Shown: positions 1 through 32,576 of the stretch, in pieces
Layout: each line of letters begins with the position of its first letter
Numbering within the stretch: position 1 is the first letter of the stretch
Source of the DNA: a virus
DNA: 32,576 nt
IMG/VR virus record: IMGVR_UViG_3300032223_000873
Coordinates: 1-32,576 of that record
Reading direction: 5' to 3' (one strand)
Program-made: the position numbers and the translations under genes
The notes under the pieces: generated by a model
Databases searched by the model: none
Told to the model about the DNA's origin: nothing
Seen by the model: the letters and a program-made list of their open reading frames with translations, nothing else

Positions 1-1
1 A

Positions 2-193
2 TCAACCCTTTCGAGCGCGATAAACTTGGGAGAAAAATTTCCCGCCGCATTGAATGACGCCATCGAGCGGCATATCAACTTCCTGGTGCGAGCAATGGAA
101 CTTCATGTTTCGTAGCTTAAAGAAAACACATTTTTGGCACATTTCAGGTTCATGCCACGACATCTCATCAATGCTGTCATCCATCAAGGTCAT
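2..193 (-). CDS. Small Cys-containing hypothetical protein
   Basis: A 63-residue protein of unknown function. Four cysteines (C19 and C22 as CxxC, then C34 and C49) suggest a small zinc-binding knuckle, which is inference from spacing only. It has no signal peptide or membrane segment. Its ATG overlaps the stop of the upstream phosphoesterase gene as ATGA, so it is probably translationally coupled as the last gene of the leftward operon inside this window. The stop codon lies at the window edge, so the gene is complete. I do not recognise the family. Confidence 0.7.
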   Translation of the reverse strand: MTLMDDSIDEMSWHEPEMCQKCVFFKLRNMKFHCSHQEVDMPLDGVIQCGGKFFSQVYRARKG

Positions 194-1236
194 TTGTTTC
201 TAAGGAACGTCAGATACTCTGCGCCTTCCTCCGGGTTCCACCAGACCTTGACCATATCAGGGTGACTGGGAGGCAAGTAAGGGTTAATCGTTGTCAACAC
301 GCACGGCGATAGCGCGTTATCCCTAAACCCCTTTTCTTTGGCAAAACGGTCATAGACCTTGTACGAAGCCACTTTGATAGCGTGCATCGTAATACCGGCG
401 ATGGGGTCTTTGAGGACGCTGTAGGCGCTCTCATGTTTGTGACCGGCGACGTACACATGGTCGCGGGTGCCCATCATCGCGGCCTTCATGGGGCCATGCG
501 CCGGGTTCCAGATTGAGGAACCTGCAAAGTCATGGCGGGCATTGACACGAACTTCAGCCCCGTTAGGGAACCGCAGCGCAATCCGGGCCTCTGAGGCTTT
601 GTAGAGCGCCCCCTGCTGTCGCGCTATCCATTTGAGCGGATCACCGGCCCCTGACCATAGATCATGGTTTCCGCCGATCATATATAGCCACTGGCAACGG
701 TTTACGAACCAGTCGGCCAGCTTCCACGCCTGAACGGCTGATGTGGACTGCTCCGCGTAAAGCCTTGCCAATCGACCTGTCCAATTGTTGAGCGTGTCCC
801 CTACATTGGCCCCGAACAAGCCTTCGGTATTGTTCACAAGGGCCGTATGGCGCTCCAGAGCCTCAATATCGGTGCCATCATCGTCCACATGGGGATCGCC
901 AAAATGGAGGATGCCGATAGGGCCGGAGATTTTGACTTTGACCGGGATCAGCTTGGTGGCTTCTTCGTGGGAAGCCTTATGGGCAAACTGGCGCTTTCGG
1001 TGGGCGACCAATTCCTCGATGCTGATGTCTTCTTCAGGGATCGAGGCAACCACAAAATCAGGCGGGGGAATTCGGGTAGGGGCTGAAATTTCAACGCCCC
1101 GAGATTTTATGATCGCTAATCGAGCCATGAACCGCCTTTCGCTCAGCCCTACTGCGCGAGAGGCTCTAGGCCTATTTCCGTTATTCTCTTTTAGCGCGTC
1201 AAGGATTTGTTCGTCGGTAGCAACTCTAGCAACCAC
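190..1236 (-). CDS. Calcineurin-like metallophosphoesterase with N-terminal helix-turn-helix
   Basis: A 348-residue protein with the full metallophosphoesterase metal-site series: D114-x-H116, GD at 146-147, GNHD at 189-192, H235 and GHKH at 265-268. These ligands build the dinuclear metal centre of the calcineurin/Mre11-type fold, so hydrolysis of a phosphodiester or phosphomonoester is expected; the substrate cannot be read from sequence. Residues 7-45 (ILDALKENNGN then SRAVGLSERRF) look like a small Fis-type helix-turn-helix, suggesting DNA binding. The start is a GTG with AGGTG five bases upstream. It lies downstream of the lysis genes, an unusual place for a nuclease-like enzyme. Confidence 0.85.
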   Translation of the reverse strand: MVARVATDEQILDALKENNGNRPRASRAVGLSERRFMARLAIIKSRGVEISAPTRIPPPDFVVASIPEEDISIEELVAHRKRQFAHKASHEEATKLIPVKVKISGPIGILHFGDPHVDDDGTDIEALERHTALVNNTEGLFGANVGDTLNNWTGRLARLYAEQSTSAVQAWKLADWFVNRCQWLYMIGGNHDLWSGAGDPLKWIARQQGALYKASEARIALRFPNGAEVRVNARHDFAGSSIWNPAHGPMKAAMMGTRDHVYVAGHKHESAYSVLKDPIAGITMHAIKVASYKVYDRFAKEKGFRDNALSPCVLTTINPYLPPSHPDMVKVWWNPEEGAEYLTFLRNK

Positions 1237-1243
1237 GTTTCAC

Positions 1244-1525
1244 CTATTCGGCTGTGTCTTCAGCTTGGGCAAGCAGGCCGCCGAGGCCATCGACAAATGC
1301 CTCATTGCTGTAAAGACGATGATTGAGAAAGTAAAGGGCGGCATGGATTTTTTCGTGCCAAAGCGCGTGTAAAAGCTGATCCCGGCGAACCTTCAGCAGC
1401 TTGATGCTGTTGTCGGTCGGGTTGAAAATTCCAACCGCATCCTCGTACTGCCACTCTTTTTTTGGCACCACTTCAACACTGATTGTTTGGCCGAGCATCT
1501 GAAAGGAGGCAGGGATACGTTTCAC
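1244..1525 (-). CDS. Small putative zinc metallopeptidase (HExxH)
   Basis: A 93-residue protein with H57-E-K-I-H61 inside a hydrophobic helix (LLHALWHEKIHAAL), the zincin HExxH signature. E75 or D79 further on could be the third ligand, as in SprT-like or ImmA/IrrE-like phage peptidases. The first half is beta-rich (residues 10-47), which fits those minimal families. The GTG start overlaps the endolysin stop (GTGA) and has a GAGGAG Shine-Dalgarno. What it cleaves is unknown: it could be a virion maturation, lysis or host-directed protease. The motif is clear, the family assignment is not. Confidence 0.6.
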   Translation of the reverse strand: MKRIPASFQMLGQTISVEVVPKKEWQYEDAVGIFNPTDNSIKLLKVRRDQLLHALWHEKIHAALYFLNHRLYSNEAFVDGLGGLLAQAEDTAE

Positions 1526-1941
1526 ACAATCTCCTCGCCATCTTGTAACTGCTTCAAGGTTTTGCCGCCAGTATATTGAAAATGCGGCGATTCTCTAAAA
1601 GTTTTCCAGTCCCCGGCCCATTCTAGCCCCGCCGCTTTTCCCAATTCACCCACCTTAAACCAAATAGGGGCGCTGTCATTCCAGACAGGCTTCCCGTTTA
1701 CAAGCGGGACAACATCTACTGCACAGCGAAAATTGTGAAAAGACTGCCCACCCTTGGCTTTTGTGACAATCAGGCCGGGTTTAGTTCTGCCCTGCGCGTA
1801 TAACGCATCCTGAGCCTCTACATCCCGATAAGTGCTAGTAACCAGTAGGTCTATACCGGCCCCATCACACGCCGCTATAAACGCTTCGGTGCGGACTTTA
1901 ACGGGGGGCAGCAAATCGTCCAATTTGCGCGAATTAATCAC
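1522..1941 (-). CDS. Endolysin, M15-family L,D/D,D-peptidase
   Basis: A 139-residue peptidoglycan peptidase of the VanY/L-alanyl-D-glutamate peptidase (M15) type. The zinc ligands are H69 and D76 in S-F-H-N-F-R-C-A-V-D and H120 in E-S-P-H-F-Q; TSTYRD (residues 35-40) is the usual strand before the active site. It would cut the peptide stems of the host wall during lysis. I chose the GTG at 1941, which overlaps the holin TGA by two bases. A longer GTG start at 2031 would run about 90 bases into the holin gene and adds an unconvincing N-terminus. No signal peptide is seen, so release depends on the holin next door. Confidence 0.85.
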   Translation of the reverse strand: MINSRKLDDLLPPVKVRTEAFIAACDGAGIDLLVTSTYRDVEAQDALYAQGRTKPGLIVTKAKGGQSFHNFRCAVDVVPLVNGKPVWNDSAPIWFKVGELGKAAGLEWAGDWKTFRESPHFQYTGGKTLKQLQDGEEIV

Positions 1942-2339
1942 TTTTTGAAGGCCGTCATTATTGGAACGGCAACCTTCTCTGCGCTCCTGCCAATGACATA
2001 CCCACCCAGGCCGATCTTGAGCAGTTCCCACGCCTGTTCAGCTAGCCGGTTAGGCAGCCAGTTAAACGAATCGCACACCACAAGGGCCAAAAAGGTCAGC
2101 ATCGTGATCGGTCGCCAGTTGCGGGCGATCCAGCTTTGGCTGTTGGCTTCGGCCTGAATGATCTTGCTTTGGGCATCGAGAAGTTGTTTCTCGTAGTCCA
2201 TAGTTTGAGAAGCCGCCTGCATCTGGGCCTCAAGCATTTTCTGCTGAAGCTGTATTTTTGCGTCGCCAGAAGGCAGCACATGGTCGATAACGTCGGCTAT
2301 CGGCTTGAAGATGCCAGAGACAAGATCAAACCAGCCCAT
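1938..2339 (-). CDS. Holin, three-TM GTA-type family
   Basis: A 133-residue protein that permeabilises the inner membrane to release the endolysin. After an amphipathic N-terminus (GWFDLVSGIFKPIADVIDHV) comes a helical segment rich in Gln and Lys, then the landmark SQSWIARNWRPITML followed by hydrophobic segments around residues 78-95 and 105-125. This W-x-x-R-N-W-R-P pattern is typical of the holin family first named from gene transfer agents (PF11351, from memory). It lies directly upstream of the endolysin, with stop and start codons overlapping, as expected for a lysis cassette. Confidence 0.85.
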   Translation of the reverse strand: MGWFDLVSGIFKPIADVIDHVLPSGDAKIQLQQKMLEAQMQAASQTMDYEKQLLDAQSKIIQAEANSQSWIARNWRPITMLTFLALVVCDSFNWLPNRLAEQAWELLKIGLGGYVIGRSAEKVAVPIMTAFKK

Positions 2340-2340
2340 G

Positions 2341-2523
2341 CTATTTCCCTAGCGCCTTGGTCTTTTTGTAGTGATAACGAATGGCGAACAAGCCAGCAAT
2401 GATGGCAATGACACCGGCACAAAACTGCACAATCGGCAACGCATCTGCCGCCCATGCCGTTACTGCCCCAGCTGTACTAATCCCGGTTGCTACATCGGCC
2501 ACCCTTGTATGTTGCTCGTACAT
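2341..2523 (-). CDS. Small membrane protein, second holin or antiholin candidate
   Basis: A 60-residue protein with hydrophobic stretches at about residues 16-27 and 31-48 and a basic tail (RYHYKKTKALGK). Two short helices with a positively charged C-terminus resemble small class II holins. It sits just upstream of the three-TM holin gene, so a role as partner, antiholin or pinholin is plausible. The exact lysis role is inference from topology and neighbourhood only. Confidence 0.65.
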   Translation of the reverse strand: MYEQHTRVADVATGISTAGAVTAWAADALPIVQFCAGVIAIIAGLFAIRYHYKKTKALGK

Positions 2524-2536
2524 CGCATAGCTTCCT

Positions 2537-2959
2537 TTAAGTCCTGCCTGCGCTCAAAACCGGGAAGCCGTTGTCGGCGTACCAGCCTGCCTGAAAATAC
2601 CATTTTCCGTTTTTGCTGACCCACTTGTAAAACGGGCCAGTATTTTTCCACCGAAACACAAACCGGAGGTTGTTGGCGCTGTTGCGCCACGCGCTCCACA
2701 AGTACGCCCTCAAGTACACGTTCTTAACCTGCTGAGCATAGAACGGCGCACCGATTACCCCATCCTCATCGTTGCCCCAAATGACATCAACCCACCGCCA
2801 TTTCCAGACAGCGATCTGGCGGGTCGGCCAGTGAATGCTTTCGGTATAGACCCACTGCCCGCGAGCAGCCAATGGGGCCAGCAAAAACCACCCCACGACC
2901 ATGCACACAAAGGCCACGATCTGCACAAAGATGAAGTAAAGCCAACCCAATGCTTTCAT
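2537..2959 (-). CDS. Membrane-anchored hypothetical protein of the lysis/tail junction
   Basis: A 140-residue protein starting at MKALGWLYFIF. One strong transmembrane segment (residues 4-31, ending VGWFLLAP) is followed by a Trp- and Arg-rich soluble domain ending in KWYFQAGWYADNGFPVL. Similar one-helix Trp-rich proteins are common near phage lysis genes, but I cannot name a function. An upstream TTG at 3001 would add 14 basic residues; I prefer the ATG at 2959 because the TTG has no ribosome site and the extension looks unnatural. The ATG follows the stop of a 15-codon micro-ORF by one base. Confidence 0.65.
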   Translation of the reverse strand: MKALGWLYFIFVQIVAFVCMVVGWFLLAPLAARGQWVYTESIHWPTRQIAVWKWRWVDVIWGNDEDGVIGAPFYAQQVKNVYLRAYLWSAWRNSANNLRFVFRWKNTGPFYKWVSKNGKWYFQAGWYADNGFPVLSAGRT

Positions 2960-2960
2960 A

Positions 2961-3008
2961 TCAATTTGTCTTGGTGTTGTTCTGCGTCGGGCCAGCCGCA
3001 AAACTCAT
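2961..3008 (-). CDS. Possible 15-codon micro-ORF linking two genes
   Basis: The ATG overlaps the TGA of the tail-fibre gene (ATGA) and the TGA lies one base before the ATG of the next gene (TGATATG). The peptide would be MSFAAGPTQNNTKTN. An AAAAGGCG tract just upstream could bind the ribosome. It might simply carry ribosomes across the 48-base gap by reinitiation. No homology is claimed and chance is a real alternative. Confidence 0.25.
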   Translation of the reverse strand: MSFAAGPTQNNTKTN

Positions 3009-4519
3009 GCGAACGCCTTTTGCAGCGTGGTGTACCAGAACCCGGTCGATGATCGGTAGGTAGCCGTTACCATGTCAACGGAATTGGCAGCGGTAGAGAG
3101 AACGCCAGCCGAGCCACCCGGCCACTTGAAGCTGGTCGGCCATGTCATCGTGCGCGAGCCGGTGCCATCCTGCGTGATAAACCATCTTATCGTCTGGCCG
3201 TCCTGCGGGTTGCTGATGGTCGGAGCCGTGGTCACGTTGGCCGTGAAGGTCGTTGTAAACGCGTTGCTCTTGGTGCAATCGACCGTCATCGCCGTGGCCG
3301 AGAACGTCACAGCCGAAGGCGGGGTTGCCGAAGAACCGTTAACCGTCAGGCCCGCATTGGTCGTACCACCCGTTGCAGCAGTAACCGTGAGGGCTGCGCC
3401 AGAAGTCGGCGCATTGATTGTTACGTTGCCGCCGGAGGCAATAGTCATTCTTGACGTACTGCCATTAGTGCCAAAATTCAGACCGCCACTAGCTGCTGCG
3501 ACAACGCCAAAATCAGCAGATGATCCGCCCGACACAACGCTATCGCCAGAACCAATATACCCGTTTGCGGAACCGCTGCGATTGAACTGGATATATGAAT
3601 TCGAAGTGATTCCACGCAGAACGGCAACCGCTGCGCCAGAAACGGCAGTTACATCAAATGCGATACCACTACTCGGCGCATTGATTGTGACGTTGCCCCC
3701 GGAAGAAATCTGCACATTGCGCGTACCGTTGGTGACAAGAGCTATGCCGTGAGCAGTACTGGTTCCTATGTTGAACTGGCTTGACCCGAAATCCAACTGT
3801 GCGGTAATCGTCCCGTTGGACATGGTTTGCGGGACAGTCGCGCCAGCGGCACTAACCAGCGCGAGAGTTGTCCCGCTGCTTGGCGCAGCAATGCTAAACC
3901 CGCCCGTGCTGTTGTTATAGGTCAGCGTCGAGCCGCCCAATACACCGCTGTTGTTGTACTGAAGCTGGGTGTTGGAGCCAGCAGCGGCAACCGTAGTATT
4001 TAGATTGCTAATAATCTGAAATTGGGTGCCGTCATAAACGACAACAATGATCTCACCAGAGGAAATATCACCGGCTGACAAGGCATTAGCGCCGTTGCTG
4101 GTAATAGCTTTAGCGCCAAGCCCATTGATGTTAAGCGTCACTGCGCCCGTATTGGCACCAACGGCAACGAAATAGAACATTTGACCAGCCGTGTAGGTCG
4201 TGATGGCCGGGGTCAAGGTGCCTGTAATCGTATTGGTGCCGCTAATCGAGCCGATCAGCTTGGCAACCGTGGACTGAACCTGACCAATGGTGGAGGCATC
4301 CGTATTGTTGGTGCCCTCACCAAGCCCGGTGATTTTAAAATTGTTCATCGGAATGTTGGCAGAAACAGAAGTCTGCCCATCCCGAGTGATGCAGTTACTA
4401 AGGCCATTAGCCAAGTCGGCAGTCAGCGCATTGAACGTGGTGCTGCTGATAACAGTGCCCGTCACAACGGGCTGGCCGGACGAATTAATAAGGAATGTGC
4501 CGCTGCCGTTGAAACTCAT
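3005..4519 (-). CDS. Tail fibre protein
   Basis: A 504-residue, Gly/Ser/Thr/Asn-rich beta protein. The N-terminal part (INSSGQPVVTGTVIS, then PMNNFKITGLGEGTNNTDA) is the common phage fibre start that describes a shaft attachment and a short trimeric stalk. The middle contains three related segments around SIAAPSSGTTLALVSAAGA, NVTINAPSSGIAFDV and NVTINAPTSGAALTV, suggesting stacked repeat modules. The C-terminus (SNPQDGQTIRWFITQDGTG through GFWYTT) resembles a tail-fibre tip or stabilising domain. No lyase or sialidase motif and no chaperone-type autocleavage domain is visible. Location just before lysis genes fits a late tail gene. It is the probable receptor-binding protein. Confidence 0.8.
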   Translation of the reverse strand: MSFNGSGTFLINSSGQPVVTGTVISSTTFNALTADLANGLSNCITRDGQTSVSANIPMNNFKITGLGEGTNNTDASTIGQVQSTVAKLIGSISGTNTITGTLTPAITTYTAGQMFYFVAVGANTGAVTLNINGLGAKAITSNGANALSAGDISSGEIIVVVYDGTQFQIISNLNTTVAAAGSNTQLQYNNSGVLGGSTLTYNNSTGGFSIAAPSSGTTLALVSAAGATVPQTMSNGTITAQLDFGSSQFNIGTSTAHGIALVTNGTRNVQISSGGNVTINAPSSGIAFDVTAVSGAAVAVLRGITSNSYIQFNRSGSANGYIGSGDSVVSGGSSADFGVVAAASGGLNFGTNGSTSRMTIASGGNVTINAPTSGAALTVTAATGGTTNAGLTVNGSSATPPSAVTFSATAMTVDCTKSNAFTTTFTANVTTAPTISNPQDGQTIRWFITQDGTGSRTMTWPTSFKWPGGSAGVLSTAANSVDMVTATYRSSTGFWYTTLQKAFA

Positions 4520-6054
4520 TACTGTTGCTCCTGATTCAAGCCCTGATTTTGCAATGCCGATCTGATAACGGCCCGTTGGGAATCATCCATACTGTAATTA
4601 GACAAAGCCCTCGCAAGCAAAGGATTTGCTGCATTTTGTGCATTGAGATTCTGATACCACTTTGACAATGCCAAAGCACGAGCAGGCCCACCAGCCAAAA
4701 TGACACCGCCAGTTAAAGGATGTCCGGTCGCAAAAGCACCTGTTGCTGCTATAGGCTCAAGTTTTGAAACTCCGGGAGTAGGCACTTTTGCGGCTTCACG
4801 GACAAATTTAGGGTTAGCCAATGAAAAATTAGCAATATCAAGCAAATTGCCACTAAGCGGAGCGCCTTTATCAAGATTGCGTCCCAAGCCGGGGCCAGAA
4901 ACATCACCCGTCGCAACATTGAGATTTTTTTCAACAGAATAAGTTTTTGCAATTTCGCGACGCGCATTTTGCAAATCTGCAACTAATTCTGGTTTGCCAT
5001 TTTGGGTAGCAATCAAATCAATATCTTTTTCAAGACCATTGACTTGGTCTTTATATGACCGAGCTTTTTGCAAATCTTCCGCACTGCCGGTTCTAGCTGC
5101 GGAATTGTAATAATCCCGCATATTTTCCCTAGCGACCTTTAAATCCTGAAGAACATCGGGAGGGTTCAATTTAACAATTGAAACTTTTGGCTGATTTGTA
5201 AGTGAATCAATCCCGGTTGTAACAGGCTTATCAGTTACAGGCATTTCTGCAATTTGCTTATAAGGCGCAGAAAGTTCTTTTCTCAAATCATCCAATTTGC
5301 CTTCGGTAATAGGTTTATTAGCCGGAATACCAATTTCTGCGCGAGAAAGATCGTTAATAACTTCTTGATTACGAAGCTGGCTTTCCTGAGTGATTGCAGC
5401 TTTGCCGCCAATACTTTCAAGGATTTTATTAAACCCACTAGGATTAATTGCCGAAGGCGGCGTTACAAATCCTTGTTCACGCGCCCGTGCGTTAATAGCG
5501 TTTTCAGGCGCATTGCGAGATTGCTGTTCAAGCAAATCAGCAAGCCTTGATCTTGCGGCAGCACTTGTCGCACCAGCAACAGCCGGAGTAGCCATTGAAG
5601 CAAGCGCCCCGGCAATAGGACTGCCGGTCACTTCGGTTGCTGCTTGGCCTGCTGCTCCACCAAGGCCGCTTATAGCCATGTTGCCCAAAGCGGATCGGAC
5701 GCTATTGGCAGGATTAATCAATGCACCGCCTACACCCTGACCAGCAACATCCAAAATGCGTTGGCCGGTTGTGGCCGGAGCAATGTCATTAATCAAACCA
5801 ACTTTTTTCAAACCTTTAGAAACAAAATTGGGCTGCTCAATGACATTAGGCACAAGATCGGGACGGCCAAATGCAAGTGGAACCTGACTAATTGCCGCAA
5901 TACCAAGGTTTGCAATGTTGGTAGGAGTATTCAGCACAGCGTCAGGAACAGATGCAATTCCCTTCCAAAGAGAATTAGCCAAAACAGCCGCATTGGATGG
6001 CTTGGGAGCTACAACATCCCAATCATTTGAAACAACATCCCATTCAGATGCCAT
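4519..6054 (-). CDS. Putative internal virion/DNA-ejection protein (511 aa)
   Basis: A 511-residue structural-type protein, not assignable to a named family. The N-terminus carries a duplicated peptide, EWDVV then DWDVV, reminiscent of the short repeated motifs that open many large phage internal-virion proteins. Residues about 85-170 are Gly/Ala-rich with membrane-active character (GGALINPANS, SIAGALASMATPAVAG); residues about 180-370 are charged and helical, probably coiled coil. Base composition is lower than the capsid genes (a typical 60-base line counts 21 G+C). It overlaps neighbours by a base or two at each end in the tail module, so an ejected protein is a reasonable guess. Confidence 0.6.
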   Translation of the reverse strand: MASEWDVVSNDWDVVAPKPSNAAVLANSLWKGIASVPDAVLNTPTNIANLGIAAISQVPLAFGRPDLVPNVIEQPNFVSKGLKKVGLINDIAPATTGQRILDVAGQGVGGALINPANSVRSALGNMAISGLGGAAGQAATEVTGSPIAGALASMATPAVAGATSAAARSRLADLLEQQSRNAPENAINARAREQGFVTPPSAINPSGFNKILESIGGKAAITQESQLRNQEVINDLSRAEIGIPANKPITEGKLDDLRKELSAPYKQIAEMPVTDKPVTTGIDSLTNQPKVSIVKLNPPDVLQDLKVARENMRDYYNSAARTGSAEDLQKARSYKDQVNGLEKDIDLIATQNGKPELVADLQNARREIAKTYSVEKNLNVATGDVSGPGLGRNLDKGAPLSGNLLDIANFSLANPKFVREAAKVPTPGVSKLEPIAATGAFATGHPLTGGVILAGGPARALALSKWYQNLNAQNAANPLLARALSNYSMDDSQRAVIRSALQNQGLNQEQQ

Positions 6055-7454
6055 TACTGAATCCTCGTCGGCTGTCCATTTTTAAGCGTCCAAGTTTGAC
6101 CATTTTTAAAAGTCGTCGGAACATTTTCTTTAAGCTGTTTGATAGCTTCTGCTGGCGGCATTGCTGAAGATTTAGAAGCAGAAGAAAAAGCCGATTTTGC
6201 CTCATCAGTCAAAAATCTATCTTCAAAATTGGAATTTCCAGTGCCAGCTTGATATTGCTGTTTAAGCGAACCAAGCTGCCCACGAATAAGCGTTTTTCCA
6301 TGCTGGATAGCATCATGCAAAACTTGCGGAGAATAAGGGCCAGAAAGCCTTTCCATAAGAGCTTGACGTTCAGATTCGCCACCGGGTGCACCAGCAGCAG
6401 CTTTTTGAAGCTCATCACCAACCAACTGAGCAATCAGTTTTTTATCATTTGGAATCGGGCTTCCTGTTTGCTCTTGCCACCACTGCTGAGCCTGATTAAT
6501 CAATTTGCTATCGCCAGAATTAAGCCCCTGAACAAATTCGTCAAGATGATCAAGATGCTGAGCGGCAGTATTCATTGAGCGAATAAGATTTGCTTCTTTT
6601 CCAGAAGTAAACCCATATTCAGTTTTACTAGCAGCAGCAAGATTTCTTTGTGCTTGTGCAATAACTGTTGGATCAGCGCCATTTGCTTTAAGTTTTTGAG
6701 CAACAGTATTTTGAAACTTAACCATCAAACCAGCATTGCGACCAAGCCCAGTCATTGCAGTCTTGTCGCCCGCAATATAACGATCAGCAAGATCGTTAAG
6801 AGCATCACCGCTAATTTCTGGAGTATTGTTTGCCGCAGTTGTTGATTCTTTAGCAATCGCTAAATCATAAGTTTTCCTGCGAGGATCGTTTTTATCCAAC
6901 GCATCACGTTCTGACATAAGTTTTGCCAATGTCGTTGTCGCTTCTTTTTGAGGCTTAACAACAGGTTCCAAATCGGCGTAATTATGACTTTGATTGAATT
7001 TAACCAAACTATCAGGCGTGTAATCATTGGGCTTAACTTCACCAATCGCAGAAGGCTTTGGAGCCAATGCCGTCTGCACAATCGAAGCAAGCGCAGGGCT
7101 TTCCTGAAGCGCAACACGGCCAGCATCAGACATCGCGTGTTGAAGGGCCGTATCCTTATCATTAGCCTTAAGGCTATTAAGGATATTGCCGGTCACTTCC
7201 TGAACGGCTTGAGCCTTCTGCTGCTGTAGCGCCTGCTGACGCTGCATCACATCCTGCTGCTGTTTATTGGCGCTATAGCCGCCAAGTATTTTGGCAAGCA
7301 TCTGGGACGGCGCAATCTGGGCCTGAATGCCCAGATACGTCGGAACGTCAATAGGCTCCATGCTCTGCTGCTGCAACAAATCAGCGAGCTTCTGGCGGCG
7401 CTGCAAATCTGCCGCTTGAGTATCATAATTGGTTGCAACAAAAGTGTTTGGCAT
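6054..7454 (-). CDS. Putative internal virion/ejection protein, coiled coil (466 aa)
   Basis: A 466-residue, Gln- and Ala-rich helical protein. Residues 15-100 (LQRRQKLADLLQQQSM through QQQKAQAVQEV) look like an extended coiled coil. The centre has an ordered helical part around the NTAAQHLDHLDEFVQGL and AQQWWQEQTGSPIPNDKK segments, and the C-terminus ends in a small beta element, FKNGQTWTLKNGQPTRIQ, often seen at the end of podovirus internal proteins. Its stop adjoins the start of the 511-aa gene. DNA transfer into the host or core-protein function is inferred from position and composition. Confidence 0.6.
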   Translation of the reverse strand: MPNTFVATNYDTQAADLQRRQKLADLLQQQSMEPIDVPTYLGIQAQIAPSQMLAKILGGYSANKQQQDVMQRQQALQQQKAQAVQEVTGNILNSLKANDKDTALQHAMSDAGRVALQESPALASIVQTALAPKPSAIGEVKPNDYTPDSLVKFNQSHNYADLEPVVKPQKEATTTLAKLMSERDALDKNDPRRKTYDLAIAKESTTAANNTPEISGDALNDLADRYIAGDKTAMTGLGRNAGLMVKFQNTVAQKLKANGADPTVIAQAQRNLAAASKTEYGFTSGKEANLIRSMNTAAQHLDHLDEFVQGLNSGDSKLINQAQQWWQEQTGSPIPNDKKLIAQLVGDELQKAAAGAPGGESERQALMERLSGPYSPQVLHDAIQHGKTLIRGQLGSLKQQYQAGTGNSNFEDRFLTDEAKSAFSSASKSSAMPPAEAIKQLKENVPTTFKNGQTWTLKNGQPTRIQ

Positions 7455-7466
7455 GGCTAGCTCCGA

Positions 7467-7823
7467 TCAATAACCCATCTTGGCGTTAGACACCTGCGGG
7501 GAAAGTCCAAACTGCGGCTTTGGCTGATTAGGCGTCATGGTGCGACCAAAAGCGTTCATCGCGTTCTGCTGGCCCATGCCTATCTGATTGCCAAGACCCA
7601 TTTGCGGAGAATTCGGAAGTGTCTGACCATCCGGGGTATTCATAAACTCAACAGGGATAGCGCCACCAGCCGGTGCAGAAGGCTGCGTAGAAGCAGGCGG
7701 AACCATCATCGGGGCGCGAGGGGCCATGCCCAAAACATTAGAGGCATTGCCACGAAGCTGAAGCGCCTGAGCAATATTTTGGGGACTCATTCCAAACTTA
7801 TTAAATGGCGGTCGGTTATACAT
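7467..7823 (-). CDS. Small Pro/Met/Gln-rich virion-associated protein
   Basis: A 118-residue low-complexity protein rich in Pro, Met, Gln and Asn, probably largely disordered. The start ATG (MYNRPPFNKFGM) has a clear GGAGA ribosome site seven or eight bases upstream; a TTG at 7853 would extend it into the neighbouring gene and lacks support. It lies among the presumptive ejection proteins, so it may be a minor internal component or assembly linker. I recognise no family. Confidence 0.6.
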   Translation of the reverse strand: MYNRPPFNKFGMSPQNIAQALQLRGNASNVLGMAPRAPMMVPPASTQPSAPAGGAIPVEFMNTPDGQTLPNSPQMGLGNQIGMGQQNAMNAFGRTMTPNQPKPQFGLSPQVSNAKMGY

Positions 7824-7840
7824 AAAATTCTCCGTAAAAA

Positions 7841-9184
7841 TTAATGGCCCCAAACATTGCCGGTAACAGATGACCCGGCACCAAGCGTATTAGCTAAGAA
7901 ATCACGGAAACTTGAACCCGTACCTTTTTCGCCACCTAGCTCGTTCCAATACTGTTGGAATCGCGGGATTAAATTATTTGTTGGACTTTGCAAAGCAGTA
8001 ACAGCCCCGGTAATTGGGTCAATGTCCGTGTAACGAAAACTTGTTTCACCACCACCGAAAGCTGGATCAGAGGGGTTTATTGGCCCGCCCCAATCTGGGT
8101 TTTCCACGTTATATTTTGCCAAGGTCGATGCATATTTTGTTTGATAATTAGGGTCAGTCACCGCATCAGCTATACGCCCCGCCAAATTGGCGTCCAGCGG
8201 CGCCCCCGGAGTCTGCATCGTTTTACCTATGAGTGTCATCAAGTCCGAACCATTACGGCCTGCCCAAGTTAGCTGCCCAGTAGTCGGATTTTTAACGTAG
8301 AACTGACCTGATCCCTGAGACCGGTCATTACCAGCGCCAAGACCCACATTTCCGTAAAGTGCGGCAGACTGAGATGACCCGGGGATATTTGTTATTGATC
8401 CTTGTTTACCAAGCTGGGTAATGGCGTTGCTGTGAGCTTTAGTGTTATTTGCAGCGATTGCTGCCAAAGCGGCAATACCCATACCTATAGGGCCAGCATA
8501 AGAACCCAATGTAGTTGCAGTGGTTCCTGCCGCTTCACCAGCAGCGCCCGCTCCAGCAGCACCCGCCCCGGCTCCAGCAGCCCCGCCTCCAAGCAATCCG
8601 GCACTATTTGCTAACCCATAAAGTTTGTATGCATCATACAAACCAGAAGCTATATTGATAGGATTGGGGTTCTTGATGGCGTTGTAGATACCAAGACCCG
8701 CATTCGCTGCACCCAGCGCGCTACCAGCAGCGCCACCGAGCAATCCGGCACTGTTGCCAGTTGCCATGCCGCCCAATTTGTTAGCGCCCGCAAGGCCAGA
8801 TACCACATTTTCCGCAGTGGGATTCTTGATGGCGTTATAAATCTGATAGGCGGAATTCACGCCGCCCAAGCCTTGATTGACGGCTGTATTGCCAAACCCG
8901 GCCCTATTGGCTAGGGCATTGGCAGAGTTAGCCGCCTGAAGTGTTCCGCCTACTCCGCCGCGCTGGATACCGCCATACAACCCATAAAGGTTATTGGCAG
9001 CGCCCAAGCCGGTATTGACATTGCGATTGCCAAACCCCGCCATGTTGGCAAGCTGGTTGGCATTGTTCGCCAAGGACAAATAACCACCGACATTGCCCTG
9101 CTGAGCCGCCCTGGCGGCCATAGGCGCAGTGCGGGCCATGTTCATCAGCCCGCCTATCTGCTGCATTGTCAGTGGCGTAGTCAT
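7841..9184 (-). CDS. Gly/Ala-rich repeat structural protein (447 aa)
   Basis: A 447-residue protein. The N-terminal 200 residues hold four imperfect repeats of about 45 residues, with the shared theme ANxANxLANxAGFGNxxVNxGLG followed by YNAIKNP or YGLYGGI. Residues 195-255 are an Ala/Gly tract that could insert into membranes. The C-terminal part is more ordered (PTTGQLTWAGRNGSDLMTL; YTDIDPITGAVTAL) and ends with an aromatic helix RFQQYWNELGG. The combination of a hydrophobic repetitive N-terminus and a folded C-terminus resembles ejected internal virion proteins of podoviruses. Stop and start codons overlap the next gene's region closely. Confidence 0.6.
   Translation of the reverse strand: MTTPLTMQQIGGLMNMARTAPMAARAAQQGNVGGYLSLANNANQLANMAGFGNRNVNTGLGAANNLYGLYGGIQRGGVGGTLQAANSANALANRAGFGNTAVNQGLGGVNSAYQIYNAIKNPTAENVVSGLAGANKLGGMATGNSAGLLGGAAGSALGAANAGLGIYNAIKNPNPINIASGLYDAYKLYGLANSAGLLGGGAAGAGAGAAGAGAAGEAAGTTATTLGSYAGPIGMGIAALAAIAANNTKAHSNAITQLGKQGSITNIPGSSQSAALYGNVGLGAGNDRSQGSGQFYVKNPTTGQLTWAGRNGSDLMTLIGKTMQTPGAPLDANLAGRIADAVTDPNYQTKYASTLAKYNVENPDWGGPINPSDPAFGGGETSFRYTDIDPITGAVTALQSPTNNLIPRFQQYWNELGGEKGTGSSFRDFLANTLGAGSSVTGNVWGH
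8585..9088 (-). repeat. About 45-residue tandem repeats in the Gly/Ala-rich structural gene
   Basis: Four degenerate in-frame units start near residues 33, 79, 125 and 175 of the 447-aa protein. Units 1 and 2 are closest (AGFGNRNVNTGLG and AGFGNTAVNQGLG); units 2 and 3 share YNAIKNP; units 3 and 4 share NSAGLLGG. The repeat is visible in DNA too, as recurring TTCTTGATGGCGTT and AGCAATCCGGCACT blocks on the plus strand. Recent internal duplication of a helical hairpin is the likely origin. Confidence 0.7.
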
Positions 9185-10488
9185 CAGCCAACCACCTCGC
9201 CAGTCACAGGATCAATCTGCATCTGACCATAAAGGCCGGGATTGTTGTAATAATCGCTCATCAACGAACTAAGATCGTTTCCGGGCATTACATCAGGGTA
9301 CGGATTGTTGTAAGCCGTTCCGTCATAAAGTCCAGACAAACCGCCAAAATTAAATTGGCCGCCCTGCTGCATCTGGTCAATGATGCTCTGCAAATCCTGA
9401 TTAGATGCACCATATTGCGATGGGTCGTATTGGGGCATCCCTTGGTCATTTAATGTATACCAAGGAGTGTTGCCAGCCGTTCCACCAGAAGGATTCGAGC
9501 CAGAAAGACCATATTTATCGTAAAGTGCTTGCTGTGTCGGCGTAGAGCCGCCCAATCCAAATAGACCGCCTATCGCATTAAGACCTTGCCCAAACAAGGT
9601 ATTGCTACCGGCAGACATAGGCGTATTGAGCAAACTATTGCCAATGCCCATCCAACCTTGAGTGGCAGCGTTCTGATTGTTTGTCTGGATTCCGTACTTG
9701 GCCAAGTCAGCGCTGGCCTGATTACCAGCAGCCTGCATATAGGGCGTTGCGCCAATCGTAGCGCCTGTGTAACCCTGAAAGGTCGGAGCCTGAAAGCTAG
9801 ATTGCCCCATGATATTTGACAGTTCGCTAAGCGGCTGGTTACGCATCTGAAGCTGCTGAGCAAGCGACTGGGAAATTGCGTTATTGGCAAAGTTCCCAAG
9901 CGTTCCTTGCTCATTCAAACCCTGCTGGCGAGCGGCAAGATCAAGGTTAATGCCTTGAAGCGCGGCCTGAGTTCGCAGGTCATTTTCCTGCTGGCCTTGC
10001 TGTGTCATGGAGGTGTTGTAAGCCTCCGTACCCGGCACCAATCCCTGATTCACAAGCTGCGTATTCAACTGATCGCGCTGGCGCTGCAAGGTAGGCTCAA
10101 GCCGGGACAGGATCGCGTTTTGGGCGCTCATGCCAGCATTGACCGGCATAGCGGCAAGATTGGACGTATCCAGCCCCATCGTCATATTGGGCAGATTCGG
10201 GTTAAAAGCTTGCCCGTAGGTACTGCCCAGATTTCCCGCAGCGGTCTGCCCAAGCTGCGCCATCGCTTTCTGGACGGCTTGCTGAGACTCAAACGTTCCC
10301 TGAGCCGTAGGGGTGAGCGACTGCGTAATCGTCGGCTGGCCGTTGGCGTCGTACTGAACCGTCTGCGACCCGTAAGGGTTATAGACGTTCGGGTTGGACA
10401 ACTTTGCCGTGCCCAGTGCGGCCTGCTGATTGGCCTGACCTTGCTGTGTGGCGGCTTGGGTGAAATCTGTAGATGGGATATTAGCCAT
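9184..10488 (-). CDS. Gln/Asn/Gly-rich tail or internal virion protein (434 aa)
   Basis: A 434-residue protein rich in Gln, Asn, Gly and Ala. Residues 10-30 are Gln/Ala-rich, then a beta element with NPYGSQTVQYDANGQPTITQ (residues 37-56) and helical segments ending in LSRLEPTLQRQRDQLNTQL and NQGLVPGTEAYN. This pattern is a widely distributed podovirus virion protein, sometimes annotated as a tail-fibre-domain protein; its precise job is not established here. It follows directly after the nozzle gene and precedes the repeat protein, so tail-tip or ejection function is inferred. Confidence 0.65.
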   Translation of the reverse strand: MANIPSTDFTQAATQQGQANQQAALGTAKLSNPNVYNPYGSQTVQYDANGQPTITQSLTPTAQGTFESQQAVQKAMAQLGQTAAGNLGSTYGQAFNPNLPNMTMGLDTSNLAAMPVNAGMSAQNAILSRLEPTLQRQRDQLNTQLVNQGLVPGTEAYNTSMTQQGQQENDLRTQAALQGINLDLAARQQGLNEQGTLGNFANNAISQSLAQQLQMRNQPLSELSNIMGQSSFQAPTFQGYTGATIGATPYMQAAGNQASADLAKYGIQTNNQNAATQGWMGIGNSLLNTPMSAGSNTLFGQGLNAIGGLFGLGGSTPTQQALYDKYGLSGSNPSGGTAGNTPWYTLNDQGMPQYDPSQYGASNQDLQSIIDQMQQGGQFNFGGLSGLYDGTAYNNPYPDVMPGNDLSSLMSDYYNNPGLYGQMQIDPVTGEVVG

Positions 10489-10497
10489 GATGCACCT

Positions 10498-12057
10498 TCA
10501 AATACCTGCCCAACCTGTTTGAAACACTACGTCAGTCGAAGCCCACTCAATGCTTGCATTAGAACTAGAGCTTTTGAACTGAATAGAACCACAATAGCCA
10601 AGGCCCGTAATGCCTTGCCACAAATTATAAACAATGTTGTCACTGCCCCATATGCCCGTGTCCCAAAGGGCTGAATCCCACTTTGCGACACTTGTTCCGG
10701 TTGTTCCGGTAATTGTCGCCGTGTCCTGAACATTAAAATCCACGTTCATACCCATCGAAATAGTGGACGTACCATTGGTAAAAATAGCCGGACGGGCACG
10801 GGTAAAGTATTTTTGGACGCCACGGGAACCAAAGTAATTGAAAGCCTGAAAGCAATTAGTAACGATTTGGTTCGCGTCGTCTTTGTAGTCGGTTGTCCAA
10901 GCCTTGCCGACAAATCCATCGCCACCAAAGTACGGGTCATCCCCGTATATTTCCCAACAATTAGCAGCCCACCCGGTGAACTGGCACCAACTGGTCGTGA
11001 TGGTATTCATCACATACTGCTGCTGCTGGCCGGAAGCCACAGGAACATTGATCCAAACGGCATTGTTTTTGGCCGAATAGACAATTTGCCAGCCGACAGC
11101 TTCGTGATCGCCGCCGTAATCGGTCGTAGCCTGCGTAATAGCGCCCTGAATCTTGTTAGAGAGCGCCACCCTAGGGTCAAGGCGGCTGCTCTGTAAAGAC
11201 TGGGCAAGCGGCAACAGACCGTCATAGGTCAGGAGCAGTAGATCGCCTGCCCACTTGAGCATGGCTCGCTTACCGATAGGGCTACCGAGCTTCCAGACGC
11301 CCGAAAGCGCCCAGGTGGCCGCGCTGGACGGATCAGTTCCGCGCCAAACAATTACTTCACCATTGCTGGTGATAAATACAAGGTTGTCATCGACGCCATA
11401 ACCGGAATCGAGCGTCCAAGTGTCCAAATCGACAAGATGACCGCCATATTTGGCTATGGCGCTCATATCAATATATTGTGCCGCGCCCCCTATCGAAAGG
11501 GTCGGCAGATACCATGCCTTGAGCGTGTTCTTTTCGATAAACCAAAGTCTGTTTTTGAATAGCGTAACATTGGATAGATTAGTGGTCGTGACGCCCGTAA
11601 TGGCCGGGGTAGACGCACCATCAATCGAAGTCCATGTGGCGCCGTTGTAAAGCAACGGCTTATCGACACCGTTAACGGCATACATATAGTTGCCGCCCGT
11701 TGTGGCGACGTTCACATATTCAAAAGCAGTATTCGATAGACCGGAAACCACTGCAGCGCCCACGGCACCGCTACTGGTAACGTCATAAATTTTCATGGAT
11801 GTATCGGCAGCGGCAAAAAACTTTTGGGTTGCCCCACCCGAATACGCCATTAGGGTCTTTACCTGCCCACCAAGGCCGGTAGCCCACTTCTGGTAGCCAC
11901 CACGCAGAACCACGCTGGAAACGGTCGGGAATAGGTTCTGGAGCGTTACCGCATCCGTCTGCTCCATGTTGGCAATGCTGTCCCGAGCGTTCCACCCGCC
12001 CACAGGGGCAGGGATGGAGGCCACATTGGCAGCATTTTTTTGGATCAGCTTAGCCAT
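10498..12057 (-). CDS. Tail nozzle/hub protein (beta-propeller type)
   Basis: A 519-residue beta-rich protein. It begins IPAPVGGWNARDSIANM, a hallmark opening of podovirus tail-hub proteins analogous to P22 gp10 or T7 gp12, and continues with repeated propeller-like strands (FFAAADTSMKIYDV, YMYAVNGVDKPLLYNGATW, LWFIEKNTLKAWYLP, LVFITSNGEVIVWRGTDP). It follows the tail-adaptor gene directly, which is the order in P22- and T7-like tails. Near the C-terminus there is a period-5 tryptophan run (WDSALWDTGIWGS) also seen in the 255-aa repeat protein. The family-level role is solid; exact homology class is inference. Confidence 0.8.
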   Translation of the reverse strand: MAKLIQKNAANVASIPAPVGGWNARDSIANMEQTDAVTLQNLFPTVSSVVLRGGYQKWATGLGGQVKTLMAYSGGATQKFFAAADTSMKIYDVTSSGAVGAAVVSGLSNTAFEYVNVATTGGNYMYAVNGVDKPLLYNGATWTSIDGASTPAITGVTTTNLSNVTLFKNRLWFIEKNTLKAWYLPTLSIGGAAQYIDMSAIAKYGGHLVDLDTWTLDSGYGVDDNLVFITSNGEVIVWRGTDPSSAATWALSGVWKLGSPIGKRAMLKWAGDLLLLTYDGLLPLAQSLQSSRLDPRVALSNKIQGAITQATTDYGGDHEAVGWQIVYSAKNNAVWINVPVASGQQQQYVMNTITTSWCQFTGWAANCWEIYGDDPYFGGDGFVGKAWTTDYKDDANQIVTNCFQAFNYFGSRGVQKYFTRARPAIFTNGTSTISMGMNVDFNVQDTATITGTTGTSVAKWDSALWDTGIWGSDNIVYNLWQGITGLGYCGSIQFKSSSSNASIEWASTDVVFQTGWAGI

Positions 12058-12968
12058 CAGGGAGTGCCGTAGCCCGAGTCAGGGATGTTGTCGTAACCGA
12101 TCAGCACCGTACCCGGACGCGGGGCAAACGATAGATTTGCCGCCGACGTATTCTGAGCAATGCACGTTTCAAGTTCTTCGGCATAGTTCCTGTACATTGC
12201 CGTCGTATCAAAGCCCTTGGCCTCAAAATACTTCAGCTTTGTAGACAGAACCACCAAGCGGTCAGGATAGATACAGGTGTCCGTATCGCTGCTAAAGGCA
12301 GGGATAGACGTACCCGCAGAGTTGATCGCCCACATATAGCTGCGGTATTCAAAGCCCAACGATTCGTTGTAGCTGATACCAGGCCAAATCTGGAAATAAT
12401 TACCGAGCAGACGCCAGCGAATACGGGGGCCGGTCGAGATATAGCCCGAGAGCAGCCATTCCCACTGCTGAGCATCTTCAGGCCCAAGCATTTCCCATCG
12501 CTTGGATTTGTCCCACTGAGTGCGGGGAACAATCGAGTCATAATCCGTAGGAAGTGCGTACTTGACCTTCTGGAAATACACCGTATTGTTGGTGCTATTG
12601 TCCTGAGTGGTCGCCTGATTGAGCGTGACCTGCGAGGATGAGTCCACCGAGACAATATAGGTGGCGTTGGGGATACCCAAGCCCTGCACCTGATACGTCG
12701 TATCAAGTCCAGCAGTCGAAGGTATCCCCGTGATGACCGTAGCCCCACTCGCCCAATTACCCGTCGTGGTCGTGTATTGGGTCGTAAATTGGTAAGGCTT
12801 GGTCAGGTTGCGCCAGTCAGCACGCCGAAGCAGTTCGTAGCCGGTCGCGTTCATCAAAGCTAGCAATTGAACTACGTCTTGGTTGGTATTTCCCGAAACG
12901 TAGGTAGGAACCGGAACACCCAGTTCGCTAGTGACCTGCTGCATCATCTGCAACATTGTGCTGGACAT
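12057..12968 (-). CDS. Tail adaptor protein (head-to-tail, gp4/TTPA-like)
   Basis: A 303-residue protein. The N-terminal helical part contains MMQQVTSELGVPVP, then LMNATGYELLRRADWRNLT, a helix pair typical of adaptor proteins that bind the portal base. A beta insertion follows (residues about 75-130) and then YALPTDYDSIVPRTQWD and the conserved RWRLLGNYFQIWPG. A C-terminal helix (YPDRLVVLSTKLKYFEAKG) completes the pattern seen in P22 gp4 and T7 gp11-like connectors. Placed between capsid genes and the nozzle gene, it would form the dodecameric ring under the portal. Confidence 0.8.
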   Translation of the reverse strand: MSSTMLQMMQQVTSELGVPVPTYVSGNTNQDVVQLLALMNATGYELLRRADWRNLTKPYQFTTQYTTTTGNWASGATVITGIPSTAGLDTTYQVQGLGIPNATYIVSVDSSSQVTLNQATTQDNSTNNTVYFQKVKYALPTDYDSIVPRTQWDKSKRWEMLGPEDAQQWEWLLSGYISTGPRIRWRLLGNYFQIWPGISYNESLGFEYRSYMWAINSAGTSIPAFSSDTDTCIYPDRLVVLSTKLKYFEAKGFDTTAMYRNYAEELETCIAQNTSAANLSFAPRPGTVLIGYDNIPDSGYGTP

Positions 12969-12971
12969 GGT

Positions 12972-13505
12972 TTATTCCTCTTTGGGTGGCCTGCCCGGTT
13001 TACGGACAGCCATCAGTTGCTTCATCTGCTCCTGCAATTCAGCAAGAGCATTTTTCGTATCTTCTAGCTCATTCTGCGTATCAGACTTGACCTTGCGCGT
13101 AATGAACATTCTAGCGCGTTCACGAAGGCCAGCAGCGCCCATTCCTACGCGCTGAAGCTGAGCGTCGGAAGCCATCGCCACCTGCTCAACCGTCTGAAAC
13201 TTGAAAATGCCAAGCTCATCAGCCTGACCCTTGGTAATGTCATCCGGCGCGGCCTTGTGCCAATCGGCAAGCGTAGTGCCGACAACAACACCGCCATCCT
13301 GCTCACTATTCTTGATCTGAAAATGAAGCCACTGGCGCGGGAAACGCTCCTTGTGATCGTCCCTAACCGGCTGCTCGACGATGTTCGTTTTGTCGCCGGG
13401 GACAATAATGCGAACAAACGGGACGCCCTTGTATTCCTTTTCCTCGCTTGTGTAGAACTCAACGTGAAGCTGAGCATCCGCATTAGCGATATCACTGTCT
13501 AGCAT
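12972..13505 (-). CDS. Structural-module hypothetical protein with AT-hook-like tail
   Basis: A 177-residue protein between the decoration and adaptor genes. It has a beta N-terminus (LHVEFYTSEEKEYKGVPFVRIIVPGDKTN), a middle helix with TVEQVAMASDAQLQRVGMGA, a coiled coil (about residues 140-165) and a basic C-terminus RKPGRPPKEE with the GRP core of an AT-hook. Homologous proteins occur beside phage capsid genes, but no function is known to me. DNA contact by the tail is inference from the motif. An AACCATCCCCACAGGA block with a CAGGA ribosome site precedes the ATG. Confidence 0.65.
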   Translation of the reverse strand: MLDSDIANADAQLHVEFYTSEEKEYKGVPFVRIIVPGDKTNIVEQPVRDDHKERFPRQWLHFQIKNSEQDGGVVVGTTLADWHKAAPDDITKGQADELGIFKFQTVEQVAMASDAQLQRVGMGAAGLRERARMFITRKVKSDTQNELEDTKNALAELQEQMKQLMAVRKPGRPPKEE

Positions 13506-13532
13506 GGTTTTATCCTGTGGGGATGGTTGAAA

Positions 13533-14360
13533 TTACAGGTTGTTAACCTGTGTCAAAGTCAAAATCACGGACGGAATGTTAGGACACGGAGATACAGTGG
13601 TGTTGTGAAGCAACCGTATTCCGGTGTCATCTGTAGACCACATCATTCGGATGTACTGTCCGGCATCTAAAGATACAACATAGTTCCACGAAGCTATTGT
13701 ACTGGCAGCCGTTCCTTGAACGGCTAACGTACCACCACTTTCTGCAACAGTGGTTCCGTTAATATCTAGCCAAATATAAGTGTTTCCGGTTGAGCCAGAT
13801 GTTTTGTCAATTTGGGCCGAAAACTGAATGTTGTACACACCCGAATTTTGCACATAAACCCGAGAGGTAGGACTGCCGATATACACACCATTCGATTCTA
13901 AGGTGGTATTAAAAGTCATTGCATAAGCAGTGTTTTTAGCCGCAGCGGTTTGGGTCGTGGTGTCATAAAACGACCCGTAATGCAATATCGGCACCTTTGA
14001 ATTGAATCCTTGCAATCCCTGCCAAGATGTTTTGGTCGGAGCAAAATAAATTGCAGAGCAACCGATATTGATGGTGGAAGGTACCCCGCCATCAATCGTG
14101 GTCGTGGCTTCGTATGGATATACCTTTAATTCGTTTGCGCCGTTATTGGTAATGTAAATAACTTCGCCTTCTTCTGTCGGCGGCAATTTGACGCCAGAAC
14201 CCGAAACAACAGTTGTGATGACGTTGTAAACCTTTACGAGTTGCAACGCATCAGCACTCGTCGTTCCAGAAGCAGAAAGCCCAGTCGAGCCGTCGCCGCA
14301 AATGGCTACAGTCATCAACTGGGCCGATCCTGCCCCCAGAACGCGCGAGGGGATCGTCAT
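13533..14360 (-). CDS. Decoration-like protein fused to a C1q/TNF-like jelly roll
   Basis: A 275-residue protein. Residues 1-115 (MTIPSRVLGAG through GVKLPPTEEGEVIYITNNGA) align by eye with the whole 117-aa protein encoded just upstream. Residues 125-275 add a jelly-roll domain: YGSFYDTTTQTAAAKNTAY, then SGVYNIQFSAQIDKTSGST and AGQYIRMMWSTDD. This second half is the C1q/TNF-like trimeric fold common on phage surfaces. I chose the ATG at 14360, whose A is shared with the TAA of the upstream gene (TAATG); the longer frame start at 14384 is not needed. A surface head fibre or decoration spike is the likely role. Confidence 0.75.
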   Translation of the reverse strand: MTIPSRVLGAGSAQLMTVAICGDGSTGLSASGTTSADALQLVKVYNVITTVVSGSGVKLPPTEEGEVIYITNNGANELKVYPYEATTTIDGGVPSTINIGCSAIYFAPTKTSWQGLQGFNSKVPILHYGSFYDTTTQTAAAKNTAYAMTFNTTLESNGVYIGSPTSRVYVQNSGVYNIQFSAQIDKTSGSTGNTYIWLDINGTTVAESGGTLAVQGTAASTIASWNYVVSLDAGQYIRMMWSTDDTGIRLLHNTTVSPCPNIPSVILTLTQVNNL

Positions 14361-14713
14361 TAGGCGCCGAGGATCGACACCCAAACGGTCGGGCTGACAC
14401 CCACGAAAATACGGCGCTTGGTGGTCGCAATCGAAGCCGAGGTCGAACCGTCAATCGTGCCCGACACCGGGTAAACGGTCAGGGTCGAGGCGCCATCATT
14501 GGCAACCACAACCAGAGCGCCCGTTTCACCAGTCGGAAGCTTGACGCCCGTCGAGGCAGCGGTCGTGGAAACCACGTTATACACAGCCGAAAGCTGGAGC
14601 GCGTCCGTCGTGGACGAACCCGTGGCGGCCAGGCCGCTGGCAACGTCACCGGCAATCGTGGTCGAAGACAGCGGCGAGTTACCAGCCGCGAGGATGCGTG
14701 ATGCAAATGGCAT
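14360..14713 (-). CDS. Putative head decoration/fibre protein (117 aa)
   Basis: A 117-residue beta protein of a kind repeatedly found beside phage capsid genes: SRILAAGNSPLSS, ALQLSAVYNVVSTTAA, GVKLPTGETGALVVVANDGA, LTVYPVSGTIDG and a closing PTVWVSILGA. It is homologous to the N-terminal half of the next protein, showing a tandem duplication. An AAAAGGAA ribosome site precedes the ATG. Function as a capsid-surface or head-fibre component is inferred from position and fold-like pattern. Confidence 0.7.
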   Translation of the reverse strand: MPFASRILAAGNSPLSSTTIAGDVASGLAATGSSTTDALQLSAVYNVVSTTAASTGVKLPTGETGALVVVANDGASTLTVYPVSGTIDGSTSASIATTKRRIFVGVSPTVWVSILGA

Positions 14714-14715
14714 GA

Positions 14716-16029
14716 TTAATTCCTTTTGTGTTTAATGTAAAAAGCCGCGTTTTCCGAATTAAAATCAGCCCAAATGATCTTGTAATCGGAAAACTTTTTT
14801 ACCCACCAGCTATGAGGATAAACCGAAAGGTGCAGAGGTTCACCAATCAACGCACCCATCGCATCCGGCACTAGGCTGATCTGAAAATACGCAGAATCGA
14901 CGCAATCCATGATGTTCTTGATGACATCAGAGACTTGATGCGTCGGAATGTGTTCCATAACGTCCGTGCAGTACCCAAACTCGCCCTTCAACATCATTGG
15001 GCGACTAAGGTCAGCCACAAAGAAAGGCAGCTTGATAGACGCATCAAGCGCGTTATCGGCAAAATCGACCAATGTGACGCTTGCCCCGGTCAGGTCATGG
15101 ATAGCCTTGCCACCACGACCCGTCCCACAACCAAAGTCGATCACAATCGAGTCTTTGGTTAGATTGGCAACCTTAATAGCCTCAATAGCCGCAAACTGAC
15201 CGGGAGACACAACCCTATATTCGGGCTTGTTCCACATGGTCTTGTACTTGTCGGCTTCCGTCTTGGGCGCAGGATTGGCCCGCATTTCGCGGTACACGGC
15301 CATAATAAGACCGTCCGAATCCAAGGTAATGATGCAATCCCGATCAAGCAGGTTATTGCACACCGAAGGGAACAATTCAGCCTGACGGGCCATCGCCAGC
15401 GAGCTAGTGAACGTCTCGCCATTCAGCGTGACCTTGCACAATATGTCGCTGCTATTAATCGGCTGGCTATAAGCGTGGCCGAGCGCCTTGCGATGCGAAC
15501 TGTCATAGCCGAACAGATGGAGCTTCCTGAAGCCCATCGTATAGGCCAAGCACATCGTAGACAGGCCAACGGTCAGGCCACCGCCGATCAAGGCATATTC
15601 GTTGTCGTGCTTGGGCAAATGCTGTTCAATATCATCGAGCGCCGGGTGCCAAAGCGTGACATTGGATAGCGACTTGAAATGCTGAAACAGGGCAGGATCG
15701 CACTGCGAGGCAAGAAGGTACTCATGGGCCTTTGAGAGCAGCCCAAGGTTTTCCGGCCTAGCATCCAAAATAACCTGATAGTCCGGGATGATCCCGTGGC
15801 TATTTAGAAACTTGGCAGCACCGTTTAGGGCAAAGATTTTCTGGCCCAGTTCGTGCCGCTTTTTGATTAACGATAGGTTTTCAACAAGGGATGGCCCGCC
15901 ACCTACAATGACAGCGTGACCGTCGTGGGCTTCAACCTCTGCAACCCACTTATTGCAATACCGCGAGTTTTCAGCAATGTTGCTGAATAACTGGGAATCA
16001 TCGGTATTACACAGAATTTCTATATCCAT
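14716..16029 (-). CDS. DUF115 (MptE/Maf-like) domain fused to SAM methyltransferase
   Basis: A 437-residue, two-domain enzyme. Residues 38-180 are DUF115-like: AVIVGGGPSLVENL, then IFALNGAAKFL, IPDYQVILDARPE, LIGGGLTVGLS and LHLFGYDSSH. This domain occurs in archaeal 6-hydroxymethylpterin pyrophosphokinase and in Maf flagellin glycosyltransferases. Residues 290-437 are a class I methyltransferase: motif I VIDFGCGTGRGG (296-307), VTLVDFAD, and DVMEHIPTHQV. The gene sits between head decoration genes, so modification of virion sugars or proteins is my inference. Its start is uncertain: the ATG at 16029 directly follows a terminator T-run and has no ribosome site, while in-frame ATGs at 16065 and 16071 place the hairpin inside the coding region. 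Confidence 0.8.
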   Translation of the reverse strand: MDIEILCNTDDSQLFSNIAENSRYCNKWVAEVEAHDGHAVIVGGGPSLVENLSLIKKRHELGQKIFALNGAAKFLNSHGIIPDYQVILDARPENLGLLSKAHEYLLASQCDPALFQHFKSLSNVTLWHPALDDIEQHLPKHDNEYALIGGGLTVGLSTMCLAYTMGFRKLHLFGYDSSHRKALGHAYSQPINSSDILCKVTLNGETFTSSLAMARQAELFPSVCNNLLDRDCIITLDSDGLIMAVYREMRANPAPKTEADKYKTMWNKPEYRVVSPGQFAAIEAIKVANLTKDSIVIDFGCGTGRGGKAIHDLTGASVTLVDFADNALDASIKLPFFVADLSRPMMLKGEFGYCTDVMEHIPTHQVSDVIKNIMDCVDSAYFQISLVPDAMGALIGEPLHLSVYPHSWWVKKFSDYKIIWADFNSENAAFYIKHKRN

Positions 16030-16030
16030 T

Positions 16031-16059
16031 AAAAAGGGGCGGGAATTTCTCCCCGCCCC
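16031..16059 (-). terminator. Rho-independent terminator after the capsid genes
   Basis: On the minus strand an 8-bp perfect GC stem, GGGGCGGG with CCCGCCCC, encloses an 8-base loop and is followed by TTTTT. It begins about 16 bases after the stop of the 177-aa decoration gene. It would end or attenuate the abundant capsid message before the DUF115-methyltransferase gene. Confidence 0.85.
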
Positions 16060-16074
16060 CTCCATTACCATCAA

Positions 16075-16608
16075 TTAGGTAATACGGCCCTGCAGGTGAG
16101 GACGGTTAATCACCACGTTGACCGTGGTGGTAGCCGAGGCCACGGTGGCAGCGTTCGCCGAACGCGCACCGAGGATTTCCTTACCCGAAGCCGAAGCGCC
16201 GATCTTGCCGGTCGAGACAACGCCGATAGCGACGGTCGGGCTGACCTTCGCAGTCGTCGTCTTCGCCACAACCGCCGTACCCTCGATCTGATACCAGCCG
16301 AAGGAACCAGCGCCGTTCGCCGACATGGCAACCGCAACCGGACGCGCCTGGTTAGCCGTGGTGGCCGCAAGCGTCGTCTGGTAGGTCGTGCCGTCATACG
16401 TCACCAGCGAGCCAACCGCCGTATTGGCAACGCCAACCAGCAGAATGAACTCACCAGCGCCGTAGGTCGGGTCAAAAGCACGTTCGACCTGACCCAGAAC
16501 CGCCGGGGGCGTCGGGATGGCCGAGGTGCCGTTAGCCATAGTCACGCCAGCATCGGTATTAGCGATCTGGAGCAGACCAGCCTTGTTGTCGTCAAAAGTG
16601 TAAGCCAT
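16075..16608 (-). CDS. Head decoration/stabilisation protein
   Basis: A 177-residue beta-rich protein directly downstream of the major capsid gene. Key stretches are GQVERAFDPTYGAGEFILL, NTAVGSLVTYDGTTYQTT and a middle FGWYQIEGTAVV, a pattern shared by small phage proteins that co-occur with capsid genes and are usually called decoration proteins. A strong AAGGAGT ribosome site lies seven bases before the ATG, matching high expression, and a terminator follows the stop. Role as capsid cementing protein is inferred from context. Confidence 0.7.
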   Translation of the reverse strand: MAYTFDDNKAGLLQIANTDAGVTMANGTSAIPTPPAVLGQVERAFDPTYGAGEFILLVGVANTAVGSLVTYDGTTYQTTLAATTANQARPVAVAMSANGAGSFGWYQIEGTAVVAKTTTAKVSPTVAIGVVSTGKIGASASGKEILGARSANAATVASATTTVNVVINRPHLQGRIT

Positions 16609-16620
16609 GGTAATAACTCC

Positions 16621-17622
16621 TTAAGCGATCAGGACGCCGCAGAACTGCGGGCCGCTGCTCGTGAGGTTACCGGCCCACCCGATCAGCTTGACGATGGCGT
16701 CCTGATTGACCGCCTGACGCTCGCCACCAATCGGAACAAAGTTGCGATCCTTGTGGGGCCGGAACATCAGGTACTTGGTGTTCAGGAACCACATATGGTT
16801 CGCCGTCGCCGCAGAACCGATACCGCCGTCCAGCACAACGTCAGACGCCATGCCAGCGCCGTAGTATTTCAGGGCCGCAAAGCCAGCACCAGCCATCGAC
16901 GAGCCTTCGCTCGTAACGCGCTGGATCGACTGGAGGCTCTGGAGGTACAGGCGGTAGTAGTTGTTGTCAGCAACGATCAGATCCGGCTTATCGGTGCCGC
17001 GAATCAACTGAACGGCCAGAGCATCCATGTAAGCCTGAATGTTCGAGGCCGAGACAGCCGCGCCACCATCGGTCACGCCGGAATACTTCTGCGAACGCCA
17101 GAACGACCATGTAGTACGGCTAATGCCGCCATAAGTACCAGTCGAGGGAGCATCCGGGACGGCAGCGCCGAGACCCGTGATGTTCTTGCCCGAGTTGCCG
17201 GTGCCGTCGAGGTAGATGTCGCTACCGATACGGTTGGCAAGCTGAGCTTCGGCAACATTCATACGACCGTCAAGCAGGTCGATGATCGCTTCCTTGCCCG
17301 AGTTCTGGATCATCTCAAGACCCGAGATCGACACCGCCGCAGCGTACTGCGTGATGCTGAACTGAGCCGCCGAGATGGGCGAGTTCTGCGACACGTTCAG
17401 CACTTCATAGCCACTGTAGCTATTGGTGTTGTTCGTGGTCGAGTCGTTGTACATGATTTCCTGCAAAATCACGTTACCGCCCGAGAACGTCTTCACGTTC
17501 CCGCGCTCCTTCAGACGACGAAGCAACGCATTGTTGTTCGTCACGTTATCAGCGAGTTCACCGCTGCGGCTCTGAATGTTAGTCGCAATGATGTCGCTGA
17601 TTGAGGAATTGGCAAATGCCAT
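16621..17622 (-). CDS. Major capsid protein
   Basis: A 333-residue protein with the layout of HK97-fold coat proteins of podoviruses. It has NNNALLRRLKERGNVKTFSGG near the N-terminus, then YEVLNVSQNSPISAAQFSI, a long spine-helix region GLEMIQNSGKEAIIDLLDGRMN, and a C-terminal beta segment with KYLMFRPHKDRNFVPIGGER. The gene lies right after the scaffold and before the decoration gene. An AGGAGATAAAC ribosome site precedes the ATG. Codon composition is the most GC-rich of the window, as expected for the most highly expressed gene. Confidence 0.9.
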   Translation of the reverse strand: MAFANSSISDIIATNIQSRSGELADNVTNNNALLRRLKERGNVKTFSGGNVILQEIMYNDSTTNNTNSYSGYEVLNVSQNSPISAAQFSITQYAAAVSISGLEMIQNSGKEAIIDLLDGRMNVAEAQLANRIGSDIYLDGTGNSGKNITGLGAAVPDAPSTGTYGGISRTTWSFWRSQKYSGVTDGGAAVSASNIQAYMDALAVQLIRGTDKPDLIVADNNYYRLYLQSLQSIQRVTSEGSSMAGAGFAALKYYGAGMASDVVLDGGIGSAATANHMWFLNTKYLMFRPHKDRNFVPIGGERQAVNQDAIVKLIGWAGNLTSSGPQFCGVLIA

Positions 17623-17644
17623 GTTTATCTCCTAAATCAGTTAA

Positions 17645-18679
17645 TTACACGCGATCCGCGAGGCCATCAAACTGTTCGGCCAGCAGGGATCGCCTATCTT
17701 GCGCCTTGGAAGCCGTGTTTGTTCCGGGTGTGGAACTTCTGACGCTGACCGCAGCAGCTCGTGCGTTTTTAGCCGCACGATTCATCTCAGCACTTTTCTT
17801 AGCCATCTCTTGAGCCTGTCGGGCTTGATTGACGGCATCAAACAAATCCGGGTTTAGCCGGATAGCCTTATCATAAGCGTCTTCAAGGTCTTGCGCCATT
17901 CCAGAGTTCAAAAGCTGGATCATGGTTGGGCGCGCATCTTCAAAATGCTCAGCCTTCTGAGCGAACTTTTCGATCTCACCGTACAAAGCCTGATTCTGCT
18001 GCTGCTCCTGCATCTGCTGGAAGCTAGTCAGTTGGCCCTTTACGCTGGTCAATTCGTTGTACAAGTTGTACAAATTCGGATCAACGGCACCCGGCTGAAC
18101 TGCATTAGGAGCAGCCTGACTCATTGGCTGACCTGACAAGTCAACCCCGTACTGCCTCGCCAAATTGACGAAATACTGCAATTTCTGTTGAGGCTGCGAA
18201 TAGCGCAAATAATGGTCAGCCTGCATCAATGACTGGACAGCCTTTTCGGGCTTGATGCCAAGGCCATTAATTGTGTTCAAAAACGGGTTAATTGCTTCCT
18301 GCATCGCATCGGCAAACTGAGCCTTGGTAAGCAGAGGCTCGACGCCTTTACGCATCTGCTCCTCGCGCTGCCAGGCGTACTCTTTGAGCTTGTCGTCAGC
18401 CTTCTGCCATGCTTCGTGGTAATCCTTTTTCCACGACGCCGGAGGTTTACGCCATACCGGCTCATCGTTCTGTGGTGCAGGGGCTTCCTCAAGCTCCTTA
18501 GAAGCCTTTTTAGCGGCTTTCTCTGGAGTAGCAAACTTCCCTTCCTCGTCCCTTGGGGCGGGCTTGGAAGCCTCTACAGGCGCTTCCTGCTCGATGGCAT
18601 CAAATTGCTGCTCCAGCAGTTCCTTGCGGTCTACTGGGGCTTCTGTCTCGACTGGCTCAATGGAGGGTTCCATTTTCAT
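17645..18679 (-). CDS. Capsid scaffolding protein
   Basis: A 344-residue, highly charged, largely helical protein upstream of the major capsid gene, the usual scaffold position. The N-terminal third is acidic and Pro/Ala-rich, followed by WRKPPASWKKDYHEAW, a common element in phage scaffolds, and coiled coils around residues 195-250. A motif is repeated at both ends: DRKELLEQQFDAI near residue 17 and DRRSLLAEQFDGL near residue 328. Two starts are possible: ATG at 18679 (overlapping the previous stop) and ATG at 18673, which has better spacing from AAAGGA. Confidence 0.85.
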   Translation of the reverse strand: MKMEPSIEPVETEAPVDRKELLEQQFDAIEQEAPVEASKPAPRDEEGKFATPEKAAKKASKELEEAPAPQNDEPVWRKPPASWKKDYHEAWQKADDKLKEYAWQREEQMRKGVEPLLTKAQFADAMQEAINPFLNTINGLGIKPEKAVQSLMQADHYLRYSQPQQKLQYFVNLARQYGVDLSGQPMSQAAPNAVQPGAVDPNLYNLYNELTSVKGQLTSFQQMQEQQQNQALYGEIEKFAQKAEHFEDARPTMIQLLNSGMAQDLEDAYDKAIRLNPDLFDAVNQARQAQEMAKKSAEMNRAAKNARAAAVSVRSSTPGTNTASKAQDRRSLLAEQFDGLADRV

Positions 18680-19020
18680 CCTTTCCTGTGGGGATAGTTA
18701 GAAAATCGCAAATCATTTCTCAACTTCGACAAAATCTTATTTGCTTCCGAATGCGTCATATTTGCCAACTGGGCACGCAAAATGTCACGGCGCTTGCTGT
18801 CAACCGGGGGCGGAACACGGTTTTCCATTGATTCGTTGCCCACCTCAATACATTTGTTTGCTTTCAGGTGCCGACGATGCTGGCTGCGAGACGTAATCAT
18901 CCGGCCATCAATCATCGACTTGTAAGGCTTGATGTCATCCATGACGTAATGAAACTGACCCGCTTCATCGCGTTTCTTTTCGACCATTTTGCCGTCAATG
19001 TAAACAAATGTGCGTTTCAT
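18676..19020 (-). CDS. Hypothetical head-module protein (114 aa)
   Basis: A 114-residue basic protein. It contains TFVYIDGKMVEKKRDEAGQ, then DIKPYKSMIDGRMITSRSQH and RRHLKANKCIEVGNE, a combination I recognise as a common small phage protein found next to portal and scaffold genes; its function is not known to me. The stop overlaps the scaffold start by ATGA, so the two are coupled. Possibly an assembly cofactor. Confidence 0.75.
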   Translation of the reverse strand: MKRTFVYIDGKMVEKKRDEAGQFHYVMDDIKPYKSMIDGRMITSRSQHRRHLKANKCIEVGNESMENRVPPPVDSKRRDILRAQLANMTHSEANKILSKLRNDLRFSNYPHRKG

Positions 19021-19784
19021 AGCAGAAGCAAAACCTCTTCATCATCCAATTCTTCCATTTCCCGCATTAATTGCTCGACGCGGGTGATGTCACCAATCAG
19101 TTTGTCGAAGTCGATGGCCGGAACAACCTCAGATTTGGCCGAGGAGACTTCATAAGGCTCGACAATCTCCTTTACGACTTGAGGCTTTTCTTCAAGAAGC
19201 GCCTCGTAGATGTCAATGATCTGCTGTTTGCGCCGCTTTTTATCCTCGACTTCCTTTTCAAATCGCTTTTTCTTGCGGTCGCCATCATGCGTGTCGTCAA
19301 TGACGATGATGGGGATGACAGGCGCGAGCGTTCCGACTTGTCCTGTGCTATCAACACCGCTGAGTGCAAGCGTAACTGAGCACCCAACTGTGCCGACATT
19401 GCCTTGGGCCTGCGTACCGGTGACGGCAATAGTTTCGCTGTCGCCTTCTGTGCCGACTTGGCCTTGGACTTGGACTCCGGTGATGCCCACCGAAAGGCTG
19501 TAAGCAACTGATCCGACGTTGCCTTGGGCTTGGTTGCCGGTAATGGCAAGCGTTTCGCTGGCGCTGACTGAGCCAACCTGGCCTTGCCCTTGGACACCAG
19601 AGAGGGCAACCGTGACGCTTGCTGCGACTAATCCAACAGATCCTGTGGCACTAACACCTGTAAGTGCTGCGGAGCGAGAGAGGCCAACCGAACCAACGCC
19701 GCCCGTAGCAGCATTGCCGGTAATAGGGAGACTGTCCCATTGGGCAGAATCCCAAGTGCCTGTCCCCCACGCACCGCCAGCCAT
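19017..19784 (-). CDS. 20-residue-repeat beta protein with charged C-terminal coiled coil
   Basis: A 255-residue protein in three parts. Residues 1-20 hold a period-5 tryptophan motif (AWGTGTWDSAQWDS). Residues 21-153 contain six full and one partial 20-residue repeats with consensus (I/L)(T/S)GxxxxGxVGxVxxSxxxA. Residues 165-255 are highly charged and helical (DRKKKRFEKEVEDKKRRKQ; EQLMREMEELDDEE). The repeats could form a stacked beta structure; a virion spike or linker anchored by the coiled coil is my guess. The gene lies between a small structural gene and the scaffold group. No enzyme motif is visible. Confidence 0.7.
   Translation of the reverse strand: MAGGAWGTGTWDSAQWDSLPITGNAATGGVGSVGLSRSAALTGVSATGSVGLVAASVTVALSGVQGQGQVGSVSASETLAITGNQAQGNVGSVAYSLSVGITGVQVQGQVGTEGDSETIAVTGTQAQGNVGTVGCSVTLALSGVDSTGQVGTLAPVIPIIVIDDTHDGDRKKKRFEKEVEDKKRRKQQIIDIYEALLEEKPQVVKEIVEPYEVSSAKSEVVPAIDFDKLIGDITRVEQLMREMEELDDEEVLLLL
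19326..19724 (-). repeat. 60-bp in-frame tandem repeats (20-aa unit)
   Basis: Six complete units of exactly 20 codons and one partial unit, with no length variation. Units 3-4 and 5-6 are closer to each other (QGQVG then QAQGNVG), giving a 120-bp higher-order period. Constant Gly positions and variable neighbours suggest structural selection after slippage or recombination. Confidence 0.85.
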
Positions 19785-20234
19785 TTACGCAATCCGAATA
19801 AGGGCATTGGTCGCGTCGTTGGTCGGCATGGTCAAAGTAAACGTGCCTGCGGTGATGGTCTGGCTGCCAAAGGTATGCACCGAGACTGCGTTCTTGCCGG
19901 TAGCGGTCGAGTTGTACAGCAGCACCGCATCAAAGGCGGTCGAGAGCGTCACGTTCGTGTAAGTGAAGCTGGCCGAGGGTGTCCAGTAGGCGGTCGTGCC
20001 ACTTGTGGTCGGTGCGGTCGCATTAGTCACCGTTACGCCACCGGCTGTGTAGTTCGTCCCGCTCACCTCAGTCGTCGCCGTGGTGTAGCTGGTCGTCGCA
20101 GCGCCGAGTGAACTTGCTGCGGTGTACAGCGCAGCCTTGAACGTATCAGCGGCACGGTAAGCGGAACTGAAGGCGTGTACACCGTTGAGGATGTCCTGCT
20201 TAAACGATGTCGCCATTGCTTGTGAATTAGCCAT
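19785..20234 (-). CDS. Small beta-rich structural protein (149 aa)
   Basis: A 149-residue protein that opens with a helix (MATSFKQDILNGVHAFS) and DTFKAALYTAASSLGA, followed by Thr-rich strands (EVSGTNYTAGGVTV; PSASFTYTNVTLSTAFDAVLLYN) and ends LTMPTNDATNALIRIA. This arrangement is a frequent phage virion protein of unknown specific role. Its ATG shares its A with the stop region of the 62-aa gene upstream. Decoration or tail-spike-associated function is possible but not shown. Confidence 0.7.
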   Translation of the reverse strand: MANSQAMATSFKQDILNGVHAFSSAYRAADTFKAALYTAASSLGAATTSYTTATTEVSGTNYTAGGVTVTNATAPTTSGTTAYWTPSASFTYTNVTLSTAFDAVLLYNSTATGKNAVSVHTFGSQTITAGTFTLTMPTNDATNALIRIA

Positions 20235-20422
20235 TAGAAGCCTCCAGCCTCAGATATCGTGATGACGGGCTTTTTGAGCCGAACGTGTGCAGAACGATGA
20301 ACCAATTCACCATCCAGCCAATACTCGACCCACTCCGTGTATTCGTTGTCGTTGTCCACCGATCCCTCGCGCTTTTCCAGCAAGGAATCGTCCATCTCGC
20401 CCTTTGTGGTTGTGACGATCAT
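20234..20422 (-). CDS. Small hypothetical protein (62 aa)
   Basis: A 62-residue protein with an acidic middle (GSVDNDNEYTEWVEYWLDGEL) and a beta-like end (RLKKPVITISEAGGF). It overlaps the portal stop by four bases and the next start by one, showing tight coupling in the head operon. No family recognised. Confidence 0.65.
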   Translation of the reverse strand: MIVTTTKGEMDDSLLEKREGSVDNDNEYTEWVEYWLDGELVHRSAHVRLKKPVITISEAGGF

Positions 20423-22722
20423 TGGAATGTCGGCTGATCAAGGCCAGGGATTTGCTGCTGCACAGGTTCCATTGGTTCTACTCCCACGGCCCTGCCATCA
20501 GGCCCACGCACTATGCGCTTGGGAGCCTTCAGCGTAGCCATTACGTCGCCAATACGGTTCATCGCCTCGCCGTGCATATTCGCCATGCGGTCGTGCAGGT
20601 TTGCCATGTGGCCCAACGCCATGTTGACGTTGCCGCCCAAGTCCTGCGCGATCTTCTCGCTGACTGCCTGCTGTGCTTCGAGCATGGGAATATCGAGGCC
20701 CGGATTTGCGCCAATCCTCGCCACCATGATCCGTGTCGCAGCCTCAAGTTCAGTCTTCCAACGCTCGTATTGCTCTTTCTGCGCCAGTTCCTGCGCCTTA
20801 AACTGCGCCTCCTGCTGCAACCGAGCCGTCTCAAGCTGCTGTTTCTGCTGCTCGATCTGAGCTTCAGCCTGCATCTTCATCTGTTCGATCTGGGCCTGAG
20901 TCTGTAGCTTGGCCTGCTCAATCTGCTGGTCAAACTGCGCCCGCGCCTGATCCGCCTGCTGCTGAGCCTGAATCTTTTGCATCTCAGGGTCAGGTTTCGG
21001 ATTCTGCTGCGCTGCGGCCACCTGCTGCTGCAACTGGTCAATGCCTTGGTCAATCGCGCCTTCAATGGGCTTGGCCTGCTTGAAGACAGCAACGCCAAAC
21101 TTGATGATCTCGCCCATCATCGGCATTAGTTCCGGGTTGCCCTGCACAACGGGCATGGCTTGATTCAAGAACCCGCCAAAAGTCTGAATAAACTGCATCC
21201 GATCCTGTTTGTTCTGGTTTTCGTCAATCTGCACCAGAGAATCGGCCTCGACCTCGATACGGAATGAACGCAGCGGCTTGTCCTGCAATAGCTGGAGCGC
21301 CTGCGGGATCAACTGCTGATCGACCGGCTGCATCTGATTTGCGGCTGAATAGGCCAGAAGCGTCTGCGGCTGGAACTTGGAACACATAATCTGCGCCTTG
21401 AGCCGCAGCAGTTCGCTGGCAAAAAGCGCCACCTCGTCCTGCATCGCATGGAGTCGCAGGCTCGCGTACTGACCCTTGATCTGCTGAGCGGTCGCAGTCT
21501 CAGAGGCAAAGCTGGCACCTCGGATAATGTCCGAAATGCCCGTAATCTCGTAAATCTGCTGCTTGATGTTGTCCCGCGCCTGATAGCACTGCATCAGCGC
21601 CGAGGCCAGCGTATCGAGCGGCAGCAGGTCAATAGACCCCTTCAAGCCGCCCTTTTCGCTGAAAGCCATCCACTTATCGACCGGAATGAGCGAATTGTTG
21701 TCGCCCTCCGTCAATAGACGCTGGAGAGCGGGTTGGCTGGCGTCATACACGCCGCGAACACGCAAAGCCTTTACAAGCCCATCAATGCGGTCACTGAGGA
21801 TGTCTAGCTCTGCCGCCTGATCCTGGTACAGAACAAAGTCAGGCACCGGAACGAGGCTATCGCTGGTCGTGGTGGCATACAGCGGCTTCGGGCAAGGGAA
21901 GAAGTTCTCAAGTTCCAACGGATCGTCACGCTCGTCAATCAAGTCATTAAAAGACTTGCTAAACCAGCAAACTTTGAGCGTTTCCTTGTCCCACAACTCG
22001 CAAATCTTGGCGCGGTTGTAAGACTTCTTTGATTCGTTGTAAGCGGTCAGCGGTTCCGGGCCTTCGCTCATGGGAATCTTTTTGGCTTTTTCCTCGCCAA
22101 ATCGTTCCACCAGAGCGTCATAGGTCATATAGACCCATCGCCAGACGCAAGTGACTTCTTCCCATGTCCGGGCCGTGCTGTGACCAAAATCGCGCCAATG
22201 AACGTAGTCAACCGGAGCGCACTCGTACTCGATCTGCTCCGGCGCTTCCATTTCGGCGGATTCGCCCTTTTCGACATCCTCCGTGACCTCAAGGCCATCG
22301 TCGGGGATGTCCTGTTTCACCACATGGGGTTCATATCGCACCCATGCCACGCCACGACCGCCAAGGAAGCGATCCTGTACGGCTTGCTTCATGGTCGAGC
22401 GAAAGTCAGTGTAATGCTCAATCTCAAAGTCTAGCGCCCGTTCGACCAAATCGCTGGCGACGCGGCTTACTGGGTCATTGTCACCGAAGCGACGATCTAC
22501 AGCAGCTTTCGGGGGGCGGGCATAAACGGCAGGGATCAATGTCTGGACGTTAGACCAAAGGATGTTGAACTTGGCCGTTTCGTTGCTGCTTTGCCCGCGA
22601 GTATCGTCCCGGTAACGCTTGAGAATCTTTTTAACCCGAGCGTTCCACTTGGCGAATTCGTTGTCATATCCGGCAACAACTGACAGATATTTCTCAAGCC
22701 CGGTAGTTGGAATTGGTTCCAT
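20419..22722 (-). CDS. Portal protein
   Basis: A 767-residue portal of the large podovirus (P22-like) type, forming the ring through which DNA enters and leaves the head. The N-terminal part has NILWSNVQTLIPAVYARPP, a hallmark of this family, then RFLGGRGVAWVRYEPH, a wing domain with FPCPKPLYATTTSDSLVPVPDF, and stem helices around ITGISDIIRGASFASETATAQQI. Residues about 545-690 form a long Gln-rich coiled coil comparable to the barrel of P22 portal. The gene lies two genes downstream of the large terminase. Confidence 0.9.
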   Translation of the reverse strand: MEPIPTTGLEKYLSVVAGYDNEFAKWNARVKKILKRYRDDTRGQSSNETAKFNILWSNVQTLIPAVYARPPKAAVDRRFGDNDPVSRVASDLVERALDFEIEHYTDFRSTMKQAVQDRFLGGRGVAWVRYEPHVVKQDIPDDGLEVTEDVEKGESAEMEAPEQIEYECAPVDYVHWRDFGHSTARTWEEVTCVWRWVYMTYDALVERFGEEKAKKIPMSEGPEPLTAYNESKKSYNRAKICELWDKETLKVCWFSKSFNDLIDERDDPLELENFFPCPKPLYATTTSDSLVPVPDFVLYQDQAAELDILSDRIDGLVKALRVRGVYDASQPALQRLLTEGDNNSLIPVDKWMAFSEKGGLKGSIDLLPLDTLASALMQCYQARDNIKQQIYEITGISDIIRGASFASETATAQQIKGQYASLRLHAMQDEVALFASELLRLKAQIMCSKFQPQTLLAYSAANQMQPVDQQLIPQALQLLQDKPLRSFRIEVEADSLVQIDENQNKQDRMQFIQTFGGFLNQAMPVVQGNPELMPMMGEIIKFGVAVFKQAKPIEGAIDQGIDQLQQQVAAAQQNPKPDPEMQKIQAQQQADQARAQFDQQIEQAKLQTQAQIEQMKMQAEAQIEQQKQQLETARLQQEAQFKAQELAQKEQYERWKTELEAATRIMVARIGANPGLDIPMLEAQQAVSEKIAQDLGGNVNMALGHMANLHDRMANMHGEAMNRIGDVMATLKAPKRIVRGPDGRAVGVEPMEPVQQQIPGLDQPTFQ

Positions 22723-24251
22723 TATTTATCTTCCTTATTGCGGCGGTAAATTTCCGCGCCAGCAGCTGCACCAGCAGCAAGTCCACCGAGCATATATGGA
22801 TCTGCGCGACCAGCTTGCGCTTGGCCCATTAGAACCATGTCACGCGCCTTTTCAATCGGTATACCAAGACGTTTTGATGTTTTTTCAATCAAATCAGAAA
22901 GAATTTCCAATTTTGGCTGTCCGATAGCTGTTTCCACACCAGTCTGCGGGGCTAGCGCACCCCAAAGCGTAGCCTGCGCGGGTACGGCTTCTAGACCAGC
23001 TTGATTAGCAATTTGCTCCCTCCACCAAGGAGTAAGGGCTTGCAATTCAGATGTGGAAACACTTGCTCCGGGGATCTTGGGTTGCCCTTTGACCGTTAGC
23101 ATATCTCGTGTATCGGCAAGCCCAATACCGCGTGAGAAATGTGCGTCACCAACTGGAATATTTGACTGGCGACCAATTTCGCTAGCTTGACTGGCTTGTA
23201 AATAAAGCGGAACTTTGGGGCTTTTAAGCTGCGGTTCGCCAGTTTCCAAGTACTTGCCCATCGCAGGGGCTTGCGCTGTTTTGTGATATGCGTGACTTGG
23301 AAAATCCAAAAGATCCTGAGGAAGGCCCATTGCCTGCCTTTGCTCAAGCGGCAAGCCACCGTAGTTCATAAATTCATTGAAGCGTCCTTCTTCAGCCAAT
23401 TTATTAGCGGCTGTACCGCGACGCAATTCGGTAACAACATCACTTGATGGGCTAGCCATGCTAGTAAGCGCATTAAGGCGAGAATACATCCTTTTTGCTT
23501 CATCCGTACCAACCAATTCGACAAGTCGGTTATACGCCGGATCCATCATGTACCAACCCTTCATTCCTTCTGCCAATTTTGGCGCGTGTTCTTGGGTAGC
23601 TTGCAAAATATTTACAAGCCTTTGTGTGTTTGCCCGTTGCATGATCGGGTCAACAGATGCCGCACCCTTTGGCTTTGCCGCAGCATTAGGAATCACGCCT
23701 GCAGCAGTTCCAGGCGTCTCTGCCGCTTTGGCAAGATCAGCCCGTGTAACACCAAAAAGTTTTTGCAAATTTTCACTTTCTGGGGCAACCATCAGTTCAG
23801 CTTCAGAAACTGCTTGTTCTGGGTTTTTATAAATACCCGGAAAAGCTTGCCGTTGAGCGCCGCGAATTGTTGAACGCAATCCTTTGGCTATGCTTCCACC
23901 ATCTGCGCCCATGCCCGCTATGGCACCCTCAACAGGTGAAATTGCAGATGTGGCAAGACCACCGCCCATAACACTAGCCGCCACATTAGCGGCATCTTCC
24001 GGGCTTACATTGCCACCTTTCCATGCAACGCCGGGGGCAACAAATGCTTTGGCGGCTTGGTAAACAAGATCAGGGGCAATCCACCCAGACTTTTTATTGT
24101 AATAAGGAAGCAAAGTTGATCTTTTAGCTTTTGGATCCAAGCCGAACATTTCTTGTGCGGCTCTATCAACATCTGAAATATCTTCAGGATCAGAAAGCTG
24201 TTGCTTTTGCTGATATTCCAAAGCTAGAGCAAGTCGTTCCTGCGGGGTCAT
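22722..24251 (-). CDS. Head-module protein with possible DNA-glycosylase-like helical domain
   Basis: A 509-residue protein between the terminase and portal genes. The N-terminal 160 residues are low complexity with GGGLATSAISPVEGAIAG. The centre has KGWYMMDPAYNRLVELVG, LNALTSMASPSSDVVTELRRG and SHAYHKTAQAPAMGKY, followed by KVPLYLQAS and VGDAHFSRGIG. The order 'SP...N, GPKV-like segment, D-x-H-x-x-R-x-x-G' resembles phage domains with a helix-hairpin-helix glycosylase-like fold; this is a by-eye inference. The ATG at 24251 follows the previous TAA by four bases; the upstream TTG at 24275 is less likely. GC content is lower than in the capsid genes. Confidence 0.65.
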   Translation of the reverse strand: MTPQERLALALEYQQKQQLSDPEDISDVDRAAQEMFGLDPKAKRSTLLPYYNKKSGWIAPDLVYQAAKAFVAPGVAWKGGNVSPEDAANVAASVMGGGLATSAISPVEGAIAGMGADGGSIAKGLRSTIRGAQRQAFPGIYKNPEQAVSEAELMVAPESENLQKLFGVTRADLAKAAETPGTAAGVIPNAAAKPKGAASVDPIMQRANTQRLVNILQATQEHAPKLAEGMKGWYMMDPAYNRLVELVGTDEAKRMYSRLNALTSMASPSSDVVTELRRGTAANKLAEEGRFNEFMNYGGLPLEQRQAMGLPQDLLDFPSHAYHKTAQAPAMGKYLETGEPQLKSPKVPLYLQASQASEIGRQSNIPVGDAHFSRGIGLADTRDMLTVKGQPKIPGASVSTSELQALTPWWREQIANQAGLEAVPAQATLWGALAPQTGVETAIGQPKLEILSDLIEKTSKRLGIPIEKARDMVLMGQAQAGRADPYMLGGLAAGAAAGAEIYRRNKEDK

Positions 24252-24255
24252 GGGC

Positions 24256-24561
24256 TTACGCGCTGAACACACCAATAGCGATCACGCTAGCGCCTGCGCC
24301 AGTCGTAATCTTCCACGGGCCGGTCTGCGACGCCGCCTCAACAGGGATGCTATAGACGCCAATAGGCGTGTTAGCGGACATCAGCGAAATGGAGGTCGAG
24401 CCGTCAACGATGGAAACGGTAGACGAAGCCGCCGTGCCCACGTTCACAATGACGCGGTGCAGGTAGTCACCCGTCGCACCCGTTCCACCGAGCACCTGGG
24501 CGGTCTGACTGGCCGCGATTGTTTCATAGGTATAGCGATAAGGATTGTTGATGCCGCTCAT
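24256..24561 (-). CDS. Small beta-rich structural protein (101 aa)
   Basis: A 101-residue protein: YETIAASQTAQVLGGTGATGD, YLHRVIVNVGTAASSTVSI, TPIGVYSIPVEAAS and a final ITTGAGASVIAIGVFSA. Proteins of this pattern lie beside terminase or portal genes in many phages and are probably minor head-surface or fibre components. The start overlaps the terminase stop (ATGA). Function not established. Confidence 0.7.
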   Translation of the reverse strand: MSGINNPYRYTYETIAASQTAQVLGGTGATGDYLHRVIVNVGTAASSTVSIVDGSTSISLMSANTPIGVYSIPVEAASQTGPWKITTGAGASVIAIGVFSA

Positions 24562-25895
24562 AGTCTGACTCTCCTGCTTTGCCGCTGCTCATGCGCGGCC
24601 CACATATCGTTAAGTGTGACCTCGTTGTCCGGGCCTACCATGAGCGGCTTTTCCTGTGCAGGAACGGCAGCTTGTGGTTCTGCACGCCATGATACAGCAA
24701 GCATTCGAAAAGCGTCAGCGGGGTGCGAACACCAATCATGGCGCGGCGTCAAGCGGAAGGTCTTTCGATCTTCGTCGTATTCGCGCTGATATTGCCTCAA
24801 TGCCTCAATGCCTTCGTTGCACTTGTCTGCGTCGAACCAGCAGCGCGGCAGCATGACGCGAGCAGCCTGTATGCCGTCCTGCACCCCTAAATCGGGAACA
24901 ATTCTCAGGTTATTAATCCCTAAATACTCTGCCAGCTGCTCGATGACTGACCGGCCAGCGGCGGCTAGGGTCTTGGCCCGAGCGTCGTGCGGTAAATTGT
25001 GCTTCCCATATTTGTACGGCTTAGACAACAAATGGTTGCATAGCTCCGAAATACTGGCGCCCGAGACGCTATAGAAGTCGATCAGGTGAATCTCGTTGTG
25101 CGCCACCTGATAGAACCAGACGGCAGTGGAATCTGACCAGCCAATGTCCCAAGCCGTGTGAACAGGCAAGTCAGGGTTGTAAACCACGGAGCTTATGCGG
25201 CCCTGATCGGTTGCCTCGCGCATTTCCCGGCCATAGAACGCGCCCAAAATAGCCGCCTCGAAGCTGCACTCGTATTCCTGAAGAAACTGATCTTCACTGA
25301 GTTGTGAGCGAGCGGCTTCTAATTCGCCTGGTGGCAATATCTTGCTTTCGCTGGCCTTGAGATTCAGCAAAAACCAATCATTCGGTAGGCGCTGAGCCGT
25401 ATCGTAAATGTCCCAAAACTGGTTTTTACCTTTAGGCGTACCGGCAAAGACGCACCAACCCTGTTTATCCGAAAGGCTGGCTCTCAACACGTTTCCAAAT
25501 ACGCTAGGTTTGAAGTCGCCATACTCGTCCAGGTACAGCCCATCAAAGCCCAAGCCGCGCATTGCGTCAGCATTGTCTGCACCGAATAAACGGATTTTTG
25601 AGCCGTTAATCAGCGTGATTGTTAACTCCGATTCGTTGACATCTTTTGAGACGGGCTGAGAAAAATACTTGAAATAATCGAACGCGACGGCTTTGGCTTG
25701 GCTTCTGTAGGGCGCGACGTAGCCATAGAGCGGCATCGGGCTATTGGCAAATAGCGCGGCCCTGATGATGTCGTTAACAGCCGCTACGGTCTTGCCAGCG
25801 CGGCGATGGGCAACCAAGCAAGCCCAGCGTTTAGTGCGTTCATGAAATGGAAGAAAAGCCTTGCGCGGCGCATAGGGCAGTTCAATGTGGCTCAC
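24558..25895 (-). CDS. Terminase large subunit
   Basis: A 445-residue packaging motor. The ATPase has a Walker A-like HRRAGKTV (residues 30-37), Walker B with acid pair LYLDEYGDF (D123, E124) and the coupling motif AGTPKGKNQFW (151-161). The C-terminal nuclease starts with HTAWDIGWSDSTAVWF, with D as first metal ligand, then HNLPHDARAK and a late HDWCSHPADAFR. It docks on the portal and cuts concatemers. I prefer the GTG at 25895, which overlaps the small-subunit TGA (GTGA) behind GGTGGA; the GTG at 25910 adds five residues and cannot be excluded. Confidence 0.92.
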   Translation of the reverse strand: MSHIELPYAPRKAFLPFHERTKRWACLVAHRRAGKTVAAVNDIIRAALFANSPMPLYGYVAPYRSQAKAVAFDYFKYFSQPVSKDVNESELTITLINGSKIRLFGADNADAMRGLGFDGLYLDEYGDFKPSVFGNVLRASLSDKQGWCVFAGTPKGKNQFWDIYDTAQRLPNDWFLLNLKASESKILPPGELEAARSQLSEDQFLQEYECSFEAAILGAFYGREMREATDQGRISSVVYNPDLPVHTAWDIGWSDSTAVWFYQVAHNEIHLIDFYSVSGASISELCNHLLSKPYKYGKHNLPHDARAKTLAAAGRSVIEQLAEYLGINNLRIVPDLGVQDGIQAARVMLPRCWFDADKCNEGIEALRQYQREYDEDRKTFRLTPRHDWCSHPADAFRMLAVSWRAEPQAAVPAQEKPLMVGPDNEVTLNDMWAAHEQRQSRRVRL

Positions 25896-26131
25896 TGGGG
25901 GGCTTTCCACCCAATCGTAATCTGCTGCGGCCCGCCATCCTGCCCGGTGACTTCCTGCCGAGCCAAATCAGGCAACGTCTTGCGGAGAACAATTTCCGCA
26001 GCCCTTAGCTGATTCGCATCAATCTCAAGCTCACCCAACGCGGCCTTTTCCAATCGCTGCATGATGACGCCGGATCGAATCCGTTCGCGCCATTCTGCCG
26101 ACAATTTTACTTTTCGGGTTCTTGCGGCCAT
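25892..26131 (-). CDS. Terminase small subunit
   Basis: A 79-residue DNA-recognition subunit. It contains WRERIRSGVIMQRLEKAALGE, DANQLRAAEIVLRKTLPDLA and the short tail VTGQDGGPQQITIG; the AAEIVLRKTLPDL core is typical of compact small terminases encoded just before the large subunit. It binds the packaging site and stimulates the large subunit's ATPase. The coding sequence overlaps the large-subunit GTG by four bases. The upstream 59-base gap contains no convincing promoter. Confidence 0.82.
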   Translation of the reverse strand: MAARTRKVKLSAEWRERIRSGVIMQRLEKAALGELEIDANQLRAAEIVLRKTLPDLARQEVTGQDGGPQQITIGWKAPQ

Positions 26132-26190
26132 ATATCCAACCCCTTGATTGCTTTATGGTGTCAAAGCATACCTAGTGGTTTTTGAAACAA

Positions 26191-26364
26191 TCAACCAGTT
26201 CGGGGCTTACTCAATGCTGCGGCCAGTTTCTTTGCGTGTTTAGCCTTATCGGCCTGATTAAATTCCTGTGCGACAGACTGGGGCACACCGACTTTCTGGG
26301 CAAAGGCAGGATTGTGAGCCGCCGCTGCCATCAATCGCATCTGAGCTTTTGATTTGCTAGGCAT
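26191..26364 (-). CDS. DUF3008-like small basic protein
   Basis: A 57-residue protein beginning MPSKSKAQMRLMAAAAHNP, then KVGVPQSVAQEF and a Lys-rich end. The start matches the small DUF3008-type family found in bacteria and phages (name from memory); no function is known. The ATG at 26364 shares one base with the TGA of the preceding gene (TGATG), which supports this start over a longer frame at 26412. Confidence 0.75.
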   Translation of the reverse strand: MPSKSKAQMRLMAAAAHNPAFAQKVGVPQSVAQEFNQADKAKHAKKLAAALSKPRTG

Positions 26365-26735
26365 CAGGAAAGGTTCTTGAGTTTGTAAAGCGTGCTGTCG
26401 ATTAGTTCGCAAATCTCATCAATGATGTTCTGAAGTTCCGTGTCATCGGGCAATACCTTTCGGATGGTGTCCACAAAGTTTTTTAGGGAAGTTAAATACT
26501 TCACCGGGTCTGTAGCGAGGTGGAATTCCGAAGGGTACGACTCAATGACCGAAAAAACGCCTTGATAAGCCTCTGCCCAACGGTCGGCCAGGTCAATGAT
26601 ATCTTCGTAAAAATTGCCCAAAGCCTTGTGTTTTGCGTAGCTTTTAGTTTGAAGGTGCATGAAATGGGTATTGGTACCGGCATGAAATAGCACCGATACA
26701 AAATTAGCCGCATTTTTTGCGAATTTTTCAGACAT
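26364..26735 (-). CDS. Helical ferritin/Dps-like phage protein
   Basis: A 123-residue all-helical protein. The segment LQTKSYAKHKALGNFYEDII is the landmark: many phage proteins with this H...H...E pattern are predicted as ferritin/Dps-like four-helix bundles (family name DUF5856, from memory, not verified). Later helices include EAYQGVFSVIES and NIIDEICELIDSTLYKLK. Whether it binds metal or DNA, or is only a fold relic, cannot be told. No Shine-Dalgarno is obvious before its ATG. Confidence 0.6.
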   Translation of the reverse strand: MSEKFAKNAANFVSVLFHAGTNTHFMHLQTKSYAKHKALGNFYEDIIDLADRWAEAYQGVFSVIESYPSEFHLATDPVKYLTSLKNFVDTIRKVLPDDTELQNIIDEICELIDSTLYKLKNLS

Positions 26736-26755
26736 GGTTTGATCGTATCACAGGT

Positions 26756-27079
26756 TTAACGCTTGTGCGCTGGCCCTAGTTTCAGGTCATAAAACTTGCA
26801 CAGGCGCTCGATGGTGTCCACCGGGTCGCGGGCCTCAATCCATTCTCCCCGAGGCTCCCAAATAGCTTTAAAGGCTTTTTGGCCGTCGCTCAACTTGCCT
26901 AGCTTTGACTTGATTTCAAGCCAGCACACAAAGATGGTGCCATCAGGTAATGGCTTAACGGCCAGCTTGTCGGGAATGGATTCGCCAGCCCGCCCGAAGT
27001 CAATTATTTCAAACCCGGCCCGCTTTGCGGCTTCCGAAATTTGAGAGTCATTCAAATCGCGGCGGGCGGCGTACCTCAT
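26756..27079 (-). CDS. PD-(D/E)XK nuclease, VRR-NUC/Holliday-resolvase-like
   Basis: A 107-residue minimal nuclease. It starts RYAARRDLNDSQISEAAKRAG, followed by the core IPD37 and E55-x-K57 in WLEIKSK, then KLSDGQKAF (Q67), the usual order of the restriction-endonuclease-like fold. It probably cuts branched or structured DNA in replication or packaging, as phage resolvases beside terminase genes do. The start overlaps the HTH gene stop by four bases. Confidence 0.75.
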   Translation of the reverse strand: MRYAARRDLNDSQISEAAKRAGFEIIDFGRAGESIPDKLAVKPLPDGTIFVCWLEIKSKLGKLSDGQKAFKAIWEPRGEWIEARDPVDTIERLCKFYDLKLGPAHKR

Positions 27080-27261
27080 ATCTTGGGCGAATCGTACAGC
27101 TTGATTCCCCGGCGCATCGCGTTCTTGATCGTCTTGATCGAAATTTCAAGCTGTGAGGCAAGGTCAGAATCGGTCGGAATCTGGGCGCGAGCTTCACGCA
27201 CCGAAACGATGACCGAGTATTGTTCCTGAGTGAGTTTCGGCGGCCTGCCTTTACTTTTCAT
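27076..27261 (-). CDS. Small helix-turn-helix protein
   Basis: A 61-residue DNA-binding protein. The N-terminus KSKGRPPKLT has an AT-hook-like GRP core and the rest forms a helix-turn-helix: LASQLEISIKTIKNAMRRG. It resembles the C-terminal HTH of resolvase/invertase proteins. Coupled to both neighbours by overlapping codons (ATGA). It could regulate the operon or assist terminase or nuclease; unknown. Confidence 0.7.
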   Translation of the reverse strand: MKSKGRPPKLTQEQYSVIVSVREARAQIPTDSDLASQLEISIKTIKNAMRRGIKLYDSPKI

Positions 27262-27440
27262 CGTATGTCCCCGTAGTTGATAAATTCTTCCATCATCACT
27301 CGCAATTCCGCAATGTCCCCGCGCTGCTCCTGAATGGCATCCGTCAAGTGATGGATAGCCTTAAGCAAGTTGCGCGTGGCCTTGAGTTCTGGCGACTCTT
27401 TAGGTTTTGGTGTCGCACGTTTTTTAGGTTTAGGGGCCAT
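27258..27440 (-). CDS. Small basic coiled-coil protein
   Basis: A 60-residue protein with a Lys/Pro-rich N-terminus (MAPKPKKRATPKPKESP) and a helical heptad-like C-terminus (LLKAIHHLTDAIQEQRGD; IAELRVMMEEFI). The ATG at 27440 is preferred; a longer open frame to 27497 overlaps the 41-aa membrane protein gene and reads unnaturally. It overlaps that gene by 11 bases. Function unknown; nucleic-acid contact through the basic tail is inferred. Confidence 0.65.
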   Translation of the reverse strand: MAPKPKKRATPKPKESPELKATRNLLKAIHHLTDAIQEQRGDIAELRVMMEEFINYGDIR

Positions 27441-27555
27441 TAAAAATCTCGTAAAGCACAAAGGCGAACCAAGCCATTGTGACCAAAATAGACCCAAAAA
27501 TCACCCTAAGGGCAATCCGGGTAATTAATTCACTAAATGGGGTAATAGGGTTCAT
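27430..27555 (-). CDS. 41-aa single-pass membrane protein
   Basis: A short gene. It encodes 41 residues with one membrane helix (IALRVIFGSILVTMAWF, then AFVLYEIF) and an N-terminus MNPITPFSELITR. Support is strong at the start: the ATG overlaps the upstream TGA (ATGA) and an AAGGAGG Shine-Dalgarno lies five bases upstream within the end of the previous gene. Role unknown; superinfection exclusion or membrane anchoring are possible. Confidence 0.7.
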   Translation of the reverse strand: MNPITPFSELITRIALRVIFGSILVTMAWFAFVLYEIFNGP

Positions 27556-28109
27556 GCGGCCTCCTTGGCTCGCTGCTCAAGCCGCCTCAGTCCAGCGTCA
27601 TTGAACAACTTCAAAACAAGCCGCCTAAGAGTCAGGTTATTCAAAACCTTGGAAGGATCAGCGGCGCGCAACAGGTTGCCGACGTTTTCTTTGAGGCGCT
27701 GAACCTTTTCGTCTCGCATGGCCCCTTCAGGCTCTAGCTCAATCCGGCAAAGGATGGCTTCTTCACGTAGAAGTTCGCCGATAACCGGCTGCTCTTTGAT
27801 GGTTTGTTTCCAGCCCCACTCGTTTGATTTAAGGGCTGACTCAAACGCTGCGTCGGCAGCTTTTTGTTGTTCTGGAGTTCGTTTTTTTTCAGCGTGTGGA
27901 TCGTAAGGCTGCTTTGAAGGTTGCTTAAGCTCAAACAAACCTTGCCACTGATTACTGATCGACTGGTCTATGATTTTTGACTGTGCCTCGTAGTCGCCCA
28001 TCTTGCACAGTTTCAGCTTCATCGCTTCGGCTGATATTTCCTTAATAGGCTTTTTGATCGCTGATCGGTACTGAACCCATCTATCCCAGGCTTCTTTGTT
28101 TAATTCCAT
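27552..28109 (-). CDS. Putative replication-associated protein
   Basis: A 185-residue helical protein. Its start MELNKEAWDRWVQYRSAIKK then KLCKMGDYEAQSKIIDQSI and NQWQGLFELKQP matches the C-terminal domain often found in phage replication initiators and helicase loaders, where a short W-x-x-W/Y-x-x-Y-R segment precedes a Q-x-x-x-I-x-Q-S-I-x-x-x-W-x-G-L helix. The usual N-terminal winged-helix domain is missing here. The C-terminal half is charged and helical. A GTGGAG ribosome site precedes the ATG. Assignment to replication is inference. Confidence 0.6.
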   Translation of the reverse strand: MELNKEAWDRWVQYRSAIKKPIKEISAEAMKLKLCKMGDYEAQSKIIDQSISNQWQGLFELKQPSKQPYDPHAEKKRTPEQQKAADAAFESALKSNEWGWKQTIKEQPVIGELLREEAILCRIELEPEGAMRDEKVQRLKENVGNLLRAADPSKVLNNLTLRRLVLKLFNDAGLRRLEQRAKEAA

Positions 28110-28121
28110 GATGTCTCCACT

Positions 28122-28496
28122 TCAGACCGGTGGTGAATCTTGGGGCAATAAGGCCCCCCTACCCCCATGAAGGAAGTAGAAGGACTTGTAGGACTTCAGA
28201 CCGTATGGAGCCATCCAGTACGCATCGAAGGTCGCTGAGTTTTGAATCCCTGGCCTCAGCGATTTAACCGCACCAGCCGCTTTGAAGGTTATCTGCGCGC
28301 CATCCTCAGTTAAGCGATGGCAAATACCCTTAAAGCCACTGGGCCGGAATTGCACCGCCCCACCATGGGTCAACCGATTATTTGACCAGTCCAAACCTAC
28401 CAGTCTATCGGAGGAGAATGACGGCAACCGGACTGGTAAGGCTGTCCCCAACCGGATCAAGGTGGGTAAGCCGTCATTCGCGATTCTGCACAACAT
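28122..28496 (-). CDS. Uncertain ORF in a weakly coding stretch
   Basis: The 415 bases between the Cro-like gene and the replication-type gene contain this open frame of 124 codons (ATG at 28496; a GTG at 28556 would lengthen it into the regulator gene). The translation (GFKGICHRLTEDGAQITFK; FDAYWMAPYGLKSYKSFYF) matches nothing I know and uses many rare-type codons (TTA, CGG, AGA). No ribosome site is seen. The same DNA holds an inverted repeat, direct repeats and a possible leftward promoter, so it may instead be a replication-origin or regulatory region with a chance open frame. Confidence 0.3.
   Translation of the reverse strand: MLCRIANDGLPTLIRLGTALPVRLPSFSSDRLVGLDWSNNRLTHGGAVQFRPSGFKGICHRLTEDGAQITFKAAGAVKSLRPGIQNSATFDAYWMAPYGLKSYKSFYFLHGGRGALLPQDSPPV
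28416..28479. repeat. Inverted repeat GAATGACGGC in possible origin region
   Basis: GAATGACGGC at 28416-28425 is perfectly inverted at 28470-28479, 44 bases apart. Between them AACCGGA occurs twice as direct repeats (28426 and 28450). Such nested repeats next to a replication-type gene are compatible with an origin or operator, but a chance arrangement is possible. Confidence 0.4.
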
Positions 28497-28524
28497 TTGG
28501 TGATTGTCAACAGTTGGTTTAAGA

Positions 28525-28788
28525 TCAACCCTCGTTGACCGCCGAGCCGTCAACACTGGCCGGGGGCGGGGTGGGGGGATGGCCTACCTCGACCGCCCCC
28601 TCCCTTTCCCTATACAGGTCTAGGTCGAACCTCAAAGACCGCCCAGAAGCCTCCTCAAGCCGTATGGCGGCCATAAAAGGTACTAAGCCGTCTATAGGCC
28701 ACTTCTGCACTGCTTGTCTGGTAATCCCCGCAGCTTTCGCCAAGCGGGCCTTGTTGCCGTAAAAGGCAATGGCGTCTTTTGTAAACAT
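28525..28788 (-). CDS. Cro/YdaS-like transcriptional regulator
   Basis: An 87-residue regulator. Residues 12-30 (NKARLAKAAGITRQAVQKW) form the helix-turn-helix, followed by LVPFMAAIRLEEASGRSLRFD, as in small Cro- and YdaS-type proteins; the last 25 residues are Pro-rich and disordered. I chose the ATG at 28788 rather than 28836, because a leftward promoter (TTGACG, 17 bases, TATAAG) lies between them and would place the transcript start at this ATG. It faces the divergent early operon, so control of that switch is expected. Confidence 0.8.
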   Translation of the reverse strand: MFTKDAIAFYGNKARLAKAAGITRQAVQKWPIDGLVPFMAAIRLEEASGRSLRFDLDLYREREGAVEVGHPPTPPPASVDGSAVNEG

Positions 28789-28794
28789 GGCGCC

Positions 28795-28823
28795 CTTATA
28801 ACCCCAAAAAAATAATTCGTCAA
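28795..28823 (-). promoter_or_regulatory. Leftward sigma-70-type promoter for the regulator gene
   Basis: On the minus strand, -35 TTGACG (28818-28823) and -10 TATAAG (28795-28800) are separated by exactly 17 bases; each box matches five of six consensus bases. Six bases separate the -10 from the ATG at 28788, so transcription would start at or next to the AUG. Confidence 0.75.
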
Positions 28824-28829
28824 TGGGTG

Positions 28830-28858
28830 TTGACATCAGGGAAACGTAGGTTTACAGT
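28830..28858 (+). promoter_or_regulatory. Rightward sigma-70-type promoter for the early operon
   Basis: A perfect -35 TTGACA (28830-28835) and a -10 TACAGT (28853-28858, four of six) are 17 bases apart. Start is expected near 28865, giving a 35-base leader before the ATG at 28900. The -35 box lies only six bases from the -35 of the leftward promoter, so the two polymerase sites must compete. Confidence 0.7.
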
Positions 28859-28865
28859 ATCTACA

Positions 28866-28880
28866 CGGTCGCAGTGACCG
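28866..28880. promoter_or_regulatory. Dyad at the rightward start site, possible operator
   Basis: CGGTC and GACCG flank a five-base centre immediately after the predicted start of the rightward transcript. A dyad at +1 is a typical repressor position; in RNA it could also form a short 5' hairpin. No second copy was found by eye. Confidence 0.4.
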
Positions 28881-28899
28881 CAACGAAAAAGGAACGAAC

Positions 28900-29184
28900 A
28901 TGAGGAACCAGATCGAAGCCAGCGCCACCGTCACCCTTCTGGGTGTGACATGGAAGGCCACCGCCTACGCCGAGGTTGAGGACAACGAATACCTTTACCC
29001 CGACACCGTGGACATTGCCTGCCTAGAGGACGCCAACGGCGACCAGTACGGCCACCAGCCGCCCATTACCGTTGTATTTGCCGAGCTGCCGGACGACGCG
29101 CAGTTGGCTATCGAGATGGCCTTGGGTCAAGAGTTGCGTGATTACCTCAGCGACAGCGACCGCAGCGAAAAGGATTACATCTAA
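28900..29184 (+). CDS. Early-operon hypothetical protein (94 aa)
   Basis: A 94-residue acidic protein, first gene of the rightward operon. It begins with beta strands (ASATVTLLGVTWKATAYAEVE) and has an acidic helical end (DAQLAIEMALGQELRDYLSD). An AAAAAGGAA ribosome site precedes the ATG. Being first behind a strong early promoter, it is a candidate host-takeover or regulatory protein, but I recognise no family. Confidence 0.7.
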   Translation: MRNQIEASATVTLLGVTWKATAYAEVEDNEYLYPDTVDIACLEDANGDQYGHQPPITVVFAELPDDAQLAIEMALGQELRDYLSDSDRSEKDYI

Positions 29185-29351
29185 TGAACGGCGACGAATT
29201 GGATGTTCTGGGGTTCCAGTTTGCAGTTGTGATGCTGGCCTGCACCGTTTTCGGAATCATCGGCCATGCGTGGTGGATTGACCGCAAGCAGCGCAAGAAC
29301 CTTGAGCGCCGCCGTCGGAGCATCACGCTGGCCGCCAGGAGACGCAAATGA
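29184..29351 (+). CDS. 55-aa single-pass membrane protein
   Basis: A short gene. The ATG shares its A with the upstream TAA (TAATG). One membrane helix (FQFAVVMLACTVFGIIG, residues 11-27) is followed by a strongly basic tail (RKQRKNLERRRRS, then ARRRK), so the C-terminus should stay in the cytoplasm. Unknown function; its stop overlaps the next ATG (ATGA). Confidence 0.7.
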   Translation: MNGDELDVLGFQFAVVMLACTVFGIIGHAWWIDRKQRKNLERRRRSITLAARRRK

Positions 29352-29545
29352 GCGGGTGCAAAGGTCACACTGAATACATTGAGATGCTTGACCGCGAGGA
29401 ATTGCACTCCCAATGCCAGTTTTGCGTTCATTGGTACGACCATAAAGAATTCGGTGGCGCCACCATTGAGCCAAAGATTGACATTGACTTTGATAACAAC
29501 GACCAGCCTTGTTTTTTTTGTTTGAACTTTGAGGAAGAAAAATGA
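29348..29545 (+). CDS. Small zinc-ribbon-like protein (65 aa)
   Basis: A 65-residue acidic protein with C4, CxxC at 23-26 (CQFCVHWYD) and CxxC at 55-58 (CFFCLNFEEE). Two CxxC knuckles about 30 residues apart are a typical zinc-ribbon layout. Coupled to both neighbours by ATGA overlaps. Similar Cys-paired small proteins are common in phage early operons; function unknown. Confidence 0.7.
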   Translation: MSGCKGHTEYIEMLDREELHSQCQFCVHWYDHKEFGGATIEPKIDIDFDNNDQPCFFCLNFEEEK

Positions 29546-29697
29546 ACGACCCGCGCATACAGGATGACGAACCGCTCGATATTCGGCAGCTTAACCTTGA
29601 GGAAATGTACGAAGAATTTGAAAAACTATTAAAAGCCGATCCCGGTTATCTGGACTGGATCGAATTTATTAACGCACGACAGGATGAAACGACATGA
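29542..29697 (+). CDS. 51-aa acidic hypothetical protein
   Basis: A short gene, 51 residues (MNDPRIQDDEPLDIRQLNLE, then EMYEEFEKLLKADPGYLDW). Start and stop both overlap neighbours as ATGA, which makes translation likely. It is acidic and helical, with no motif I can name. Confidence 0.65.
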   Translation: MNDPRIQDDEPLDIRQLNLEEMYEEFEKLLKADPGYLDWIEFINARQDETT

Positions 29698-30317
29698 AAT
29701 TCGCAGCGACCCAGAGCAAAGAGTTTAAGCAATGCCCCGCAGGGAGCCACGTTGCAATCTGCAATGCGGTTGTGGACATGGGCCTTCAGCCTGGTAGCGA
29801 CACCTACCCCACGCCTAAGCATCAGGTCTATATCCGCTTTGAGATTCCCGGCGAACGGGTTAGCTATATTAAGGACGATCAGGACATCGAGGGGCCAATG
29901 TCGATTGGTCGGACGTTTACTGCGTCCATGAACGAAAAGGCCAATCTGCGTTTGTTCCTTGAGGGAATGTTTGGCAAGAAATTCCCCGGCGATGAAACCG
30001 CTTCTAACTTTGATTTGAAGTCGGTATTGGGCAAAAAGTGCTTGCTTAATGTCACGCACACCAGCAAGGGTGGCAAGACCTACGCAAACCTTGCCGGGGC
30101 AATGCCGCTGCCCAAGGGTATGAGCGACGATTCAAAGCAAGAAAACGACTCGTTGTATTTCAGCCTTGATGGCGCTCAGTCTGAAATGCAAAAGGTGTTC
30201 AATAAGCTGCCCAAATGGCTTCAGTCCAAGATCGAAGGGCGTCTTTTGAACGAGCAACACATTGCGCCCAGTGCGCCTACCAAGGCAGACGAATTTAACG
30301 ACGATATTCCGTTTTGA
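29694..30317 (+). CDS. ssb: Single-stranded DNA-binding protein
   Basis: A 207-residue protein with an OB-fold-like N-terminal domain: CPAGSHVAICNAVVDMGLQ, HQVYIRFEIPGERV, and CLLNVTHTSKGGKTYANLA. A Pro/Asp-rich linker leads to the C-terminal tip DEFNDDIPF, the acidic-hydrophobic tail that single-stranded DNA-binding proteins use to recruit repair and replication partners. It is longer than bacterial SSB (about 175 residues), as phage versions often are. It would coat single-stranded DNA during replication or recombination. Confidence 0.8.
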   Translation: MKFAATQSKEFKQCPAGSHVAICNAVVDMGLQPGSDTYPTPKHQVYIRFEIPGERVSYIKDDQDIEGPMSIGRTFTASMNEKANLRLFLEGMFGKKFPGDETASNFDLKSVLGKKCLLNVTHTSKGGKTYANLAGAMPLPKGMSDDSKQENDSLYFSLDGAQSEMQKVFNKLPKWLQSKIEGRLLNEQHIAPSAPTKADEFNDDIPF

Positions 30318-30326
30318 GCAATTGAA

Positions 30327-30839
30327 ATGAAACGTCAAAACCATCTAACACATGATGGGTTGTTGGATTACAAAGGCCCAATAGGAAATCAATATCTTTT
30401 AATGGGCATCAATCCAGTAAATACGGGTTTGTTTCGAGAAGGCGTAGCGTGGCCTGAAAAACAAGTTAATTTATACATGATCGCCTATGGATGGGCGTGC
30501 AGTACGGAGCAAGCATTTATGAACATTATCGAAACACTTAACACTCAATACGACGATGCCAAATCATTATGGGAAAAATACGAGGATTTGCTTAAATCTT
30601 TTCGAGCAAACGTCAAAAACGATATTTCTTCGATTGAATCTAGCGCCAGAAAAACCACTGATGCTGTACACAAAATGAAAACTGCTTATGGCGATGTTAT
30701 TTCTCAGCTAAACAGCGAAGAAATGATAAACGCCATCAACAACGCAACTAATTTGGCGACAGCTATGGCTACATTGGCAAATCTTCAGTCTCATGCTTTG
30801 GCCGTTCAGATTGTCAATAAAGACAAACAAACGTCATAA
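30327..30839 (+). CDS. AT-rich hypothetical coiled-coil protein (170 aa)
   Basis: A 170-residue protein unlike its neighbours. The first 60 residues have LTHDGLLDYKGPIGNQYLLMG and YMIAYGWACSTEQAFMN; the rest is helical and likely coiled coil (KNDISSIESSARKTTDAVHKM; NAINNATNLATAMATLANLQ). Two 60-base lines inside it count 21 G+C, against 36 in a line of the next gene, so recent acquisition is likely. No family recognised. No strong ribosome site is seen before the ATG; a nine-base gap follows the ssb stop. Confidence 0.65.
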   Translation: MKRQNHLTHDGLLDYKGPIGNQYLLMGINPVNTGLFREGVAWPEKQVNLYMIAYGWACSTEQAFMNIIETLNTQYDDAKSLWEKYEDLLKSFRANVKNDISSIESSARKTTDAVHKMKTAYGDVISQLNSEEMINAINNATNLATAMATLANLQSHALAVQIVNKDKQTS

Positions 30840-30841
30840 CC

Positions 30842-31102
30842 ATGAAGTTTTCCACCGCTCCGACCAGTGATCCTGCCATTGAGCATTTTGTTCAGCGGTT
30901 TCAGGACGTACTGAACGCCGACATCGAGGGCGACCACGACGGCGACATCAAGTGTGTGCAGCTTTTTGCGCTTCACAAGGTGCTGGTACGCGATCCCAAC
31001 CTCTATACGCAGGTTGCGGACGCACTGGCGGAGCGGGGGATTCTTTCTCGCGCATCACTGAAAAATGTCATCACACGGGCTAAAGAAATTGGAACGAACT
31101 AA
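30842..31102 (+). CDS. Hypothetical protein (86 aa)
   Basis: An 86-residue helical protein: AIEHFVQRFQDVLNADIEGD, KCVQLFALHKVLVRDP, YTQVADALAERGILSRASLK. The helices could form a small regulatory or adaptor fold. Its stop shares a base with the next ATG (TAATG). Unknown function. Confidence 0.65.
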   Translation: MKFSTAPTSDPAIEHFVQRFQDVLNADIEGDHDGDIKCVQLFALHKVLVRDPNLYTQVADALAERGILSRASLKNVITRAKEIGTN

Positions 31103-31419
31103 TGATTAGCGAATCACAACTTGACAAAGCAATGAACTATTTGGCCGAAACTGATGCCGAAAGTGCGGAACTCAAAGCTGATGTTCAGCGCACCGAGTTC
31201 ATGGCGAAAGTAACCGAAGCGTTGTGGTTCAAACAGGCCGAAGGCGGAGTGGAAGAACGCCGCCAGTACGTTAAGACCTTGGAGCCTGTGAAAGCCGCAT
31301 GGGAAAAACACTTTGTAGCCATTACGGCTTTTGAGACTGTGCGCGCCCGGCGTGAAAGGGCCGTGCTTGTGGTCGATGTCTACCGGACGCAAGCAAGTAA
31401 TCGCAGGGCTGGGTTGTGA
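31102..31419 (+). CDS. Hypothetical helical protein (105 aa)
   Basis: A 105-residue, strongly helical, charged protein (QLDKAMNYLAETDAESAELK; ALWFKQAEGGVEERRQYV; RARRERAVLVVDVYRTQ). Proteins of this layout occur between single-strand-binding and methylase genes in phages, without known function. The stop overlaps the methyltransferase GTG as GTGA. Confidence 0.65.
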   Translation: MISESQLDKAMNYLAETDAESAELKADVQRTEFMAKVTEALWFKQAEGGVEERRQYVKTLEPVKAAWEKHFVAITAFETVRARRERAVLVVDVYRTQASNRRAGL

Positions 31420-32132
31420 AAGTTTTGGATTTGTTTAGTGGTATTGGCGGTTTCAGTCTTGGCCTAGAACGCGCTGGCATGAAGACTGTTGCCTTTTGTG
31501 AAATAGAACCTTATTGCCGCCAAATTCTTAAAAAACATTGGCCGGAGGTGCCTTGCTATGACGACATCCAAACACTTACAGCAGAGCGACTGGCTAGAGA
31601 CGGAATTGAAGTCGATGTCATCTGCGGAGGATTTCCCTGCCAAGACATCAGCACTGCTGGCCGGGGAGCTGGCTTGGCCGGAGAGCGTTCCGGCCTCTGG
31701 TTTGAATACGCAAGACTTATTGGCGAGCTTCGACCCCAATACGTCATCGTGGAGAACGTCACAGCATTGCTTAGTCGAGGGCTTGGCACCGTACTCGGAG
31801 ACCTGGCCTCGCTCGGGTATGACGCGGAATGGCACTGCATACCGGCTTCCTGTGTTGGTTTGCCCCACATTAGGGACAGAATCTGGATTGTTGCCGACAA
31901 TCTGCAAAAGCGAAGGAAAGGGGACTTCTGCCAAACGCTTCAAAGGCTCTACGGAATATCGTGGAGCGAAAATGAGCGAAGGGCTACGCAATGGCTTGAC
32001 AGATATGGCTTACACGCACCCAGACTTAGCGTGCGCTGCAATGGGATTTCCGAAGCATTGGGCGCATATGGAAATGCCGTAGTCCCTCAAATTCCAGAAT
32101 TGATCGGCCGAACAATTATGGGAACGATATGA
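31416..32132 (+). CDS. DNA (cytosine-5) methyltransferase, compact
   Basis: A 238-residue cytosine-C5 methyltransferase that methylates C in a specific DNA sequence using S-adenosylmethionine, probably to avoid host restriction. All core motifs are present: I DLFSGIGGFSLGLERAG (5-21), IV GGFPCQDIS with catalytic C75, VI ENV (113-115), VIII HIRDRIW (151-157) and X AYGNAVVPQI (217-226). The target-recognition region between VIII and IX is only about 50 residues, so the enzyme is shorter than the usual 300 or more. The GTG start (GTGA overlap with the upstream stop) has a weak ribosome site. A second frame overlaps residues 48-222. Confidence 0.9.
   Translation: MKVLDLFSGIGGFSLGLERAGMKTVAFCEIEPYCRQILKKHWPEVPCYDDIQTLTAERLARDGIEVDVICGGFPCQDISTAGRGAGLAGERSGLWFEYARLIGELRPQYVIVENVTALLSRGLGTVLGDLASLGYDAEWHCIPASCVGLPHIRDRIWIVADNLQKRRKGDFCQTLQRLYGISWSENERRATQWLDRYGLHAPRLSVRCNGISEALGAYGNAVVPQIPELIGRTIMGTI
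31544..31550 (+). promoter_or_regulatory. Strong internal Shine-Dalgarno inside the methyltransferase gene
   Basis: GGAGGTG matches seven consecutive bases of the consensus complementary to the 16S rRNA tail. It ends seven bases before the ATG at 31558 of an out-of-phase frame. In the methyltransferase frame these bases fall in codons for P-E-V, so the host gene itself does not need such a match here. It is stronger than the ribosome site of the methyltransferase gene. Confidence 0.6.
31558..32082 (+). CDS. Candidate overprinted gene inside the methyltransferase (+1 frame)
   Basis: A 174-codon frame, one base out of phase with the methyltransferase and nested in it. Support: ATG with a seven-base perfect ribosome site at ideal distance; a Trp/Ser/Thr-rich translation with SSWRTSQHCLVEGLA, then YSETWPRSGMTRNGTAYRLP, LLPTICKSEGKGTS and a late MGFPKHW. 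From memory, phage proteins with the same 'SSWxTSQ...FSETWPRSGM.RNGTxYxLP...MGFPxxW' series are annotated widely, as hypothetical or methylase-related. Against it: other frames here are open too, on both strands, so openness alone proves little. Function, if real, is unknown; it could assist the compact methyltransferase. Confidence 0.5.
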   Translation: MTTSKHLQQSDWLETELKSMSSAEDFPAKTSALLAGELAWPESVPASGLNTQDLLASFDPNTSSWRTSQHCLVEGLAPYSETWPRSGMTRNGTAYRLPVLVCPTLGTESGLLPTICKSEGKGTSAKRFKGSTEYRGAKMSEGLRNGLTDMAYTHPDLACAAMGFPKHWAHMEMP

Positions 32133-32398
32133 ACCTTCGCAAAGAAGCCCGTGGGCGCGAATGCCAGATACGCATTCCGGGTTGTTGCAATGGCAATCCT
32201 GAAACGACCTGTTTGGCCCACTACCGGCTTGCAGGCATCTCAGGCATGGGGATCAAGCCGCCTGACCTGATCGGGGCGTGGGCCTGCTCTGCTTGCCACA
32301 ACTACGTTGATACGCACAATGATTTGGAAACAAAATTGGCATTTGCCCACGGCGTATTTAGAACCCAAACGATTTTGCACAAGGAAGAAAAACTGTGA
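32129..32398 (+). CDS. YbcO/DUF1364-like putative nuclease
   Basis: An 89-residue protein of the DUF1364/YbcO type known from lambdoid prophages. It shows CQIRIPGCCNGNPETTCLAH (residues 12-31), then GMGIKPPDLIGAWACSACH (39-57), with many Cys and His (C12, C19, C20, C28, H31, C53, C56, H57, H63) fitting a zinc-bound HNH-like fold. It is thought to act in phage recombination as a Holliday-junction or DNA nuclease. The ATG overlaps the methyltransferase stop (ATGA). Confidence 0.85.
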   Translation: MNLRKEARGRECQIRIPGCCNGNPETTCLAHYRLAGISGMGIKPPDLIGAWACSACHNYVDTHNDLETKLAFAHGVFRTQTILHKEEKL

Positions 32399-32576
32399 CC
32401 AAAATGGACATCCCTGAATGGATTAAAACTGACGATTCACCGCTTGCCACTCAAGTAGGTGGGGCGCACTACAAGGCCCTCAAAATCCAGCCAGTTGAGT
32501 TTTGCCACAAAAACGGCATCACTTTTATGGAGGGTTGCATCATCAAATACGTCACCCGGTGGCGAGCTAAGGGCGG
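32395..32576 (+). CDS. DUF3310 / T7 gp1.7-like nucleotide kinase (partial)
   Basis: The first 60 codons of a gene cut by the window end. The segment QVGGAHYKALKIQPVEFCHK and ITFMEGCIIKYVTRWRAKG is the DUF3310 core (GG-x-H-Y, then QP-x-E-F and KY-x-x-R), found in T7 gp1.7, a nucleotide kinase. It probably phosphorylates dNMPs to feed phage DNA synthesis. The GTG start overlaps the previous TGA (GTGA); an in-frame ATG nine bases later is the alternative. Confidence 0.8.
   Translation, partial: MTKMDIPEWIKTDDSPLATQVGGAHYKALKIQPVEFCHKNGITFMEGCIIKYVTRWRAKG

Follow-up and report, generated by a model that had tools for sequence, protein, structure and literature searches.

The C5 cytosine methyltransferase gene of IMG/VR record IMGVR_UViG_3300032223_000873 (a virus; we call the stretch analysed here, positions 1–32,576 of the record with a length of 32,576 nt, the window) probably encodes a naturally split enzyme, in which a catalytic chain, alpha, is read in frame 0 and the recognition part is read as a second protein, beta, in the overlapping +1 frame. 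No expression or biochemical data are available for this pair. That the overlapping gene is real and protein-coding we regard, on the grounds of sequence comparison, as almost certain; its translation in vivo is inferred. The features of the locus are the following:

31416–32132, plus strand: alpha, a C5 cytosine methyltransferase of 238 aa with a GTG start (from PF00145, TIGR00675 and the AF2 model).
31544–31550, plus strand: GGAGGTG, the putative Shine-Dalgarno sequence of beta, 7 nt 5' of the beta ATG (from the sequence).
31558–32082, plus strand: beta, a +1-frame ORF of 174 aa with an ATG start, proposed as the recognition subunit (TRD and motif IX; from PHROG 1008, stop depletion and homologues).
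31626–31652, plus strand: alpha motif IV, GGFPCQDIS, with the catalytic Cys; the same DNA reads EDFPAKTSA in beta.
31752–31760, plus strand: alpha motif VI, ENV; the same DNA encodes the WRTSQ region of beta (from the sequence).
31872–31892, plus strand: alpha motif VIII, RDRIWIV (from the sequence and the alpha alignment).
31888–32013, plus strand: the TRD module of beta, LLPTICKSEGKGTSAKRFKGSTEYRGAKMSEGLRNGLTDMAY, residues 111–152 (from higher conservation of beta than of alpha and the AF2 model).
32014–32061, plus strand: the motif-IX-like segment of beta, THPDLACAAMGFPKHW, residues 153–168 (from hhalign against single-chain actinophage methyltransferases).
32070–32093, plus strand: alpha motif X, GNAVVPQI, in frame 0 at the extreme end of the overlap (from the sequence; +1 stops reappear from here).

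Beta lies wholly within the alpha ORF and corresponds to alpha codons 48–222. An earlier note on this DNA, made without database searches, had proposed this 174-codon ORF, and we could confirm it at 31558–32082 (+). The note had also named motifs VI and VIII as parts of the shared DNA; both indeed lie in the overlap, but not those alone, since motif IV (GGFPCQDIS), which is almost invariant across the alpha alignment, is shared as well. At its 5' end alpha overlaps the preceding ORF, the GTG overlapping that ORF's stop codon (GTGA, 31416–31419). Downstream, the gene for a YbcO-like putative nuclease (window positions 32129–32398) overlaps the end of alpha by 4 nt, and in two relatives the C-terminus of alpha (L151) or of beta (L015) extends into Cys/His-rich, HNH-like stretches. 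From these neighbours and extensions, methyltransferase and HNH-type domains seem to be repeatedly paired. Elsewhere in the window a 502-aa ORF (16096–17604, plus strand) lies opposite minus-strand genes; it is without a PHROG match and is probably due to chance.

Alpha carries the C5 methyltransferase motifs I, IV (PCQ), VI (ENV), VIII and X. It matches PF00145 (3.8e-44) over model positions 1–162 of 324 only and TIGR00675 over positions 1–169 of 329 only. Its AF2 model (pLDDT 85.2, pTM 0.83) could be superposed on M.HhaI over about 205–211 of 327 residues, with a VIA-align Z of 23–24.

For the analysis of stop codons we used synonymous-codon shuffles of alpha as a null model, in which the protein and the codon usage were retained, and compared each frame with them. 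The +1 frame of the window is open over 191 codons, a length that was reached in only 5 of 20,000 shuffles (median 79). The length of the beta ORF alone is weak evidence, since the same place also holds an antisense ORF (31464–31991, 175 aa). The comparative sample comprised 67 loci clustered at 80% identity, which together with the window make 68 non-redundant loci. All 67 were retrieved with alpha only and are therefore not biased towards beta. Over alpha codons 46–165 these 67 loci contained 32 stops in the +1 frame compared to 228 expected, and 54 of them were entirely free of +1 stops (2.2 expected). The same test on the +2 frame gave 341 stops for 334 expected. Along the gene, with all 68 loci, +1 stops were as frequent as expected in codons 1–43 (100 observed, 101 expected), fell to 18 for 46 expected in codons 44–60, 8 for 32 in codons 61–70 and 5 for 17 in codons 71–90, and were absent from codons 91–150, where 122 were expected. 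The TRD region contained two (62 expected), and from motif X onward 89 were found for 62 expected. According to this profile beta is coding from about alpha codon 44–88 to just 5' of motif X.

For codons 91–165 we found a single +1 stop in the 68 loci where 141 were expected. In the same interval no depletion was detected in the +2 frame (174 observed, 186 expected) or in the three antisense frames (118/124, 214/172 and 148/121 observed/expected). Both marks of the +1 signal were present in 65 of 109 methyltransferases and in none of 337 other genes of the same loci. The Dcm gene of E. coli, taken as a further control, was without a +1 signal (p 0.77).

The frame under protein conservation changes along the overlap. 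In pairs of loci selected by beta similarity, the TRD module was more conserved in beta than in alpha in 78 of 78 cases. Since such a choice of pairs would favour beta, the comparison was redone with pairs selected by DNA similarity only, which favours neither frame; the same loci recur among these pairs, which are not independent of one another. In the catalytic part the identities were 0.78 for alpha, 0.51 for beta and 0.49 for the third frame. In the TRD part (motifs VIII–X) they were 0.47 for alpha, 0.80 for beta and 0.48 for the third frame, with beta above alpha in all 49 pairs, of which 21 compare non-equivalent positions. This hand-over indicates selection on frame 0 for the catalytic protein and on frame +1 for the recognition region. 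The N-terminal half of beta, which lies over the catalytic domain, is barely above the third frame. Between motifs VIII and X the conservation of frame 0 is at the level of the third frame: a TRD and a motif IX are absent from alpha here, and the alpha reading of this stretch behaves like a neutral linker. On these two kinds of comparative evidence, stop depletion and conservation by frame, the overprinted gene put forward in the earlier note is real. The note's further idea that beta is the partner of a methyltransferase with a short target-recognition region fits the recognition region being conserved in the overlapping frame, while the complex itself is only inferred.

Beta matches PHROG 1008, annotated as 'DNA methyltransferase', with an E-value of 7e-18, and so do all 54 aligned beta sequences. 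This is the protein that the note had described as recurring in phages under hypothetical or methylase-related annotation. The window beta has no match in Pfam or NCBIfam, and an HNH domain was not matched by any of the 54 sequences in Pfam or PHROGs. The end of the family follows the consensus NPxFVEWLMGFPxGWT and is preceded by one to four modules opening with LPTP or WPTP; the window beta contains one LPTP-type module, its relatives one to four. The module types recur across loci in differing order and number. The family end is homologous to motif IX of single-chain actinophage methyltransferases (hhalign 96.8%, E 2e-10, 20 columns). With RLTPRECARLMGF, motif IX of Dcm, it shares a positional likeness only (E 0.016–0.04, low probability). 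At one locus (L100, beta 160–930) an LPTP module whose type, NGNYN, is known from the TRD regions of other loci has its place between motifs III and IV of alpha, at the N-terminus of beta. It is still read in the +1 frame, which fits modules acting in beta. L077, L126 and L041 contain similar +1-frame insertions at this place.

The predicted fold of beta gives no independent support, because the AF2 model is poor (pLDDT 63.7, pTM 0.34) except for residues 121–150 (pLDDT about 87). No PDB fold was matched by the model at a Z of 2 or more, and the beta profile likewise found no match among PDB sequences. Against BFVD the best matches of the model include phage proteins named as methyltransferases, with low TM-scores.

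Two different queries returned homologues of beta from 61 and 154 phage records, respectively. They occur in phages of Mycobacterium, Gordonia, Streptomyces, Paenibacillus, Bacteroides, Stenotrophomonas, Synechococcus, Microcystis, Vibrio, Acinetobacter and other hosts, and also in bacterial genomes; a plasmid search returned only nine matches. Two contigs assigned to Methanophagales archaea (L193 and L195) contain the overlapping pair, L195 with several LPTP modules, which suggests that archaeal viruses may carry it.

Among newly fetched loci, 68 of 69 beta matches overlap a methyltransferase gene, 67 of them in the +1 frame; the match in L192 appears to be in +2 relative to the best alpha match. 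The sole non-overlapping match (L197) is cut by the end of its contig, and a search of viral and genome contigs with the short-class profile gave no free-standing beta. According to the earlier note a lack of homologues outside methyltransferase genes would refute the overprinted gene, and this lack is what we observed. For a split enzyme, however, no such homologue is expected, and we therefore do not consider the result as refuting.

Single-chain relatives contain the same parts in one polypeptide. In Tweety gp72, Babsiella gp54 and PFR1, motif VIII is followed in one chain by LPTP modules, the segment RLAxxFxEWMMGxPxGxVT and motif X. A PDB search with the single-chain methyltransferase of L047 gave no match. 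In L045, L047, L201 (Babsiella) and L203 (Tweety) motif IX is in frame 0, yet SETWP/LPTP-like segments are present in the +1 frame; these actinophage enzymes may be remnants of the split form or intermediates. Vash and Upyo have motifs IX and X in the second frame, where they belong to a gene with its own annotation.

Other explanations of beta have to be weighed against the split enzyme. The +1 ORF could be an artefact without a product, a shadow of the conserved codons and the composition of alpha, as its first half mirrors conserved motifs of alpha and a chance antisense ORF reaches a similar length. We regard this as hardly tenable: one stop was found where 141 were expected, four other frames show no depletion, conservation of beta exceeds that of alpha in the TRD, and the control genes are negative. 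For a shadow ORF arising from codon usage in particular, the synonymous shuffles, the neighbouring genes, Dcm and the other frames rule it out. Alternatively, beta may be a true overprinted protein with another job, e.g. as a regulator or in anti-restriction, which binds the methyltransferase by chance or is merely located in its gene. The LPTP modules and motif IX of beta occupy the place of the TRD-IX region in single-chain methyltransferases, alpha is without this region, and beta was not found free-standing in viral or genome contigs. All of this makes another job improbable, even though neither a structure nor an assay exists for beta and its N-terminal half is not known from any methyltransferase.

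How beta is reached by the ribosome bears on a further alternative, a programmed frameshift after motif VIII. It would join the catalytic part, the TRD and motif IX in a single chain, made in addition to the frame-0 product; there are no slippery-site data. Single-chain relatives hold all parts in one polypeptide, and indels at one locus (L043) join the two frames, both in keeping with such a shift. The +1 stops, on the other hand, are gone from about codon 44, far upstream of motif VIII, a loss that a late shift would not need, and the product of a late shift would be without motif X. A possible internal start is moreover present in most loci. GGAGGTG is located 7 nt before the beta ATG and alpha has no comparable Shine-Dalgarno sequence at its GTG, in agreement with the earlier note, which had described the site of beta as the stronger one. 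Across relatives an ATG with an open +1 frame was found in 94 of 109 loci, and where the ATG is at the window's column a Shine-Dalgarno sequence of at least 5 nt is present in 43% compared to 22% in synonymous shuffles. As a reservation about internal initiation, the positions of ATG and Shine-Dalgarno vary among relatives and a strong Shine-Dalgarno is not universal. Taken together we consider the frameshift unlikely. In L043 (2856–3671) and L150 (2965–3702) indels exchange the frames, so that the N-terminus of alpha continues into beta or beta into the C-terminus of alpha; this is either a sequencing error or a recent frameshift.

In the split enzyme that we favour, alpha would be the SAM-binding catalytic domain with motifs I–VIII and X, which flips and methylates the cytosine, and its stretch between motifs VIII and X would serve as a permissive linker only. 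Its translation is probably coupled to the upstream ORF, because the GTG overlaps the stop codon of the latter. Beta would be initiated internally from its own Shine-Dalgarno sequence and ATG near alpha codon 48 and would contribute DNA recognition through one LPTP-type target-recognition module and motif IX. Both chains are inferred to pair into an active, sequence-specific enzyme, with a probable role in protecting the phage DNA from host restriction. On a more general level, these genes may represent a phage-wide class of split C5 methyltransferases in which the whole specificity determinant is an array of exchangeable modules in an overlapping frame, with modules even between motifs III and IV, the other frame is an inert linker, and module swaps reprogram methylation. 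For this wider proposal we see the chances as evenly balanced.

Phage cytosine methyltransferases of this family have probably been annotated, cloned and tested as one chain, without the recognition half that the other frame encodes; by itself, alpha would seem to lack activity or specificity. If the split holds, many phage methyltransferases with a 'short TRD' and the orphans of PHROG 1008 are one enzyme, and any prediction of specificity must use beta. The gene would then also be a clear example from nature of dual coding maintained over a long time, with protein selection acting on each half in a different frame. For decoding m5C specificities, the arrays of one to four modules are a convenient starting set.

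Proteins of the +1 frame have already been deposited, named 'DNA methyltransferase' or hypothetical, e.g. gp63 of phage Lily ('g62 internal gene') and gp55 of Babsiella, and records of Paenibacillus phages contain two methyltransferase features including the +1 gene. Our searches of the open-access literature gave no account of the overlap as a family, of beta as a TRD chain or subunit, or of the modules. M.SPRI and M.phi3TI are multispecific phage C5 methyltransferases with tandem TRDs in one frame of one chain. The present family likewise combines a single catalytic core with several recognition modules in tandem, but in an overlapping frame, their role in specificity being inferred only. 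In actinophage methylases a sporadic out-of-frame HNH homing insertion, the ShiLan domain, has been described (PMC11855218). This is also a second reading frame inside a phage DNA methylase gene; in contrast to it, beta is without any HNH match, extends over the catalytic motifs and occurs in the whole family.

In M.AquI (CYCGRG), a naturally split C5 methyltransferase, the second chain contains motif IX and the distal variable region (PMC3404938). That chain also holds motif X, as in the Vash and Upyo relatives, whereas in the window motif X belongs to alpha in frame 0. The nearest precedent is M.EcoHK31I, whose target is YGGCCR and with which M.EaeI is grouped. Lee, Kam and Shaw are said to have reported in 1995 that its small gene lies inside the large gene in another frame, and beta would resemble it in being encoded in an alternative frame within the alpha gene. 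M.EcoHK31I consists of two polypeptides, a large chain with motifs I–VIII and X, which is said to contain a predicted TRD, and a small chain with motif IX (PMC3404938). The system that the earlier note had suspected to be undescribed is therefore in part of a known kind. Alpha likewise carries motifs I–VIII and X, and beta carries motif IX, as judged from its hhalign match to the single-chain motif. Unlike in M.EcoHK31I, TRD-like conserved modules are found in beta and their counterpart in alpha is a linker, and the system is a family found broadly in phages, whose modules are exchangeable and arranged in tandem. What is new in comparison is the location of the TRD in beta, the arrays of modules and the broad distribution among phages.
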